A stretch of 64,000 nt of DNA from Defluviitaleaceae bacterium (GTDB taxonomy: Bacteria > Bacillota > Clostridia > Lachnospirales > WQUN01): assembly GCA_009781755.1 (NCBI GenBank), contig WQVD01000011.1, positions 1 through 64,000 of the forward strand, in the 5' to 3' direction. A program made the position numbers and the translations under genes. Positions 1-64,000 of this stretch are shown in pieces. A model generated the notes under the pieces. The model saw only the letters and a program-made list of their open reading frames with translations. It did no database searches and was not told the DNA's origin. Within the stretch, counting starts at the first letter, position 1; each line of letters starts with the position of its first letter.

Positions 1-41
1 CGTGTTCAGCTGACCCGTACTAATAGACCGAGGGCTTGACC
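1..41 (+). rRNA. rrl: 23S rRNA, 3' end (partial)
   Basis: The first bases read as the conserved 3' terminus of bacterial 23S rRNA: a GCTGACC-type segment, then ACTAATAGACCGAGGGCTTG and a final ACC. The gene runs off the left edge of the window, so only its last ~41 nt are seen. No 5S rRNA follows in the next 160 nt, which is unusual for a 16S-23S-5S operon. The exact mature 3' end is inferred from the family and not measured. Confidence 0.9.
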
Positions 42-152
42 AGTAATCGGTTCATCGCTCGTCAATAGATGACCACGATGACCTTTGATACGGAGTACGC
101 GATACTGCGTATCTCGCTTCTTTCCCTTCTCTGTATTCAGTGGTTAAGGTGT

Positions 153-190
153 ACCGTGCGCCGCGCTTGCTTGATGGCGCGGTGTTGTTA
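153..190 (+). terminator. Hairpin between 23S and tRNA-Asn, terminator-like
   Basis: The left arm ACCG(tg)CGCC at 153-162 pairs with GGCGCGGT at 176-183, leaving a two-base bulge, and the sequence continues as GTTGTTATATA. It could end the rRNA transcript or be a processing stem. The U-tract is short, so intrinsic termination is only moderately supported. Confidence 0.4.
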
Positions 191-196
191 TATAAT
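167..196 (+). promoter_or_regulatory. Promoter for tRNA-Asn
   Basis: A perfect TATAAT lies at 191-196, nine bases before the first base of the tRNA, with TTGCTT at 167-172 as a possible -35 box (18-base spacer). The predicted start at about 203 would fit a tRNA primary transcript with almost no 5' leader. This suggests the tRNA can be made independently of the rRNA operon. Confidence 0.6.
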
Positions 197-204
197 CCAT
201 ATAG

Positions 205-276
205 GCCTTGATAGCTCAACGGCAGAGCAACCGGCTGTTAACCGGTAGGTTCCTGGTTCGAATCCTGGTCGAGGCG
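205..276 (+). tRNA. tRNA-Asn (anticodon GTT)
   Basis: A 72-nt cloverleaf can be folded. The acceptor GCCTTGA (205-211) pairs with TCGAGGC (269-275). The D stem is GCTC/GAGC with the GG pair in the loop. The anticodon stem ACCGG/CCGGT encloses the loop CTGTTAA, giving anticodon GTT (237-239, Asn). The T loop is TTCGAAT. The T stem CCTGG/CCTGG pairs except for a U·U mismatch in its middle (254 with 266). The discriminator is G276 and CCA is not encoded. The mismatch is odd for a bacterial tRNA-Asn, but all other invariant positions are present. Confidence 0.93.
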
Positions 277-283
277 TGAAAAA

Positions 284-317
284 CCCGTGAAGAAAAAAAT
301 TCACGGGCTTTTTTATT
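284..317 (+). terminator. Intrinsic terminator after tRNA-Asn
   Basis: CCCGTGAA (284-291) pairs with TTCACGGG (300-307) around an A-rich loop, followed by CTTTTTTATT. This is a compact Rho-independent terminator eight bases after the tRNA. Confidence 0.9.
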
Positions 318-429
318 ATGCGATATAAGAATGAACCTGTGGCAACAAAACACCAATTGACTGATTGCAAGTTGCTTGAAAAGCTTATGTGGGGTTGCAC
401 GCATTGATAGTGGTGTGCATATGATATAT

Positions 430-516
430 CAGGAGCGCAGAAAACGACAGACTGCGCGGGTATACTTAAAGGCCATTCACTGTGCCGGACGCGGCGGGTG
501 AATGGCCTATTTTTAT
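430..516 (+). ncRNA. Candidate small structured RNA ending in a terminator
   Basis: This non-coding stretch holds two consecutive hairpins. GCGCAG (435-440) pairs with CTGCGC (452-457). GGCCATTCAC (471-480) pairs with GTGAATGGCC (498-507), followed by TATTTTTAT. The second is a good intrinsic terminator for the plus strand; the minus strand offers only a poor T-run. A TATGAT sequence at 420-425 could be a -10 box, but no convincing -35 is seen. The RNA matches no family I recognise (not 5S, SRP RNA or tmRNA). It may equally be only a terminator. The remaining 318-430 shows nothing else identifiable. Confidence 0.35.
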
Positions 517-737
517 GCAGATAAAATTGCAAAGAGATGCTTGAGCGAAGAGGTTATGTTGTGATTAGGTTGTTGGGGGTACATAGGATGGATGCGTGGG
601 GGGGGATTGGGTTGTGGATGAGGGGTGCCGTAAGTGGGATTATTAGGTCGAGGATGGAGGGTACGTAGTTGGGATGAGTTATGAGTGGTGGATACATAGA
701 TGGGGGTGAAATGTTGGAAGACGATACGTAGGAGGGG
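517..737 (-). other. C-rich, G-poor 3' flank (minus-strand reading), possible Rho site
   Basis: This ~200-nt gap downstream of the minus-strand lipoprotein gene has no gene and no intrinsic terminator for that strand. On the plus strand it is extremely G-rich, with runs of five and eight G, and nearly free of C, so the minus-strand transcript would be C-rich and G-poor. That composition is typical of Rho-utilisation (rut) regions. The G-runs could alternatively form a G-quadruplex on the plus strand. Confidence 0.35.
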
Positions 738-2354
738 TTATTCGATGGTGAAGGGGATGATTAGTGCTTCGCCCCATAGCCAGCCCCATGGGTGTGGAGG
801 GTGTGCACGGCCGCCGGTGCTGATGACGATGCGGTAAGCGCCGGGGTCTAAGGAGCCAAAAAGGACTTCCCAATTGATGGTGAAGGTGAGTTGTTGACCG
901 GCGGGGAGGGGGGCTTGGCCGTGATCGAAAAAGTGTGATATGTCTTCCCATTCGCCTTCGATTGGGAGTCTTGGGAGGGCGATTTCCCACCAATCCCAGT
1001 GGTTGGGGCTGTGGATGTCTTCTTCGCGGACGAAGCTATTGATGTGTGCGATGTGGTCGATATCGTAGGGAGATTGATTCTTAATGGTGAGGGTGATGGA
1101 CGTGGGGGTGGGGTTGGATGCGTCGATAAGGACGATGGGGTTGATGGCTTCGATGGGTTCGGGGATGGGGAGGTCGTGTGGGGTGGTGTTGGTGATTTCG
1201 AATTCTACCAAGGCGAAGATACGGGGTTGGTCGGGTTGCCAATCACCCAGCCAGCCGTCGATGATGAAGAGGTAGTGGCCCGGTTCCAATTCGCCGAAGC
1301 GCCATTCGAAGGAGCGGCGCATGTGATTGTCGATGCCGCCGCTTTGTAATGTAAGGAGCTCCATGGACCATTCGCCGCCGCCGCGTCCTTGTAGGAAGTC
1401 CACGCCAATCCATTGGCCGTTTTCGTAGCGCGCCAAGTCAAATGAGGAGCCGTAGTTGAACATATAATCGGTGCGGTTGTGCATGGAAAAAGCGATACCT
1501 GTGCGTGCCACGGTTACTTCGCCGATGTGTGCGATAAGATCGCGCGGGGCGTTGGCGGCCTCGTTGATGAGGTCGATGCGGCGGGCGCGCATATCGTCGG
1601 TGATTTGAGGTTCGAAGGCAAACATGGCCAAGTTGAAGCCGTGGTCGGTTAGAAATTGCGATAGGATGACGATTTGTTCGGGCGTGTAGGGATCTATCCA
1701 CATAGTGATTTGGGTGGCGGTGCGCCCCCATGAGCTGGAGCCTGCTTGCCATACGCGTTCGTGCATGTTGCTTAATTGATTAATCACATCATCCATTTCG
1801 TGCTCGGTAAAATGGGCTTCGTGTACGAGAATGCCAAGCGCGTGCATTTCTTCAATGGCGGCAAGAGAAGGTGCGTCGATGAATGCACCGGGCAAAGCAA
1901 GCACGGTGAGGACACCAAAATCGTTGAAGTACATGCCTGCATAATATTGCGCGGCGATGCTGTTGCCCGATTCGCCAATGGGCAACCCGTTTGTAATTAA
2001 TTCAAGAAACGGAGTGAAGCGCATTTGGGTTAAAATATTGCGCATGAAGTGATCGTCCATGCCGTACATCCATGAATCGTCCCAACCCAATGCCAGTAAT
2101 TGGTCACGCGGGGAGAGGTCGCTGTCTAGGATGAAGATGATTTCTTCGTGTGAAAGGTCTTGGCGGTCATGGGGGGCGGGACGTTGGGGCATTTCGGGTA
2201 TTTCTTCGAGCGGGGGTTGGTGTGTGTGGGTGGAATTCTCCTCGTTATAACGCGGAGGGTTCGGTTCGTTTTCCTCTTGGGCGCAGCTGCTTAGTAATAA
2301 CAATGTGGCACACAAAATCAATGTGCATATTGCAAATGCGTAAAACTTTTTCAC
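738..2354 (-). CDS. Secreted lipoprotein with two Ig-like (Big_14-type) domains
   Basis: A 538-residue lipoprotein. It starts at GTG 2354, eight bases after AAGGAG (2363-2368, minus reading). The N-terminus is a classic lipoprotein signal ending in the lipobox LLSSC at about residue 24. An acidic, Pro-rich linker and a ~170-residue domain of unknown type follow. The C-terminal half carries two similar beta-sandwich segments (about 280-385 and 400-538). Each has the pattern of a polar strand, a 'NGQW'-like turn and a final 'LEPGHYLFII' or 'LDPGAYRIVI' strand, as in Big_14-type Ig-like domains of Bacillota lipoproteins. The role is probably extracytoplasmic binding; the ligand is unknown. It is transcribed away from the BMP gene. 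Confidence 0.75.
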   Translation of the reverse strand: MKKFYAFAICTLILCATLLLLSSCAQEENEPNPPRYNEENSTHTHQPPLEEIPEMPQRPAPHDRQDLSHEEIIFILDSDLSPRDQLLALGWDDSWMYGMDDHFMRNILTQMRFTPFLELITNGLPIGESGNSIAAQYYAGMYFNDFGVLTVLALPGAFIDAPSLAAIEEMHALGILVHEAHFTEHEMDDVINQLSNMHERVWQAGSSSWGRTATQITMWIDPYTPEQIVILSQFLTDHGFNLAMFAFEPQITDDMRARRIDLINEAANAPRDLIAHIGEVTVARTGIAFSMHNRTDYMFNYGSSFDLARYENGQWIGVDFLQGRGGGEWSMELLTLQSGGIDNHMRRSFEWRFGELEPGHYLFIIDGWLGDWQPDQPRIFALVEFEITNTTPHDLPIPEPIEAINPIVLIDASNPTPTSITLTIKNQSPYDIDHIAHINSFVREEDIHSPNHWDWWEIALPRLPIEGEWEDISHFFDHGQAPLPAGQQLTFTINWEVLFGSLDPGAYRIVISTGGRAHPPHPWGWLWGEALIIPFTIE

Positions 2355-2447
2355 GGTTCATGCTCCTTCTCGCTCCTATGGAGCGTTTTATGTATTCTGA
2401 CTATTATAACGCGGACTTTGGGCAAAGGTTCTACATATTTTACAAAC

Positions 2448-2476
2448 TTGTTACAAATGATGGACAAGGGTATCAA
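2448..2476 (+). promoter_or_regulatory. Possible sigma-A promoter of the BMP operon
   Basis: TTGTTA at 2448-2453 and TATCAA at 2471-2476 are separated by 17 bases, in the divergent gap upstream of the binding protein gene. Each box matches the consensus at four of six positions. No purine-riboswitch-like aptamer was seen in the ~70-nt leader. Confidence 0.4.
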
Positions 2477-2544
2477 TGGCAGGATATTATTTGCATGGTT
2501 GCATTGAAAAATGCAGCACAAAATATTCCTCGGGAGGAATTGTG

Positions 2545-3531
2545 TTGAAAAAAATCGGTGTACTTATCGTGTTGCTATGCGTAGCGGCGGGTCTGTTGGC
2601 TGCTTGCGGCGGTGACAACGACAACGGCGGCACAGTGCGTATCGCGTTGATTACCGGTACGGGCGGGCTGGGCGATGACAGCTTTAACGACATGGCATGG
2701 GCCGGTTTGCAACAAGCCGCGGATTTGTATGGCATTGAAATTAACCACGCAACACCCGGATCGGCGGCTGAATTTGAAACACTGATGCGCACCTTTGCCG
2801 AAACCGGAAATTATGACTTGATTATTGCTTCGGCCGTAGGCGCGGCAACCCCGTTGCGTGAAATTATTGCATTGGAATTCCCCAATCAACGCTTTACGAT
2901 TGTGGATGCCAACGTGTACGAGCATGACAATGTGCGTTCGATTTTTAAGAATTTTGCAGAAATGACATTTTTGGGTGGCTACTTGGCCGGGTTGATGAGT
3001 GAATCTGGGCAGGTAGCCATAGTTATTGGTAATGAAGGCCCCACGATGTTGGACGCAGCGCATGGTTTTATTACGGGTGCGACGTTGGCCAACCCCAACA
3101 TAAACGCGCAATTCCGCTCGGTAGGCAGCTTTATGGATGCACCGTTGGGCGCAGAAATTACGCATATGTTGGTGGCAGAAGGCTTTGATGTGGTGATGTC
3201 TTTTGCAGGTGGCAGTGGCATGGGTGTGATTAATGCGGCAACCGAAGCGGGAATCCCTGCCATTGGCGGTGCGTTCCATATAACAGCCACCCAGCCCGAC
3301 ACCGTCATGGCCAGCGTGGGCGAAAACCTAACGCCCATGATTTTGGCGGAAGCGCGTTCGATTGTTAATGATACTTGGCAGCCAGTGACGTTCTTTGGAG
3401 CGTTGGGAGATGATTATGTGGGTATATCTTTCGCCAACAGCAACCGTACCGTTCCTGCCGATGTGCAGGCGTTGGTGCAAGCCGCACGTATGCGGGTGGT
3501 AAACGGCGAATTTAACATTCCGGCACGGTAA
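2545..3531 (+). CDS. BMP-family nucleoside-binding lipoprotein
   Basis: The substrate-binding lipoprotein of a BMP/PnrA-type purine nucleoside ABC importer, 328 residues, anchored outside the membrane. TTG 2545 is chosen because GGGAGGA (2532-2538) sits six bases upstream and translation then opens directly into a signal peptide with lipobox LLAAC (Cys21). The family signature is clear: 'LGDDSFNDMAWAGL' after the first strand, then 'FETLMRTFAETGNYDLIIASA' and the C-terminal 'VMASVGENLTPMIL'. The genes downstream encode the matching ATPase and two permeases, so this is the first gene of a nucleoside uptake operon. Which nucleoside is bound cannot be told from sequence. Confidence 0.9.
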   Translation: MKKIGVLIVLLCVAAGLLAACGGDNDNGGTVRIALITGTGGLGDDSFNDMAWAGLQQAADLYGIEINHATPGSAAEFETLMRTFAETGNYDLIIASAVGAATPLREIIALEFPNQRFTIVDANVYEHDNVRSIFKNFAEMTFLGGYLAGLMSESGQVAIVIGNEGPTMLDAAHGFITGATLANPNINAQFRSVGSFMDAPLGAEITHMLVAEGFDVVMSFAGGSGMGVINAATEAGIPAIGGAFHITATQPDTVMASVGENLTPMILAEARSIVNDTWQPVTFFGALGDDYVGISFANSNRTVPADVQALVQAARMRVVNGEFNIPAR

Positions 3532-3545
3532 AAAGTAGCAAACTG

Positions 3546-3596
3546 AACGGGCTTCGCTTCAACAGATTGTGGGATGTGAAGCCCGTTTGGGTTTGT
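3546..3596 (+). terminator. Hairpin after the binding protein gene (attenuating terminator)
   Basis: AACGGGCTTC (3546-3555) pairs with GAAGCCCGTT (3578-3587), followed by TGGGTTTGT. The U-tract is interrupted, so it may be leaky. A partial terminator or stabilising hairpin here would give more binding protein than transporter, as is common in ABC operons. Confidence 0.55.
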
Positions 3597-3622
3597 AAAA
3601 TGATACATAAGAGGTGAATGGC

Positions 3623-4096
3623 ATGATCACGACCGAAAGACTTTTGCTTAGGCCATTTGATGCGCAGGATGAACCAGCCTACGCCGATATCATGACAAAA
3701 CCGAGTGTATATCGCTATTTGGGTACGGGGCAAGCCATACTCAAGAGCGACATCGCGCGGATGATGATGATGTGGAACAGCACCTTCGGGCATGGGTTGG
3801 GTGTGTATGCGGTAGTTGAGCAAGCGAATGGTGCATTGATTGGGCATTGTGGTGTACGCGGGCTGCCCTGCGGCCGCAAGGAAATCTTGTATGCCTATGA
3901 CGAAAGCGCGTGGGGCAAGGGGTACGCGTCGGAAGCCGCCAAGGCGGTGTTGCAACACCATATGGCGCGTCCACTGATTGCCATTTCATATCCCGAAAAC
4001 ATGGGGTCTATTAATGTAATTAAGAAGATGGGCTTCCGTTATGTGGGGCAGGAAGAAATGTTTGGCAAGAAGTTGGAATCGTTTATTTTGGAATAA
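3623..4096 (+). CDS. GNAT family N-acetyltransferase
   Basis: A 157-residue acetyltransferase of the RimJ/RimL-like GNAT group. The opening 'ITTERLLLRPFDAQDEPAYADIM' is the standard first strand-helix of this group. 'AYDESAWGKGYASEAAKAVLQ' carries the acetyl-CoA pyrophosphate-binding motif (W-GKGYA-EA) at about residues 95-115. 'NMGSINVIKKMGFRYVG' is the usual C-terminal N-x-x-S/G helix. ATG 3623 is eight bases after GAGG (3611-3614). It sits within the nucleoside transporter operon, between binding protein and ATPase, without obvious functional logic. The substrate is unknown. Confidence 0.85.
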   Translation: MITTERLLLRPFDAQDEPAYADIMTKPSVYRYLGTGQAILKSDIARMMMMWNSTFGHGLGVYAVVEQANGALIGHCGVRGLPCGRKEILYAYDESAWGKGYASEAAKAVLQHHMARPLIAISYPENMGSINVIKKMGFRYVGQEEMFGKKLESFILE

Positions 4097-4136
4097 AGAA
4101 TTACATATTAAATCGTCCACGAATGGAGTAATTAAC

Positions 4137-6131
4137 TTGGTTGAGCTCTGGGATGTATTGGATGAAAACGGGCAAGGTACCGGGCGTGTGCATGAACGCG
4201 GTACGACGATGGACAAGGGCGATTATCACCTTGAAGTTCATGTTTTGATCATGAACGATGAAGGCGAATTTCTCATATCAAAGCGCTCGCCCAACAAATC
4301 GAACCCTAATTTGTGGGAATGCACGGGCGGCAACGCGGTGGCGGGCGATGATAGCTTGACCACGGCATTGAAAGAAGTAAAAGAGGAATTGGGCATTGAC
4401 CTTGAACGCGAAAACGGGCGGAGGGTGCAGCGGCAAGCGCCCTGCGGTGAGCCGGGGTGCAACGGCTTGGTGGATGTTTGGCTATTTAAGCAAAACGTAG
4501 ATATCGCTACCGTGGTGTTGCAACCGGAAGAAACTTGCGACGCCATGTGGGCAAGTACGGACGACATTGGCCGCATGATAGACGAAGGAACCTTCACATC
4601 GTGGGGATGGTACAAGCGCATCGAAGAATTATATGTGGTTGTGCGGATGCAGGGTATCGAGAAGCAATATCCTAAGGTGAAAGCCCTAGACAGTGCGGAT
4701 TTTGTGTTGGAGCGGGGAACGATCCACGCCATTTTGGGCGAAAACGGCGCAGGCAAATCCACACTCATGAAGGTCTTGTACGGCATGGTCAAGGCCGATG
4801 CGGGGCAGGTTTGGATCAACGAGCGGGCGGCGGCGATACGCAACCCACTGCATGCCACCGCAATGGGCATTGGCATGGTGCATCAGCATTTTATGCTGGC
4901 AGATGCATTGAGCGTGTTGGACAATATCATCGCGGGGGTAGAACCGGGGCGGCGCGGCATCATTGATTACAAAACCGCGCAGGAAAATGTGCGGCAATTA
5001 ATAACACAATCGAATTTGGCGTTGGACGATACGGTCAAAGTAGAAACGCTGTCCGTGGGCGAAAAACAACGCGTAGAAATCTTGAAAGTATTGTACCGCG
5101 GCGCGGACATCATGATATTGGACGAGCCTACGGCGGTGCTGACCCCGTTGGAAGTGGAGGGGCTGTTCGGCATCTTGCGTAAGTTAAAGGACGAGGGCAA
5201 GAGCATCATCATCATCACGCACAAGCTGTACGAGGCGATACATATCGCCGACGACATCACCGTCATGCGCGACGGCAAAGTGACCGGCAAAGCCGACCCC
5301 AAAACCACCACGCCATTAGAACTGGCCACCATGATGGTAGGCCGCCACATACGCATCGGCGAACGGCACGACGCACAAAAAATGGGCGACGTGCGTTTTA
5401 ACGTGCGCGATTTGTGGTTGAAAGAGAAGAAGCGCGTGATATTGGAAAATATTTCTTTGGAAATACGCGCGGGCGAAATTTTGGGCATTGCAGGCGTGGA
5501 AGGCAACGGGCAAACGGAATTGATCAATGTGCTGACGGGGTTGACGGAAGCTACGCAAATGGAAATTACATTAGACGGCGAGCCGCTGACGGGCGGTGCG
5601 TTCGGGTTTCTTTCTGCCGGCATGGGGCATATACCAGAAGATCGGCAGGCGTCGGGTCTTATTGAAAGCATGTCCATTGGCGAGAATACGATGTTAGGGT
5701 ACCACAATCAAAACCGCTTCAAGTCGCGCGGGCTGTACGACAGTAAGAAAATCATGGAATATGCGCAAGAAGGCATTGACATGTATGGCGTGAAAGCCCC
5801 CAACGCGCAAACGCTGGTGAGTGAATTATCCGGCGGCAACCAGCAGAAATTGGTGGTGGCGCGCGTGCTGCGTCAATCGCCCAAGGTATTGGTATGTGCG
5901 CACCCTACACGCGGCGTGGACGTGGGCGCCATCGAATACATCCACGACAAAATCCGCGAATACCGCGATGCGGGCAACTCGGTGTTGTTGATTTCTGCCG
6001 ATTTGCATGAGGTGATGAGCTTGTCGGACACAATTGCGGTGCTGTATCAAGGCAAAATTGTAAATACCGCGCCCGCCGCGGCGCATACGGACGTTGAGTT
6101 GGGCTTGATGATGACGGGGGGAGCGGTATGA
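4137..6131 (+). CDS. Nudix hydrolase fused to double-domain nucleoside ABC ATPase
   Basis: A single 664-residue frame with two normally separate proteins. Residues ~1-165 are a Nudix hydrolase opening 'VELWDVLDENGQGTGRVHER'. Its Nudix box starts at 'GGNAVAGDD' and ends 'KEVKEELGI', keeping the metal-binding EVKEE. From ~171 ('MQGIEKQYPKVKAL') follows a complete tandem ATPase of the BMP-type nucleoside importer. It has Walker A GENGAGKST (~202-210), signature LSVGEKQR and Walker B ILDEP. The second, degenerate half has GVEGNGQTE and signature LSGGNQQK. TTG 4137 lies eight bases after GGAG (4125-4128). Internal GTG/ATG codons at 4635-4647 with a weak GAAGAA could restart translation, so a separate ATPase polypeptide is possible. 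It overlaps the next gene by ATGA. Confidence 0.88.
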   Translation: MVELWDVLDENGQGTGRVHERGTTMDKGDYHLEVHVLIMNDEGEFLISKRSPNKSNPNLWECTGGNAVAGDDSLTTALKEVKEELGIDLERENGRRVQRQAPCGEPGCNGLVDVWLFKQNVDIATVVLQPEETCDAMWASTDDIGRMIDEGTFTSWGWYKRIEELYVVVRMQGIEKQYPKVKALDSADFVLERGTIHAILGENGAGKSTLMKVLYGMVKADAGQVWINERAAAIRNPLHATAMGIGMVHQHFMLADALSVLDNIIAGVEPGRRGIIDYKTAQENVRQLITQSNLALDDTVKVETLSVGEKQRVEILKVLYRGADIMILDEPTAVLTPLEVEGLFGILRKLKDEGKSIIIITHKLYEAIHIADDITVMRDGKVTGKADPKTTTPLELATMMVGRHIRIGERHDAQKMGDVRFNVRDLWLKEKKRVILENISLEIRAGEILGIAGVEGNGQTELINVLTGLTEATQMEITLDGEPLTGGAFGFLSAGMGHIPEDRQASGLIESMSIGENTMLGYHNQNRFKSRGLYDSKKIMEYAQEGIDMYGVKAPNAQTLVSELSGGNQQKLVVARVLRQSPKVLVCAHPTRGVDVGAIEYIHDKIREYRDAGNSVLLISADLHEVMSLSDTIAVLYQGKIVNTAPAAAHTDVELGLMMTGGAV

Positions 6132-7210
6132 CAAAAGGATTGGTGAAATTTTTATATTTGTTCACCTCGTTGATCATTGCGTTGTTGATTGGCGCATTAC
6201 TTTTTTGGATTACGGGGCACAATCCGTTGTATGCTTACCTGATGATGCTGCGTGGAGCCGGTTTATTCGGTAACGCGAGTGCGATACAAAACACATTATT
6301 CCAAGCCACGCCGGTTATTTTGACGGGATTGTCCTTTGTCATCGCGATAAAATCGGGCATTGTTAACATCGGCGCGGAGGGGCAGCTGATGGCGGGCGCG
6401 ATGGCGGCGGCAATTGTGGGGCATTACATAAGCGTGCCCGCACCCATTCATGTGCCGTTGGCGATACTGGCGGCATGTTTGGTGGGCGGCGCGGTGGGCG
6501 CGTTGATTGCGTTCTTGAAAGTACGCTTTGGCGCGCACGCGGTCATCACGGCGATTATGCTGAACCACATCATCAATAATTTCACTTCGTATCTCGTGAA
6601 TTTCCCCTTGATTGCCGACGGCGCGAACATGGGTTACACCGAGCGCATCCAACCCACGGCCAACCTACCGCTGCTGCGAGATTGGCTGCCCATCCCCGCG
6701 CCGTATTTCCAACGGATTACAATTGGGGTGTTGCTGGCGGTTATCGTGCCGGTGGGTGTGTGGTTTTTGTTCAAATATACCCGCGCGGGATACGAAATGC
6801 GCGTTACGGGGCGCAGCTTGGACGCGGCCAATACGGCGGGCATCAATAGCGGGCGGCGAATGATACAAGCACTCTTCCTGTCGGGCGCGATTGCCGGGCT
6901 AGCGGGCGCCATCGAAATTTTGGGGTCGATGAACCAATTTGTAGACCGCTTCTCGCCGGGGTGGGGGTTTGATGGGATTGCGGTGGCTTTCTTGTCGGGG
7001 CTTAGCTTCATAGGCGTGATTTTTTCGGGCTTGTTCTTTGGTGCGCTTAGTGCGGGGTCGGTGCATATGCAAATCTTCGCGCGGATTCCGATTGATTATG
7101 TGATGGTCATCCAAGCCATTGTCATTATGCTGGTGGCCGCGCCGCGTATTTCGCAATATTTGTACGGATTATTCGGCAAAATCGGAAAGAAGGTGCCGCA
7201 TGGACTTTAA
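6128..7210 (+). CDS. Nucleoside ABC transporter permease 1 (YufP-like)
   Basis: A 360-residue inner-membrane permease of the BMP/ribose-type importer family (BPD_transp_2). It has about eight to ten hydrophobic segments. The conserved loop 'GVVNIGAEGQLMAGAM'-like segment appears here as 'SGIVNIGAEGQLMAGAM', and 'GRSLDAANTAGINSGRRMIQA' is the EAA-like ATPase-contact loop. ATG 6128 overlaps the ATPase stop as ATGA, indicating translational coupling. It pairs with the second permease to form the membrane channel. Confidence 0.9.
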   Translation: MTKGLVKFLYLFTSLIIALLIGALLFWITGHNPLYAYLMMLRGAGLFGNASAIQNTLFQATPVILTGLSFVIAIKSGIVNIGAEGQLMAGAMAAAIVGHYISVPAPIHVPLAILAACLVGGAVGALIAFLKVRFGAHAVITAIMLNHIINNFTSYLVNFPLIADGANMGYTERIQPTANLPLLRDWLPIPAPYFQRITIGVLLAVIVPVGVWFLFKYTRAGYEMRVTGRSLDAANTAGINSGRRMIQALFLSGAIAGLAGAIEILGSMNQFVDRFSPGWGFDGIAVAFLSGLSFIGVIFSGLFFGALSAGSVHMQIFARIPIDYVMVIQAIVIMLVAAPRISQYLYGLFGKIGKKVPHGL

Positions 7211-8090
7211 TCAATGGGGAATCATCTTCCAAACGGCCGTGCGGATGAGCGTGCCGTTGGTGATTGTGTCGCTGGGCGGCATCCTGTCCATTAAGTCGGG
7301 CATAGTGGCCATGGGGCTGGAAGGTATGATGCTGATGGGAGCATTCGTGGCTGCCATCGTTGCGTATTCGACGGGATCGGTGTTGTTGGGCATTACCGCG
7401 TCCATGATGGGCGGGTTAATCATGTCCATGATTTTGGCCGTGATGGTCATCCAATTTAAAATTGACCAAGTCATTGGCGGTGTGGCACTCAATATCATGG
7501 CGTTGGGTTTGACCACGCTGCTGCTGTATATCGTGTGGGGCAATCGAGGACGCAGCGCATGGCTGCCGCAAGTGCGGACGCTAGACCTGCCCATTTTGGG
7601 GCGAATGTCGCCATTGTTTTTCGTCGCGATTATCCTTTGCGTTGCTGTGTGGTTCCTCATTTTCCGCACCAAATGGGGCCTGCACCTGCGTATGACGGGC
7701 GAAAACCCTGCCGCCGCCGTGTCTGTAGGCATCCAAGTGCGCCGCGTCAAATACACCGCCATGGCCCTATGCGGCGTGTTGGCGGGGTTGGCCGGCAGTT
7801 ACTTCTCCATCGATCAATTAAACATTTTCACGCGCAATGCCACGGCGGGGCGCGGTTTTATCGCGCTGTCTATATGTATTTTGGGTCGGTACAATCCGTT
7901 TGGTATTTTGGCCGGGAGCTTCCTGTTCGGCTTCTTTGACGCGCTTTCTATATCGTTACAGCGCTTCGGCATCCCCGGACATTTGTTGCAAATGATTCCG
8001 TATATCGTGACGCTTTTCGTAATCGTGTTTGGTGTACGGCACGTGCGCGCACCTATGGCGATTGTGAAGAATTTGGATGTGGAGTATTAA
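7200..8090 (+). CDS. Nucleoside ABC transporter permease 2 (YufQ-like)
   Basis: The second permease of the importer, 296 residues from ATG 7200, which overlaps the end of the first permease gene by 11 bases. Family hallmarks are 'LSIKSGIVAMGLEGMMLMGAF' near residue 25 and 'RMTGENPAAAVSVGIQVRRVKY' near 165. Several Gly-rich transmembrane helices follow. An earlier start at 7119 would add 27 residues unlike the family. This is the last gene of the operon; no clear terminator follows. Confidence 0.9.
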   Translation: MDFNQWGIIFQTAVRMSVPLVIVSLGGILSIKSGIVAMGLEGMMLMGAFVAAIVAYSTGSVLLGITASMMGGLIMSMILAVMVIQFKIDQVIGGVALNIMALGLTTLLLYIVWGNRGRSAWLPQVRTLDLPILGRMSPLFFVAIILCVAVWFLIFRTKWGLHLRMTGENPAAAVSVGIQVRRVKYTAMALCGVLAGLAGSYFSIDQLNIFTRNATAGRGFIALSICILGRYNPFGILAGSFLFGFFDALSISLQRFGIPGHLLQMIPYIVTLFVIVFGVRHVRAPMAIVKNLDVEY

Positions 8091-8256
8091 ACGTTGCAGC
8101 CAACTCATATACATGGGAACGCGAACGCATCTGTAAATCCAGCATAAGATGCAGTGAAAATAGAATTAAATGGAAATTATATTTGCAAACGTATATTTTT
8201 ATGATTAAATGGAACAAATATTTTGATGATATAAAGGGAAATTGCTTGATAAGCTC
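8091..8256. other. Intergenic boundary of the AT-rich island
   Basis: No gene is seen. Base composition drops from balanced to AT-rich across this stretch, which marks the left edge of the island carrying the FRG protein. No terminator with a U-tract could be found for the permease operon. Confidence 0.5.
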
Positions 8257-8284
8257 TTGACAGATGCCATGGAGAGGGTACAAT
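8257..8284 (+). promoter_or_regulatory. Strong sigma-A promoter for the two-gene AT-rich unit
   Basis: A perfect TTGACA (8257-8262) and TACAAT (8279-8284) are separated by 16 bases. The predicted start is near 8291, leaving a leader of only ~16 nt before the first gene. There is no operator-like symmetry, so the unit looks constitutively transcribed. Confidence 0.8.
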
Positions 8285-8306
8285 ATGTGTTACATTAAGG
8301 GGAAAG

Positions 8307-8510
8307 ATGGTGGTTTTTATGGCGGAAAGAAAACTAGGACAAGAAAGTGAAATGGACATTCATAAACTTGAAGAGGGTTATGATTTACCATACAAGGGTT
8401 CGCCATTCAACAGTGGATTAAATGTAAATATAAATGTTGAACGCACTGTTGATTTTGATGCCCACATGAGTTCATTCAAATTAATAAATAGTCTCTTAAA
8501 GAAGAAATAA
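8307..8510 (+). CDS. Small protein (67 aa), first gene of FRG unit
   Basis: A 67-residue polar protein with no signal peptide or membrane segment, not recognised as any family. It lies directly behind the strong promoter, with AAGGGG (8297-8302) just upstream; the second ATG at 8319 is an alternative start with better spacing. The sequence has a central 'GSPFNSGLNVNINVERTVDF' stretch and ends in basic 'LLKKK'. It is AT-rich like the following gene and is probably cotranscribed with it across a 139-nt gap. It may be a regulator, an antitoxin-like partner or a sensor for the large protein; this is inference. Confidence 0.6.
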   Translation: MVVFMAERKLGQESEMDIHKLEEGYDLPYKGSPFNSGLNVNINVERTVDFDAHMSSFKLINSLLKKK

Positions 8511-8649
8511 TAGGAGGCTGGGTTCCATCTGAAGAGGCGTGCGGTTTTATTGTGCGTTTAGTTTTGTTTGACAAAGTGCGTTATCAGTTGTTGCGTTCAA
8601 TACATATCGTAAAAATACAAATGATTATTTTTATTAAGGACGTGCACTT

Positions 8650-11397
8650 ATGACAGGGAAATTTAAATTTCAATTTACAACAGAAAATATAAAAATCTCA
8701 AAAATGCGAAATGTTAATACATATAAAGATGCCCCAGTGTCTTCAATTGCAAGCGATTTAAAAGAGTCCATTAAATGTCTTATGAAAACGCCGGAACAGC
8801 AGAAAGCTGCTTTCATGGTTTTTTTTGCTTCTCAAAATGATGAACGAAATTATACGTTTTTAAATAAGGAAGATTATTCATTTAATGAATTTGATTATGC
8901 AATAACGGAAAATGATTTTTATAAAGACGATTATGAAAAGTTGAAAGGGTCGATATACGAAGCCATATGCGAATTTGTTGATGATAAAAAAAATTCAAGA
9001 ATAAAAAGGATAAATATATTGTTAGCAGGTACAGGAGGACAAATTTCTTCCGCAAAAGCATTAAATGAATATTTACGTTGCCATTTTAAAGAAGAAATAA
9101 ATATTTATACGTACGAGCATGTAGGCTCCGCTCTTGCAATGTTGGCATTGTCAGCAAATAATTTTTATGTAAAAAAAGGGAAGGCATATAAAAAAGATGA
9201 CTCAGCGAGCATTGGTAAAATGGATGTTAAGCTTCCTTTGTGGGCGGTTCTACCATTTGACAAATGTTTAAATACTACTCAAAGACGGCAGATTTCTTTA
9301 GAAAAATTTATTGTTGCTTATTTAGATGATCTTAATGAATGTAAGAGAAATCATTTTAAAACAAGAATAATAAAATGCGGACATGAAGAACTTCTATGCA
9401 CTCCTTTGCGTGCGCATTGGAAGGATGAATATAATGAGATTTACGACGCTAACGATAATAAAATAAATCCGATTATGGTATTGAATAAATACATTGAACA
9501 TGGAATTGCAGATGAAATGTTTGATGTGTATGAATACTTTAGTCAAGAAATAAATAATCATCATTATCCTTCTGATGGCTTGAAGTCAATTTTGGATTCA
9601 GATAGCATGAAAGAATTCCATGAAAAATTTAACGACAAATGCAAATTATTGGGCATTGCGACTCCTTTGACTTCACCCACATGCGATTTAATGGCGTCAT
9701 TTGGTTTAGGCAAAGGATTGCGACATCATGGTTCTAGGATATATGCGTACGAATTTAAAGACATTGGGATTAAATACAAAGAAATTCCAATGAATGTAGC
9801 AGAAGGCGACTTTTATGAGATATTAAGAAAAATAAATAATCTATGCAAAGATTTGACATACCTTGATGATGTTAAAAAAGTATTCGCATTTACTGGTTCT
9901 AAAAACGATTGTGTCTTGATGATAGGAAAAGAAACGGTACCCGGAGCTATTAAAATAAAAAGCGTAAAAGAATTTTATAATGAAATTGATAATATAAAAA
10001 ATAAAGCTGTAAATGCAAAAAAATATCTCCTGGCATTTCGGGGTCAATCACAAGATTATGGAAGCATTGTTCCTTCTGTTTTTAGGCAAAATAAATTAAC
10101 TAAACAATTTGAAAGAGAAAAAGAAAAGGATAGATATTATGATTCATTAAGATATTGCGTGGATATATTTGATGAAGAAAACGAAGGCATGAATTTTCTA
10201 TCTGATCGGATATCATTAAGTACGCCACATAATATAAGTAAACAGCAACATTATGGGATACCAACAAGATATACGGATTTAACATTTTGTCCGTTAGTCG
10301 CCCTTTATATGGCATGTAGTGATCCAAACGCCGAAAACAATGCAGAATTTTGTGATGGAAACACAATTAAAGAAAGAAAAAACGAAAATGAAAAGGATGG
10401 AGTATTATTTATATTTCCGATACAAAAAGCAGATTATAATAATTTATTCGAACAAATGCGTATACTTTTTCTTTCTCATTTTGTTAAATTGACAAAAGAG
10501 GAGCAAGATACATTTTTTGAAATAATAAATGTTTGTGCTAGATACAAAAAGCTATATGCACGATATATCAATCACATATATTGCGATGTTGCACTTTCAG
10601 GAACAATTAAAATTTTAAAGAATAAACATTATGAATTATATAAATATATTGGAAAGAATCCATATATAACTGCATTGGAAGTATTAATTAATAAAATTGA
10701 AGCATTGGAGCCGAGTTGTTTTAATAAGGGAGATTTAATTAGTCCGTATATGAACAACATAAAAAATCAGCTCGTTGATATATTTAATAATTTAAAAATA
10801 GGTGTAGAAGATTTTGTTGATGACAATGATGAAGGATGGACAGCAGGTTTTGTGCTAGCGTATTTAAAAAATCTATATTCAAATTTAAATACAACGTTTT
10901 ACAATTTAATGAACAAAATATTATTAAAAACAAAGGATAAAACTGTTTGCGATGGTGAAAAAATTATTAATAAATTATTTGGCGAAGCAAGTGAAGATAA
11001 TCCTATCAGAATATCAACTTATGCAAACTTAATTTTCGGGTTAAACGAAGAATCGCTTTTTATACCCGATTATTCTATATCAGCAAATACAAGATTAATA
11101 AAGCAAAAAGGAATGTTTTTAATAAGTGGTTCGGAAGGTAAAATTGATACAAAGTTATATAATAAATTAATTGTCGATAAACATTACAAGGAAGCAATTT
11201 TAAGTGAATTGAGTTCAAAAATTTCAGAAAGCAGATTATGTCCAAACAGAAAAAATGATGATGAAGTTCCAATTGATTGCATGGAATCGAATTGTTATGA
11301 ACAGGGGATAAGGTATTTATCAGTATATGGTGACTTGTATGGGTTAAGTAAATATATAGAAAATTGCAATAACTATAACAAAAAAGAAGAGAAGTGA
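8650..11397 (+). CDS. Large protein: ClpP/SDH-like protease fold fused to FRG domain
   Basis: A 915-residue cytosolic protein without signal or membrane segments. Residues ~459-560 show the FRG-domain signature: 'LLAFRGQSQDYGSIVPSVFR' and then 'KQQHYGIPTRYTDLTFCPLVALYMAC' (compare FRGQ...PS..R, QHYGLPTRLLDWT). Residues ~118-200 resemble a ClpP/SppA/SDH_sah serine protease core. 'INILLAGTGGQISSAKALNEYL' plays the oxyanion-strand role, 'EHVGSALAMLAL' contains candidate nucleophile Ser160, and 'SASIGKMDV' follows. The protease call is by pattern only. Residues ~560-915 are unassigned, with polar helical stretches and a Cys/His-containing tail. The gene is strongly AT-rich and very Lys/Asn/Ile-rich, unlike its neighbours, which suggests horizontal acquisition. 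ATG 8650 follows AAGGA. FRG proteins recur in phage-defence contexts. Confidence 0.75.
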   Translation: MTGKFKFQFTTENIKISKMRNVNTYKDAPVSSIASDLKESIKCLMKTPEQQKAAFMVFFASQNDERNYTFLNKEDYSFNEFDYAITENDFYKDDYEKLKGSIYEAICEFVDDKKNSRIKRINILLAGTGGQISSAKALNEYLRCHFKEEINIYTYEHVGSALAMLALSANNFYVKKGKAYKKDDSASIGKMDVKLPLWAVLPFDKCLNTTQRRQISLEKFIVAYLDDLNECKRNHFKTRIIKCGHEELLCTPLRAHWKDEYNEIYDANDNKINPIMVLNKYIEHGIADEMFDVYEYFSQEINNHHYPSDGLKSILDSDSMKEFHEKFNDKCKLLGIATPLTSPTCDLMASFGLGKGLRHHGSRIYAYEFKDIGIKYKEIPMNVAEGDFYEILRKINNLCKDLTYLDDVKKVFAFTGSKNDCVLMIGKETVPGAIKIKSVKEFYNEIDNIKNKAVNAKKYLLAFRGQSQDYGSIVPSVFRQNKLTKQFEREKEKDRYYDSLRYCVDIFDEENEGMNFLSDRISLSTPHNISKQQHYGIPTRYTDLTFCPLVALYMACSDPNAENNAEFCDGNTIKERKNENEKDGVLFIFPIQKADYNNLFEQMRILFLSHFVKLTKEEQDTFFEIINVCARYKKLYARYINHIYCDVALSGTIKILKNKHYELYKYIGKNPYITALEVLINKIEALEPSCFNKGDLISPYMNNIKNQLVDIFNNLKIGVEDFVDDNDEGWTAGFVLAYLKNLYSNLNTTFYNLMNKILLKTKDKTVCDGEKIINKLFGEASEDNPIRISTYANLIFGLNEESLFIPDYSISANTRLIKQKGMFLISGSEGKIDTKLYNKLIVDKHYKEAILSELSSKISESRLCPNRKNDDEVPIDCMESNCYEQGIRYLSVYGDLYGLSKYIENCNNYNKKEEK

Positions 11398-11468
11398 TTT
11401 CACCAAATATCGTAAAAAATGGTTGCAATGCAAAAAGATATTCATTTTTAAGCGAACTAACAATATCA

Positions 11469-12002
11469 TCAAGGTTGTGCTTTGTCTTTTTCCATTTCAA
11501 TGATTTCGCAGATTTTGGCGTTGTCGAATTTGATTTGTTTGAACAGTAAATCAACCGACAACAGCATAAAAATGCCATAGTCCATGGCGACAACGTAATA
11601 TTGGAAGGTGGTTGATACCTCGATGTCGGGGCTGTGTTGCAAAATTAACGAATAGAACATCATGAATACGTAGTACAGATAAAGCCCGGTTTTGAAGGAA
11701 ATGATGCCGTATTTGGGCAAAAGACAGGCGCGTAAAAACCGCAGGAAGCGGCTGCGGCGCATGTATCTGCGTAAATAAATGAGCTTGCAAGTGAATTTTT
11801 CGATCAGCAATACGAATACGATGGCGAATAAGTTGTACATATACGCTTCCAAGATTAAACCCTCGACGATCATGTCGTACATATAAGTGAAAGTCATCCA
11901 ATAATACATATAGGCCAATAATATGGCATACAGGACGATGAGGCATATGCGCCCCATCGTTTTAAATTTTTGTTTCATATAATTTGCCAACCGTGTGCGC
12001 AT
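11469..12002 (-). CDS. Hypothetical membrane protein
   Basis: A 177-residue protein with about four hydrophobic segments: two in the first ~75 residues, and two at about 105-125 and 135-160. Between them is a strongly basic loop ('RRYMRRSRFLRFLRACLLPK'). It ends in a charged cytosolic tail. ATG 12002 follows GGGGGAT. I do not recognise a family. It lies between the AT-rich island and the helicase gene, and converges on the FRG gene with a ~70-nt gap that shows no terminator. Composition is intermediate, so it could belong to either side. Confidence 0.65.
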   Translation of the reverse strand: MRTRLANYMKQKFKTMGRICLIVLYAILLAYMYYWMTFTYMYDMIVEGLILEAYMYNLFAIVFVLLIEKFTCKLIYLRRYMRRSRFLRFLRACLLPKYGIISFKTGLYLYYVFMMFYSLILQHSPDIEVSTTFQYYVVAMDYGIFMLLSVDLLFKQIKFDNAKICEIIEMEKDKAQP

Positions 12003-12019
12003 GTTTATCCCCCGTTAGT

Positions 12020-12039
12020 CACGATAAATCGTGTATAAT
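12020..12039 (+). promoter_or_regulatory. -10 box and palindromic operator before the helicase gene
   Basis: TATAAT (12034-12039) is immediately preceded by the palindrome CACGATAAATCGTG (12020-12033; six-base arms, AA centre), exactly where a spacer-bound repressor would sit. No clear -35 is seen, so an activator is also conceivable. The sequence is not the usual Bacillota LexA box. Confidence 0.45.
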
Positions 12040-12087
12040 CGTTGCGGATTATAAGGCGGCACAAATACTTTCGCAAGGAATGACCTT

Positions 12088-14415
12088 ATGGCGGATGGAA
12101 ATATTATAAAAATATCGGTGCACAAAATTGTGGATTTGGTGTTGCGCTGCGGCGATATCGACAGCCGATTTAATGATGATACCTCAATGCACCGGGGGGC
12201 GGCGGCGCACCGCAAAATCCAAAAGGAAGCGGGCGAAGGGTACAAGAAAGAGGTTTCGCTGGCGTTGGAGGCGGTGATTGGGGGCGTTGCTGCGCTGGTG
12301 CAAGGCCGCGCCGATGGCATTATCACAGCGCCCGATGGGTCGGTTACGGTGGACGAAATCAAGTCTACGACGCTGCTGCTCGATTATTTGTACAAGCAGC
12401 ACGCGCTGCACTTGGGGCAGGGCAAATGTTATGCCTATATGTATTTAAAATCGATGGACAACCCGCCACCATGCATGTTTGTGCAACTTACATATTATCA
12501 ATTGGACAGTGGCGCGTTGGAGCGGCACCGCTGGGAATTTTCTGCCGCTGAATTGGAAGCGTTCTTTTCCGATTTATTACAAAAATACGGCATGTGGCTG
12601 CGGTTCGAACGGGATTGGAAAGTGGAGCGGGATGCGTCTATTGAAGCGGCGATCTTTCCGTTCGCGGCGTTTCGCAGGGGGCAGCGGGAATTTGCGGCGG
12701 CGGTGTACCGCGCCATCGCTTCACAAAAAAAATTGTATGCGGCGGCGCCCACGGGCATCGGCAAGACGGTGTCGGCGTTGTTCCCGTCCATCAAGGCGAT
12801 GGGGGAGGGCAAGGCCGAAAAAATTTTTTATTTGACTGCTAAAACGGTGACACGCGCCGTGGCGGAGGACGCGGTCAAGCTGATGGCTACGCAGGGGTTA
12901 CGCTTCAAATCCGTGACCCTCCGTGCGAAGCATCGGATTTGTCCGAACGAGATGTGTATTTGCAACCCTGATTTTTGCACGCGTGCGCGGGGGCATTACG
13001 ACCGATTAAACGAAGCGCTGTGGGATATTTTGCAAATAGCGGACTTAATTACCCCCGTGGAAATCACGGAATACGCGCAGAAGCACAGCGTTTGCCCGCA
13101 CGAATATGCGCTGGCAGTATCATCGTGGTGCGATTTGGTGGTGGGCGATTACAACCATGTTTTTGACCCGACGGCATATTTGCGTCGTTTTTTTGATACG
13201 CATGAGCCGCGCGATTATATATTTTTGATTGACGAAGCGCACAATTTGGTGGACCGCGTGCGCGATATGTACTCGGTAACGCTGCGGAAAAGTGCATTAA
13301 GTAAAATCCGCAGGCAGTTGAAGGGAAAGGACGCGTTGGCAAAAAACGTCCGCAAGGAGCTGCGTTTAATCAACGCGTACCTGACGGATGTGCGGGGTGA
13401 AAACGAAAACGGCGGCGCGGTCGCGGAACAGGACATCGTGCTGAAGGCTTTTGTTTCCATGCTTATCCAAGCCATCGGCGATTGGCTCAAGGCCAACAAC
13501 GGCCATGCGCTATATGGCGAAATGCTGGATTTGTATTTTGAAACGAATATGTATTTGTTGGTGGCGGAGTTGTACGATGAACACTACACGACCCTCATCG
13601 AAACGCGCGGCAGCGATGTGAGCGTTACGTTGTTTTGTTTGGATCCGTCAGCTGTGATTGCGCAGGGGTTGGGGCGTGGCGTGGCGTCGGTTATTTTTTC
13701 TGCGACGTTGACGCCGTTGGCGTATTATCGTGAAATATTGGGTGGTGCGGCGGATGATCCTGTGATTTCTTTGCCTTCGCCATTTGACCCGAATCGGCAG
13801 GAAGTGATCATTCACCGCGGCATTTCCACCAAGTACGCCGACCGCGAGCGCAGTTATGCGCCCATCGCAGAAACCATCCACGCCGTTTGCGGCAAGCGAG
13901 CGGGTAATTATTTGGTGTTTTTCCCATCGTATGCGTACATGGAGAAAGTGCATGCGGTGTTTTGTGAAGCGTTTCCGCAGGTGCGGACGTTGTTGCAACG
14001 CAGTGATATGACGGAAGAGGAACGAGCCGAGTATTTAACGCAGTTTGATGCTGCCAACCTTGAAACACTGGTGGGTTTTGCCGTGCTGGGTGGGATTTTC
14101 TCCGAAGGTATCGACTTGAAGGGGGATAGACTCATCGGCTCGATAATTGTGAGCGTGGGTATCCCCATGATTAACAAGCGGCAGGATTTGATCCGCGATT
14201 ATTTTAATGAAAAAAACGGGCAGGGGTATGAATACGCTTACATTTTCCCCGGGATGAATAAAGTACAGCAAGCCGCCGGCCGCGTCATTCGTACCGATAC
14301 CGACGCGGGTGTAGTGGTGCTGATAGACAGCCGTTTCGCGACGGAAAAATACCGGCGGTTATTTCCGCCGCATTGGTCGAATGTGCGGGTGGTGGATGCT
14401 ACGAAGGAAATTTAA
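12088..14415 (+). CDS. PD-(D/E)XK nuclease fused to XPD/DinG-family DNA helicase
   Basis: A 775-residue DNA repair helicase. Residues ~1-180 form a RecB/Cas4-like nuclease domain with 'QGRADGII' and the (D/E)xK motif in 'VDEIKST'. The helicase follows, with Walker A 'APTGIGKT' at ~230 and the DEAH box 'LIDEAHNL' at ~388. Cysteines in 'HRICPNEMCICNPDFC' and a later 'SVCPHE' are consistent with the XPD-type 4Fe-4S cluster between them. The C-terminal motor motifs include 'GIFSEGIDLKGDRLIG' and the final 'QAAGRVIRTDTDAG'. This fusion is common in Clostridia. ATG 12088 follows AAGGA. Its stop codon shares the TTAA sequence with the stop of the convergent radical SAM gene. Confidence 0.9.
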   Translation: MADGNIIKISVHKIVDLVLRCGDIDSRFNDDTSMHRGAAAHRKIQKEAGEGYKKEVSLALEAVIGGVAALVQGRADGIITAPDGSVTVDEIKSTTLLLDYLYKQHALHLGQGKCYAYMYLKSMDNPPPCMFVQLTYYQLDSGALERHRWEFSAAELEAFFSDLLQKYGMWLRFERDWKVERDASIEAAIFPFAAFRRGQREFAAAVYRAIASQKKLYAAAPTGIGKTVSALFPSIKAMGEGKAEKIFYLTAKTVTRAVAEDAVKLMATQGLRFKSVTLRAKHRICPNEMCICNPDFCTRARGHYDRLNEALWDILQIADLITPVEITEYAQKHSVCPHEYALAVSSWCDLVVGDYNHVFDPTAYLRRFFDTHEPRDYIFLIDEAHNLVDRVRDMYSVTLRKSALSKIRRQLKGKDALAKNVRKELRLINAYLTDVRGENENGGAVAEQDIVLKAFVSMLIQAIGDWLKANNGHALYGEMLDLYFETNMYLLVAELYDEHYTTLIETRGSDVSVTLFCLDPSAVIAQGLGRGVASVIFSATLTPLAYYREILGGAADDPVISLPSPFDPNRQEVIIHRGISTKYADRERSYAPIAETIHAVCGKRAGNYLVFFPSYAYMEKVHAVFCEAFPQVRTLLQRSDMTEEERAEYLTQFDAANLETLVGFAVLGGIFSEGIDLKGDRLIGSIIVSVGIPMINKRQDLIRDYFNEKNGQGYEYAYIFPGMNKVQQAAGRVIRTDTDAGVVVLIDSRFATEKYRRLFPPHWSNVRVVDATKEI

Positions 14416-15653
14416 CAATCCTCAACCCCATTCATCCCCATCGCATCCCTGGGTTTGTCCAGCGAATGTGCCAATAGTCCTCTGTACACGTCAAGATTTT
14501 CACATTTTTCGCCCTGATACTTGCCATTGCATGTGAGGAAGTGCTTGCTGCGCTTGAGCGAAACGCCCAGCGCTCGCAAAACATCGTGCGATATTTTGCA
14601 GTATTTGCGCGCCTTGAGGATGCGTGTGGCGTAGGTGGTGCCGATGCCGGGGATGCGCAGCAGCATTTCATAGTCGGCGGCGTTGACCTCGATGGGGTAC
14701 AGGTGGATATTGCGCAATGCCCACGCGGCCTTGGGGTCTAGGTCGTGCTCTAAGTGGGGGGCGTTGTCGGGGAGGATTTCTTCGGGGGTGAAGTCGTAGA
14801 GTTGCATGAGCCGGTCAGCTTGATACAGGCGTTTCATGCGCCATTGCGGCGTAGCTACGGGAGCGAGGTGATCATACCCCCGCGCGGGGTGTTTGTATTG
14901 GAATGAGGTGTAGTAGACGCGTTTTAAGTGATATTTGTTGTACATAGCCTTTGACAGGCGCAGGACTTCGTAATCGGTTTCGTTGGTAGACCCGGCCATG
15001 AGTTGGGTGGTTTGCGACGACGCAAAGCGCGGCGCGTAACGGCTACGCTCGCCATTGGCCGTTTTTATCAAGCGGCTGATGTGCCCCATGGGCGTCAGGA
15101 TGTTTTCCCGCGTTTTGTTGCGTGCGATTTGCGCATAACCTTCGCTTTTTGCCACTTCTATGTTGACGCTCAAGCGGTTGGCGTAGTGGCCTGCCGTGCG
15201 GATGAGCTCCGGGTCGGTGCCGGGCATGATTTTGGCGTGCACGTAGCCCTTGTAATCCAGCACATTGCGGATGTTTTTGATGGTTTCGATAATCAATTCG
15301 GTCGTGTAGTCGGCATTTTTGAAGATGGCGGACGATATGAACACGCCGTGCCCGTTGCGCTGCGCTTCGGCTACAGAAATCGCCGCCAGTTCCTTGGGGT
15401 CGTTGGTATAACAATTCCGCATGTCGTTGCTGGCGCGGCAGCCGCAATACGCACAATTAAAAATACAATCGTTGGACATGAATATCTTCGGCACCTTGGG
15501 TGGCGGTGGCTTCGATTTGATTTCATTTTTTATTGCGGAAAAATCCGGGATGCAAGCGGTGTCGTCGTCCGCCACGTCATACAACGCGTCTTGGTTCATC
15601 TGTTGGATTTTATCTTCCCATGAGAGGGGGTTTTTGATAATCACGTGTGCCAT
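14412..15653 (-). CDS. Putative DNA modification/repair radical SAM protein
   Basis: A 413-residue radical SAM enzyme of the family annotated 'putative DNA modification/repair radical SAM protein'. The 4Fe-4S/SAM-binding triad C-x3-C-x2-C is in 'SNDCIFNCAYCGCRASND' at about residue 60. A helix-hairpin-helix DNA-binding motif is at the C-terminus ('LLRIPGIGTTYATRILKARK'). The start at 15653 (MAHVII...) follows AAGGA at good spacing; longer upstream frames lack a ribosome site. The usual genomic partner, a DUF4130-type 'DNA metabolism' protein, is not adjacent. It is convergent with the nuclease-helicase, with overlapping stops, and divergent from the Bro-N gene, sharing promoter DNA. Confidence 0.88.
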   Translation of the reverse strand: MAHVIIKNPLSWEDKIQQMNQDALYDVADDDTACIPDFSAIKNEIKSKPPPPKVPKIFMSNDCIFNCAYCGCRASNDMRNCYTNDPKELAAISVAEAQRNGHGVFISSAIFKNADYTTELIIETIKNIRNVLDYKGYVHAKIMPGTDPELIRTAGHYANRLSVNIEVAKSEGYAQIARNKTRENILTPMGHISRLIKTANGERSRYAPRFASSQTTQLMAGSTNETDYEVLRLSKAMYNKYHLKRVYYTSFQYKHPARGYDHLAPVATPQWRMKRLYQADRLMQLYDFTPEEILPDNAPHLEHDLDPKAAWALRNIHLYPIEVNAADYEMLLRIPGIGTTYATRILKARKYCKISHDVLRALGVSLKRSKHFLTCNGKYQGEKCENLDVYRGLLAHSLDKPRDAMGMNGVEDC

Positions 15654-15687
15654 GGGCGAACATCCTTCGAAAATAACGATCGCGCAC

Positions 15688-15735
15688 ATTGTAGCGAACA
15701 TATGTTTTGTCGTCAATGCCTTTGTATCGTATAAT
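15688..15735. promoter_or_regulatory. Divergent promoters with overlapping -35 boxes
   Basis: Plus strand: TTGTCG (15707-15712), 17 bases, TATAAT (15730-15735), for the Bro-N gene. Minus strand: TTGACG (15716 to 15711), 17 bases, TACAAT (15693 to 15688), for the radical SAM gene. The two -35 hexamers overlap by two bases within TTGTCGTCAA, so RNA polymerase could not fully occupy both at once. Confidence 0.75.
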
Positions 15736-15766
15736 GCAAAAATTACGAAACAAGGAGGCCGATGCA

Positions 15767-16228
15767 ATGGAAATCAACCCCTTCGCCGGCAAAAATCTGC
15801 GCTGCATCTACGATGAAATCGAAAGAAAATGGTGGTTTTCAGCCGTGGATATTTGCGGTATATTGATTAACGGCGACTACGAAAGTGCACGAAAATATTG
15901 GAAAGCAGCCAAAAATAATTTCACGGCGAAAGAAAACCAACTGGTTGCAAATTGCAACCAGTTGAAAATGCCCGCCAAAAACGGCAAATATTACTACACC
16001 GAAGTCATGGACATCCGCCAAGCGATTTACTTCATCCAAATCATCCCCAGCCCCCACGCGGAACCGTACCGTTTGTGGCTGGCAAACGCCGTGGCCAACC
16101 ACACACACGTAGAACCCCTTCTAATAGAAGCAGGCGCACACAACGCCGCACAAATACGACAAGCCTACATCAACGACGCTTCAAAATTATCCGAACGTCT
16201 AACCATCAAAATCGAACGGCTGGTTTAA
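15767..16228 (+). CDS. Bro-N domain protein
   Basis: A 153-residue protein that consists mainly of a BRO-N/antirepressor-like DNA-binding domain. It opens 'NLRCIYDEIERKWWFSAVDICGIL', keeps the 'ARKYWKAAKNN' helix, and has 'RQAIYFIQIIPSPHAEPYRLWLANA' near residue 100. ATG 15767 is eight bases after AAGGAGG (15752-15758). Such domains occur in phage antirepressors and in stand-alone DinD-like proteins. No phage genes are nearby, so this is a solitary copy. A 27-bp palindromic repeat is embedded in frame and encodes 'NQLVANCNQLK' at about residues 58-68. Confidence 0.8.
   Translation: MEINPFAGKNLRCIYDEIERKWWFSAVDICGILINGDYESARKYWKAAKNNFTAKENQLVANCNQLKMPAKNGKYYYTEVMDIRQAIYFIQIIPSPHAEPYRLWLANAVANHTHVEPLLIEAGAHNAAQIRQAYINDASKLSERLTIKIERLV
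15938..15964. repeat. 27-bp palindromic repeat, copy 1 (inside Bro-N gene)
   Basis: Perfect 13-base arms CAACTGGTTGCAA and TTGCAACCAGTTG around a single A. It is the same palindrome as at 22738, 29247 and 29306, but with a T-A pair at the variable position. It is translated in frame in the Bro-N gene. Confidence 0.9.
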
Positions 16229-16300
16229 CATCAACCCTCATAACCCCCAACCCCGCCACATAGAATAATTCCAATTGGATAAAACGGGGTGGGGGTTGTT

Positions 16301-17374
16301 ATGTCTATACGCAGCCAATTAATAAAAGCACGAAACGGATTAGGACGAGCAGGCGCAATGCGGCGGCGTGTAAACGGAGCGGCGGCAAGCAAGCCTGTCC
16401 TCCCCTTTACCCCTGCCGCGCGAAAAATGCGTATACCCCATGTGCACATACCCAACACACGCATATCGCGCGGGTTGCGGCGCTTGCCGCGCAGGTTTTC
16501 GCGCTTGCGGCTGTCGGGTCTATCGCGTATGTTCAATCGATATTTTTTCCGCTTGTGCGTGTTGGCGGGGTTATTATTGTTATTTGTGGGGTTGTGGTCG
16601 TGGCTGCGTCCGGGCGCGCGTATCCGCGTGGATTCGGACTTGGTGGCGGCCTTCCAAATGCCGCACCGCGCCATCGGGTTGTTGCAAGATTATGCAGCGG
16701 CGCACGGGGTACCCTTCGCGGAGCTGCTGGTTATCTTCAACGCCGAAAACGGCTTCTTCCCCGACCGCACACTCACCTTCGACTTATCGCAAATCGAGTC
16801 GCTGTACCTGCGCGACTTTGACCGACTGCGGCGGCGATACAACACGCGCAGCATCACTCCCTACGTCACCATGTTTAATAACCTCTTCGCAGAAATCGAA
16901 GCTTTCCCTATCCCCTCCGGCTGGTACGACGGCGACCCCGGCATCATGTTTGGCAACACATGGGGCATCGACCACAACCAGCAAGGTAACCGCAAGCACC
17001 TGGGCGTCTCCATCCTCTGCCGCGAGAACTTACGTGGGCGCGTACCCGTAGTAAGCATGACCCATGGCCGGGTAGAAGAAGCAGGCTGGAACAACCAACT
17101 CGGTTACTTTGTAGGCATCACCACCATCAACGGCACGTATTATCTATACGCCCACCTCGACCGCTTGGCACCCAACCTACAAGCCGGGCAACTCGTAAGC
17201 GCCGGCCATGCGCTGGGTTACATGGGCAACACCGGCGGCGGCCGCGGCAACAATAACTTCGCCGTGCACCTGCACATCGGCATCTCGCCTGATGTAGACT
17301 TCACCCGTGGCCGCTTCTGGATCAACCCGTACCCCTTCCTCCGCCACCTAGAAGCGCAAAATGCAGCACAATAA
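16301..17374 (+). CDS. M23 (LytM)-like membrane-anchored protein, degenerate zinc site
   Basis: A 357-residue protein. It has a long basic N-terminal cytosolic segment (~80 residues, Arg-rich), one transmembrane helix at ~83-105, then an extracytoplasmic region ending in an M23/LytM-like fold. 'GNTWGIDHNQQGNRKHLGVS' aligns with the first metal motif, but the HxxxD aspartate is Ser (H233...S237). 'YFVGITTINGTYYLYAHLDRL' and 'GHALGYMGNTGG' are conserved, and the HxH motif is present in 'FAVHLHIGIS'. With one zinc ligand lost it may be a non-hydrolytic cell-wall or divisome adaptor. ATG 16301 follows a G-rich stretch; GTG 16289 is an alternative. Confidence 0.82.
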   Translation: MSIRSQLIKARNGLGRAGAMRRRVNGAAASKPVLPFTPAARKMRIPHVHIPNTRISRGLRRLPRRFSRLRLSGLSRMFNRYFFRLCVLAGLLLLFVGLWSWLRPGARIRVDSDLVAAFQMPHRAIGLLQDYAAAHGVPFAELLVIFNAENGFFPDRTLTFDLSQIESLYLRDFDRLRRRYNTRSITPYVTMFNNLFAEIEAFPIPSGWYDGDPGIMFGNTWGIDHNQQGNRKHLGVSILCRENLRGRVPVVSMTHGRVEEAGWNNQLGYFVGITTINGTYYLYAHLDRLAPNLQAGQLVSAGHALGYMGNTGGGRGNNNFAVHLHIGISPDVDFTRGRFWINPYPFLRHLEAQNAAQ

Positions 17375-17391
17375 AAAATTTTGACAGATAT

Positions 17392-17421
17392 GTATAAATT
17401 TCCCGTTTACATCCCATACTA
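17392..17421 (+). promoter_or_regulatory. Sigma-F/sigma-G-type (forespore) promoter
   Basis: GTATA (17392-17396), a 15-base spacer, then TCCCATACTA (17412-17421) fit the forespore consensus GYATA-N15-GGNNANAMTR in the -35 and ATACTA parts; the GG is absent. It stands ~40 bases upstream of the SASP-like gene. Confidence 0.6.
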
Positions 17422-17462
17422 AAATCATCGCATCATACTTACCGCGAAGGGAGGTCATGGGA

Positions 17463-17594
17463 ATGGATACGAAGAATAAAAAGCATCAGGCCGATACCAA
17501 CACGACAAACAAAAACAACACCAGAACCGAGTTTGCCGACGAAATGAACAACAAGGCCACGCAAGCAAATAACAACAAGCACAAGAATAAGTAA
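17463..17594 (+). CDS. Small gamma-SASP-like spore protein (43 aa)
   Basis: A 43-residue Asn/Lys/Thr-rich hydrophilic protein, shorter than most gene callers accept. ATG 17463 is eight bases after AAGGGAGG (17447-17454). The central 'TRTEFADEMNNKATQANNNK' resembles gamma-type small acid-soluble spore proteins, where a (T)EFASE-like site is cut by the germination protease. The forespore-type promoter upstream and the terminator downstream make a complete single-gene unit. If correct, it stores amino acids in the spore core and marks the host as an endospore former. SspE proteins normally have repeats; this one has a single core. Confidence 0.6.
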   Translation: MDTKNKKHQADTNTTNKNNTRTEFADEMNNKATQANNNKHKNK

Positions 17595-17599
17595 TCAAA

Positions 17600-17637
17600 A
17601 AACACCCCGCCAACTTGCACGGCGGGGTGTTTTGTCT
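17600..17637. terminator. Bidirectional intrinsic terminator
   Basis: AACACCCCGCC (17601-17611) pairs with GGCGGGGTGTT (17621-17631). A T-rich tail follows on the plus strand (TTTTGTCTT) and a T-run on the minus strand. It serves both the SASP-like gene and the convergent SLH gene. Confidence 0.88.
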
Positions 17638-17651
17638 TATTGCATTAAATC

Positions 17652-19265
17652 TTAGTTCAAGAAATCGTAAAGCATCAATGCGATTTCCGCACGTGTTGCT
17701 GCGTCGCGGTTGTCGCTTTCGCCCATGGGCTCCAGATCAAATTGTTCTGCATAACGGTTCAAAATGTTCATCGCTTGGCGAACGGTTACATAATCGCGGG
17801 GTGCGAATTCGTCGTAGTTTTTACCCAAAACGATGCCATTCATTGCCGCCCATACCACAGCGTCAGAGAAGTATCTGCCAGCAGCTACATCCGCGAAGGG
17901 GTTCGCATATGCGCTAACATCGGGTTCGCCGGCCAAGCGCCAAAGTACAGTAACCATCATGCCGCGCGTCATATTGCGCTCGGGGCTGAATTCGGTCAAT
18001 GTTGTGCCACGGAACAAGCCGTTTTCGTAAACAAATTGCACTGCATGGTCAATTTCTGCAGATACGTCTACAAAGGGATGCGCCGGAGCAGAAGGAGGAA
18101 GTTGAACCAAACCATCTTCAATAATGAAGAAAACAGTACCCAATTGATTGGTCACGAAGGACACGGTACCGTCTCCGTTGTTAATCGTTGCCAAAGGAAT
18201 TGCTTCGCCTTCACCGATTAACATCCATACTGCCGGAATCGTAATGCCTTCGAACGGAAGCGTAATCGTTACCGTACCATCGACATTGATAATCGCAATA
18301 ACGCCTGCGTACAAATTAATTGCAAATGCGTTGGGGCTCAGTTGTACGATGGACAGGGTAAGGTCTACGCCATTGGCTTGGTAAGCAACGCCTTGTAATG
18401 CGATGGGGCAGAAGTCTACCGTGCCTTGGTTTAATCTAACTTGCAGATGCAGTTCAGCTTCGCCAACCGCTACGACCAATGCATAGGGGATGGTTACATA
18501 AACTACATCAACATATGCCTCGCCGGTAAAGTCGAGTACAACAACGCCCGAATCTTGCGCATTTTCGATGAGTGCTTCGATTTCTTCTGCGGTTAATTCC
18601 ACGGTTGCGTGGTTGTCTTCCACTTCAACTGGTACGGTTACGGTCGTATCGCGTACAGCGGTTGTTTCAGCGGGGGGAGCGGGGGGTGGGGTAACTACAA
18701 CGTTGTTACCGGGGGTTACATTCGGTACAGGTACAACATTCACGATAAGTGAAGCCGAAGAAACGCCGCCGTATTCAGCATAAATTTGAAGGGTAAATTC
18801 GTTTTCATCGTACACATCAAAGCCGATGAATGTTGATCCGTTTAAAGGATTGGGTGTGTGCGTTCCAACACCTTCAATGACTAGGATGTTAATAGCAGCT
18901 ATGGTCGCGGTCGGTAAACCAGACATGTCATAGACCAAACTCATAACATTAACAAACCCATCTGCTTGTACGGTGATTGCTACGCTGGTGGTGGTTGGTG
19001 TTAGTGTTGGTAATTCTGTAAAGCCAACACCTGCGAATAAAGCGGTGTTTGAACCTGTGCTGAAGCCAAGTATTACCTCTCCAACCGGGCCTGAAGCAGG
19101 TACTGGTAGTGCTGCTGCGATTGGGCTTGCTGCGGGTACGGCTAATACCGCATCAACCGGATCACTTGCGCGTACTTGCAATGGCTGAAAAAAAATGCTG
19201 AAACTACCCAGCACCATCACCAGAGCTACAAGAAACGCGAGTTTCTTTCTGAAATTGATTTTCAT
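17652..19265 (-). CDS. Secreted SLH-domain surface protein
   Basis: A 537-residue exported protein. Signal peptide ~1-34 ('LAFLVALVMVLGSFSIFF'). Two to three Ig-like or cadherin-like beta segments rich in Val/Thr follow, then a Pro-rich linker ('PPPAPPAETT'). Three S-layer homology repeats occupy ~395-537: 'HPFVDVSAEIDHAVQFVYENG', 'NPFADVAAGRYFSDAVVWAAMNG', and a last, shorter one ending 'RAEIALMLYDFLN'. SLH repeats bind pyruvylated secondary cell-wall polysaccharide, so this is a cell-wall-anchored surface protein. ATG 19265 follows AAGGAGAG. Confidence 0.88.
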   Translation of the reverse strand: MKINFRKKLAFLVALVMVLGSFSIFFQPLQVRASDPVDAVLAVPAASPIAAALPVPASGPVGEVILGFSTGSNTALFAGVGFTELPTLTPTTTSVAITVQADGFVNVMSLVYDMSGLPTATIAAINILVIEGVGTHTPNPLNGSTFIGFDVYDENEFTLQIYAEYGGVSSASLIVNVVPVPNVTPGNNVVVTPPPAPPAETTAVRDTTVTVPVEVEDNHATVELTAEEIEALIENAQDSGVVVLDFTGEAYVDVVYVTIPYALVVAVGEAELHLQVRLNQGTVDFCPIALQGVAYQANGVDLTLSIVQLSPNAFAINLYAGVIAIINVDGTVTITLPFEGITIPAVWMLIGEGEAIPLATINNGDGTVSFVTNQLGTVFFIIEDGLVQLPPSAPAHPFVDVSAEIDHAVQFVYENGLFRGTTLTEFSPERNMTRGMMVTVLWRLAGEPDVSAYANPFADVAAGRYFSDAVVWAAMNGIVLGKNYDEFAPRDYVTVRQAMNILNRYAEQFDLEPMGESDNRDAATRAEIALMLYDFLN

Positions 19266-19503
19266 ACTTCTCTCCTTTACACTTTTTTATTCCCGTTTTA
19301 TGTAAATATACAATAAATATCCCCCTTCGAAATATGTATTGTACACGCACAACGGGCTGAGTGTATCATGCTTATATCAGAAAATAATAAACAAATCAAT
19401 GCGTGTAATAAGTCATTGCATATTATGCATGAAAAACGATGTGTTTTTATGCAATATAATGGTAAAAATGCAAGATTATTTATGTTTTCAGAAGAATCTT
19501 TGC
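19266..19503. other. AT-rich divergent intergenic region
   Basis: About 240 nt between SLH protein and recG, AT-rich, with several TGCAATATAAT- or TGCATATTATGCAT-like motifs that could be promoter or operator sequences. A short open frame at 19339-19548 has no ribosome site and unnatural composition, and is not called. Confidence 0.4.
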
Positions 19504-19531
19504 TTGCAATGTAATCTGAATGTAATATACT
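19504..19531 (+). promoter_or_regulatory. recG promoter positioned for a leaderless mRNA
   Basis: TTGCAA (19504-19509), 16 bases, TATACT (19526-19531). The -10 box ends six bases before the recG ATG (19538), so transcription should begin at or next to the start codon. No Shine-Dalgarno is present. Confidence 0.65.
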
Positions 19532-19537
19532 ACATTC

Positions 19538-21607
19538 ATGAATATTAAAATTTTAAAAGGAATTGGTCCGGCGCGCACGGCGGCGTTGGCACAGGCGGGC
19601 ATTTATAGCGTAACGGATTTGCTCGATTATCTGCCGCGTGATTATGATGATCGTAGTGAGTTTCGTACTGTGGATTCGCTTATGGAGGACATGGTGCAAA
19701 CGATACGCGGTTATTTGCATGGGCTGGAAACAGTGACCAAACCGCGCCGCGGAACAAAGGCAATGACACTCACAAAAGCTAAGCTGAAAGACGCGACCGG
19801 CATGTTGGAAATGGTATGGTTTAACCAGCCGTATTTGGACAAATATTTCAAGCGCGGGATGGAATATGTATTCACCGGAGCGGTGAAGCGGGCGCCCAAC
19901 GGTGTGTTGCAAATGACTGCGCCCGATTATGAGGTCGTGGCGGAAATTAATTTGGGTGCGGGGCGCATTGTGCCGTTGTATACACCGCCCAAAGGTTTCT
20001 CGCAGAAGACGTTTCGTGCGTTGGTTTATCAGGCGTTGGCGCGATTGGACGATGGGCTTTGCGTGGAGGAGACGCTGCCCGATGATTTGCGTGTGCAATA
20101 CGGACTTTGCACGCGCGTCGTGGCCATTCGCAACATTCATTTTCCTGAATCAGATGAGGGGTTCTTGCAAGCGCGGCGGCGGCTGGTGTTTGAAGAACTT
20201 TTTTTGATGCAAGTTGCGCTGTTGACGATGAAGGGGAGGGTGCGGAGCAGTGTGGGGCGGCGGTTTGTAGCGGTGGATATGATGCCGTTTTTCGACCGGT
20301 TGCCGTTCGCGTTTACAGTGGCACAGGCGCGGGTACTGGGGGATATTACGGGCGATATGATGGGCGGTTATGTGTTGAACCGGCTCGTGCAGGGCGATGT
20401 GGGCTCGGGTAAAACGGCCGTGGCCATGGCTGCCGCGTACATCGCCATCCAAAATGGTACGCAGGCCGCCATCATGGCGCCTACGGAGGTGCTGGCGCAC
20501 CAGCATTATGAAGGTTTCTCGCGGGTGTTTGCGCCACTGGGGATTGACACGGTGTTGCTGACGGGGGCACTGTCTGTCGCCGAGCGTAAGCTTGCCCGTA
20601 CCAAAATGGCCGACGGTACAGCGCAAATGGTCATTGGCACCCATGCGCTGGTGCAAAAAAGCAGCAGATTCCACAACCTTGGCTTAGTCATCACCGACGA
20701 GCAACATCGTTTTGGCGTCAATCAGCGTTTTATGCTGACGGAACGCGGCACAGAAGAAACGCTTCCCCCGCACACGCTGGTCATGACCGCTACGCCCATC
20801 CCCCGCACGCTGGCACTCATCCTGTACGGCGATTTGGATATCTCCATCATTGACGAGCTACCTCCCGGACGCGTACCCATCAAAACCTACGCCGTAAACA
20901 GCACCTACCGCGAACGCCTACACGCCTTCATCCGCAAAGAAACACAATCAGGACGGCAAGCATACGTTATTTGCCCTGCCATCAACGCGCGTGAAGACGA
21001 TTCGCAAAAAACAGATTTAACGAAGAACGAACTTAAAAACGTCACCGATTTTACTCAATCGCTCGTCCATGCTCTGCCTGAAATAAAAATCGCGCACCTC
21101 CATGGCCGCATGAAGCCCGACCAAAAACAACAAATCATGGCCGACTTCAAAGCCAACCGAATCCAAATCCTGGTCTCCACCACCGTAATCGAAGTAGGCG
21201 TGCACGTAGCCAACGCCGCTCTAATGATTATCGAAAACGCCGAACGCTTCGGCCTATCCCAACTACACCAACTACGCGGCCGTGTAGGCCGCAGCACGCT
21301 ACAATCTTATTGCATCCTAGTATCCGACGCCAAAGCCAAGCAAACCCGCGACCGCTTGCAAGCCATGGTCGAAACCACCGACGGCTTCGTCCTAGCCGAG
21401 CGCGACCTAGAACAACGCGGCGGCGGCGACTTCTTCGGCACCCGGCAGCATGGGCTGGCTGCTTTCAAGATTGCCAACTTATACCGCGACGCATCGATAT
21501 TGGCCGAAGCGCAAGCCGCGGCGCGCGAAGCCATTGAGGCCGGCACGGCAGGAGGCGAGCTTGTCGTACTAGAGGCTGCGGCAGGGAAGTATTGGGGTGT
21601 ACTGTGA
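19538..21607 (+). CDS. recG: ATP-dependent DNA helicase RecG
   Basis: A 689-residue branch-migration helicase that reverses stalled forks. It has the N-terminal wedge region ('LKGIGPARTAALAQAGIYSVTDLL...PRDYDDRS') and an OB-like segment. Walker A is 'GDVGSGKTAVA' at ~288 and the DEQH box is 'ITDEQHRFGVNQR' at ~386. 'MTATPIPRTLAL' follows, then motif VI 'QLRGRVGRSTLQSYC' and the TRG-like end 'GFVLAERDLEQRGGGDFFGTRQ'. The length is normal. ATG 19538 is the only sensible start and has no ribosome binding site. It converges on the lipid kinase gene across a palindromic repeat region. Confidence 0.97.
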   Translation: MNIKILKGIGPARTAALAQAGIYSVTDLLDYLPRDYDDRSEFRTVDSLMEDMVQTIRGYLHGLETVTKPRRGTKAMTLTKAKLKDATGMLEMVWFNQPYLDKYFKRGMEYVFTGAVKRAPNGVLQMTAPDYEVVAEINLGAGRIVPLYTPPKGFSQKTFRALVYQALARLDDGLCVEETLPDDLRVQYGLCTRVVAIRNIHFPESDEGFLQARRRLVFEELFLMQVALLTMKGRVRSSVGRRFVAVDMMPFFDRLPFAFTVAQARVLGDITGDMMGGYVLNRLVQGDVGSGKTAVAMAAAYIAIQNGTQAAIMAPTEVLAHQHYEGFSRVFAPLGIDTVLLTGALSVAERKLARTKMADGTAQMVIGTHALVQKSSRFHNLGLVITDEQHRFGVNQRFMLTERGTEETLPPHTLVMTATPIPRTLALILYGDLDISIIDELPPGRVPIKTYAVNSTYRERLHAFIRKETQSGRQAYVICPAINAREDDSQKTDLTKNELKNVTDFTQSLVHALPEIKIAHLHGRMKPDQKQQIMADFKANRIQILVSTTVIEVGVHVANAALMIIENAERFGLSQLHQLRGRVGRSTLQSYCILVSDAKAKQTRDRLQAMVETTDGFVLAERDLEQRGGGDFFGTRQHGLAAFKIANLYRDASILAEAQAAAREAIEAGTAGGELVVLEAAAGKYWGVL

Positions 21608-21624
21608 TGAAGCGGCAGGTAGTA

Positions 21625-22011
21625 GCGGCGAAGGTCGCAGTTAAAGTCATAGCTAAGGTCAAAAGATTAAGACCCTGGGCGCTGCCAAATAAGGCTTTAG
21701 CCGGCACCAGACCCGCAAGGGGAAGCGTTCCCCTTGACCTGCGCTATGCTTCGCGTGGCTTGACATATGGCTAGTACCCATTCCATATAAAAATCGCGCC
21801 GCTGGGGGCGCGATTTTTGGTTTTAAATCTGTACTCTTATGATTGAGAGGGGGTGCCGGCTAAAGCCTTATTTGGCGACGCCCAAAACTGGGGTCGAGGG
21901 GGCTGTGCGCCCCTCGCGGGTCTGGTGCCGGCTAAAGCCTTATTTGGCAGCGCCCAGGGTTTGCAATCTTTTGACCTTCAATTTTTTGACCTTAGCTGCG
22001 ACCTTGGCCGC
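21625..22011. repeat. Modular convergent intergenic repeat element, copy A
   Basis: An almost symmetric element fills the gap between recG and the lipid kinase. From the outside in: a GGTCGCAG...AAGGTCAAAAGATT segment, then the module GTGCCGGCTAAAGCCTTATT plus TGGCAGCGCCCAGGGT (inverted at ~21677-21708, direct at 21855-21882 and 21926-21961). A G/C hairpin module (GACCCGCAAGGGG...CCCC) follows, with the terminator hairpin of 21789-21818 at the centre. The two halves are largely inverted copies of each other. The frames that run through it only translate the repeats. Confidence 0.85.
21789..21820. terminator. Bidirectional terminator at centre of element A
   Basis: AAAAATCGCGCC (21789-21800) pairs perfectly with GGCGCGATTTTT (21807-21818), with T-rich tails in both directions. 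It serves recG and the convergent kinase gene. Confidence 0.9.
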
Positions 22012-22899
22012 TTACCCCGTAATAATCTCTACCGCCTGATGCAAATTCTCAATCTCTGCGCGATAAAAATCTCCGCCGTAATCGCCATCTAGCGTCCACG
22101 GCACGGCTTCGTAAGCATGAAATGCTACACGCTTCGCTTTTCGGATCGTTACTAGCGGCGATTTTTCTTCTTGTGTTAGCAGCGATGCTAGCACTTCTTG
22201 GCTTTGTATGATGCCCTCGGGTCTTTGTACTAGGATGACTTCAAATAGCCCATCGTCCATGTGCGCGTCAATGTTTTTTGGCATTTTCATGCCGGCGATG
22301 GAATGGGTGTTGGCTACTACGCCCAAGACGAAATCGCCCTGTATGTAATCGTCGTCGATTTGGAAATCGCAGGCGAAAGTGGGCATGTCCCAAATGCGGC
22401 GTGCGCCTTCTAAGAAATAAGCGAGCTTACCCAACCAATTTTTGGCGGTTTGGGAGGTGGAGTAAGACACGTCGGTAAAAAGGCCAAAAGCGGCAACATA
22501 GACAAAGTGGCGGTCATTGAAGCGGCCTACGTCAAGGCGATTTTTTTTGCCCTGTAGGATGATGTCTACGGCGGCGGGAATGAAGGTGGGGATGTTTAAG
22601 GATTGGGCGAAGTCGTTGACGGTACCTGAGGGGATGAAGCCAAAGATGGGGCGTTTTTGCATGGGCATGAGTGCGTTGATGGCATCACTGACGGTGCCGT
22701 CTCCGCCGGAGACGACTAAGTAATCGAAGTCGGATGCCAACTGGTGGCAAATTGCCACCAGTTGATTTGCGGCTTGGGTGGGATAGACCGTAACCAAAAA
22801 ACCCGCCGCCGTGAATGCATTGCACACGTCGAATAACCGGTCGGGTAATTTTTGCGTACCAGATTTGGGGTTGAAGATGAACAACAATTTTTTATCCAC
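22012..22899 (-). CDS. Diacylglycerol/lipid kinase (YegS/DgkB family)
   Basis: A 295-residue cytosolic lipid kinase. It opens 'KKLLFIFNPKSGTQKLPDRL' and has the ATP-site motif 'LVVSGGDGTVSDAINALM' at ~79-96. 'PIFGFIPSGTVNDFAQSLNI' follows, as in the DAGK catalytic domain. The C-terminal domain has 'KNIDAHMDDGLFEVILV' and 'WTLDGDYGG', as in YegS/DgkB proteins. It probably phosphorylates diacylglycerol or a related lipid; which one is not determinable here. A 27-bp palindromic repeat lies in frame and encodes 'NQLVAICHQLA' at ~46-54, the same peptide pattern as in the Bro-N protein. Confidence 0.9.
   Translation of the reverse strand: MDKKLLFIFNPKSGTQKLPDRLFDVCNAFTAAGFLVTVYPTQAANQLVAICHQLASDFDYLVVSGGDGTVSDAINALMPMQKRPIFGFIPSGTVNDFAQSLNIPTFIPAAVDIILQGKKNRLDVGRFNDRHFVYVAAFGLFTDVSYSTSQTAKNWLGKLAYFLEGARRIWDMPTFACDFQIDDDYIQGDFVLGVVANTHSIAGMKMPKNIDAHMDDGLFEVILVQRPEGIIQSQEVLASLLTQEEKSPLVTIRKAKRVAFHAYEAVPWTLDGDYGGDFYRAEIENLHQAVEIITG
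22738..22764. repeat. 27-bp palindromic repeat, copy 2 (inside lipid kinase gene)
   Basis: Perfect arms CAACTGGTGGCAA and TTGCCACCAGTTG around a single A. The variable arm position is a G-C pair here. It lies in frame within the N-terminal part of the lipid kinase gene. Confidence 0.9.
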
Positions 22900-22959
22900 G
22901 GAATCAATCGCCGACTTTCATATTCATAGATAGCGGTAGTATCAAGGTAGAAAATTTAA

Positions 22960-22988
22960 TTGTCAATGCGTCATAGTGTATGTATAAT
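22960..22988 (+). promoter_or_regulatory. proS promoter
   Basis: TTGTCA (22960-22965), 17 bases, TATAAT (22983-22988). The predicted start is near 22995 with a ~47-nt leader, too short for a T-box; none is visible. Confidence 0.75.
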
Positions 22989-23041
22989 CGGGCGAAATCG
23001 CACGGATTGATTATTATTAAATATTTTTGGAGGTTATGAAT

Positions 23042-24757
23042 ATGAAATTGAGCAAATTATTGGGTGCGCGGTTTAAAGAATCGCCCGCGGATTGTCAAAT
23101 CGCCAGCCATATCTTTATGACGCGCGGCGGTTATATGAAAAATGTGGGCAACGGCATTTTTTCACTGTATACCCCGGCCAAGCGCATCATGCAAAAAATC
23201 GAAGCCATCGTGCGGGATGAAATGGACAAGCTGGACGGGCAAGAAGTGCAGCTGCCCGTGGCCATGCCCGCATCGCTTTGGCAGGAATCCGGGCGTTTTG
23301 ATAGCATCGGCAGCGAGTTGCTGCGCTTCAAAGACAGAGGCGATGGCGACATGGTGCTGGGCATGACCCACGAAGAAGCCGCCGTGCATTTAGCGCGTGA
23401 CGCCGCACCGTCTTATGCGTTTTACCCGTTCATGATTTACCAATTCCAAACCAAGTTCCGCGACGAGCAACGCGCCCGCGGCGGATTAATACGCCTGCGC
23501 GAATTCATGATGAAGGATGCGTATTCCTTCCATTTGAACCAAGAAGACTTGGAGGCGTATTATGAAAAATGCCTCGACGCCTACGAGCGTATCTTCAAGC
23601 GCGCGGGCATCGACGTGATTTCCATCAAGTCTGATTCGGGCATGATGGGCGGCAATGTAGCACACGAATTTATGCTACTAACTGACGTGGGCGAAGATAC
23701 CATCATCTTGTGCGACGCGTGCGATTTCCGCTCCAACATGGAAGTGGCGGAATGTATTGTAGAAGCACCCGCCGCCCAAGACGAACCGCTCATCCTCATC
23801 GAAACGCCCAATACCACCACCATCGACCAACTGTGCACGTTCTTCTCCATTCAGCCCCAAAACACTTGTAAAGCCGTCATCTACCGCAAAAATGCCACCG
23901 GCAAGCAGGTTATCGTCTTCATCCGCGGTGATCTGGAAGTGAATGAAACCAAGCTGCGCAACTTTATTGGTGAAGACGTACATCCCGACACTACCCAAGC
24001 TGCCAATGTGGCTTACGGTTACGCTGGGCCGGTCAACTTTACCGCCGATGCTACGCTGGTATATGACCGCTCTCTGCAGGGTTTGTGCGGGCTTGTCACC
24101 GGCGCCAACAAGTCGGGCTACCACTACACCGGATTCAATCCCACCCGCGACATCCCCAACGCAACTTATCACGACTTCGCCAAGACTTACCAAGGCGCTA
24201 TCTGCCCCCAATGCAAAGTCGCTGCCATCAAGATCTCCAACGGCATTGAAGTAGGTAACATATTCCAGCTCGGCACCAAGTACACCGCCTCCATGAACAT
24301 GCAATACGCCGACGCGCAAGGTGAACTGCACCATCCCATCATGGGATGCTACGGCGTAGGCATCAGCCGCTTAGCCGCCTCTGTTTGCGAAGCAAAGCAT
24401 GATGATTACGGCCCCATTTGGCCCATATCCATTGCACCGTGGCAGGTGCACATATGCGCCATCCGCAGCGATGCGCCAGAAGTAAGCGAGGCTGCATCGG
24501 CCCTATACGCCGACCTAACCGCGCAAGGCGTAGAAGTGCTATTCGATGACCGCGTAGTAAGCGCCGGCGTAATGTTCAGTGACGCCGACCTGCTGGGCGT
24601 GCCCATCCGCGCCACCGTAAGTCCAAAAACCTGCGGTCGCGGCGTAGTAGAGCTGTCGCTGCGGGATAAGTCGTACAAAGAAGACGTGCCGATGGACGGC
24701 GCTGCGGTGGCTATAAAAGAACTTGTAGCGCGGAAGTTAGCGAAGTTGGAGGCTTAA
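23042..24757 (+). CDS. proS: Prolyl-tRNA synthetase
   Basis: A 571-residue class II aminoacyl-tRNA synthetase charging tRNA-Pro, of the bacterial type with an editing (INS) insertion. The opening is 'MKLSKLLGARFKESPADCQI'. Motif 2 is 'TKFRDEQRARGGLIRLREF', followed by 'MKDAYSFH'. The insertion domain spans ~220-390 and includes 'CDACDFRSNMEVAE'. Motif 3 is in 'MGCYGVGISRLAAS', followed by the anticodon-binding domain ('PWQVHICAIRSDAPE'). ATG 23042 is chosen because GGAGG lies eight bases upstream; the ATG at 23036 is too close. Confidence 0.97.
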   Translation: MKLSKLLGARFKESPADCQIASHIFMTRGGYMKNVGNGIFSLYTPAKRIMQKIEAIVRDEMDKLDGQEVQLPVAMPASLWQESGRFDSIGSELLRFKDRGDGDMVLGMTHEEAAVHLARDAAPSYAFYPFMIYQFQTKFRDEQRARGGLIRLREFMMKDAYSFHLNQEDLEAYYEKCLDAYERIFKRAGIDVISIKSDSGMMGGNVAHEFMLLTDVGEDTIILCDACDFRSNMEVAECIVEAPAAQDEPLILIETPNTTTIDQLCTFFSIQPQNTCKAVIYRKNATGKQVIVFIRGDLEVNETKLRNFIGEDVHPDTTQAANVAYGYAGPVNFTADATLVYDRSLQGLCGLVTGANKSGYHYTGFNPTRDIPNATYHDFAKTYQGAICPQCKVAAIKISNGIEVGNIFQLGTKYTASMNMQYADAQGELHHPIMGCYGVGISRLAASVCEAKHDDYGPIWPISIAPWQVHICAIRSDAPEVSEAASALYADLTAQGVEVLFDDRVVSAGVMFSDADLLGVPIRATVSPKTCGRGVVELSLRDKSYKEDVPMDGAAVAIKELVARKLAKLEA

Positions 24758-24763
24758 GATTGC

Positions 24764-25072
24764 GGTCGCGGCCGCGGCAAAAATCAAAAGACTAAGGTCA
24801 AAAGACGAAAACCCTGGGCGCTGCCCAGACCCGCGAGGGGCGCACGACCCCCTCGACCCCAGTTTTGGGCGTTGCCCCCTCTCAATTGTGTAAATACAAA
24901 TTTAAAACCAAAAATCGCGCCGTCGGAGGCGCGATTTTTATATAGAATCGGTACTATTCTTCGGCGGTATCGGCGACGCCACAGCGCGGGTCGAGGGGAA
25001 CGCTTCCCCTCGCGGGTTTGGTGCCGGCTAAAGCCTTATTTGGCAGCACCCAAGGTTTTAATCTTTTGACTT
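24764..25072. repeat. Modular convergent intergenic repeat element, copy B
   Basis: The same architecture as at 21625 and 44530. A left arm (GGTCGCGG...AAGGTCAAAAGAC, CCCTGGGCGCTGCCCAGACC, then a CGAGGGG/CCCCTCG hairpin) faces a right arm (CGCGGGTCGAGGGGAACGC, CCCCTCGCGGGTTTGGTGCC, GGCTAAAGCCTTATTTGGCA). A central terminator lies at 24910-24939. It lies between proS and the convergent RCC1-repeat gene. Confidence 0.85.
24910..24941. terminator. Bidirectional terminator at centre of element B
   Basis: AAAAATCGCGCC (24910-24921) pairs with GGCGCGATTTTT (24928-24939). The stem sequence is identical to those in elements A and C, with a different loop. Confidence 0.9.
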
Positions 25073-27673
25073 TCATCTTTCGAACGTTCCCGTAATCCGC
25101 ACGGGTACAAAACTACTGAATGGAATCTGCGCCTCCGGCGATACGGGGCCTAGTCCTGCCAGTACGCCCCAATAATTAGATTCTGCCCATGCGTACAGGT
25201 GGCCTTCTAGCGTTGCTACCATGATGTGGCGATCGGTGGCTACGGCGGCGATGTTTTCCATGATGCGGGTGGGGGGTAGGCGGAATACCGGCCACGAGCC
25301 GTCACCCAACAGAAAACCGGAGCCCCACGCCCACAACTCGCCGTCGTGGGTGATGGCTAGGGTGTGGCCGCCGTTGCCCCAACGCGGGCCTGCTGCGGTT
25401 ACATGGCGGACGTTTTGCATGATGCGCAGAGGTGTGTCGTGGAAGATGAAGGTTTCTGCGCCGGTGGCTCCGTGCCAATTGTCGCCCCATGCGTACAGGT
25501 CGCCTTGTGTGGTGATGGCCAATGTATGCCATGTGCCTGCAGCGGCAGATTGGATGTTTTCCATGAAGCGGTAGGGCGTAGCGCGGGGCAGGCGCGTTAG
25601 CGTGTATCCCCAATTCTCCCATTCATCCCGAACGGCTTGGATGCCGTGTGCACCCCAAATGTATAGGCCGCCGCATTCGCGTATGGCCAAGGATTGGTTG
25701 CCCCCGGCGGCGATGGCGGTGATGTTTTCCATAATGGGGATAGGGGTGTCATTGGCTTCAAAAGTGCCGTCGCCGAGTTGGCCGTATTGGTTTTCTCCCC
25801 ATGTATAGAGGGTGCCGTCGGCGGTGAGTGCCAGCGCGTGGTCAAAACCGGCAGCGATGGCGGTGACGTCAGTTAGGATGGGGTGGGCGGTGCGACGTAT
25901 TTGCACCAATGTTCCGTCAAGTGTGAGTGCCAACTGGATGTTGTCACCGATTTCGACGGCTTGGACGTTGTACATGATGGGGCGCGGGTCGGGGTTGCGG
26001 CGTTGCGCAAAGGCATTGTCTTGCGGAAAAATCAACATACTACCCCACGTCCACAAGCGGTGATCTTCTGTAATTGCAAACGAGGTGTCCGAACCCACCG
26101 CAACAGCGGTGACGGGTAACAGTATCGGGTTGGGTACTTCCAAGTTGGTGATGGGCGGGCGCGGAGTGAAGGGGCCGGGTTGCGAATCATGACGCACCCA
26201 CGGGCGGAACCATGGGTTGGGTTGCGGCGTGGGGCGGTCAGGGTCGGAGCGTGTGATGTTGGTGTAGTGGGGTATCCAATCGTCGGTGTGCCAATCATAG
26301 TTGGGTTCTTCGATAACAACCCATTCGCCCGAGCGGTGCCACACGTCGCCGTTTTCTGCAATGAACAGCGAACCCACCGCCTGTGCAATGGAAGTAACGC
26401 CGGTGGCGGTGATGGAAGGAATCAGGGCTGCGTCGGCGCGTGCTTGCAAAAATTCATTTCTGAATGCAGTGACTGCAGCATTGTCCTCCACTGTTTCGGG
26501 GTGGCCGTATCGTTCAATGAATGCGGGCATAAAATCCATGGGTACCGCCGCCAACCAAAATCCACGATGCCCTTCAATGGTTGCCCATTCCCACAAGTTG
26601 CCGTCGTCTGTAAGTGCGTAGGAACGCCAATGACGTGCATTGATATCAATGACAAAGCCGTCGATGGGCATAAGGGTGGGAGTGTCTGTGTTGGGTATAC
26701 CGTGGTGTGTTTGCCCACCCCACATCCATACGCGCCCATCGGCAGTGCGCACCAGCGTTTGTGCGCCATACGTATCGCCCGTGACAACGGCCGTCGCATT
26801 TTCAATGCCGGGCACGCGCAAGGGGGCATCAACAAGGCCGTTGCGCTGCGTGATGGGGCAAGTGAAGGTCGTAAACCCCGTATCACCCCATACATACACC
26901 GCGCCGTCCGCCGTCACAGCCAATGACTGCCCATTCCCCGCGGCAGCAGACACAACGTTTGGCATTACAAAAACAGGCAGGCCGTTGAAACGACCCCTGC
27001 CCCATTCGTACAAATCCCCCGCAGTAGTAATTGCCAGCGTATGCATTACCCCTGCGGATATATGCGTGATATTGTCCATAATGCGCTCGGGAGTGAAGTG
27101 GATGCCCGCGCCCGTTTGTACATCCACCGCAACATCAGATGTCGTGAGGTTGCCCCAAGCATACAACCCACCATCGGTTGAAAGGGCATAAACCCGCCGC
27201 GGCGATCCCCAACCGCCGGGTACAGCTACATAAACAACATTTTCCATCACGCGCACGGGGTAGGGGCTCCACCACGCGCCGGGGCCATAACCCAATTGGC
27301 CAAAATCATTTACCCCCCACGCCCACAAACTGTGGTCATACAAAATGGCGAACGATACATCCTGCCCCTCGACGACATGAATCGCTGCGCCGTGCATGGG
27401 CGGATAGATGCCCGAAGAAGGTGTGGCGAAGGGTGCTGCGCGTAGCAGTGCAGGTGTGGTGGGCGTAGGAGTGGGTGGCGTGGTATTTTGTGGCGCGGGG
27501 GTATACGGTGCAGCTTGATACGGCGTGGGCGCGTCGGTTTGCATGGCGTTGTCGTTGCCGTCGTCGCCATATCCATCCATATCGTTATCGCCCGCATTAT
27601 TTCCACAAGCCACGAATAAAAACAGCACCACCAACAAAAACATCGGTAGTGTGTTTTGCAATTTCTCTTTCAA
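25073..27673 (-). CDS. RCC1-repeat lipoprotein
   Basis: An 866-residue lipoprotein. TTG 27673 follows GGAGG (seven-base gap) and gives a signal peptide with lipobox LFVAC (Cys23); a longer in-frame start lacks these features. A low-complexity Pro/Thr linker comes next. The rest is many RCC1-like ~50-residue repeats, recognisable by 'LYAWGDNWHG', 'LALTADGTLYTWGENQYGQL' and 'VTAIAAGFDHALAL', which fold into beta-propellers. Two propellers are likely (about 85-330 and 490-860), separated by a linker. It is probably a cell-surface binding protein; the ligand is unknown. Confidence 0.88.
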   Translation of the reverse strand: MKEKLQNTLPMFLLVVLFLFVACGNNAGDNDMDGYGDDGNDNAMQTDAPTPYQAAPYTPAPQNTTPPTPTPTTPALLRAAPFATPSSGIYPPMHGAAIHVVEGQDVSFAILYDHSLWAWGVNDFGQLGYGPGAWWSPYPVRVMENVVYVAVPGGWGSPRRVYALSTDGGLYAWGNLTTSDVAVDVQTGAGIHFTPERIMDNITHISAGVMHTLAITTAGDLYEWGRGRFNGLPVFVMPNVVSAAAGNGQSLAVTADGAVYVWGDTGFTTFTCPITQRNGLVDAPLRVPGIENATAVVTGDTYGAQTLVRTADGRVWMWGGQTHHGIPNTDTPTLMPIDGFVIDINARHWRSYALTDDGNLWEWATIEGHRGFWLAAVPMDFMPAFIERYGHPETVEDNAAVTAFRNEFLQARADAALIPSITATGVTSIAQAVGSLFIAENGDVWHRSGEWVVIEEPNYDWHTDDWIPHYTNITRSDPDRPTPQPNPWFRPWVRHDSQPGPFTPRPPITNLEVPNPILLPVTAVAVGSDTSFAITEDHRLWTWGSMLIFPQDNAFAQRRNPDPRPIMYNVQAVEIGDNIQLALTLDGTLVQIRRTAHPILTDVTAIAAGFDHALALTADGTLYTWGENQYGQLGDGTFEANDTPIPIMENITAIAAGGNQSLAIRECGGLYIWGAHGIQAVRDEWENWGYTLTRLPRATPYRFMENIQSAAAGTWHTLAITTQGDLYAWGDNWHGATGAETFIFHDTPLRIMQNVRHVTAAGPRWGNGGHTLAITHDGELWAWGSGFLLGDGSWPVFRLPPTRIMENIAAVATDRHIMVATLEGHLYAWAESNYWGVLAGLGPVSPEAQIPFSSFVPVRITGTFER

Positions 27674-27707
27674 ATCTGCACCTCCATTTTCCCGTCTTCC
27701 CTGCGCA

Positions 27708-28523
27708 TCAATCGGGTGCGAATAACAAATCCAGGGCTTCGGCATACATATTTTTTATCGTGGGGCGTAGGTGGGGCAGTTGCGCCAGCAGGCGGACAGC
27801 CATGACGCCGGAGTTGATTTCTACGATGGTCAGCGAGCCATCGGTCAAATGCGCGATGTCGATGCTGGCGAAGTTGATGCCGATGCACTGCGCGGCACGT
27901 GTTGCCAATGTGGCTAATTCGGCTTGCAAAAGCGCGTCGGCGGATTCAGCCGTTAATTCAAACGCGGTTGCGCCGTCGGCCAGGTTGTGCTTCCACGAAT
28001 CACCGCGTGCTTTGCCGTACATAAAGTACGCCCGCCCCGCCAAGTAGAAAACGCGGTATTCCATGCCGATTTCGACATAAGGCGACAATGCAGCGTCGGG
28101 CGCGTGGGCGAAAATAGTCATTAATGCTTTTTCCAATGCCAGCGGCGTTTCGCATAAGTATACGTCGCGGCCTTGTGTGCCGTGGTTGGGTTTGACCACA
28201 ATGCGGCGGTGGTGTTTTTCAAAGTAGGTGAGGGCGGTTTGTAGGGTACCTTCTTCGCCCGCCCAATCGCCTCGTGTGATGGCGTTGTACACCAGCGTGT
28301 GCGGGATGGCAGGGATGCCCGATGCATTCAGCAGCGTGTAGCAACCGCATTTGTCACAAGCCAAGCGATCGGCCGTTGCGGAATTTAAATCCCAATAATT
28401 GCCGTACAAGCGGCGGACTTGGTCGCCTTTGGTCAAGCGCAAAATGTACCCGTGTGAATACGAATCGCACGTAATGCCCCGTTCAGCGCAGATTTCGGAA
28501 ACTATGGTGTTGGTGTTGGTCAT
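27708..28523 (-). CDS. ATP-grasp (RimK-like) ligase
   Basis: A 271-residue ATP-grasp protein. It shows 'RIVVKPNHGTQGRDVYLCET' (ATP-binding lysine and glycine loop, ~115-135) and 'PYVEIGMEYRVFYLAGRAYFMYGK' (~165-188). The catalytic 'GINFASIDIAHLTDGSLTIVEINSGV' (~220-247) supplies the E-x-N magnesium ligands. An early CDKCGCY cysteine cluster is of unknown role. ATG 28523 is eight bases after AAGGAG and overlaps the nth stop as ATGA, so it is translationally coupled to nth. It joins an acid and an amine through acyl phosphate by analogy; the substrates are unknown. Confidence 0.82.
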   Translation of the reverse strand: MTNTNTIVSEICAERGITCDSYSHGYILRLTKGDQVRRLYGNYWDLNSATADRLACDKCGCYTLLNASGIPAIPHTLVYNAITRGDWAGEEGTLQTALTYFEKHHRRIVVKPNHGTQGRDVYLCETPLALEKALMTIFAHAPDAALSPYVEIGMEYRVFYLAGRAYFMYGKARGDSWKHNLADGATAFELTAESADALLQAELATLATRAAQCIGINFASIDIAHLTDGSLTIVEINSGVMAVRLLAQLPHLRPTIKNMYAEALDLLFAPD

Positions 28524-29185
28524 GGACGCGACTCCTTCTTGGGGGAATTTTTCGTGGTGTTGCCAAGCGCAGTTTTCCCATATGGGCAAAGCGAAATCAA
28601 CGCGCATTCACCGCAACGTGGCCGTTGCGACTTACAAACCGCACGCCCGTGCGAGATGAGTTGCTGATTGATGCGTATCCAATATTTCCTCGGCAATTTT
28701 TTCATCAAATCAAATTCGATTTTAACGGCGTCGGTTTGCAGGGTCAAACCCAAACGTCGCGCCACGCGCCCCACGTGCGTGTCCACCGTGACGCTGGGCA
28801 AATGGAAGATATGCCCGCGTACAACGTTGGCGGTCTTGCGCCCCACGCCGGGCAATGCGGTCAGCGCATCAATGTCCGACGGCAGTACGCCGCCGTATTC
28901 GTGCACTAATATATGCGCCGTCTGTTGCAAGTTGCGTGCCTTGACTCGGAAGAAGCCCGTCGGGCGCACCAACGCGGCCAATGCTTCATAATCGCAATGT
29001 ATGTAATCCTCCAACGCAGGCAATCGTGCGAACAGCGTCCGCGTCACTTGGTTCACCCGTTCATCCGTACACTGCGCGGACAAAATCGTAGCAAATAACA
29101 GTTGCCAAGGCGTTTCATATTCCAAAAAACAAGTACCATCCCACGGGTATAACGCATCCAAAATCTGAAGTAATTTGCGCGGCAT
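28520..29185 (-). CDS. nth: Endonuclease III
   Basis: A 221-residue base-excision DNA glycosylase/AP lyase for oxidised pyrimidines. 'LLFATILSAQCTDERVNQVT' is the standard N-terminal region. The helix-hairpin-helix is 'LTALPGVGRKTANVVRG' with the catalytic Lys. 'VDTHVGRVARRLGL' carries the catalytic Asp. The C-terminal cysteines C-x6-C-x2-C-x5-C ('CKSQRPRCGECALISLC') bind the 4Fe-4S cluster. ATG 29185 follows GGGAGG. A short basic tail extends past the cluster. Confidence 0.96.
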   Translation of the reverse strand: MPRKLLQILDALYPWDGTCFLEYETPWQLLFATILSAQCTDERVNQVTRTLFARLPALEDYIHCDYEALAALVRPTGFFRVKARNLQQTAHILVHEYGGVLPSDIDALTALPGVGRKTANVVRGHIFHLPSVTVDTHVGRVARRLGLTLQTDAVKIEFDLMKKLPRKYWIRINQQLISHGRAVCKSQRPRCGECALISLCPYGKTALGNTTKNSPKKESRP

Positions 29186-29246
29186 AAAACCCTCCCAAAA
29201 ACATGTAGTTTTCATTATGCCACGTTCCCGCGCGAAAGAAAATTTT

Positions 29247-29273
29247 CAACCGGTCGCAAGTTGCGACCAGTTG
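29247..29273. repeat. 27-bp palindromic repeat, copy 3
   Basis: CAACCGGTCGCAA and TTGCGACCAGTTG around G. The variable position is a C-G pair; one mismatch in the outer arm becomes a wobble in RNA. It is intergenic, between nth and the M15-like gene. Confidence 0.85.
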
Positions 29274-29305
29274 ATGAGACTCGACACGTGGCAAGTGCAA
29301 ATTTT

Positions 29306-29332
29306 CAACTGGTGGCAATTTGCCACCAGTTG
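29306..29332. repeat. 27-bp palindromic repeat, copy 4
   Basis: Perfect arms CAACTGGTGGCAA and TTGCCACCAGTTG around T. It lies 32 bases after copy 3, and both are preceded by ATTTT. Confidence 0.9.
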
Positions 29333-29346
29333 GATTTTTATCCTAG

Positions 29347-29410
29347 CCATGATTGAAAGGGGGTGCCGGCTAAAGCCTTATTTGGCAGCGCCCAGGGTCT
29401 TATCCTTCCA
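29347..29410 (+). repeat. Solitary half-module of the modular repeat
   Basis: Contains CCATGATTGAAAGGGGGTGC and then GGCTAAAGCCTTATTTGGCA plus GCGCCCAGGGTCTTATCCTT, matching one arm of elements A and C. Here it occurs alone, between divergent genes and without the terminator. Confidence 0.85.
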
Positions 29411-29464
29411 CTCGTTTGTCACACCCAGTTACCAACTGAAACGCGCCGGAAATCGGACATCCGC

Positions 29465-29493
29465 TTGCACCCCCCTCCCCAAAACGATATAAT
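29465..29493 (+). promoter_or_regulatory. Promoter of the M15-like gene
   Basis: TTGCAC (29465-29470), 17 bases, TATAAT (29488-29493); start near 29500, 28 bases before the ATG. Confidence 0.75.
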
Positions 29494-29527
29494 CGCCACC
29501 GATTATCATCGTCTAGGGGAGCAAGAC

Positions 29528-30799
29528 ATGAACCCACGTAAAACAAATCGCATAGCTACCGGCCGCCGCGGATTCGGATTGGATGGCATTAAAATTGCCG
29601 CCTTTATGGTGGGGCTGTTGGTAGTCATTGCGATTTTTTTAATGGTTGTAGGCCATCTGGATCTATCGCACATCAGAGAACGCGCCGCCGCGGGAGATGA
29701 CAATGGCTATGATGTGCCCGATATTATCACCCGTGTAGAAGACAATTTCCAAGTGCGCACGCCGCTGCAATTGCCCGCGTCGGCAGAAGACGCATTGTTC
29801 TACCACGAAGAAGGCGGCTTGTTGGAATTACCCATCATTGGCGCCACAGGCTGGGTGGCGGCGGCTTCTGCGCTGCACGCGTCCGCAAGCCACGACAGTG
29901 AAGAAATCGCTGATTTGCCCGCGGGCACGGCTTTCACCATCTTGAGCGACAGTGGCGACTGGTGGCGCGTGCAATTGCCCGACAGCACCATCGGCTGGGT
30001 CGATTGGCGGCGTTGCTTCATTAACTTGCCCGACGTGCTGCCATCCATTGTGTATAACATCACCAACGCCAACGCATCACAATTTCGCTCCAGCGGTTTC
30101 GATTTGATGGGTATTACGGGGCAGCCCTTGTATTCTGCCCGCGCGGTTAATGACCGGTTAAACCGCAGCGAATACATTGTGCCGGCAATGTTCCCCTTGG
30201 CGCGGGCATTACACAACGCGCAGCAAGCCGCACATGAAATCGGTCATACGCTGGTCATCTATGAAGCCTTCCGCCCGCAATCCGCACAAACCACCGTGGT
30301 CAATGCCCTAACCGAGCTCATGCAAAATAACGCAACCGCCAACAGCGCTTTTGCGGATTCGCCGTGGTCGCTCATTTGGTTTATGCCGTCGGGCACGTCC
30401 AACCACCAACGCGGCGGCACAATCGCGGCATCATTAGCACGCATCAACAATGTAGAAATCTTGCAATCCGGCAATTATTCCTTCTTACGCTTCACCAATC
30501 CAACCGTTATCACATCCGTCACACGCGTACACGAAATGAGCCCTGCATCCGCCATCCTAGACGCACCGTGGGGCATCTTGGCTAACCAAATCATCAACGA
30601 AACTGTCACCATGACAGGCCCGGCCATCACCGATGGCATCGCATACATGCAAAAAATATTCGCCGCAGCAGGCATGACACCGCTGGCCTCCATGTGGTGG
30701 CACTTCGACCACTCGCCCAGCATTAATCTAGCCACATCCGCAGAAATTACCGGCAATTTCTATACCCCCACGATTTACAGCATCCCACCCGCCCGCTAA
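29528..30799 (+). CDS. Membrane-anchored SH3/M15-like protein, catalytic residues lost
   Basis: A 423-residue protein. It has one N-terminal transmembrane segment (~22-43) and an SH3-like region (~105-165, 'AGTAFTILSDSGDWWRVQL'). The C-terminal domain (~195-415) resembles VanX-type D-Ala-D-Ala dipeptidases: 'LVIYEAFRPQSAQ' (compare YDAYRP), 'SNHQRGGTIA' (compare SxHxxGxAxD) and 'MWWHFDH' (compare EWWHF). The zinc Asp is Ala300 and the catalytic Glu is Met389. The histidines remain, so the protein probably binds cell-wall peptide without cleaving it. ATG 29528 follows GGGGAGCAAG. Confidence 0.8.
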   Translation: MNPRKTNRIATGRRGFGLDGIKIAAFMVGLLVVIAIFLMVVGHLDLSHIRERAAAGDDNGYDVPDIITRVEDNFQVRTPLQLPASAEDALFYHEEGGLLELPIIGATGWVAAASALHASASHDSEEIADLPAGTAFTILSDSGDWWRVQLPDSTIGWVDWRRCFINLPDVLPSIVYNITNANASQFRSSGFDLMGITGQPLYSARAVNDRLNRSEYIVPAMFPLARALHNAQQAAHEIGHTLVIYEAFRPQSAQTTVVNALTELMQNNATANSAFADSPWSLIWFMPSGTSNHQRGGTIAASLARINNVEILQSGNYSFLRFTNPTVITSVTRVHEMSPASAILDAPWGILANQIINETVTMTGPAITDGIAYMQKIFAAAGMTPLASMWWHFDHSPSINLATSAEITGNFYTPTIYSIPPAR

Positions 30800-30826
30800 C
30801 AAAAACAAGAAAATTGGCGTTTAATG

Positions 30827-30855
30827 TTGACAACAGAGGAAAATCTTGTTATTTT
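30827..30855 (+). promoter_or_regulatory. Promoter of the VTC-CotH-GT2 operon
   Basis: TTGACA (30827-30832), 17 bases, TATTTT (30850-30855). It leaves a ~170-nt leader before the first gene, in which no known riboswitch is recognised. Confidence 0.55.
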
Positions 30856-31037
30856 AACGCACGATTTGCTACGCAAGTCGCTAGACTTACATATTTGCAA
30901 GGAAAGCAACTGGTTTTACATGTAGAAGTATGCACACAGCTTTCACTGTGTTCTGTTTGCGTGCGGGAATAAAACCGAATGCAATGGGAAAAATAGTCGA
31001 ATGCTGGCCGATTTTCGGTTTAAAATGAGGTGGCTTC

Positions 31038-31736
31038 GTGCTGGAAGTACTTAGGCAAGAAAAGAAGTATCTTATCAGCTTGGATAAGTACTATAGTTTG
31101 TCGCGGCATTTTGCCAATGTTTTGCAAGAGGACGAGCATAGCAGCGGTGACGGTTATTTTATCCGTTCATTGTATTTCGACAGTTTGGACGATATCGATT
31201 TTGAAGGCAAAATTGAAGGAGCCGAAGTGCGGCGCAAAATCAGACTGCGCAATTATGGTTCCGCATCCACGTCCGCCAAGTTGGAAATGAAACAAAAACA
31301 AGGCATATGGCAAAAAAAAAGGTCCCTAACACTGGATCGGGACAAGTCAATGCGGCTCATAAACGGCGATTACACCATGTTACTGTCGTGTGATTCCAAC
31401 TTTGCAAGCGAGTGCTTCGGCATCATGCACATGCAATGTTACCGCCCCAAGGCCGTGGTTTCCTACACGCGTAAAGTGTTTGTGGGCAAAGAAAACGAAA
31501 TACGCATTACCTTCGACCACCACATAAAAGGAACGGAATCGAACTTTGATATATTCGACCCCAACTTGGCAGAATTTCCTATTCTCGACCCCTTCTTGGT
31601 GGTCATGGAAGTAAAATACAACGGATTTTTATTAAGCTATATAAAAGATTTGATACGCGATTGTAACGAAAGCGAACGGTCATTAAGTAAATATTGTCTT
31701 AGCAGAAGTATTTCAAAATATTATGGGTTGTCATAA
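31038..31736 (+). CDS. VTC-domain protein (polyphosphate polymerase-like)
   Basis: A 232-residue single VTC domain, the tunnel-shaped fold of eukaryotic polyphosphate polymerase and of bacterial proteins linked to CotH clusters. 'EKKYLISLDKYYSL' opens it. Typical basic strands follow: 'YFIRSLYFDSLDD', 'RRKIRLRNYG', 'LEMKQKQGIWQKKRS', 'VSYTRKVFVGKENEIRITFD' and the acidic 'VVMEVKYNGFL'. GTG 31038 lies seven bases after GAGG. It is the first gene of a six-gene operon. It may make or bind polyphosphate at the membrane; activity is inferred from fold only. Confidence 0.88.
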   Translation: MLEVLRQEKKYLISLDKYYSLSRHFANVLQEDEHSSGDGYFIRSLYFDSLDDIDFEGKIEGAEVRRKIRLRNYGSASTSAKLEMKQKQGIWQKKRSLTLDRDKSMRLINGDYTMLLSCDSNFASECFGIMHMQCYRPKAVVSYTRKVFVGKENEIRITFDHHIKGTESNFDIFDPNLAEFPILDPFLVVMEVKYNGFLLSYIKDLIRDCNESERSLSKYCLSRSISKYYGLS

Positions 31737-31751
31737 ACAAAGGAGAAAATC

Positions 31752-32429
31752 ATGGTAGATGTTTTAAGAGATGCAATGGCACAAGGCGGCAATTTAACGA
31801 TTGAAGACATCCTCGTTCGGATTGCCGTGGCAGCGTTATTAAGTAGTGTTATTTACGTTTCATACTGGTATACGCACACGAGTACATCTTACAGCGGCAA
31901 GTTTAATGTGTCCTTGGTGACCATTACCATACTTACTTGTACTGTTATGACCGTTATCGGTAATAATATTGCGTTGTCGTTGGGTATGGCCGGTGCGCTT
32001 TCCATTGTGCGTTTCCGTACCGCCATCAAAGACTCGCGTGATACGGCTTATATCTTTTGGTCGGTTATTGTGGGGTTGTGTGCGGGGGTCGCGGATTTTT
32101 GGACGGCGATTATCGGCAGCGGCGTGGTCTTTGTCGTGTTGCTGTTACTGGGCAAGGTACGTAACGAGAACCGCATGCTCATCATCATACGCGCCGTGCG
32201 TAGCTTGGAAAGCGATATCGAAGGCTTGGTGTTTAAGCATTTTAATATGAAGTCGCAACTGCGCGTAAAAAATACCACCCCCGAAACCGTTGAGTTTATT
32301 TATGAATTGGATAGAGCTACCTATAACCTAACGTATAAAAGCGAGAAGAATATCACACAACTATTATACGAAAAAAATGGCGTTGAATACGTGAATGTAG
32401 TAACGCAAAACGACGAAATCAGCGGGTGA
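31752..32429 (+). CDS. DUF4956 membrane protein
   Basis: A 225-residue membrane protein with three to four hydrophobic segments in the first ~140 residues and a soluble C-terminal half. 'LSLGMAGALSIVRFRTAIKD' and the following 'YIFWSVIVGLCAGV' are the hallmark of DUF4956 proteins. These are almost always encoded beside VTC and CotH genes, as here. ATG 31752 follows AAAGGAGA. It likely forms a membrane platform for the neighbouring VTC and CotH proteins; the exact role is unknown. Confidence 0.88.
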   Translation: MVDVLRDAMAQGGNLTIEDILVRIAVAALLSSVIYVSYWYTHTSTSYSGKFNVSLVTITILTCTVMTVIGNNIALSLGMAGALSIVRFRTAIKDSRDTAYIFWSVIVGLCAGVADFWTAIIGSGVVFVVLLLLGKVRNENRMLIIIRAVRSLESDIEGLVFKHFNMKSQLRVKNTTPETVEFIYELDRATYNLTYKSEKNITQLLYEKNGVEYVNVVTQNDEISG

Positions 32430-32433
32430 TATC

Positions 32434-33999
32434 ATGAGATCAAGTGTCTTACGATACTTGGGTTTGTTTAGTATTGTTTGCCTGACGGCGATTGTTATAT
32501 TGGTTGTGGACATAGCCGGTGATTACAACCGGCATCATCAACACCGAATGCGCCCCGGCGAAGCCGATTTGGGCATCTGTTTGCGTTGCAATGATGATGT
32601 TTTCTTATGTACGCATTTGCCAATTATATCCATTGATACCTTTGGCCAAACCATACCCGGACGGCCAATGCCCTTTGTCATGCGTGCGCTTGGTTATGAT
32701 CGGTTTGAATTCCAAACTGCGCCCGATGGTGAAACGCAAATTAGAGCGCAGGTTACGGTAATGGATAACCGAGGCGATTGGACACATGCTTGTGATGAAC
32801 CCATACATACTTCCATGGCTTATTTACGTATTCGCGGCAATTCATCGCGGATGTTTGACAAACCCAATTACCGGATTCAATTGATTGATGATAATGGACT
32901 CAACAATCGCTTACCCATGTTGGGTATGGCACCCAGCCATGAATGGGCGCTGCACGGACCGTTTCTTGATAAAACATTATTACGAAATTATATGTGGATG
33001 AACATTGGCGCTTACGTAATGGCAGGGCAGTTTGTGCCGGAAGTTCGTTTTTTTGAATTAATATTGAACGGCGAATTCGAAGGGTTGTATATGTTGATGG
33101 AAACGTTGCGGGTGGAGCCGAGTCGTATTGCATTAAATCGTTACCGCTACGGCATGGATGCTACCAGTTTTTTTGTGCGTATTGACTCAACACAAGTGCC
33201 GGAGCGCAGAATTAATATTTTTACAGAGTATACATTGCGGTTAGAATCACGTCATGTTATGGAAATTTTATATCCGTCGGTGCAGATGCAAAGCGAACGA
33301 GTGCGCAATTACGTAACCGGCAGCATCAATAGCTTTGAGCGGCTTATTTATTCGCGTTATATGTTTTGGTATCCGGGGCGTTATCAGCATTACATTGACT
33401 TTGATTCCTTTGTAAATTATTTCATCATCAATGAATTTATCGGCAACAATGACGTTTTTGGCAACTCTACTTATTTTCACAAGGACGTTCGCGGCCGATT
33501 GGTTGCCGGGCCCATTTGGGATTTTAATAATGTGTTGGACAACTTTTTTATTCCTTTGCCTTATGACGAATTCTACTTAACGGGTCGTGGTTGGTTTGAC
33601 CGATTGATGATGTGCCCGGATTTTACGGAAGCAGTAATCAGACGGTGGCATCAATTGCGACGCGGTGTCTTGGCGGAAGATCGACTTAATCAATACATGG
33701 ATGAAGTCATTGATTGGTTGGGTAGTGCCATTGACCGCAACTTTGAAGCTTGGCCGCAGAGTTTCTCGTTACGCGATGATATGTTTATCGGTTTGCGCAA
33801 CGAGCAAATTCGTATGCCGGATGCCGAGCAAAGAGCAATGGGGATGAACATGAATGATGTAAATCCATCTAGTTTTGAAGAAGCCGTCGAATGGAAGCGC
33901 GATTTCATGAACCGCCGCGGCCGTTGGATGGACGAACATATCGAATCCCTCCGCCAATACAGCCATCCATCCAGACATGCGCTCTGGATTGTGCCGTAG
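32434..33999 (+). CDS. CotH kinase family protein
   Basis: A 521-residue protein with an N-terminal membrane anchor (~9-27) and an extracytoplasmic CotH kinase-like domain. 'YLRIRGNSSRMFDKPNYRIQ' (glycine-rich substrate/ATP strand), 'GPFLDKTLLRNYMWMNIG', 'LILNGEFEGLYMLMETLR', 'FVNYFIINEFIGNNDVFGNS' and 'GPIWDFNNVLDNF' appear in the usual order. The DFD-type motif reads DFN. CotH proteins are atypical kinases first known from spore coats, and also occur in surface and cellulosomal proteins. ATG 32434 follows closely on the DUF4956 stop. Confidence 0.9.
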   Translation: MRSSVLRYLGLFSIVCLTAIVILVVDIAGDYNRHHQHRMRPGEADLGICLRCNDDVFLCTHLPIISIDTFGQTIPGRPMPFVMRALGYDRFEFQTAPDGETQIRAQVTVMDNRGDWTHACDEPIHTSMAYLRIRGNSSRMFDKPNYRIQLIDDNGLNNRLPMLGMAPSHEWALHGPFLDKTLLRNYMWMNIGAYVMAGQFVPEVRFFELILNGEFEGLYMLMETLRVEPSRIALNRYRYGMDATSFFVRIDSTQVPERRINIFTEYTLRLESRHVMEILYPSVQMQSERVRNYVTGSINSFERLIYSRYMFWYPGRYQHYIDFDSFVNYFIINEFIGNNDVFGNSTYFHKDVRGRLVAGPIWDFNNVLDNFFIPLPYDEFYLTGRGWFDRLMMCPDFTEAVIRRWHQLRRGVLAEDRLNQYMDEVIDWLGSAIDRNFEAWPQSFSLRDDMFIGLRNEQIRMPDAEQRAMGMNMNDVNPSSFEEAVEWKRDFMNRRGRWMDEHIESLRQYSHPSRHALWIVP

Positions 34000-34012
34000 G
34001 AGGAGGTAAGTC

Positions 34013-36082
34013 ATGAAGCGATTTATATTAATTGTATTTATATTGATGCTGCTTTCGGTTATCGGATTTTATGCTTATTTTTACATGGGTGTTTTTTTCC
34101 GTAATCGATCTGCCAATGCGGAGCCCGTGTTTTATACAACGGAAGCCGGATTTTTTCGCAATGGGTGCGATACGCCGATTGTTATACGCGGGGTAGAATT
34201 GGCACCTTTCGTTCCGGGCATGAGTACTTGGGACTTGGGTGCTAGCTTTGACGATTATTACCGTTGGATGACGCAAATTGCCGAAATGGGTGCCAATACC
34301 TTGCACATCACCGGCATCATGAACAGCGCGTTTTATAATGCGTTCTTCGCTTTTAATACGCATAGCGAGCATGAGTTATTTTTATTGCACGGCGTATATG
34401 GCCGTTATTATGAAGATTTGACTATGTACCTGCGCAAAGTCGTGGACATCATCCATGGCAACCGCATTGATTTATTTAACCGCACGGGGATACAGATTTT
34501 CCGCCGCAATATTTCGCCGTGGGTCATTGGATTTATTGTAGGAACGGATTGGAACCCGGACAGCATTGCCTACATCAATCACAATGTAAACATGCCCGAT
34601 TCCTTTGAAGGACAATTTTTTTACACCGCAGAAGATGCCAATCGCTTTGAAGTCATGTTGGCACAGGTCATGGATGCGACCATCGCATATGAAACCAATC
34701 GTTTTGGCGTGCAGCGGCCGATTAGCTTTTTCTCTTCGCGGCTTACGGACTTTTTGGAATATGATTTGGTATACGCAACGCAGCTGCGGAAATATGCACA
34801 GCTAAGCCTTGAAAACATTATACCCACAGAATATACACGCGCCGGTGTCTTCGCGTCGTATGAAGTGGCAATCCTGAGCGACAATTTTTTATCCTATTTG
34901 TCGGAAGTGCAATTGGAAACGCTGGCGCCGATTTTATATGATTTGGATACCGGATGTTTTTTCCATGGATATTTGGATTTAATGAGGCGTTATCATACGA
35001 TGCCGGTGGTTGCGCTGGGCGTTAGTTTTTCATCGGGGCGCATACCGACACGGTATGGTGAGCCTGCTTTAACAGAGCGCGAACAAGGCCAAAGCTTGGC
35101 CATGGTGGCAACGCAAATTGAGGAACGCGGCTGGTCAGGTGCGGTCATATCGCAGTGGCAAGACGCGTGGGAGCGGCGCACGTGGAATACCGCGTTCGCG
35201 GCGTATCCATGGCGGATACAATATTGGCATAACTTGCAATCTGCCAACGCCAATGTGGGGTTGGTTGCATTCGAACCGGGCCGCGAAGGCCGGCCGGTAA
35301 ATATAAGACCCGGTGCAGCTGATTGGAATGAAGGGCATTTTGTCCATGAATATGACGGCATTCGCATTTATGCGCAGTATACCTTCCAGGGATTGTATTT
35401 GCGGCTGGCGGGGTCGCGGGTAACGCCGCAAAGCCGTTTGTATATACCCATTGATGTTGCGCCGCATTCAGGTACGATGGAGCATGAACATCTAACCTTT
35501 GAACGCCCTGCCAACTTTGTATTAATGGTAGACGGTTTTCACAACACGCGATTGCTAACGACCATGCGTTCCAATGCGTCGTTCATGCGCTTCCATGAAG
35601 AAGTAACGGGAGAAAACCCCTTTGCGTTTATCCCCGGGCGGTGGAATTCGGAATTTGTGCCCATTACCCTGCCCACAGAAAATACGATTTTGGTGGACGA
35701 GCTAACGGCAGAGACGCTGACCTTGCGGCGGCCGGTATTGGTAGAAGTCGGGCGGTTGACCCACGGCAATAACGACCCCAATTCTTTAAACTTCAATTCG
35801 CTGGCCGACTTTGCATTTGGCGAAGACAGCGTTGTCATTCGATTGCCGTGGCTGCTATTAAACTTTTTTGATCCTTCGACGATGTTGGTGCACGATGATT
35901 ATTTTGTGCGATTTGGGGTAGAGGGTGTTTCCGTTAATCAAATTTATGTAGGTATTGTTGGAACGCAAAATACGCCCATCTCTTTTTCTGCCATCCCATT
36001 AAACCCATGGCGGCGCAGCGTTGAATTTCATGAACGGTTGAAGGAATCCTATTTTATTATACAACAGACCTGGAGGCGATAA
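34013..36082 (+). CDS. Membrane-anchored glycosidase-like protein of the envelope operon
   Basis: A 689-residue protein with one N-terminal membrane helix (~4-26) and a large extracytoplasmic part. 'GCDTPIVIRGVELAPFVPGM', 'YRWMTQIAEMGANTLHITGI' and 'WVIGFIVGTDWNP' look like the first strands of a TIM-barrel glycoside hydrolase (GH2/GH42-like). 'IEERGWSGAVISQWQDAWERRTWNTAF' resembles the late catalytic region. I cannot assign a GH family or confirm the acid/base pair. The last ~250 residues look like a beta-rich accessory domain. ATG 34013 follows AGGAGG. Its place beside a GT2 synthase suggests trimming or export of the polymer. Confidence 0.6.
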   Translation: MKRFILIVFILMLLSVIGFYAYFYMGVFFRNRSANAEPVFYTTEAGFFRNGCDTPIVIRGVELAPFVPGMSTWDLGASFDDYYRWMTQIAEMGANTLHITGIMNSAFYNAFFAFNTHSEHELFLLHGVYGRYYEDLTMYLRKVVDIIHGNRIDLFNRTGIQIFRRNISPWVIGFIVGTDWNPDSIAYINHNVNMPDSFEGQFFYTAEDANRFEVMLAQVMDATIAYETNRFGVQRPISFFSSRLTDFLEYDLVYATQLRKYAQLSLENIIPTEYTRAGVFASYEVAILSDNFLSYLSEVQLETLAPILYDLDTGCFFHGYLDLMRRYHTMPVVALGVSFSSGRIPTRYGEPALTEREQGQSLAMVATQIEERGWSGAVISQWQDAWERRTWNTAFAAYPWRIQYWHNLQSANANVGLVAFEPGREGRPVNIRPGAADWNEGHFVHEYDGIRIYAQYTFQGLYLRLAGSRVTPQSRLYIPIDVAPHSGTMEHEHLTFERPANFVLMVDGFHNTRLLTTMRSNASFMRFHEEVTGENPFAFIPGRWNSEFVPITLPTENTILVDELTAETLTLRRPVLVEVGRLTHGNNDPNSLNFNSLADFAFGEDSVVIRLPWLLLNFFDPSTMLVHDDYFVRFGVEGVSVNQIYVGIVGTQNTPISFSAIPLNPWRRSVEFHERLKESYFIIQQTWRR

Positions 36083-36086
36083 ACGC

Positions 36087-37250
36087 ATGTTTAATGACAC
36101 ACGGGTTTATTTAGCCATCCTTATGTACATGTTTGGCGGCATGTTTATGATGGCGTTCAATTTTGTTGAAATGTATCGCGTGCGCATAAAGGAATTGAAC
36201 CAAGCAAGAATAGATGCAAAATGGCGGGGATTTATTTTATTGGCGGTGCCCACCCCCCCAAACGAAATCGATACGCTGGTGTTAAATGCCAAGCACATTG
36301 CACATTTGCACCGCAAATTAAAAAACGCATCCAATTTGTTGGATTTTGCAAGGGCGCTTACATATTTTAAAGAACACGAAGAAGTAAGAGCGGTGTTCGA
36401 CAGCTACATGGGCGCATTGCGTGGGCACGAGTTATTTCATTGGCTGGCTTTTAGTTACAAGCGGGCCAAAATGGAAGAGCGGGCGTACTTTGCTTATTTT
36501 ATTTCATTGTTCCCGGAGGTAGCGGGCAATACATATTCGAATTTGATGAATCAGCTCATTGGATATATTAATAATTCCAATATTTATTGCCGTACCAATG
36601 TTATAAAAGCCTTGTGCCGCATTGGCAATCAATATGCGGTAATTAAAGCGTTAGATTTAATCAACGACAGGGAATACTACATGTACGGTCGATTCTTGGC
36701 TGATGAACTGATGGCATACAAAGGCGACCGTGAGGAATTGGCATTAACATTGTGGGCCAAATACGGGCAGTGGAGCACCGCCATGATGGATATCGTGATT
36801 ATTTACATTAAAAGGGTATCCGGTTCTTTTAAAAACGTATTCATGCCACTGTTGACCAATGATAGAACCGATACCGAGTTACGCATGTCAATCATTCGAT
36901 ATTACAAGCAGTACAGGCATGATCCGGCACACGATACATTAATTGCATTGATGTTTAATGAAAAAAACATAAATTTGTCCATCGTTGCTACAGACGCATT
37001 AAGTGCTTACCCCGGTACCAAAACGGCAGAAGCATTACACCGGGCAATAAAAAGCAGGAATTGGTATATCCGCTACCATGCGGCGGTTAACTTGGTTGAC
37101 CTGAGTGTTTCGATTGGTAATTATCATTGGTTGGATGTGCATGATGATCAATATGCCATGGATATCGTCCGTTATGTAATGCAATTGCGCAACCTGCATG
37201 TCAGCGATTTGGAACCGCAAGAAGAAAGGACCCAACCCTATGTTACGTGA
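36087..37250 (+). CDS. HEAT-repeat membrane protein
   Basis: A 387-residue protein with one N-terminal transmembrane segment (~7-25) and a cytosolic all-helical region. Repeats are visible as 'NVIKALCRIGNQYAVIKALDLI', 'SIVATDALSAYPGTKTAEALHRAI' and 'WYIRYHAAVNLVDL', typical of HEAT/PBS-lyase repeats. ATG 36087 follows GGAGG. The end overlaps the GT2 gene by 11 bases, so the two are translationally coupled. It is probably a scaffold or regulator of the synthase. Confidence 0.78.
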   Translation: MFNDTRVYLAILMYMFGGMFMMAFNFVEMYRVRIKELNQARIDAKWRGFILLAVPTPPNEIDTLVLNAKHIAHLHRKLKNASNLLDFARALTYFKEHEEVRAVFDSYMGALRGHELFHWLAFSYKRAKMEERAYFAYFISLFPEVAGNTYSNLMNQLIGYINNSNIYCRTNVIKALCRIGNQYAVIKALDLINDREYYMYGRFLADELMAYKGDREELALTLWAKYGQWSTAMMDIVIIYIKRVSGSFKNVFMPLLTNDRTDTELRMSIIRYYKQYRHDPAHDTLIALMFNEKNINLSIVATDALSAYPGTKTAEALHRAIKSRNWYIRYHAAVNLVDLSVSIGNYHWLDVHDDQYAMDIVRYVMQLRNLHVSDLEPQEERTQPYVT

Positions 37251-38637
37251 GATAGCGCAGTCCTTTGTTTATTACGCGAGTATACTGTTCGTTATCTATT
37301 TGGTGGTATATGCGACATATTCGTTTTTGTCCACGACAGTAGGCGCATTTATTTTGCGCTACCGCGACAAAATGCGTAAGCTCAGCAACGAAATGCATTA
37401 TGTTTATGTGCCGATATCCATCATATTGCCTGCGTACAATGAATCCGTGACGATTTTAAAAAGCATCGAGTCATTGTTGGAATTGGATTATCACATGTAT
37501 GAAATCGTGGTGGTGGACGACGGGTCAAAAGACGACACCGCCATGCACATCATCAACGAATATAACATGATCCGTTATGACCGGCCGGTGCGCATACAAA
37601 TCAAATGCCAGCCGGTGATCGAAATATATGAAGCACAATTGGGGCACGTCAAACTAACGTTGATCCGCAAAGAAAACGGCGGCAAGGCCGATGCGTTAAA
37701 CATGGGCATTAACGCCTGCCGATTCCCTTATTTTATATGTATGGACGCGGACTCGCACTTGCAACGTGACTCTTTGAAAAAACTCATCGAGCCGGTATTG
37801 GGCGACGACAAAACGGTGTCCGTTGGTGGCGTGGTTCTATTATCGCAGTGCGTCGAGTTTACAAACGGCATGGCAACTTCGTTTAACTTGCCCAAGAATT
37901 GGCTGGTGAGCATGCAAGCGGTGGAATACGACCGTTCTTTCCTCGGCAGCCGCATTTTGATGGATATGTTTAACGGGAATTTAATTGTATCCGGCGCGTT
38001 TGGTTTGTTTAAAAAATCGATTGTCATTAATGCGGGCGGATACGAAGCGGGCAGCCTGGGCGAAGATATGGAAATTGTCATGCGCATGCATATTTATTGC
38101 CAAAGCAATAACATTCCGTATCGCATGCGTTATATACCCACGGCGGTTTGCTTTACGCAGGCGCCCACAACCGTCAAAGATATTTCTACGCAGCGGCGGC
38201 GTTGGCACTTGGGATTGTTCCAAAGCTTGATTACGCATCGGCGTGTATTTTTAAATTATCGTTTCGGGCCGATTGGTTTTATTTCTTATGCTTATTATCT
38301 GTTTTATGAATTATTGTCGCCTTATATCGAGCTATTGGGTACGGCGGTTATCATCACGGCGTTTTATTTTGGCCTGTTGAACTTTAACTTTATGGTCGTA
38401 TTCTTTGCGCTGTATGCGATTTATGGCAGTGTCTTGAGTTTGACGATATTTACGCAGCATATTTATATGCAGGACTTTAAGCTATCAACGAAGGATTTAA
38501 TGAAGGCGATGTTGCTGTGTGTCTTGGAATTGGTCGTATTCCGCTGGCTGTTGGTTTACATCCGCTTTATGTCGTTGTTTGGCTACAAGCGCAAAAAACA
38601 CACTTGGGGCGAAATTACACGCGTGAAAACGGAATAA
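37240..38637 (+). CDS. GT2 polysaccharide synthase (BcsA/NodC-like)
   Basis: A 465-residue processive glycosyltransferase of family GT2. An N-terminal membrane helix (~8-32) precedes the catalytic domain. Catalytic motifs are 'EIVVVDDGSKDDT', 'MDADSHL', 'GEDMEI' and 'QRRRWHLG' (D, DxD, ED and Q-x-x-RW). Three or more C-terminal membrane helices form the usual export channel. The substrate is an NDP-sugar, not determinable here. ATG 37240 follows AAGAAAGGA and lies inside the end of the HEAT gene. It is the last gene of the operon and likely makes an exopolysaccharide or wall polymer. Confidence 0.9.
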   Translation: MLREIAQSFVYYASILFVIYLVVYATYSFLSTTVGAFILRYRDKMRKLSNEMHYVYVPISIILPAYNESVTILKSIESLLELDYHMYEIVVVDDGSKDDTAMHIINEYNMIRYDRPVRIQIKCQPVIEIYEAQLGHVKLTLIRKENGGKADALNMGINACRFPYFICMDADSHLQRDSLKKLIEPVLGDDKTVSVGGVVLLSQCVEFTNGMATSFNLPKNWLVSMQAVEYDRSFLGSRILMDMFNGNLIVSGAFGLFKKSIVINAGGYEAGSLGEDMEIVMRMHIYCQSNNIPYRMRYIPTAVCFTQAPTTVKDISTQRRRWHLGLFQSLITHRRVFLNYRFGPIGFISYAYYLFYELLSPYIELLGTAVIITAFYFGLLNFNFMVVFFALYAIYGSVLSLTIFTQHIYMQDFKLSTKDLMKAMLLCVLELVVFRWLLVYIRFMSLFGYKRKKHTWGEITRVKTE

Positions 38638-38640
38638 ATT

Positions 38641-38812
38641 CAACTAACCACCAATTAACCTCATGCCACCAGCTGCACCACGCTTTTTCCATCGGGACTG
38701 CGTCGGCGCGCAAGGCACATATGCGCCTGATATGCACTTTGCGCACCTCTTTGCTCGACGAAAAATCGCGGCACATCTGACGGCAGCAGGTTAATCGGTG
38801 GTTTATTAACGA
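38641..38812. repeat. Long imperfect inverted repeat (MITE-like or long RNA hairpin)
   Basis: The left half begins ACCACCAATTAACCT and the right half ends AGGTTAATCGGTGGT. The two arms (~80 bases each) can be aligned at roughly 70 percent identity, meeting near 38728. Many differences are transitions, so they would be G·U pairs in RNA. There is no gene inside. It abuts the GT2 stop codon. No target-site duplication is obvious. Confidence 0.7.
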
Positions 38813-38814
38813 AT

Positions 38815-38850
38815 CCAGTCGGTGAGTGTCACTTGCCGACTGGATTTTTA
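38815..38850 (+). terminator. Terminator of the envelope operon
   Basis: CCAGTCGG (38815-38822) pairs with CCGACTGG (38836-38843), followed by ATTTTTATATTTG. Confidence 0.8.
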
Positions 38851-38880
38851 TATTTGTCATTTGTATGATATATTGCACAA

Positions 38881-39606
38881 ATGAAACCTACATACAAAGA
38901 AACCGATTTATACGCCCCCATACATAAAATGCTGACTGAGCAGGGTTTTACCGTGCGCGGCGAAGTCAAAGGCTGCGACATTGCCGCTGTGCGAGACGAC
39001 GCGCTTTGGGTGATTGAAATGAAACTCACAGCCAATCTGAAGCTCCTCTTCCAAGCCATGGAGCGTCAAAGCGCTACAGATTACGTTTTTGTTGCCATTC
39101 CGCGTCCGCGAAAAGCGCGGGATAAACATTACACGCAATTCGTGCGTGTGCTAAAAAAGCTGAACATTGGCTTGATAACCGTGGCACTCGACAGCCCCGC
39201 GCGTATTTGTGAAGTGGTGCATTTCCCCACCGGCAAAGATGTAAAAAACAACGTCAAGACGCGTCGTATCAAAAAAGAAATGGCCGGCCGCACCGTGGAC
39301 ACACAAGGCGGCACGCAGCAAAAGGTAAACACCGCCTACCGCGAGCGCAACGTGCGTATTGCCACACTTTTGGAAGTGCATGCGCCGCTTAATGCCCCCG
39401 CTTTGGTCAAAATCCATGGCTGCGAAGCCGACGCATCTTCCATCCTGCGCAATAACGTGTACGGCTGGTATGAGAAAATAGGCCGCGGAACCTACGCATT
39501 ATCCGACATAGGCCGCGCTTATCTACAAGAAAATGTGTTAAATAATCTCGTAATTTTCTATCGTATGAAAGCTACGCAAAATTCTTGCAATCCAGCAATT
39601 TCGTGA
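38881..39606 (+). CDS. DUF2161-type PD-(D/E)XK family protein
   Basis: A 241-residue protein. 'YKETDLYAPIHKMLTEQGF' leads into the nuclease-like core 'EVKGCDIAAVRDDALWVIEMKL' (D...ExK, residues ~21-42). 'SATDYVFVAIPRPRKAR' and a C-terminal winged-helix-like part ('IHGCEADASSILRNNVYGWYEKIGRGTYALS') follow. This matches DUF2161 proteins, annotated as PD-(D/E)XK-type phosphodiesterases. ATG 38881 has no Shine-Dalgarno. A TATATT at 38869-38874 lies six bases upstream, so a leaderless mRNA is possible although no good -35 is seen. The substrate is unknown. Confidence 0.82.
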   Translation: MKPTYKETDLYAPIHKMLTEQGFTVRGEVKGCDIAAVRDDALWVIEMKLTANLKLLFQAMERQSATDYVFVAIPRPRKARDKHYTQFVRVLKKLNIGLITVALDSPARICEVVHFPTGKDVKNNVKTRRIKKEMAGRTVDTQGGTQQKVNTAYRERNVRIATLLEVHAPLNAPALVKIHGCEADASSILRNNVYGWYEKIGRGTYALSDIGRAYLQENVLNNLVIFYRMKATQNSCNPAIS

Positions 39607-39612
39607 TATAAT
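39585..39612 (+). promoter_or_regulatory. Promoter of the NYN-ftsQ genes
   Basis: TTGCAA (39585-39590), 16 bases, TATAAT (39607-39612). The -35 lies within the end of the DUF2161 gene. Confidence 0.75.
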
Positions 39613-39654
39613 GCGCCGAAATCTATTATTCATTTCTAAGTAAAAGGAGCAATT

Positions 39655-41214
39655 ATGATCCCCAACACCGCAATTTTCTATGATATAGAAAACCTCATCG
39701 GCCCCTTCACGGGCAAAGCCAATACTATTTTGCAATTGGATGAAATTTATCGCCGCGTCCTAGCAACAGAAGGCGTCGAAGGTGTGTCTATCCAACGCGC
39801 TTATGCCGACTGGGTACTACCGCTACACCGAAACTTGCGCGGGTCGGTCTTGCAAGTCGGCATCGAGCCGGTACAAATTTTTAACACCAACCCGCATGAT
39901 AAAATCAAAAATGCCGCCGACGTGGCGCTCATCATCGACGCGGTCGAACTCATTGCCAAGCGGCCCGAAATCACCCATTATGTTATCGCATCGGGCGACG
40001 GTATTTTCGCATTTTTGGCCAAAAAACTGCACGAACACGGCAAGCGCGTGATCGGCATCGGCTTTGATCGTATCGTTAACATGATTTTCCGCAATGCCTG
40101 CGACGTGTATGTAGGATTAGAAAAAACGGACAAATCACTAGTAACGAGCATCGGAAAGAAGAAAAGCGAAGTAAAACAAGACAATAAGGCTGAAAATGAT
40201 GAAGTGGAAACACCCGAAACCGCCACAGCGGAGTCGAAAACAAGCAAATCAACGGTCAAGCAAACACCACAACCCGCCCCCAAGCCCCATCCCATCCCCG
40301 AAAAATTCCCCAAAACAAAATATTCCGAAGTCATGGTGGCCGCCAATGTACCCATCTGGCGCGATTTGGCCGATGCATCGGGCACGCTCATGGTCGTGCG
40401 CCAATTATTGGAAGTATTGCACGCCGAGGAAACGGCACCGCTGCCCGATTTGGAAATTTCCGTTTTCATGACATACCTCAAGCATTACATCCCCGGATTT
40501 ACCTCCAAACGGTTCAACTACCCGCATTTTTCCAATTTCATGCGTTTTATGTTAACGGGTAGCCCGCTGACTTTGTATTCCGTGGAAAACAGCCACAAAA
40601 TCGCCCGTCGAGATAATGTGGACACCAAGGGCGAAACCTTAGAAGACGTTGAAGGATTGCAATTTGTCACGCCCGATGCCACACGGTATGCTTCTATTTT
40701 TGACATTCCTGTGGGGTCGCAGTTTGTGTACACCGTAAACCGGCCGCAACAAAATAAAAACGCTGTACCCGAAAAGAAACCGGCAAAACCATCTCTTGGT
40801 ACGCAAGCACAACCCAAGCCGCGCACCGTCAAACCCACTTCCAAGCCCAAAGTCGTAGAGGCCGCCCCGCAACCCGCGGATACGCCGCCCATCGTCATGG
40901 ACGAAGGCTCCGTGCGTAAATGGATCAAAAATCAATTTATGGAATTGTCCAATGAAGACAAAATATCCAGTGCGGAAGCACGCCGAATGACCACCGAAGA
41001 CTACGCACAAAAAACTTTCGGTATCCGCACTCCCATCTTCCGCGAAATTAAATCACACAGCAATTTGACCGAGCAGCGCAGCGTCAACGGTAAAGTCAAA
41101 TATTGGAAGGAATCTTTCAAGTACAACGGCAAGTTCTATCTTGTGTACAAAGAATGGGTCGTTACCCTGCACGCCGACCGCTTCGCCGCATGGTTGGTTA
41201 AAGTGAAAAAATGA
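39655..41214 (+). CDS. NYN ribonuclease-like protein with OST-HTH-like domain
   Basis: A 519-residue cytosolic protein. Residues ~1-160 form a NYN (LabA/PIN-like) domain with acidic metal-site residues in 'AIFYDIENL', 'KNAADVALIIDAVEL' and 'HYVIASGDGIFAFLA'. Charged Pro/Lys linkers flank a ~100-residue central domain ('LPDLEISVFMTYLKHYIPGFTSKRFNYPHF...'), which resembles an OST-HTH/LOTUS RNA-binding domain. A C-terminal winged-helix-like segment follows. It is probably an RNA-degrading or RNA-binding regulator. ATG 39655 follows AAGGAG. Its end overlaps ftsQ as ATGA, so the two are coupled. Confidence 0.82.
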   Translation: MIPNTAIFYDIENLIGPFTGKANTILQLDEIYRRVLATEGVEGVSIQRAYADWVLPLHRNLRGSVLQVGIEPVQIFNTNPHDKIKNAADVALIIDAVELIAKRPEITHYVIASGDGIFAFLAKKLHEHGKRVIGIGFDRIVNMIFRNACDVYVGLEKTDKSLVTSIGKKKSEVKQDNKAENDEVETPETATAESKTSKSTVKQTPQPAPKPHPIPEKFPKTKYSEVMVAANVPIWRDLADASGTLMVVRQLLEVLHAEETAPLPDLEISVFMTYLKHYIPGFTSKRFNYPHFSNFMRFMLTGSPLTLYSVENSHKIARRDNVDTKGETLEDVEGLQFVTPDATRYASIFDIPVGSQFVYTVNRPQQNKNAVPEKKPAKPSLGTQAQPKPRTVKPTSKPKVVEAAPQPADTPPIVMDEGSVRKWIKNQFMELSNEDKISSAEARRMTTEDYAQKTFGIRTPIFREIKSHSNLTEQRSVNGKVKYWKESFKYNGKFYLVYKEWVVTLHADRFAAWLVKVKK

Positions 41215-41927
41215 AGTTTAAAATTACAATTGGCGTGTGCGCGGTCATACTAGGGGCGGTGTTGTTTTTAATTTCCCCGTTCTTTGGTGCGGACGAAATT
41301 ATCATCGTGGGTAACATCAATGTTTCGCAAACGGAAATTGAAGATCGGCTGGATCTAGTCATCGGTGACAATATTTTGCTCTTTAACACCGCCGCCGCAC
41401 GTGCCCGCATCATGGAGAATTTATACATCGACAGCGTAGCCTTCACGCGGGAATTGCCCGGGCGTATTACCGTAACTGTGCGCGAGCGCCGCTTGGTGGC
41501 TTACATCGAGCATTCACCGGGCAGCTTTTTATTTATTGACGAAAATGGGCGGGTGCTGGAAGTGCGTTCGTCCTTCGCCGAACCATTGCCGGTGGTGACA
41601 GGGCTGTCCTTCAACTCATTCCAACTGGGCGAAATATTGGATGTACCCAACCGCGCGGCGTTTAATATCATCGCGCAGTATGCATCCGCGTTGCAACGCC
41701 AAGGATTAGCCGAGGCGGTCACACACATCGATGTGTCGGATATTTTTAACACACGCATTATCTTCCCTAATTTAATTTTTGAAGTGGGTGATGACGCGCA
41801 CAACGCATACGAAAAAATGCGCATAATTGCAGCAGTTTTGTCGGAATTACCCGCAACGCCGTCGTACCGTGGCATATTTGACTTGCGCGTGATAGATTCG
41901 GAGTACATCCTGTCAATTATCACCTGA
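41211..41927 (+). CDS. ftsQ: Cell division protein FtsQ/DivIB
   Basis: A 238-residue single-pass membrane protein: short cytosolic start, transmembrane helix ~7-23, and a POTRA domain 'ADEIIIVGNINVSQTEIEDRLDLVIGDNIL' at ~27-95. A beta domain with 'YIDSVAFTRELPGRITVTVRERRLVAYIE' follows. In the divisome it links FtsL/FtsB to septal wall synthesis. It is short but complete for Bacillota. ATG 41211 overlaps the NYN stop. ftsZ follows after a 104-nt gap. An upstream murein-gene cluster (mur/fts) is not present here. Confidence 0.88.
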   Translation: MKFKITIGVCAVILGAVLFLISPFFGADEIIIVGNINVSQTEIEDRLDLVIGDNILLFNTAAARARIMENLYIDSVAFTRELPGRITVTVRERRLVAYIEHSPGSFLFIDENGRVLEVRSSFAEPLPVVTGLSFNSFQLGEILDVPNRAAFNIIAQYASALQRQGLAEAVTHIDVSDIFNTRIIFPNLIFEVGDDAHNAYEKMRIIAAVLSELPATPSYRGIFDLRVIDSEYILSIIT

Positions 41928-42031
41928 AGAAATCCCGCGGTTTTCATTAAAATGCTTGCAATGTAGCCGAAATTATGTTAATAAATTGTAACTTAACGGT
42001 TATATGCCGTAATACGCCTTTGGGGGAAGAA

Positions 42032-43213
42032 ATGATTGATATAGATGTCATGCACGATTTGAAAGCAAAAATTAAAGTAATTGGCGTAGGCGGCGGCGGC
42101 AACAACGCCGTAGATCGTATGGTTGAAGAAAAAATCAGCAATATCGAATTTATATCTGCCAATACGGATAGCATGGCGTTGGCGCGTTCCAAGGCCTCTG
42201 TGCGTATCCAATTGGGCGAGAAATTAACGCGCGGTTTGGGTGCGGGCAGCAAGCCCGAAGTCGGCCGCCGCGCCGCGGAAGAAACCCGCGACGTTATTGG
42301 ACAAGCCATTGAAGGCACCAACCTGTTGTTCATCACCGCCGGTATGGGCGGGGGTACGGGCACGGGTGCGGCGCCTGTTATCGCGTCTATCGCGCGGGAT
42401 ATGGGTATCTTGACCGTGGGCGTTGTGACCAAGCCCTTTGCCTTTGAAGGCGCGCCGCGTATGCGCAAGGCCATGGCAGGCATTGAAGAATTGCGCAAAT
42501 GCGTGGACACGTTGGTGGTTATCCCTAACCAACGTTTGCTAGATATCATTGCAGACGACACTTCCTTTATTGATGCTTTTCGTGTAGCGGACGAAGTGCT
42601 GCACCAAGGCGTAAAGGGCATCAGCGGATTAATTTTGGATGATGGCCTCATTAACTTGGACTTTGCAGATGTAGAAACCATCATGCAAGGCCAAGGGCAC
42701 ATTGCACATATGGGCGTGGGCACAGGCAGCGGCAAGAATAAAATCATGGACGCCGCCGATGCCGCCATCAACTCACCCCTGTTGGAAACAAGCATCCACG
42801 GCGCTAAAGCACTGCTCATCAGCTTTGCAGGCGGCTTGGGTCTGACTTTGAAGGATGTAAACGCAGCGGCAGAGTACATCGGCATCAATATTGACCCGGA
42901 TGCTGAAGTCATCGTAGGCGCCAATATAAATGAAGCGTTGAACGACACCGTAAACGTAACGGTCGTTGCCACTGGGTTAAATGAATCATCTACGGCGTCA
43001 CGCATCCGCCCAATAGCCAAGCCGTTAGCTCCCATCATCGGCGATGAAGAACCCCCCAAAGCCGAAGCTGAAACTGTCGAAGATGACGGCGTCACCAAAG
43101 AAATCCCCCGCGAAGGCTTAAAGCCCATCCGCGAAACGAATCAAAAAGACACCGATTCCCCCTTCGAAATCCCCATCTTCTTGCAACGCCGCAAACCTTC
43201 CGACAAAAAATAA
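42032..43213 (+). CDS. ftsZ: Cell division GTPase FtsZ
   Basis: A 393-residue tubulin homologue forming the Z-ring. It has '[17 protein letters not shown]', the GTP signature '[19 protein letters not shown]' at ~103-121, and the T7-loop '[15 protein letters not shown]' with the catalytic Asp residues. A variable acidic linker precedes the conserved tail '[12 protein letters not shown]', which binds FtsA/SepF-type partners. ATG 42032 follows GGGGGAAG; an upstream in-frame ATG at 41975 lacks a ribosome site and would add residues unlike FtsZ. Confidence 0.98.
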
Positions 43214-43239
43214 CACCCACGCATAATTAATCAAAAAAC

Positions 43240-43285
43240 AGTCCACCCTAAGCGCATCAATCATGCACTAGGGAGGACTTTTTTT
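43240..43285 (+). terminator. Terminator hairpin overlapping the dacF ribosome binding site
   Basis: AGTCCACCCTA (43240-43250) pairs with TAGGGAGGACT (43269-43279), with one A·A mismatch. An inner GCAT/ATGC stem and a run of seven or eight T follow, ending directly at the ATG (43286). The Shine-Dalgarno AGGGAGG (43270-43276) is the 3' arm itself, so the hairpin would both terminate transcription and hide the ribosome site. Confidence 0.8.
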
Positions 43286-44527
43286 ATGGAACGCGGATAT
43301 GATGGATTATGTACAAGATTTACACGAGCGGCATTGTTGTTTATGGTTTTGCTGTTGACCTTGCTGGCCTTGTCCATTGCAATATCGGTGGCAGCGCCGG
43401 GGGTTGCTTTGCAAGCGAAGGCCGAAAGCCCGCGCGTGGATGCAAGGGCATCGCTTCTGATGGAAGCAGAAACGGGGCGCATTCTGCAAGAAGACAACGC
43501 GCATGAGAAACTCGCCCCTGCTAGCGTCACCAAGATTATGACCATGCTGCTCATCTATGAAGCGCTGGATCAAGAGCGCATCAAGTGGGATGACACCGTG
43601 ACCATCAGCGCATATGCGGCGTCTATGGGCGGCTCGCAGATTTTTCTCGAAGCCGATCAAAAGCAAAATGTGCGCGATTTGACCAAAGCTATTGTCATCG
43701 CATCGGCCAATGACGCGGCTGTGGCCATGGCGGAATTCATCGCAGGTAGCGAGGATGCCTTCGTGACGCAAATGAACAAAAAAGCCGCCGAGCTGGGTAT
43801 GACCAACACCACTTTCAAAAACGCTTGCGGTTTGGATGCCGACGGCCACTTAACCACCGCATACGACATCGCCCTCATGACGCGTGAGCTCATCCTCAAA
43901 TACCCCGACGTAATCGAATATGCCACCACACGTTTAGACTCCGTCACCCACAGCACCAAGCGCGGCGATGAAGAATTCGGCCTGACCAATACCAACCGCT
44001 TGTTGACCCGCTATCAGGGTATCACCGGCATGAAAACAGGTTCCACCGGTTTGGCAAAGTATTGCATTTCTGCCACCGCCAAAAAAGAGGGCATGCATCT
44101 CATAGCCGTCATTCTGGCTGCGCCCGACCCAACCATACGCTTTGACAATGCCGTCAAACTCCTGGACTACGGCTACGCCAACTACGCCCTCATCGCCAAG
44201 GAAGAATCCGGCACACCCATGGGTGAGGTCGCCATCTCCAAAGGCAAGCTAGAATCCGTGCCCGTGGTCATCAAGGAACAAACCAACGTGCTGGCACCCA
44301 AAGGCAAACACATTGTAGTAGACGGTGAAGTGCAAATATCCGAAGAAGGCCTAACCGCACCCGTACAAGCCGGAACACCGGCAGGCATCGTCATCTACAC
44401 CCACGAAGGCGAAGAAGTAGGCCGCAGCGAACTCATCGTAGCCGAAGACATCGCCAAGGCCGAATTGGGGGATGTCTTGAATAGGATGTTCGCGCGGTGG
44501 TTGTTTGTGGAAGTGGCAAAGGAGTAA
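43286..44527 (+). CDS. dacF: D-alanyl-D-alanine carboxypeptidase (DacF/PBP5 type)
   Basis: A 413-residue low-molecular-weight penicillin-binding protein (peptidase S11) trimming pentapeptides in the wall. It has an N-terminal signal/anchor (~15-40), catalytic 'APASVTKIM' (SxxK), 'IASANDAAVAM' (SxN) and 'GMKTGSTG' (KTG). A C-terminal PBP5-like beta domain follows ('GKLESVPVVIKEQTNVL'). Only ~70 bases separate it from ftsZ. ATG 43286 is nine bases after AGGGAGG, which is buried in a terminator stem. The DacF name is by similarity; DacF in Bacillus is sporulation-linked. Confidence 0.92.
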   Translation: MERGYDGLCTRFTRAALLFMVLLLTLLALSIAISVAAPGVALQAKAESPRVDARASLLMEAETGRILQEDNAHEKLAPASVTKIMTMLLIYEALDQERIKWDDTVTISAYAASMGGSQIFLEADQKQNVRDLTKAIVIASANDAAVAMAEFIAGSEDAFVTQMNKKAAELGMTNTTFKNACGLDADGHLTTAYDIALMTRELILKYPDVIEYATTRLDSVTHSTKRGDEEFGLTNTNRLLTRYQGITGMKTGSTGLAKYCISATAKKEGMHLIAVILAAPDPTIRFDNAVKLLDYGYANYALIAKEESGTPMGEVAISKGKLESVPVVIKEQTNVLAPKGKHIVVDGEVQISEEGLTAPVQAGTPAGIVIYTHEGEEVGRSELIVAEDIAKAELGDVLNRMFARWLFVEVAKE

Positions 44528-44529
44528 AA

Positions 44530-44800
44530 ATCAAGATCAAAACCTTGGGCGCTGCCCAAACCCGCGAGGGGGAGGCGTCCCCCTCGACCCGCGCTATGCT
44601 TCGCGTGGCTTGACGCATGGCCAGTGCAAATCCAATAAAAAAATCGCGCCTCCGACGGCGCGATTTTTTAATATTGGTACTAGCCATAATTAAGAGGGGG
44701 CGACGCCCAAAGCGGGGTCGAGGGGACGCGTTCCCTCGCGGGTCTGGTACCGGCTAAAGCCTTATTTGGCAGCGCCCAGGGGCTTGCCTTTGACCCTAGC
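44530..44800. repeat. Modular convergent intergenic repeat element, copy C
   Basis: The left arm ('CCTTGGGCGCTGCCCAAACC', the CGAGGGGG/CCCCCTCG hairpin, 'GCGCTATGCTTCGCGTGGCT') and the right arm ('GGGGTCGAGGGGACGCGTTC', 'GGTACCGGCTAAAGCCTTAT', 'TTGGCAGCGCCCAGGGG') surround a central terminator. The order and sequence match elements A and B. It lies between the carboxypeptidase and the convergent macroglobulin gene. Confidence 0.87.
44637..44671. terminator. Bidirectional terminator at centre of element C
   Basis: AAAAAATCGCGCC (44638-44650) pairs with GGCGCGATTTTTT (44657-44669). The stem is shared with elements A and B; the loop TCCGAC differs. Confidence 0.9.
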
Positions 44801-44802
44801 AA

Positions 44803-47800
44803 CTAGCGTATCGTAATCGTCGCACCCTCGCCAACCGTCATATACCCCGGTGCGTCCATATTCTGCACAACTACGCCCTCGGCGCGGAAAGTACCCGCAT
44901 TCACAACACGCGCATAATAGTAGTAAACGCGTGTCGGGTTGGGGTCGCGGCGGTGCCCGCTGTTCCAATCGAAGAATTGCACGCGTTGGCCTTCGGCGGT
45001 GGCCCAGCGGAAAACACCCGGCGTGGTGGCGTGGTTGCCGAAGCGTGCGGAGCGGGGAGCATGCACGAGTCCGGCGGGCAAGAAGTCGGTAATAATGTAG
45101 GAACCCGTGAGTGCGGTGCGGGAGTAATCGATGGTGATTTGTACACGAATCAAGTCGCCTTGGTCGAAGGTGGTGCGTGGCGTAGTTTCGCCCGCGCGGA
45201 AGAATTGGCGGTTGATGGTAACGCCCGTATCGGAGGTTTCGATTTCTTCCATCGGCACGCGATGGGTGGAAATTGCGCCCACTTCGCCTGTGATGGCAAT
45301 GATTTCAAATTCGTGTAGGTTTTGTGTGGGGATGCGCAGGGTGAAGCGGTTCCAACCCGACAAATCGCGGGTGATTTCTTCGCCAAAGAGGGTGTAGGTG
45401 ACGGAAGCGGCTTGGTCATTGAGGCGGGTAATTTCGTGGGCGATGAAAGCGAGTTGGTTGACTTGCACGACGAGGTCGTCAGTATGGGCGCGGGCAGTGT
45501 AGGTGTGCAGCCCCGTGCGTTCGGGCATGTTTAACTTGGCTGCCAGCAGCGCGGCGTAAGAAGTGCGCTGCAAGATTACATGGCGGAAATCGCCGTCAAC
45601 GCGGTAGAAGGGAGCGATGGGGATGATGTGCGGCGCTACATGCGCGGCATACAATTCCCGCGCGGTGCTGGTGTCACCCAACGCGGCGTAGGCCAAGGCC
45701 AAGTATACCGCGTCTTCGAAGGATAAATTTTGCGCCTGTGCGAAGGCGTGCAAGTGCAGTAACACCGGCTCGCCCAGCAGCGCAAGGCCATATAGGGCGC
45801 GTGGGGTGTGTTGCGCAGTGTCTTCTAATGCGGCGTATAGGAAATTGCGCAGCGCGGGTTGGTTCACGTCGTCCATCACGAAGGGCATCAAGCGTACCGT
45901 CAGCGCCAAATCGCCGGATGCGTAGGGCAACATGGATAGGCTGCCGTCGGGGCGCTGGTAATCAAGCGGGTTGAAATTGTCGGGTTTTGCGAATGTCAGC
46001 ACCTCGGGGAAAAATTCTTGCAACATACGATTCGCCTCGCGCCGCATGACGAGCAATTCCAACCGCGCGCCGTGTGGGTGCCGAACAGATAGGAGCGAAT
46101 TCAAGAAGCGACCGCGCCCCAAATCCGTGAAAGTGATATTCGTCAATCCCGGCCCACCGGGAGCAAATTGCGTGCCCTCCGTCACTTCATAAAACACAGA
46201 AATATCAAGCAACCGATGCGAATCTATCACATCAAAACGGTGCCGCACGATGTCGGTCAAGCCGTTTTCGCAAGTGGCGGAAATGAGAATGGAAAAACTG
46301 CCTTCCTGCGTCATTTCCCACAATGGGATATCCACGCGGCCAAAGGCGTAACCCTCGGCTTGGATGGGGGCGTTTTGCGTGGCGGTTGCGCCGTTGGTGT
46401 ATGCGCCGTCGGCCCATACAGTATAGGTGACGCGCGTACCTGCTTGCAATGCGGTGCCAAAAGCGTTCACGCTAAGCACGGGTACGTCGCCCGTCAAGAA
46501 AATTTCGTTGAGCGTGTAATGCACAAACAGCGGATGGGTGACGATGAGGTTGGACGTGGCGTTGCCCGCGTATAAATCATCGGTGATGCCCGACGCGGTC
46601 AGCCGCCACGACGTAATATTGTCCGGCACGCGGAAAGTGACCGTGGCCACGCCCTGTGCATTGGTACGCGCAGAGAAGAACAAAGCCGTGTCTTCAAAGA
46701 TTTCGCGGATGTGAGCGTTGGCCGCACCGCCACTGTCCGCAGCGGCTTCGGGCGCTGCCGCAAGTGCCATATCCATTTGTTCGGTTACCATGCCGTAACG
46801 CGCTGTATCCCGTGCGCCGCCGCCATGTAAAACGTATTCATGCCCGTCGGATTGAAAAGTGCCATGCGTAGCCAATCGGTGCCGCACGCCGGAGGGGATA
46901 TCGCGGTATAGTTGTGTCAATGTGCGCGGGTCATAATCAACCAGCGCGAACAGCGCCTCATCCACGGCGGCTAGGTTTACATGCGTTTGTACCGCGCGGC
47001 CGCTGGGGTCGGTGACGCGCACAGTTACGGTCGCGGTGTCGCCGGGGCGATAGCTGTCTTGACAAGCGGTAATTTCAAAATTCAACTGCCGACTTTGGTG
47101 GTTGAAGCGCAGCGTTTCTTGCATATGCCAACCGCTACGGTACACATGTCCGTCAAAAAATACGGCATACACGGTAGCGTTGGGCAGATGTTCTTCACTG
47201 AACGTGAATGCCAGCAGGTTCATACCCACGTGGTATTCCACAATGCCGCCCGATGCGACCACGAACAGGAAATTGCCGCGTTCGAGCCGCTCTGTGCCTG
47301 CCATGATGGTCAAATGCACTTCATCGCCGATGTCGTAACCTTCATCCCATTCGCGGCTGCTGTACAAGAAGGGTTCGCCACTTTCTGTACGCCACCAAAA
47401 GTTTTGCCAGTCGCGGCCAATAAATCGATTGTGCTGAATGGTGCGTCGGTTGCCGTCCGTGGTGCTTACACGGGCAAAGTAACTCTCGCCTTCGCGGTCG
47501 GGTACGGTAAAGTCACGCGCAGCTTCGCCTTGTGCATCGGTGTGTAGCGTAAAGCGTTCGATGACTTCCTCGCGGCGGTCATTGCGATAGCGCGGTACCA
47601 CCATGCGATTGATCCAGCAATAGCGCTCGCCAATGCGGGTCGCTACCCAATACACGCGCACGATTTCTACATTCAATTCCTGCCCCACCAACGGTGCGCA
47701 CAAGAAATCACTGCCATGCGCTGCCGTGCCATCATTCAAGCGATCCAACGTGATGGTATGCGCAGAAATTTGCAAATTAGCATCGGTGCCGTCGCGGGTG

Positions 47801-49938
47801 GCGCGCACCTGTACGTCGATGTCGTTGATAAACACTTGCACGTTGTGGCTGCGCCACGTAGGGCCGATTTCGGGCAGGGTTGCATCCAGGTGGAAATTGA
47901 GATTGCCCCGGCCTTGTGCGTTCGCGGGTGCGGTGAAGGAGCCGAGGGTCATGGTTGCTTCACCGTCGTGGTCGGTAGTGGCGTGTCCTACGCGGTGTGG
48001 CACCGTCATAGGCCAGCCCCGCGCGTTGTACGACAGCGCCAAGTCAGGCACAGGCGTGCCTTCAAAAAACGCCGAACGCACTGTAAATTCCACTGTCTCC
48101 CACATAAACATAGCGCGGCGGTCGGCGGAAATCTGTATGTCATACGGTGGCTTTACAAAGTCCTGCACGTCAAAGTTGACCGTATTCAAAACAATGTCGC
48201 CGTGATAAATCGTCAACACATAACTACCCGGATCAAGGTGTGGCAAGCGGATGCTGCCGTCATAACTGCCGCGTTGTACGGGCACCGTTTGGCGGTGCAA
48301 GGTATCACTCTCGCCCCACATGCCGCCCGCACGTCCCCAATGCCAGCCCTCCGTCAGCACTGCCGTTACATAAGAAATATCTTCCCGTACATTGCGGTTC
48401 TGCACAAATCCCCAAAAGTTAACCGTGTCGTTGCGTTGAAAAAGCGTGCGGTCAAGTTGCAATGCCGACCAATACGCCGCACTGGGCTGCGCAAAGCCCC
48501 ATCCCCAAAATCCGCGGAAAAAATGCTGCGGCTGCACATGCCGCGCATAGAAAATTACCAAGCGCTTGCCGTCGGGTGTTTCAATGACCAATCGATCCGT
48601 CGGGTCGGTAAACCCGCCCGCCAATACCGCGATGCCGTCGGCGTTGGTTTGCCCGGTACGTGCAGCATCTAGTAGCGTAGCGTTTTGTACCGCACCCCCG
48701 CTAATCATGTCATTCACCCAAACCAAGGTCTGGTTGTCATCAGCAAATATCTGCACCACCAAATCTGTAATTTGTATCAACATCTGGTCGCTAACGTCGC
48801 CCCCAATAGAGGCATTAATCAAGTAGAAACCCGGCGGCAACGCGTCGGGCAAAACAAGCGTCTCTTGCCAGCCCCATTCATCCACATTTTGTGGTGTAGA
48901 GAAATTCATCCGCGCCACCCGCGTCAAGCCCGCAGTGTCAATATGATGATTGCGCCATGCATGCCAAGCCCAACGCGGCGTATCAAACAACCGCGTCACT
49001 TCACGCGCTGCGTCCTCCGTGTCACCAAAACGGAACACTTCAATATCAACCCGCGGCCGCGTACCGCGATGTGGATAATTCAAACGAAACCGCACCGCAG
49101 GCGGCTCAAAGCTAGGCAGCTCCGTATACACAACATTAAAGTGAAAACTCGTATCCGCCCCAAACACATCCGCATCCGCAGCCGTTTCAAACGCAAAAAC
49201 CACATCCGCATCAATCCGCGCCGCCGTGCCGTCCAATCCCAGCCCCGCCGCTAACGTAACCGTATAAATGCGCCCCGCTTCCAAAGGCTCCGTAGGCATA
49301 AACACCGTCACAGCGCCCCGTTGCACAAACCGCCCCTCCACCGCAGGCTCAATAAAAAAAAACGGGCGCACGTCGCCATGCCCCGCCAAAGAAAAATGTA
49401 ACTCAATACCCGTGTCCACAGGCACATTCACCGACTCATGCGCAGGTAAAACACCCATCAACGCAAAATTCGGCACCGTCTGAAAAGTCCAAGTAATATC
49501 GTCCGCATCCTCAAATGCCAAGCGGAACGTATACACCGCATTAAACGACAACGGCACTTCGGGCGTAACCAACACCGTAGCGTTCCCCTGCGGCTCCAAC
49601 AAAGGCGCAGGCAACCCATCAATCGTAACACGCAACGGATTGGTAAGCGTAGGCGACCCCATAATCGATGGCGGTATGGTGAGCAAAAACGCACTCTCCA
49701 CACAAACGCCCGCATCCCCCAAAGCCTGCGGCACCAACGTAAATCCATTCCTAGGCTCACTCAAAGCCTCCTGCCACCCCAGCGGCATCATCAACGGCCC
49801 CGCCACCGGGTCAATATCCAATTCCATCTGCGTCATATCCAAAGGCGGGTATAAAACAACCTCTCCATCGCCCAGTCGTCCGCACCCCATCAATACAAAA
49901 AATAATGCAACAAACATCAATGCAAATAATTTTTTCAT
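44803..49938 (-). CDS. Alpha-2-macroglobulin-like lipoprotein without thioester
   Basis: A 1711-residue lipoprotein. ATG 49938 follows AAGGGAG; the signal ends in lipobox VLMGC at about Cys19. An N-terminal Big_5-like domain ('ESVNVPVDTGIELHFSLAG') precedes a chain of macroglobulin domains. The MG/A2M core is at ~1080-1200 ('RTNAQGVATVTFRVPDNITSWRLTASGI'). A bait-like Ala/Gly-rich stretch lies just before it ('DMALAAAPEAAADSGGAANA'). Where the thioester CxEQ is expected, the sequence reads 'HPHGARLELLVMRRE' (~1290), so the thioester is lost. Bacterial homologues trap proteases at the envelope; here trapping would be non-covalent. No pbpC neighbour is seen. Confidence 0.9.
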   Translation of the reverse strand: MKKLFALMFVALFFVLMGCGRLGDGEVVLYPPLDMTQMELDIDPVAGPLMMPLGWQEALSEPRNGFTLVPQALGDAGVCVESAFLLTIPPSIMGSPTLTNPLRVTIDGLPAPLLEPQGNATVLVTPEVPLSFNAVYTFRLAFEDADDITWTFQTVPNFALMGVLPAHESVNVPVDTGIELHFSLAGHGDVRPFFFIEPAVEGRFVQRGAVTVFMPTEPLEAGRIYTVTLAAGLGLDGTAARIDADVVFAFETAADADVFGADTSFHFNVVYTELPSFEPPAVRFRLNYPHRGTRPRVDIEVFRFGDTEDAAREVTRLFDTPRWAWHAWRNHHIDTAGLTRVARMNFSTPQNVDEWGWQETLVLPDALPPGFYLINASIGGDVSDQMLIQITDLVVQIFADDNQTLVWVNDMISGGAVQNATLLDAARTGQTNADGIAVLAGGFTDPTDRLVIETPDGKRLVIFYARHVQPQHFFRGFWGWGFAQPSAAYWSALQLDRTLFQRNDTVNFWGFVQNRNVREDISYVTAVLTEGWHWGRAGGMWGESDTLHRQTVPVQRGSYDGSIRLPHLDPGSYVLTIYHGDIVLNTVNFDVQDFVKPPYDIQISADRRAMFMWETVEFTVRSAFFEGTPVPDLALSYNARGWPMTVPHRVGHATTDHDGEATMTLGSFTAPANAQGRGNLNFHLDATLPEIGPTWRSHNVQVFINDIDVQVRATRDGTDANLQISAHTITLDRLNDGTAAHGSDFLCAPLVGQELNVEIVRVYWVATRIGERYCWINRMVVPRYRNDRREEVIERFTLHTDAQGEAARDFTVPDREGESYFARVSTTDGNRRTIQHNRFIGRDWQNFWWRTESGEPFLYSSREWDEGYDIGDEVHLTIMAGTERLERGNFLFVVASGGIVEYHVGMNLLAFTFSEEHLPNATVYAVFFDGHVYRSGWHMQETLRFNHQSRQLNFEITACQDSYRPGDTATVTVRVTDPSGRAVQTHVNLAAVDEALFALVDYDPRTLTQLYRDIPSGVRHRLATHGTFQSDGHEYVLHGGGARDTARYGMVTEQMDMALAAAPEAAADSGGAANAHIREIFEDTALFFSARTNAQGVATVTFRVPDNITSWRLTASGITDDLYAGNATSNLIVTHPLFVHYTLNEIFLTGDVPVLSVNAFGTALQAGTRVTYTVWADGAYTNGATATQNAPIQAEGYAFGRVDIPLWEMTQEGSFSILISATCENGLTDIVRHRFDVIDSHRLLDISVFYEVTEGTQFAPGGPGLTNITFTDLGRGRFLNSLLSVRHPHGARLELLVMRREANRMLQEFFPEVLTFAKPDNFNPLDYQRPDGSLSMLPYASGDLALTVRLMPFVMDDVNQPALRNFLYAALEDTAQHTPRALYGLALLGEPVLLHLHAFAQAQNLSFEDAVYLALAYAALGDTSTARELYAAHVAPHIIPIAPFYRVDGDFRHVILQRTSYAALLAAKLNMPERTGLHTYTARAHTDDLVVQVNQLAFIAHEITRLNDQAASVTYTLFGEEITRDLSGWNRFTLRIPTQNLHEFEIIAITGEVGAISTHRVPMEEIETSDTGVTINRQFFRAGETTPRTTFDQGDLIRVQITIDYSRTALTGSYIITDFLPAGLVHAPRSARFGNHATTPGVFRWATAEGQRVQFFDWNSGHRRDPNPTRVYYYYARVVNAGTFRAEGVVVQNMDAPGYMTVGEGATITIR

Positions 49939-49959
49939 AAGGCATCTCCCTTGTACATG

Positions 49960-50012
49960 TGGTATGTATACCAACTATAACGGAATTATATAGGAAGCGT
50001 TCCATGTGTTAA
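49960..50012 (-). promoter_or_regulatory. Promoter and palindrome of the macroglobulin gene
   Basis: On the minus strand: TTAACA (50012 to 50007), 16 bases, TATAAT (49990 to 49985). Just downstream, around the expected start site, lies the palindrome TGGTATGTATACCA (49960-49973), a plausible repressor site. Confidence 0.6.
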
Positions 50013-50051
50013 ATAATTACATTACATTAATGTTACAAGCCTGTTTTTACC

Positions 50052-50080
50052 TTGACATGTATAATTACTCAGTCCATAAT
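50052..50080 (+). promoter_or_regulatory. Promoter for the AT-rich orphan gene
   Basis: TTGACA (50052-50057), 17 bases, CATAAT (50075-50080). The leader to the gene is ~180 nt and AT-rich. It contains a GAAAGGAGGAAA sequence at ~50170 that is not followed by a usable start. Confidence 0.6.
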
Positions 50081-50265
50081 ATGCTCAAAGTAAAAATGGT
50101 AATAAATGCTAATTGTGTAAATATATGAAATTTATTAATATGTTTATGTAGACAAATTATACATAATATTGAAAGGAGGAAATCTTATAACTTTTTAATA
50201 GAAAAACATAATCACGAATGGACAAGCTTTACTGATGGAAATTTGCATTAAAGGAGGCTTCCGTG

Positions 50266-50874
50266 ATGATCAATGATATTATATTAAACATACAAGCATT
50301 TATAACCGAACATGGTTTTATGTTTGGATTTGTCTGTATTTTCTTTTTTTTGCTAAGCATTATTATAAATATGATACTTGGAGACGCGATAAAAAAACTT
50401 TATGAAAAGATAAAAGAATATTTTGGAGTTACAAAAAAAGAAAGTTTTATGTTCCTCGTGGCTTTATTCGTACTTGCGGGTATATTATTTATAACCCACA
50501 ATATAGACGCAAATCCGCCGATTGAATATAATTTTTCCAGCCCACCGAAAAGTAATAACATCGTAGACGACTATTACTGTATTAATTGCGATTGTAACTA
50601 TGATAAAGAATGTTTTATATACCGCGATCTTGTAGTATTGCAAATTAATATTAACGATTTAGTAAACGTTACAACATATTGCAAGGCTGGCGTAAACAAC
50701 CCAATTAATCAAGGGGCGCGAATTTATCAGTATTTTGTAAAAAATAGAGTGCCATTACGAGTCATAAACATTGACAATGAAATCGGAGAGGTTCTTTTAT
50801 GTTCGTGTCACATTATGGCTAGCTGTTTTGATACGTGGGTTTCGATTTACACTTTGGAAATTATCTCACAATAA
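50266..50874 (+). CDS. Orphan membrane protein, AT-rich
   Basis: A 202-residue protein with two hydrophobic segments (~16-40 and ~65-82) separated by a basic amphipathic stretch ('KKLYEKIKEYFGVTKKE'). A ~110-residue extracytoplasmic or cytosolic tail has a cysteine cluster 'YYCINCDCNYDKEC' and later 'CSC'. No family is recognised. ATG 50266 is eight bases after AAGGAGG (50251-50257); GTG 50263 is too close. It has its own promoter and a perfect-stem terminator, and is much more AT-rich than its neighbours. It is probably a laterally acquired cargo gene. Confidence 0.65.
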   Translation: MINDIILNIQAFITEHGFMFGFVCIFFFLLSIIINMILGDAIKKLYEKIKEYFGVTKKESFMFLVALFVLAGILFITHNIDANPPIEYNFSSPPKSNNIVDDYYCINCDCNYDKECFIYRDLVVLQININDLVNVTTYCKAGVNNPINQGARIYQYFVKNRVPLRVINIDNEIGEVLLCSCHIMASCFDTWVSIYTLEIISQ

Positions 50875-50900
50875 ACAAATTGATACAATTATATTGATTG

Positions 50901-50954
50901 AATCATAAAAGTCCGCAATGGTATTGATTAATACCATTGCGGACTTTTATGATT
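50901..50954. terminator. Perfect 25-bp inverted repeat, bidirectional terminator
   Basis: Two perfect 25-base arms (50901-50925 and 50930-50954) around a GATT loop, containing AAAAGTCCGCAATGGTATT and its complement ending GCGGACTTTTATG. It has U-tracts both ways. It is unusually long and perfect for a terminator. Confidence 0.85.
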
Positions 50955-51500
50955 AGCGAAGCACAAACACAATGAAACACGCATTATCATGCGAATCTCT
51001 TATAAAGAGAGTTGCACAGATTTAAACTTGTAAAGTGCAATAGAATCTGACGAAAAATGCAAATTGACTTTTATTTTGACGATATTACTTGGTTATGAAG
51101 TTGATTGTTTTCCTTCCCCAGCCACAGCACGCTGTACAGTTAAAGCTACGTACCAAGCGGGGGCCTTGCATAGGAGCGTATCCCTTCGACGACGAGTTGC
51201 AAGCTGGCACACACCACCCGGCCGGGGTTATGATACGGCATGTGCTTCACTTTAATCATCTTGGGGCGCGGTTGCTCCCGGTTTTGTTTTATGGGTACCA
51301 ATCCGTCGCCGCTTGTGCATCAGTGGCGTATGTATCCGGCAGGGACGGGGCTACCGTTTGGCGCGGAACAGGGACGCTTGATGTTTGGGGTCGGGTGTGG
51401 GCCACTCAACGGGTACATAATACAGGGGTATGGATGTTGACATGCACTTGTATTGGATGCACACATGTGTTATAGTTCGCGATTTTATTCGATGGTCATC
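50955..51500. other. Gap without convincing gene
   Basis: About 545 nt between the orphan gene and the lactate permease. The first ~110 bases are AT-rich. The stretch 51110-51470 is G/C-richer and open in two plus frames (51089-51475 and 51240-51440). Neither has a ribosome site, and neither product resembles a protein I know. This could be a decayed gene or unrecognised structured DNA. Confidence 0.4.
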
Positions 51501-51536
51501 AAAAAAGCCCGCAGGCGCATACACCTGCGGGCTTCA
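51501..51536 (-). terminator. Terminator of the lactate permease gene
   Basis: AAGCCCGCAGG (51505-51515) pairs with CCTGCGGGCTT (51524-51534). On the minus strand it is followed by a run of T (plus-strand AAAAAA at 51501-51506). Confidence 0.88.
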
Positions 51537-51555
51537 TTATTTATGGCGTAAATTA

Positions 51556-53280
51556 CTAGCGGTTAAAGGTTAAGAAATCCACAAACCGCGCAAAGTTGTC
51601 ATGCGGTATTACAAACAAGTTCACGACACCCATCACCAGCGCAATGATTAATACGATGGGAAGCAGCTTTTTCAGGATGGTGGATTCTACGCCTTTTTGG
51701 TTGGAGGCCAGCGCACCCATAAGGATTAATGTGGGGCCTACGGATACGGCTACACCCGCCATCATGGATTGTGCGGCAGCCATTACGTAATTGCTGACAT
51801 TCAATTCGGTAGCGATCGTATTTTGGAATGCGCCGAACAGTACATTAGCGTTGGTGTTGTTGCCGGTCAAGAAGCTGCCCAGCACACCAATAAATGGTGC
51901 GAACAGCGGGTATACACCGCCTGCTAGGTCTGCCGTGGCGCGCGCCAGTTGCAACGTCATGCCCGAATCCATCATGATCAACGACATGTTACCCAGCGCC
52001 AACAAAGCCAGCGTCGCAGGGATGCCCTTCTTCACGGTCTTTTTGAACGCGCCTTTTACTACGTCGCCCTTGAGGATGCCCGCTTTCGCATACACCAACA
52101 ATGCCGTTACGGCCGCAGACAACAACAATACTGCCGGATGGCGGAATACGCGGATGGGGTTGTAATTGGTTACGGGTTGTACCATCAGCACGGTATACAC
52201 GCGTTCACCGTAGTAATGAACAGCCACGCCGTCATAATATAGCGGCTGTCCATATGCATACACACGATCGCCTTGTACGTATTGGAAGAACTCCGGTGCA
52301 TCGGTACCAAAAAGGCCCGTATCGTTCACCGTGAAACCGGGCAGGTTAGGGCCGAATGATGCCGCATCATTCACACGACCGGGCACAAATTGGAAACCCA
52401 ACGCCAAAACGATGATAACAAGATACGGTAAAATCGCTTGCAACAAATTCAATTTCTCGCCGCGATAGAACGATTTCTTTTCTTCCGACTTTTTTGCGCG
52501 CAGTTTGTAAATGCCGAACAGTGTCAACAAGCCAACGAGCGCAGGCAGCAAGCCCGCCACGGGGAATGCGCTCATGAAGAAAATGACAAAGTATTGCACA
52601 ATGGTCATCACAATGGAGACGGGGATGACATAAGACAAGCCTTTGCGGATGCCCTTGAAGCCATCGTATATGAAGCAAACGCCCAAGCCGGTAAGCAAAT
52701 GGGCAATCGTATTGAAGATGAACATCGCATTCGCCAATTGTTGCGAATCATATAAATACGCCGGGCTAAGTCCTTGGATAACAAAGAATGCAGCGCCCAA
52801 CGATCCGAACGTAACCGCCCAGGAGTGTCCAAGCAACGCAGCCGCCAATGACTTAATGCCATTAAAGCCCAGCGCAATAAGAATGGGCGTTACAATTACC
52901 GCCGGCACGCCGAAGCCCGCCATGCCCTGCAGCAAGCCCGTAAACATCCAAGCCAGCAGCAGGAATGCCACAAATTTGTCCTCAACAAAAAGGGCTATGT
53001 TCTTGTTAATAACCTCGAACGCTTTAAAATCGTCCACCAGGTGATACAAGAATATAGCCAACCAAACAATTAATGATACGAATAACGCCAACCAAAGTGC
53101 TTTGCCCACCGCAATGGGTAGTCCATCAAGAATCGGTAGTCCAAAGAATCCGATCGCCAGAACCAATGTCAGCCCCAGCGATATTGCCCCCGATCGCGCT
53201 ACTGTAAACTTGAATACAAGTAAGCACAATAGCAGGCTGATGATGGGCAGCATTGACAAAATTGTCATTAATACCGACAT
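51556..53280 (-). CDS. L-lactate permease family transporter
   Basis: A 574-residue integral membrane protein with about 12-14 hydrophobic segments, of the LctP family. Conserved stretches are 'WMFTGLLQGMAGFGVPAVIVTPILIALGF' (~115-143), 'LAAALLGHSWAVTFGSLGAAF' and the late 'GVLGSFLTGNNTNANVLFGAFQ'. A ~75-residue polar insertion ('FGPNLPGFTVNDTGLFGTDA...') sits in one loop, outside what I expect of the family. ATG 53280 is about nine bases after AGGGAG; TTG 53286 is an alternative. It imports lactate or a related hydroxyacid with protons. Its divergent promoter shares a sequence box with the ABC operon. Confidence 0.9.
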   Translation of the reverse strand: MSVLMTILSMLPIISLLLCLLVFKFTVARSGAISLGLTLVLAIGFFGLPILDGLPIAVGKALWLALFVSLIVWLAIFLYHLVDDFKAFEVINKNIALFVEDKFVAFLLLAWMFTGLLQGMAGFGVPAVIVTPILIALGFNGIKSLAAALLGHSWAVTFGSLGAAFFVIQGLSPAYLYDSQQLANAMFIFNTIAHLLTGLGVCFIYDGFKGIRKGLSYVIPVSIVMTIVQYFVIFFMSAFPVAGLLPALVGLLTLFGIYKLRAKKSEEKKSFYRGEKLNLLQAILPYLVIIVLALGFQFVPGRVNDAASFGPNLPGFTVNDTGLFGTDAPEFFQYVQGDRVYAYGQPLYYDGVAVHYYGERVYTVLMVQPVTNYNPIRVFRHPAVLLLSAAVTALLVYAKAGILKGDVVKGAFKKTVKKGIPATLALLALGNMSLIMMDSGMTLQLARATADLAGGVYPLFAPFIGVLGSFLTGNNTNANVLFGAFQNTIATELNVSNYVMAAAQSMMAGVAVSVGPTLILMGALASNQKGVESTILKKLLPIVLIIALVMGVVNLFVIPHDNFARFVDFLTFNR

Positions 53281-53313
53281 GCACAACCACTCCCTCGTGT
53301 ATAATTATGGGAG

Positions 53314-53342
53314 ATATAGCACATGTGACAACTAACTGTCAA
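53314..53342 (-). promoter_or_regulatory. Lactate permease promoter
   Basis: On the minus strand: TTGACA (53342 to 53337), 17 bases, CTATAT (53319 to 53314). The spacer contains GTCACATG (53329 to 53322), also found in the opposite promoter. Confidence 0.65.
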
Positions 53343-53369
53343 CCAAGGCCTTCTTCTTTGTGAAATGTG

Positions 53370-53399
53370 TTGACTCCCCCCCCTGTCACATGATACAAT
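53370..53399 (+). promoter_or_regulatory. ABC operon promoter with extended -10
   Basis: TTGACT (53370-53375), 18 bases, TGATACAAT (extended -10, 53391-53399). GTCACATG (53385-53392) sits in the spacer just before the -10 box. A run of eight C lies in the spacer. Confidence 0.7.
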
Positions 53400-53467
53400 C
53401 CGCTCTATCATTTTCGCCAATGTTTTGTAGGAATTTATAAATGCCAAAGATTGGGGGGCAATAAACT

Positions 53468-56371
53468 GTGAATTTTTATCGTAAAAATTTTATAAAACGC
53501 TGGACTGCGGTTTTACTGGTCATCATTATAGCACTGGGTGCTGTAGGATTCCCGCAAACCGCGCAGGCAAGCACGCGTGATGATGAAATGTGGCAGCAAC
53601 GCGATCGCGAACTGGCCGAGTTTGGTACACGCCACCATTTCACAGACTTCATGCGCGACCATGCCCACGCCGTCCGTCCACAGGCAGAGTATATAATCGA
53701 AGCGGCGAGCTACACCCTTTTCGGCGGCATGGAAACACGCCATTATCAAGATTTTGAGGGCATGCCCGGCACGTCGGTGCGAACAGAAGAGGAAGGCTAC
53801 ATTGTGTGGGAGATTTATGTCGCGCAGAGTGGCCTTTATAATATGTCGGTTACTTATTTCCCCGTACCGGGGCGCAATTCGGATATACAACGGGCAATTG
53901 CCATCAACGGCGAATTGCCTTTTTTTGAAGCCGACCCCGTGCATTTCCGCCGGATTTGGGCCAACGCACGCCCCTATATCCAGCGCGACAATCAAGGCAA
54001 CGACCTGCGCCCACCCCAAGCCGAAGCCCCCGAATGGATCGAAACCATCGTGCGCGATGCAATGGGTACGTACAACGAACCGCTTTCCTTCTATCTACAT
54101 GCTGGATTAAACACCATCAGCTTCTTCAGCCAGCGCGAGCCGATGATGATTCGCCAGATTCGCATCCATCAAGCAGATGAAGTCCTTCCTTATTATATAG
54201 TCAGTCAGGGTTTCGCCGGATTGCCGCGTCCAGGCACGGCACAAGTCGAAACCATCCGCATCGAAGGGCAGGACGCGGTGCGCCGTTCATCTCCCATGCT
54301 TACACCGCAATCCGACATGTCGGGCCCCGGTGTGTATCCGTATAGCGCGCGGCATATCCGCATCAACCACATCGGCGGTGCGTCATGGAGCGAACCCGGA
54401 TCGTGGATCGAATGGGAATTTGAAGTGCCCGTGGATGGCTTGTACAACATCGCCATGAATGTAAGACAAAATTTCAACCGCGGTGCGTTGTCTTATCGCC
54501 GCATCACCATCAATGGTGAAGTGCCGTTTTATGAAATGAACGCGGTGCCGTTTGATTTTAACAATGGTTGGCGCGTACAAACGTTGGGTGGCAATGATCC
54601 GTTCCTCTTTTGGCTGCCTGCCGGTACGCATACCATCCGAATGGAAGCCGTACTGGGCGATTACGCCCCCCACGTGCGCGAAATTGAGGATATTATCACC
54701 AACTTGAACGAGCTGTATCGCCAAATCGTCATGATTACCGGCAGCAGCCCCGACATCTTCCGTGATTATGAAATTGGCCGACGTTTGCCGCATTTGCGCG
54801 GCGCGTTGGCATATGAACAAGCCCGCTTAGAGCGCATCTTCGATGAGCTTGACCAAATGACCGACGGCAGAGGCGAACGCGACGCCGTTATCCGTACATT
54901 GGCACACTTGATAGAGCGCCTCGTAGACGATATCGAAAATATCCCCCGCCGTCTGCGAGAATTCCGCGAAAATACAGGTGCGCTGGGTACGTGGCTCATG
55001 TTCGTGCGCTCGCAGGAATTGGCCGTCGATGCAATCTACATCCTGCCGCATGACGCACCCACCCCCGACAATGGCCGCCGCTGGTGGCGACAACTCTGGC
55101 ACGAAATTATGACGCTCATTTTCTCGTTTATCATCGACTTCAACGCCATTGGTAGCATGTTGCCGCCCGATGAAGAAGCACGCGAAGTTATCGTATGGAT
55201 CGGCACCGGTCGCGACCAAGCCAGCATCATCAAGCAAATGGCGGACGAATTATTCACGCCAGAGTCGGGCATAAACGTAACATTGCGGCTTATTGACATC
55301 GCCATGCTGTTGCCCGCAACGGTAGCCGGTATCGGCCCGGATGTTACCTTGTCGATTTTCAACTCGCTGCCCATGGACTATGGGATGCGCGGCGCGGTGC
55401 GTGATTTGTCCGACTTCCCTGGCTTCGATGAAGTGATCCAACGCTTCCCCGAGGCGGCAATGGTGCCGTATACCTTCGATGGGCGTGTGTTCGCCCTGCC
55501 GGAGACTTTGACCTTCCCCATGCTTTTCTACCGCCGCGATATTCTGCACGATATCGGCATGGAGCCGCCCGATACTTGGGATGACGTGCGCGCTGCCATA
55601 GCCACATTGGCCATGAACCATATGGAATTCGGGCTGCCTGTGGGCGACTTCCCACATTTCTCTTACGGCATCTTCCTGTACCAAATGGGCGGGGATTTCT
55701 ATAATGAGGATGGATCGTTGTCGGCATTAGATTCCGATATCGCATTGGCTGCGTTCCGTGATTTCACACGTTTTTATACGGATTACAACTTGCCGCGCGT
55801 GTTCGACTTCGCCAATCGCTTCCGATTCGGCGATATGCCCATCGCGATTGCCGATTACACGATGTATAACATGTTGCAAATTTTCGCCCCGGAAATCCGC
55901 GGGCGTTGGGGCTTCCGTCCGGTACCGGGTACGATCATGGAAGACGGCAGTATAAACCGCACCGTTCCGTCCGGCGGTACTGCCGTAGTCATGATGGAAC
56001 AAGCCCGCGACCCCGACGCCGCATGGGAATTCATGAAATGGTGGACCTCTGCCGAAATTCAAACCCAGTTCGGTCGTGAAATGGAAACCCTCATGGGTGC
56101 AGCAGCACGTCATCCAACCGCCAATCTTGAGGCGTTCGGTATGATGCCGTGGCCGATACAAGACTACCGTCAAATCAGCGCGCAATTCGAATGGATTCGC
56201 GGCATTCCCGAAGTGCCGGGCGGTTACTTTACTCCGCGCCAAGTGCGGAACGCGTTCTTCACGTCCGTAGAAGTGCGCGACATCGGCCCGCGTGAGGCAT
56301 TGGTGGATCACGTAAGACAAATCAATAATGAATTGCGTGCAAAACGAAGTGAATTCGGAATAGAAGACTAG
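53468..56371 (+). CDS. Extracellular solute-binding protein with two N-terminal carbohydrate-binding-like domains
   Basis: A 967-residue exported protein, twice the usual size. Signal peptide ~1-35 ('VLLVIIIALGAVGFPQTAQA'). Two repeated beta-sandwich domains (~75-245 and ~258-405) share 'GYIVWEIYVAQSGLYNMSV' / 'SWIEWEFEVPVDGLYNIAM' and 'INGELPFFEADPV' / 'INGEVPFYEMNAV', as in CBM6/35-like modules. An ~100-residue helical linker precedes a complete family 1 binding protein (~575-960, 'WDDVRAAIATLAMNHMEFGLP', 'AWEFMKWWTSAEIQTQFGREM'). GTG 53468 follows a G-rich ribosome site. It has no lipobox Cys. It is the first gene of the ABC operon. Confidence 0.9.
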   Translation: MNFYRKNFIKRWTAVLLVIIIALGAVGFPQTAQASTRDDEMWQQRDRELAEFGTRHHFTDFMRDHAHAVRPQAEYIIEAASYTLFGGMETRHYQDFEGMPGTSVRTEEEGYIVWEIYVAQSGLYNMSVTYFPVPGRNSDIQRAIAINGELPFFEADPVHFRRIWANARPYIQRDNQGNDLRPPQAEAPEWIETIVRDAMGTYNEPLSFYLHAGLNTISFFSQREPMMIRQIRIHQADEVLPYYIVSQGFAGLPRPGTAQVETIRIEGQDAVRRSSPMLTPQSDMSGPGVYPYSARHIRINHIGGASWSEPGSWIEWEFEVPVDGLYNIAMNVRQNFNRGALSYRRITINGEVPFYEMNAVPFDFNNGWRVQTLGGNDPFLFWLPAGTHTIRMEAVLGDYAPHVREIEDIITNLNELYRQIVMITGSSPDIFRDYEIGRRLPHLRGALAYEQARLERIFDELDQMTDGRGERDAVIRTLAHLIERLVDDIENIPRRLREFRENTGALGTWLMFVRSQELAVDAIYILPHDAPTPDNGRRWWRQLWHEIMTLIFSFIIDFNAIGSMLPPDEEAREVIVWIGTGRDQASIIKQMADELFTPESGINVTLRLIDIAMLLPATVAGIGPDVTLSIFNSLPMDYGMRGAVRDLSDFPGFDEVIQRFPEAAMVPYTFDGRVFALPETLTFPMLFYRRDILHDIGMEPPDTWDDVRAAIATLAMNHMEFGLPVGDFPHFSYGIFLYQMGGDFYNEDGSLSALDSDIALAAFRDFTRFYTDYNLPRVFDFANRFRFGDMPIAIADYTMYNMLQIFAPEIRGRWGFRPVPGTIMEDGSINRTVPSGGTAVVMMEQARDPDAAWEFMKWWTSAEIQTQFGREMETLMGAAARHPTANLEAFGMMPWPIQDYRQISAQFEWIRGIPEVPGGYFTPRQVRNAFFTSVEVRDIGPREALVDHVRQINNELRAKRSEFGIED

Positions 56372-56380
56372 GGGGCGGCC

Positions 56381-57334
56381 ATGAATAAAGAACGGAATAT
56401 TTTCCAAAAAATATTTTTACCGCGGCCTGCCAATCACCGTCGCAATACGACCGGCTCGTTAATGAAGAAAAATTGGCAGAGCTATCTTTTGTTGGCACCT
56501 TATTTCATGTTGTTTTTTACATTCACCGTATTGCCGGTGGTCATGGCGATGGGGCTTAGCTTTACGCACTTTAATATGTTACAAGCTCCGCAATGGGTAG
56601 GTTGGAACAATTACATTCGCTTGTTCTTGGAAAATGAAACATTCATGATCGCTTTGCAAAACACGTTGATTATTGCCGTGGTTGCCGGGCCTATCAGTTA
56701 TGTATTGTGTTTCACGTTCGCTTGGATAATTAATGAAATGCCCCCCAAGATTCGCGCGTTGATGACGGTTGTTTTTTACGCGCCCAGTATATCCGGCAAC
56801 GTATTTTTCGTGTGGATGTGGTTTTTCTCGGGTGATAGGCATGGGTTGGTTAACGGCTGGTTATTGAATCTGGGGCTTAGCGAATACCCGATCAACTTCT
56901 TCCGCGACACGCGTTATATCTTGCCGTTGTTGCTGGTGGTGCAAGTTTGGTTGAGCTTGGGTGTTGCGTTCTTGGCGTTTATCGCAGGCTTGCAAACGGT
57001 AGATAAAGCCATGTATGAAGCCGGTGCCATGGACGGCATCAGCAACCGCTGGCAAGAATTGTGGCATATTACATTGCCGTCGATGCGTCCGCAGTTGATG
57101 TTTGGCGCAGTTATGCAAATTACGGCATCGTTCGCGGTGGGGGATATATCCATGACGCTGGCGGGCTTCCCATCAGTAGCCTACGCCGGTGAAACAATTG
57201 TCACGCACATGAACGACTTCGGGTGGATTCGATTTGAAATGGGATATGCATCCGCCATTGCGGTCGTCTTGTTTGCAATGATGATTGGCACCAACAAAGC
57301 CGTACAGCATTTGCTAAGAAGGGTGGGATCATAA
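56381..57334 (+). CDS. Carbohydrate ABC transporter permease, MalF type
   Basis: A 317-residue permease with six hydrophobic segments. The EAA loop is 'YEAGAMDGISNRWQELWHITLPSMRPQ' at ~220-245. The basic N-terminus 'RPANHRRNTTGSLMKKNWQSYLLLAPYFMLFF' is typical of MalF/UgpA-type subunits. ATG 56381 follows AGGGGGCGG. The next gene starts within its stop codon (TAATG). Confidence 0.93.
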   Translation: MNKERNIFQKIFLPRPANHRRNTTGSLMKKNWQSYLLLAPYFMLFFTFTVLPVVMAMGLSFTHFNMLQAPQWVGWNNYIRLFLENETFMIALQNTLIIAVVAGPISYVLCFTFAWIINEMPPKIRALMTVVFYAPSISGNVFFVWMWFFSGDRHGLVNGWLLNLGLSEYPINFFRDTRYILPLLLVVQVWLSLGVAFLAFIAGLQTVDKAMYEAGAMDGISNRWQELWHITLPSMRPQLMFGAVMQITASFAVGDISMTLAGFPSVAYAGETIVTHMNDFGWIRFEMGYASAIAVVLFAMMIGTNKAVQHLLRRVGS

Positions 57335-58266
57335 TGACGCCCCGAATCATTTCCAAAAAGACGCACAGGTCTCAATTTGCTGTATACGATGAGCGCGGCC
57401 GAAAAATTAAATTGGCCAAACGCGGCAAGAAATTAAGTCGTTCAGTCGCAGGCACGGTTGCATTATTCTTATTCATCGGTATCTTCGCGGTGTTTATGGG
57501 CATGCCCATGGTGTTGACCATTTCGAATGCGTTAAAACCGCTGGACGAATTATTCTATTTCCCGCCGCGTTTCTTTGTGCGCAACCCCACTTTTTCGAAT
57601 TTTTCAGATTTGTTTATGTCGTTGCAACAAACGTGGGTTCCGTTTGCGCGTTATTTACTCAACTCGTTCATCATCACGGGTTTTGGCACGGTGGGGCATT
57701 TGATTTTTGCTTCTGCGGCAGCATATCCGTTGGCAAAAAATAAATTCCCCGGCAGCAGAATATTGATGAGCATCGTTATTTTGTCGTTGATGTTTTCGCC
57801 GGTGGTTACGGGTATCCCCAACTTCTTGATCATTACGCAATTGCGCATGGTGGACACGTATTGGGCGTTAATATTGCCCGCGTTTTCTGCGTCGTTGGGG
57901 CTGTATCTAATGAAGCAATTCATGGAACAAGTACCCGATTCGTTGATCGAATCCGCGCGGATTGACGGCTGTAGCGAATTTAGCATTTGGTGGAACATTG
58001 TCATGCCCAACGTAAAACCGGCATGGCTTACCTTGATTATTTTGCAATTCCAAGCATTGTGGGCAACCACAGGCGGCGTGTTCTTGCAAAGTGAAGAATT
58101 AAAGCCGCTGACATTCGCCATGAACCAAGTTGCGCTGGGCGGTATAGCCCGCGCGGGTGAAGGCGCGGCTGTTATGTTCATCACCATGATGGTACCGGTG
58201 ACCTTCTTTGTAATATCGCAAAGCCGCATCGTAGAAACGATGGCCACATCGGGCATGAAGGAATAG
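57334..58266 (+). CDS. Carbohydrate ABC transporter permease, MalG type
   Basis: A 310-residue permease with six hydrophobic segments and EAA loop 'LIESARIDGCSEFSIWWNIVMPNVKPA' at ~205-230. It pairs with the preceding MalF-type subunit to form the channel. The start ATG overlaps the previous stop (TAATG). No ATPase gene lies in the operon, so a shared MsmX-type ATPase encoded elsewhere is likely, as is common in Bacillota. Confidence 0.93.
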   Translation: MTPRIISKKTHRSQFAVYDERGRKIKLAKRGKKLSRSVAGTVALFLFIGIFAVFMGMPMVLTISNALKPLDELFYFPPRFFVRNPTFSNFSDLFMSLQQTWVPFARYLLNSFIITGFGTVGHLIFASAAAYPLAKNKFPGSRILMSIVILSLMFSPVVTGIPNFLIITQLRMVDTYWALILPAFSASLGLYLMKQFMEQVPDSLIESARIDGCSEFSIWWNIVMPNVKPAWLTLIILQFQALWATTGGVFLQSEELKPLTFAMNQVALGGIARAGEGAAVMFITMMVPVTFFVISQSRIVETMATSGMKE

Positions 58267-58277
58267 GGGGTTGCGGA

Positions 58278-59753
58278 ATGCGTAAAAAAATCGGTGTACT
58301 ATTTTTGGCTTGTGTCATGTTCGTGGGTTCCGCCTTGTCCGTTTCGGCCGAGGGGCTGCCGTTCCAAGGGTATACCTATAATTACTGGGGTTGGATCGTA
58401 CCCACGCCCGTGGCGTATGTACCCATGCGCTCGTTCAATGGTACGGACATTGACCCGGAATTGGGTAACTTCGTAAACCCATCCGATGTGCATGTGTGCC
58501 CCAACGGTAATATATTGGTGGTGGACACGGGCAATAACCGCATTGTTATTTTTGATCAACAATTGAACTTGATCCGCGTTATTGACGGGTTTTATCAAGA
58601 CGGCGCACGGCAAACATTTAACGCGCCGCAAGGTGTGTTCGTGACCCAAAACTTGGAAATATTTGTTGCGGATACAGAAAATTTGCGCGTACCCATATTG
58701 GATTGGTACGGTAATTTTCTGCGGGAGCTGGAAACGCCCAACCCGGAGGGATTGGAAGATGATTTCCGCTTCGCGCCGGTAACGATTGCAGTGGACCGTG
58801 GCGGGCGCATTTACGTCATCGTGCGCCACGTGTTTGAAGGCATCATGAACTTTGATGCATCCGGCGAATTCATGGGTTACTTCGGCACCATTGAAGTGGG
58901 GCGTAATCCCATTGAAATTTTTTGGCGGTTTTTTATGACGGAGCATCAAATTGCGCGCCGTCCGCGTTTTATTCCCACAGAATTCCAAGGCATGGCCATT
59001 GACCAATACAACTTTGTGTTTACAACCAATTTTGATGCGTGGGGCACTGCCAACCAAGTCATGCGGCTCAACCCACGCGGCGAAGACGTAATTTTTAACT
59101 TGAATGAAAACGTAACCATCAGTGGCGATCAACGCCACCGCACCATGGGCGAAATGTCGGGCCCGACGCAATTGATAGATGTCATTGCCAGACCCAACGG
59201 CATGTTTTCGGCATTGGATCGTACCCGCGGGCGTGTGTACACCTATGATTCCGAAGGCAATCTGCTGTATGTATTTTCGGGCATGACCGGGTCGGGGTGG
59301 GGAACGATTGAGGGCATGACACGCCGCCCCGTAGCACTGGAAATGCTGGGCGACGACATTATCGTTTTGGATGGACACCAAGGCCGCATTTTGCAATTTA
59401 CGCCAACGGAATATGGTGCACTTATTAATGAAGCGATTGCCCGCCGTTATAACGGCGATGAATTGGGCGCGGTATATATTTGGCGGCAATTGGTGGCTTT
59501 GGATGCCAATTTTGAACTGGCGTGGGCGGGTATCGGGCGCAGTATGTTGGCCGCCGGCGACAATGCCGCTGCTAGGTATTATTTGAGGCGCGGCATGGAC
59601 ATGGTGCATTATTCCATCGCTTTTCGTCGGCACCGCATGGAAATTATGCAAGACATCTTGCCTGTGGTGTTCAATGTAGCGACCGCGCTTATGGGTTTGT
59701 TTATCGTGTACAAGATTGTCAAGGTCGTTAAAAGAAGGGTGGCAGAAGCATGA
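58278..59753 (+). CDS. Exported NHL-repeat beta-propeller protein
   Basis: A 491-residue protein with a signal peptide (~1-24), an NHL propeller and a C-terminal membrane anchor (~462-485). Propeller repeats include 'PSDVHVCPNGNILVVDTGNNRIVIFDQQLNLI' and 'APQGVFVTQNLEIFVADTENLRVPILDWYGNFL'. A TPR-like pair of helices precedes the anchor ('ARRYNGDELGAVYIWRQLVALDANFELAWAGIGRSMLAAGD'). ATG 58278 follows AGGGGG. It probably presents a ligand-binding propeller near the transporter. The last bases overlap the YIP1 gene as ATGA. Confidence 0.88.
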   Translation: MRKKIGVLFLACVMFVGSALSVSAEGLPFQGYTYNYWGWIVPTPVAYVPMRSFNGTDIDPELGNFVNPSDVHVCPNGNILVVDTGNNRIVIFDQQLNLIRVIDGFYQDGARQTFNAPQGVFVTQNLEIFVADTENLRVPILDWYGNFLRELETPNPEGLEDDFRFAPVTIAVDRGGRIYVIVRHVFEGIMNFDASGEFMGYFGTIEVGRNPIEIFWRFFMTEHQIARRPRFIPTEFQGMAIDQYNFVFTTNFDAWGTANQVMRLNPRGEDVIFNLNENVTISGDQRHRTMGEMSGPTQLIDVIARPNGMFSALDRTRGRVYTYDSEGNLLYVFSGMTGSGWGTIEGMTRRPVALEMLGDDIIVLDGHQGRILQFTPTEYGALINEAIARRYNGDELGAVYIWRQLVALDANFELAWAGIGRSMLAAGDNAAARYYLRRGMDMVHYSIAFRRHRMEIMQDILPVVFNVATALMGLFIVYKIVKVVKRRVAEA

Positions 59754-60385
59754 GCGCGGTGAAGCGGTTCTTTAAACTGTATTCGTTGCCTATGTATATT
59801 TTGGTGCGTCCGTTTGCCGGTTTTTACGCGATGAAGTTTGAAGAAAAAGGCACGATCAAGCTCGCGCTGTTTAATTTCTTGTTGTTGTGCTTGGCGTATG
59901 GGTTTTCAAATCAATACACCGCGATATTGGCCGATGATAGGCATCCTTACATGATCAACAGCCTCTTTACGGCTTTGTACATGGCGGCAACGTTATTGCT
60001 TTTTTGTGTGGCCAACTGGTCGGTGACGTCGATAACCGGCGGCGAGGGTCGGTTTAAAGATATCTTGATGGCCATTTGTTATGCCATGACGCCATTGGTT
60101 TTGACGGTTTTCACCGCGACGATTATCAGTAATTTCCTTACCGCAGATGAAATGGGCTTGCACACATTAATGATAAGCGCGGGTTTCTTCTATTTTATAT
60201 TGCTTTGTTTTATTGGGTTGTTGACGGTACACAATTATGGTGCGGTCAAAGCCTTGTTGATGATTTTGATGACGTTTGTTGCGATTTTAATCATCGTTTT
60301 CTTGGGCGCGCTGCTGTTTACCTTGTGGACACAGTTGGGTAGCTTTATAAGTAACTTGTATACGGAATTGGTCTTTAGATTCTAG
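59750..60385 (+). CDS. YIP1-family membrane protein
   Basis: A 211-residue protein with about five transmembrane helices, beginning 'VKRFFKLYSLPMYILVRPFAGFYAMKFEEKG', the usual cytosolic start of bacterial YIP1 proteins, then 'GGEGRFKDILMAICYAMTPLVL'. It is coupled to the NHL gene by an ATGA overlap. YIP1, NHL and DUF5696 genes recur together in sugar ABC operons of Bacillota, but the role is unknown. Confidence 0.87.
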   Translation: MSAVKRFFKLYSLPMYILVRPFAGFYAMKFEEKGTIKLALFNFLLLCLAYGFSNQYTAILADDRHPYMINSLFTALYMAATLLLFCVANWSVTSITGGEGRFKDILMAICYAMTPLVLTVFTATIISNFLTADEMGLHTLMISAGFFYFILLCFIGLLTVHNYGAVKALLMILMTFVAILIIVFLGALLFTLWTQLGSFISNLYTELVFRF

Positions 60386-60397
60386 GGGGTGTTCGGG

Positions 60398-63097
60398 ATG
60401 AATAAATCGACAAAGCGGATTTGGCGCAATCGCATTATTTTTGTGAGCGCGGTTGCGGCGATTGTGATTGGTTATTTGATATATATCAATTCTGCGACGA
60501 TATATGATCCATCGCATTTGACGCGGCGAATGATATCCGACGAGGGGCAGGAATTTGTGCCTCTAACGGCAGTGGGTGGCGGGCAAGTATCCGACATGGT
60601 ACGTGCCGCCGAAACGCCCTATATCGCGCTGTATGTAAGCTTGGAAGATACGACATTTGCAATTTACGACAAGCGTAACGGTGCTATATGGCATTCAAGC
60701 CCGCAAGGTCCGGAGACGATTGCCAACCCGCACCATCGGGGAATTATGCGTTCCAATTTCGGATTCAGCTTTTTTGACCGGTTGCGGCGGCGGCAGCATC
60801 GTTGGATGTATACGGATTCTGCGCGGTTCGGCGATGAACAATTCTCGATTCATTCGATTTCGTACAATGGGATGCCCGGCATTCGCTTTGAATATATGGT
60901 GGGTGACATGGACATCGGTTTGCATTTTATACCGCGCTATTTACCCATTGAAAAATTTGAAGAAATACGCGATGTCATGGCGGAAGATGATCCTGCTGCG
61001 GCATTTTTCTTCCGCAACGCATGGCGCGAATCGCAAGAACGTGAAGACGATGATGAATCAGGCATCGTGTACAGGCCAGGATTCATGCGCTTGGCGCAGG
61101 GATTGTTTGACAATGCGGGTCAATCGCGCCGCATGTTGAATTACTTTGACCTGTATTTCCAATGGACATTGGAAATGACGCAGTATTACAACGCCTTGTC
61201 GGGTTATGTACCCGAAATCGAGTTTGAATATTTTACCGCCATTTTTGAAATTTTCTTGGATCGCGACCGCATGATTGTGAACGTGCCCATCAGCGAAATA
61301 CAAGTCGTGGGTGAGTTTGATGCATCATTCTTTGCACTGGACATCTTGCGCTTCTTTGGCGCGGGGTGTAGGGAATCGGAAGGTTTTATGGTAGTGCCAT
61401 CGGGCGCGGGCGGCGTGATTAATTTTAATAATGGTATGTACCGCGAGCCTGCTTTTGCTTCGCGTGTGTATGGCGATGATTTCATTAACAATTTTTTCTT
61501 CTCGCAAATTGAGCAGCCGGCGCGTTTGCCGGTGATTGGAATTAATAACAACGGCTTCGGCATGGTTGCCCATGTGGTAAACGGGCAGGGGCTGGCGACA
61601 GTAAACGCAGAAGTGGCGGCAGAAACCGTTGGCATGGGCGGTACCACGGCGCAAAATAACGCTTGGTTTAGTTTTATCCTGCGCGAATCGGTCGTGTTGG
61701 ACATGAGTGCACTGGCAGCAGGAACGCCGGGCACGGGTTTGATGACCCTCGTCCAAGAGGAAGCTTATGACGGTGATATCACCATTGTGTATCATTTCTT
61801 GCCGCAGGAAAATCCGACGGTGGGGGATATGGCGCAAGCATATCAGCAATTTTTGGTAGAAGAAGGCGCATTGACCCCCCTGCCGGGGCCGGGCGACCGC
61901 TCCTTCTATTTAGACATCTTGGGTGGAATTGATGCGCGTGCACAACTTTTGGGTACGCCGTATGATACGCTGCGCACCATGACGGACATGGACGATATGC
62001 ACCGCATTGTAGATATTTTGAATACGGGTGGCGTCAAAACGGTACAATTGCAATTGCATGGATGGTTTAACCGCGGCATCAACCACGATGTAGCCAACCG
62101 TGTCAATCTAATCACCGAAGTGGCCAACCGAAACGAATTGCAAGAAATGAACGACCGTTTGCAACAAAACGGCGGCGGTTTGCATCCGGTGGTTAATTTC
62201 CAATTAACTAATTACTATTCACGCCGATTTAACCGCACGTTGGAATCGGCGCGCACGACACAGGGTTTCATTGGCTTCATGTCGCGCTTATCTCGGGATA
62301 TGATGTTCACACTTACGACCATTCATCGCAACGATTGGTTTATCTTAGTGCATCCGGGTAGGGTGCCGCACCATGTTGACGATTTTATCCCGGCGTTTGA
62401 GCGGCGTGTGGGTATTGACAGCTTGGCGTTGGCTGACTTGGGTGGCATCGTCACCGAAAGCATGCACCGCCGCAACCCCGTAAACCGCGAACACGCACAA
62501 GGCATAGCGGCGCAACAAATCGCTAGGTTGTATGAATCATTCCCTAATCTGGTTGTCTTTGGCGGCAATGATTATGCGCTTGGGTTTGCGTCGCATGTTG
62601 TGGACGCGCCGATCGAAACGGACCGCTTCTTTATTATTGATTACGACGTGCCGTTCTTTTCGATGGTGCTGCACGGATTCATTGAATTTGCAGGTGCGCC
62701 GTCCAACATGCGCGAGGATTTTAATTCGACACAAGTGTTGCTCAATAGCATGCGCACCGGCGCAAGCCCGCGTTATGTATTGACTGCACAACCCACACGG
62801 CATATGCAATTCTCGCCTCATGAACGTTTTTATTCCACGCATTATGTGCAGTGGATGGATCAGGTGATTTCGCATTACAACCAATTTAACGATGTGTACC
62901 GTTACCTGCGGGGCGAGCGCATCGTTGATTTCGAAATATTGCATAGCCGTGCGGATAGCATACACGGCATGGCGCGGCAAGTGAGCGTTACGGTCTTCTC
63001 CAACGGCACGCGCATATATGTAAATCAAACGGAAGACACCTTCGAACACAACGGCGTGCTTGTACCGGCGAATTGGTTCGTAGTGAGGGAGGCGTAA
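60398..63097 (+). CDS. DUF5696 family protein, membrane-anchored
   Basis: An 899-residue protein with one N-terminal membrane anchor (~10-30) and a large extracytoplasmic part. An N-terminal beta-rich domain (~60-270) has 'FAIYDKRNGAIWHSSPQG'. The middle and C-terminal part suggests a TIM-barrel: 'LDILGGIDARAQLLGTPYDT', 'VKTVQLQLHGWFNRGINHDV', 'HPVVNFQLTNYY' and 'IDSLALADLGGIVTE'. This matches the DUF5696 family found in sugar ABC operons. A glycosidase-like role is possible. ATG 60398 is eight bases after AGGGGG. Confidence 0.85.
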   Translation: MNKSTKRIWRNRIIFVSAVAAIVIGYLIYINSATIYDPSHLTRRMISDEGQEFVPLTAVGGGQVSDMVRAAETPYIALYVSLEDTTFAIYDKRNGAIWHSSPQGPETIANPHHRGIMRSNFGFSFFDRLRRRQHRWMYTDSARFGDEQFSIHSISYNGMPGIRFEYMVGDMDIGLHFIPRYLPIEKFEEIRDVMAEDDPAAAFFFRNAWRESQEREDDDESGIVYRPGFMRLAQGLFDNAGQSRRMLNYFDLYFQWTLEMTQYYNALSGYVPEIEFEYFTAIFEIFLDRDRMIVNVPISEIQVVGEFDASFFALDILRFFGAGCRESEGFMVVPSGAGGVINFNNGMYREPAFASRVYGDDFINNFFFSQIEQPARLPVIGINNNGFGMVAHVVNGQGLATVNAEVAAETVGMGGTTAQNNAWFSFILRESVVLDMSALAAGTPGTGLMTLVQEEAYDGDITIVYHFLPQENPTVGDMAQAYQQFLVEEGALTPLPGPGDRSFYLDILGGIDARAQLLGTPYDTLRTMTDMDDMHRIVDILNTGGVKTVQLQLHGWFNRGINHDVANRVNLITEVANRNELQEMNDRLQQNGGGLHPVVNFQLTNYYSRRFNRTLESARTTQGFIGFMSRLSRDMMFTLTTIHRNDWFILVHPGRVPHHVDDFIPAFERRVGIDSLALADLGGIVTESMHRRNPVNREHAQGIAAQQIARLYESFPNLVVFGGNDYALGFASHVVDAPIETDRFFIIDYDVPFFSMVLHGFIEFAGAPSNMREDFNSTQVLLNSMRTGASPRYVLTAQPTRHMQFSPHERFYSTHYVQWMDQVISHYNQFNDVYRYLRGERIVDFEILHSRADSIHGMARQVSVTVFSNGTRIYVNQTEDTFEHNGVLVPANWFVVREA

Positions 63098-63098
63098 C

Positions 63099-64000
63099 AT
63101 GCAAAAACGCAAACGCAAGGGCTTTTCACTACGCAGGCGGGAGATGCTTTCAGGCTTGTTGTTTTTATCACCCTGGCTGATTGGTATTACGGTGTTTTTC
63201 TTGTGGAACTTGATACAGGCCATGCGATGGAGCTTTAACTATGTATTCATCGAAGCCGGCGTAGGGGTGCAGTTCCGATGGTTGGGGTTAGATAATTTTA
63301 ACCATATCTTCCGCGTGCATTCGACGTTTATGCAAGAAATGTTTGAATCGATTTTGCAAATCGTTATCAGCGTGCCGTTGATTATTTTCTTCTCGTTGTT
63401 TATGGCGATTTTGCTTAACCGCCATTTTATTGGGCGTGGATTGGTGCGGGCGATATTCTTCTTGCCGGTCATCATGGGCTCGGCGGCGATTGCCAATGCC
63501 ATTGAAATTACGATGGGTATGTTGATGGGCGGTATGAGCCATGTTCCGCCGGAAGCCCTGCGTGAGGCCACGGGCTTTAACGCGGCAATCATCATATCGT
63601 TGTTAAATGAGTTCCAAGTGCCGCCGCAAGTTATCGGTTTCTTGGTGGATACGATTGCCAACCTGCATGAGGTTATTCGCTCGGCGGGCGTACAAATATT
63701 GATTTTCTTGGCGGCGCTGCAGTCCATACCGCCCAGTATGTATGAGGTAGCGCAAATTGAAGGAGCCACAGGGTATGAAACCTTCTGGAAGATTACATTG
63801 CCAATGGTATCGCCGTTGATTGTTACCAACATCGTATTTACCGTCATTGACATGTATGCCAACAGCGAAACGGTAGAAACCGCGCGTATCACGTTCTTTG
63901 AGTTGCAAAACTTCGGCGCGTCGGCGGCGATGTCCTTGTCATCTGCGTTGCTGGTGTGTGTGGCATTGTTCTCCATTTGTTACATCGTATCGCGCCATGT
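63099..64000 (+). CDS. Sugar ABC transporter permease (partial, runs off the window)
   Basis: An incomplete gene with 300 codons visible and no stop before the window end. ATG 63099 follows GGGAGG. The first segment 'GLLFLSPWLIGITVFFLWNLIQAMRWSFNYV' is typical of MalF/UgpA-type permeases, and the EAA loop is 'YEVAQIEGATGYETFWKITLPMVSP'. An extended loop (~145-195, 'MSHVPPEALREATGFNAAI...') is longer than usual between helices. This begins a second permease set in the same operon, so a further binding protein or permease is expected downstream. Confidence 0.9.
   Translation, partial: MQKRKRKGFSLRRREMLSGLLFLSPWLIGITVFFLWNLIQAMRWSFNYVFIEAGVGVQFRWLGLDNFNHIFRVHSTFMQEMFESILQIVISVPLIIFFSLFMAILLNRHFIGRGLVRAIFFLPVIMGSAAIANAIEITMGMLMGGMSHVPPEALREATGFNAAIIISLLNEFQVPPQVIGFLVDTIANLHEVIRSAGVQILIFLAALQSIPPSMYEVAQIEGATGYETFWKITLPMVSPLIVTNIVFTVIDMYANSETVETARITFFELQNFGASAAMSLSSALLVCVALFSICYIVSRH

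Follow-up and report, generated by a model that had tools for sequence, protein, structure and literature searches.

In B. subtilis, a large hairpin has been proposed to block translation of sigG from the RNA that reads through from spoIIGA-sigE, and according to the available text of the same paper this hairpin cannot form in RNA that starts at sigG's own promoter (PMC5942855). In the case of T4, the Shine-Dalgarno sequences (SD) of gene e, soc, gene 49 and I-TevI are found in hairpins of the long early RNA, and for gene e it is described, in the part of the paper that was available, that the late promoters are situated where the 5' strand of the hairpin is encoded and that the late RNA, which lacks this strand, is translated (PMC3014915). 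Expression platforms of riboswitches are related in their output, as they terminate transcription or hide the SD (as summarized in the available text of PMC11625349).

The locus described here, which is the gap between ftsZ and dacF, shares aspects with all these systems. Like B. subtilis sigG, as far as this is described in the text cited above, dacF appears to be a sporulation gene that follows another transcribed gene and has a hairpin that would form only in read-through RNA, but here it is dacF behind ftsZ, the -10-like element itself serves as anti-SD, there is a putative U-run terminator, and the arrangement depends on gene orientation across families. With T4 gene e the element has in common that the SD lies in a hairpin of the longer RNA, and its candidate promoter would likewise lie in the region of the 5' strand, but it would distinguish vegetative from sporulation RNA and not early from late RNA, and it has a U-run terminator, which the available text on the T4 leaders (PMC3014915) does not mention. 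Terminator hairpin and SD burial are also the outputs of riboswitch platforms, as far as the cited text covers them, but unlike these the dacF element has no aptamer or ligand, and the position of the RNA start would decide. Intrinsic terminators likewise have a G+C-rich stem followed by a U-run, but in the dacF element the 3' arm is the SD, the start codon adjoins, and some relatives have the arms but no U-run. The principle is already known from T4 gene e and B. subtilis sigG; what appears to be new is dacF as a member, the -10 element as the anti-SD, the added terminator, the dependence on orientation, and the spread over sigma-E, sigma-F and sigma-G genes. In searches of the open-licence literature, the design was found described neither for dacF or spoIIR nor as a general feature, and they yielded no description of several sporulation genes using it in dependence on orientation.

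Spore genes are often located downstream of genes for growth, and if termination leaked, spore products would be made when they are not wanted. A promoter that turns into a translational lock of its own gene when it is transcribed through would be a compact answer to this, and such a lock may be a common means of keeping spore genes off outside sporulation. It is likely, with a probability of roughly 0.8, that the dacF element is a sporulation promoter folded into an RNA lock against read-through, to which a terminator has been added in many members.

Hairpin and promoter-like elements between ftsZ and dacF

The following features are relevant, with positions in the window, i.e. the whole analysed stretch of 64,000 nucleotides:

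41975 to 43213, + strand: ftsZ, upstream of dacF and codirectional (TIGR00065, 398 bits), with its stop about 20 nt 5' of the stem
43221 to 43225, + strand: GCATA, -35-like element of a candidate sigma-G-type promoter (GHATA in 34 of 34 leaders with the element)
43233 to 43250, + strand: 5' arm of the hairpin, with an A-run, AGTCC, an A.A mismatch and CCCTA (from fold and alignment)
43244 to 43250, + strand: CACCCTA, -10-like element and anti-SD core of the 5' arm, paired in the stem with the strand that carries the SD (CA[ACT][CT]CTA in 34 leaders)
43251 to 43268, + strand: loop with a small inner hairpin, inside which the transcription start is predicted from the spacing to the -10 element
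43269 to 43285, + strand: 3' arm of the hairpin, TAGGGAGGAC, and TTTTTTT; the hairpin of both arms resembles an intrinsic terminator
43270 to 43276, + strand: AGGGAGG, the SD of dacF within the 3' arm (from the sequence)
43286 to 44527, + strand: dacF-type D-Ala-D-Ala carboxypeptidase (Peptidase_S11, PF00768, 266 bits, and PBP5_C, PF07943)

The gap between the ftsZ stop codon (TAA, 43211-43213) and the dacF ATG at 43286 comprises 72 bases, in which AAAAAA-C-AGTCC-A-CCCTA (43233-43250) faces TAGGG-A-GGAC-TTTTTTT (43269-43285), and the seven Ts (43279-43285) directly adjoin the ATG. Judged from its predicted fold and its recurrence, the hairpin at the dacF start is real, conserved and interpretable. 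The fold of positions 43220-43320 reaches -28.5 kcal/mol, compared to -15.4 +/- 2.7 for shuffled sequences (z -4.85; 0 of 200 as good), and in this fold of the long RNA the SD of dacF belongs to the 3' arm of a stable hairpin. Opening this SD is predicted to cost 14.3 kcal/mol, more than for any other of the 40 genes that were scored in the window (mean 4.2, sd 3.1). The initial annotation of the window, which had described a hairpin with AGGGAGG in the 3' arm and a T-run ending at the ATG, is confirmed by these values, except that it had let the stem begin at 43240, which is about seven bases too late (43233). The hairpin is absent from the list of a terminator scan of the window, a scan that allows loops of at most 8 nucleotides, and the covariance models of Rfam gave no match near the element, a tRNA being the only hit above the gathering score in the whole window. 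On its other side, dacF is convergent with the gene of a large alpha-2-macroglobulin-like protein (44803-49974, - strand) that by eye has a lipoprotein-like start.

In the part of PMC3416734 that was available, the sigma-G consensus of B. subtilis is given as GNATA (-35) and CAWAMTA (-10), and dacF is found in the core sporulation list as controlled by sigma-F/sigma-G. The -35-like GCATA of the locus fits GNATA, and CACCCTA fits CAWAMTA at 5 of 7 positions only; the two bases by which it differs from CATACTA belong to the part that is paired with the SD-bearing strand of the stem. An SASP gene of the same genome carries GCATA-N17-CATACTA. Among the 34 dacF leaders with the element, a set that is itself defined by having the -10/-35 pattern, the core of the 5' arm always reads CA[ACT][CT]CTA, and it follows GHATA at a distance of 17 nt in 31 leaders and of 18 nt in three, with 18 nt at the locus studied here. 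It appears that dacF is driven by a sporulation promoter, probably of the sigma-G type and otherwise recognized by sigma-F, with the transcription start expected near 43256-43258 and thus within the loop. The pattern GHATA-N17/18-CAHNCTA by itself predicts little; it has 16 matches in the genome and 19 in the reversed control, and many of them are inside long open frames.

The element can be envisaged to function as follows. A sporulation promoter would drive dacF, and its -10 region would be complementary to dacF's own SD. RNA that comes from a codirectional gene upstream (ftsZ at this locus) would include the -10 region as RNA, which would pair with the SD and its flanks, and the presumed read-through dacF message would be translationally silent and probably often be terminated at the U-run after the stem. 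RNA from the sporulation promoter, starting in the loop, would have no 5' arm and thus no stem, so that it could be translated, and dacF would thereby be insulated from vegetative transcription.

dacF leaders of related genomes

Leaders of dacF were taken from 60 relatives and from contigs of named genomes and anchored at the start codon, and 66 remained after duplicates and one leader without a start (L059) had been dropped. The closest named records are metagenome-assembled genomes of the 'Defluviitaleaceae bacterium' type. Their isolate codes we take to stand for termite-gut samples. The element is present in 34 distinct dacF leaders, namely in 30 of the 33 family genomes that have a dacF orthologue (37 were searched, and four were counted as being without dacF), in three genomes from other families of the order (G044, G047, G053), and in an additional named contig (L045). 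The hairpin, whose lack in relatives would have spoken against the initial annotation, thus recurs in relatives.

The direct upstream neighbour of dacF is ftsZ in 16 of the 34 element loci, and at the others there are unrelated genes. As the hairpin recurs before dacF also without ftsZ as neighbour, it is, judged from these leaders, an element of dacF rather than of ftsZ. It had been annotated as the ftsZ terminator, and it could be merely that, with an overlap with the dacF SD that results accidentally from the short intergenic gap: the G+C stem and the seven Ts are right behind ftsZ, ftsZ is directly upstream in just under half of the element loci, and the 72-nt gap shows no second terminator-like hairpin. 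This explanation is nevertheless unlikely, as the element is retained before dacF behind other neighbours, as 9 of 34 elements retain the arms without a run of five Ts, as ftsZ in G019 has a separate terminator-like hairpin with the dacF element following about 140 bases further on (by eye), and as a terminator would not need the -10/-35 spacing in the 5' arm. In 25 of the 34 elements the stem is followed by a run of at least five Ts, and since the other nine have the arms without such a run, SD occlusion seems to be more constant than termination, which would have been added to it. In the window itself the G+C stem is directly followed by the U-run, as in an intrinsic terminator, and a terminator function is probably real here.

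In the 34 leaders, the mean predicted cost of SD opening is 11.4 kcal/mol in read-through RNA, 3.3 kcal/mol in promoter-born RNA and 4.3 kcal/mol with a shuffled upstream region. The cost in read-through RNA exceeds that in promoter-born RNA in every one of the 34 leaders, and the promoter-born value is insensitive to the exact start (+3 to +9 were tried, mean 3.3). The mean SD-unpaired probability had also been tried as a measure and was found to be blunt, because the conserved A.A mismatch sits within the SD, and the opening energy was used instead. According to the initial annotation, RNA reading through from ftsZ would either stop or present an inaccessible SD, and a start inside the loop would make the SD accessible. 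Both suggestions are supported: the predicted opening energies differ (11.4 versus 3.3 kcal/mol), and the conserved sigma-G-like promoter, which has its -10 element in the 5' arm, puts the predicted start into the loop. A promoter that gives unstructured leaders had been regarded there as a refuting result, but it would rather be the required half of the mechanism.

The two arms fit each other specifically. RNAduplex gives -16.4 for own arms and -14.2 +/- 0.29 when the arms of different genomes are permuted, and -2.04 versus -0.36 +/- 0.26 for the loop-proximal part alone, each with 0 of 20000 permutations as good, and these counts do not equal probabilities because of the relatedness of the genomes. 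When each genus is represented by a single genome (n=18), the arm swap still results in z -6.8 (0/20000 as good). RNAalifold, applied to an alignment of 29 of the 34 leaders (the long-loop leaders L007, L019, L020, L021 and L024 were left out), finds five outer pairs, three of which have changes on both sides, whereas a column-shuffle test on the 18 closest sequences detects no covariation, the core stem being nearly invariant there. In the alignment of relatives that had been proposed with the initial annotation, the support for pairing thus comes from divergent members and from the loop-proximal part. Inverted symmetry and strong conservation would also characterize a DNA operator, i.e. an inverted repeat bound by a dimeric regulator, but the arm spacing differs by well over 100 nt, the arms track each other through base-pairing, and the SD itself makes up the 3' arm, which makes an operator the least credible of the explanations considered.

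A conventional 5'-leader switch is very unlikely as well. In this case GHATA would be the -10 element of the housekeeping sigma factor, transcription would start before the hairpin, and a ligand, a protein or temperature would open it, and indeed GTATAAAAT-like strings are found at the -35 site of some leaders (e.g. L009, L018). However, the second position of GHATA is C, A or T without a bias for T, and GHATA has a fixed partner, CAnYCTA, 17-18 nt further on; Rfam gives no match; the distance from the -10 element to the start codon spans 34-206 nt in the 34 leaders, with unrelated inserts, which is unlike an aptamer; and a loss behind divergent neighbours (see below) would be unexpected. In the leaders L021, L019, L020 and L007, the loop inserts comprise tens to more than 150 nt, some with inverted repeats, and the promoter is retained.

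When copies at other genes were searched with a covariance model (R1), the ten best matches (E 1.8e-8 or better) were all dacF leaders. Seven weaker matches that were inspected as candidates for further copies (L160-L163, L165, L167, L168) resemble plain terminators and were rejected, and this version of the sequence is therefore dacF-specific. The dacF leader L096 of genome G046 has the same design with a different sequence, AATACTCCC...GGGAGTATTTTT adjoining the ATG, and the upstream ORF is codirectional.

Orientation of the gene upstream of dacF

The proposed lock would guard against read-through and would therefore be required only if the upstream gene is on the same strand, as is ftsZ at the locus studied here, where read-through is thus possible. 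Of the 66 leaders, 60 were scored; three paralogues, two doubtful starts and one leader without a recognised SD were dropped. In the family, an SD opening cost of at least 8.2 kcal/mol is found in 23 of 25 codirectional and in 0 of 7 divergent leaders (Fisher p 1.1e-5; Mann-Whitney p 3.9e-5), the threshold of 8.2, the hand-made orientation classes and the setting aside of 8 unclear leaders all having been chosen after seeing the data. Across all families, the median is 11.7 for codirectional (n=39) and 4.3 for divergent leaders (n=13; p 5.5e-5), and the independent divergent cases, L095 included, number about five. The tree of the relatives omits L094, L100, L102 and L103, which are too short.

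The three family genomes that have dacF but no element have divergent genes upstream: YqfD in G008, SpoIIID (about 500 bases off) in G010, and FIST in G015. In one clade (L020, L021, L045), dacF is opposite a divergent saccharopine dehydrogenase gene, and there the promoter is kept and the own arms pair worse than swapped ones, although SD opening in L020 and L045 still costs 8.0 and 7.6 kcal/mol. Exceptions are L031 and L093, which are weak (3.6 and 3.5 kcal/mol) though codirectional. This dependence on orientation makes the lock testable from genomes alone.

A switch linking division and wall trimming, as it had been considered in the initial annotation, is not supported by these data: the element is kept in many leaders without ftsZ and is weak or missing with a divergent neighbour, and it would therefore separate dacF from the transcription of its neighbour. 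That ftsZ transcription is meant to set the dacF output in growing cells is accordingly highly improbable. It would be in line with ftsZ being the usual dacF neighbour in the closest genomes, but the element is retained when the neighbour changes, SASP, sigG, spoIIR and spoIVA genes are present in the genome, and dacF is among the sigma-F/sigma-G controlled genes in the list that was available from PMC3416734.

Leaders of other sporulation genes

Pairing of leaders with their own SD regions was examined also at other genes with a swap test, in which upstream segments (-110 to -24), own or permuted, were paired with the final 22 bases; only leaders that have a clear SD and at least 115 nt upstream were used. 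This left 29/30 leaders for SASP, 28/30 for sigG, 29/30 for groES, 22/30 for gpr, 30/30 each for rplT and spoIVA, and 28/29 for spoIIR (second copy of G005 not included). The sigma factors of spoIIR, spoIVA, gpr and SASP are named as in B. subtilis, which we presume to apply here. Own segments paired better in the dacF family set (z -8.9), in spoIVA (-9.1), spoIIR (-7.0), sigG (-4.0) and SASP (-3.5), and the test was flat at the controls groES (z +0.7) and rplT (z +0.4). There was no effect at gpr (z -1.2), where 19 of 22 loci are divergent. With one genome per genus throughout the order, the z values are -9.1 for spoIVA, -6.0 for spoIIR, -4.1 for sigG, -3.9 for SASP and -1.6 for gpr, and +0.2 each for groES and rplT. 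As further controls, mixed genes of the window were flat (z -0.5, n=39), and ftsZ leaders deviated in the opposite direction (z +2.1, n=12). The phylum-wide spoIVA set (29/30 kept) was not significant (z -1.6, n=29), and the habit therefore looks concentrated in this order.

When the upstream stretch was narrowed to -110 to -40, the effect persisted for spoIVA, spoIIR, sigG and SASP. A far-upstream control stretch (-150 to -110) gave small negative z values as well, -1.1 to -2.1, in the sporulation sets with an effect, which is why the weaker effects (sigG, SASP) may be due in part to base composition; both kinds of runs also required 160 nt upstream, which left 28 SASP and 29 rplT leaders. 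In each of spoIVA, spoIIR, sigG and SASP, the effect resides in the codirectional loci (p 0.038, 0.045, 0.043 and 0.003, without assignment to the individual genes), and the pooled split of the four gene sets, 59 versus 30 loci, results in p 6e-5, with orientations called automatically and 'none' and 'ambig' loci excluded.

Of the 28 spoIIR leaders, 16 have a recognisable sigma-F-like promoter, in most cases GTATA-N15-GGnnAnnnT. The spacer of this promoter alone pairs with its own SD better than with swapped ones (4/20000 as good), and in 15 of the 16 leaders the SD is harder to open in read-through than in promoter-born RNA. In the sigG leaders of the order, the anti-SD is likewise located in the promoter spacer, whereas the promoters of spoIVA were assigned without certainty. 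The genome of the window, which is that of an uncultured bacterium, shows the design at all five genes: the predicted opening costs in read-through and promoter-born RNA are 14.3 and 2.5 kcal/mol for dacF, 14.1 and 3.2 for spoIVA, 5.9 and 1.4 for spoIIR, 8.6 and 3.4 for sigG, and 5.6 and 1.7 for SASP. Five Ts adjoin the ATG in its spoIVA and spoIIR genes. The spoIVA leader (L366, C1:279536), which belongs to a mother-cell gene, is built almost exactly like that of dacF, with a long stem between the promoter region AATCTCCCTTC and the SD region GAAGGGAGATT and with TTTTT abutting the ATG.

There is good but indirect evidence that dacF is one case of a wider habit at spore genes. A more far-reaching idea, towards which we lean without much firmness, is that sigma-E, sigma-F and sigma-G promoters of this order, which comprises spore-forming bacteria of the gut, commonly double as anti-SD for their own gene and are selected to do so only behind a same-strand gene, which would constitute a genome-wide RNA firewall that allows stage- or cell-specific genes to be placed after vegetative ones. 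If the design is common across sporulation regulons, it would explain conserved bases in promoter 'spacers', it could be predicted from gene order where protection is needed, and constructs for leak-proof expression could be designed by the same rule.

Three further sites came to attention. In the same genome (L178, C28:36776, - strand), a GAATA-N17-CATACTA promoter precedes a DUF378 gene, and in the predicted fold its spacer pairs with the SD region, the computed opening cost being low. At L181 (C33:2630, - strand), upstream of an ORF that by eye resembles helix-turn-helix proteins, GTGCAACC and CCTCC can pair with the SD region GGAGGTTGC. In the window, at 17392-17421 (+ strand), the sigma-G-type sequence GTATA-N18-CATACTA is followed by GGGAGG and a Lys/Asn-rich ORF of 43-45 aa that starts at 17457 or 17463; it has no Pfam match and is possibly an overlooked small spore protein.
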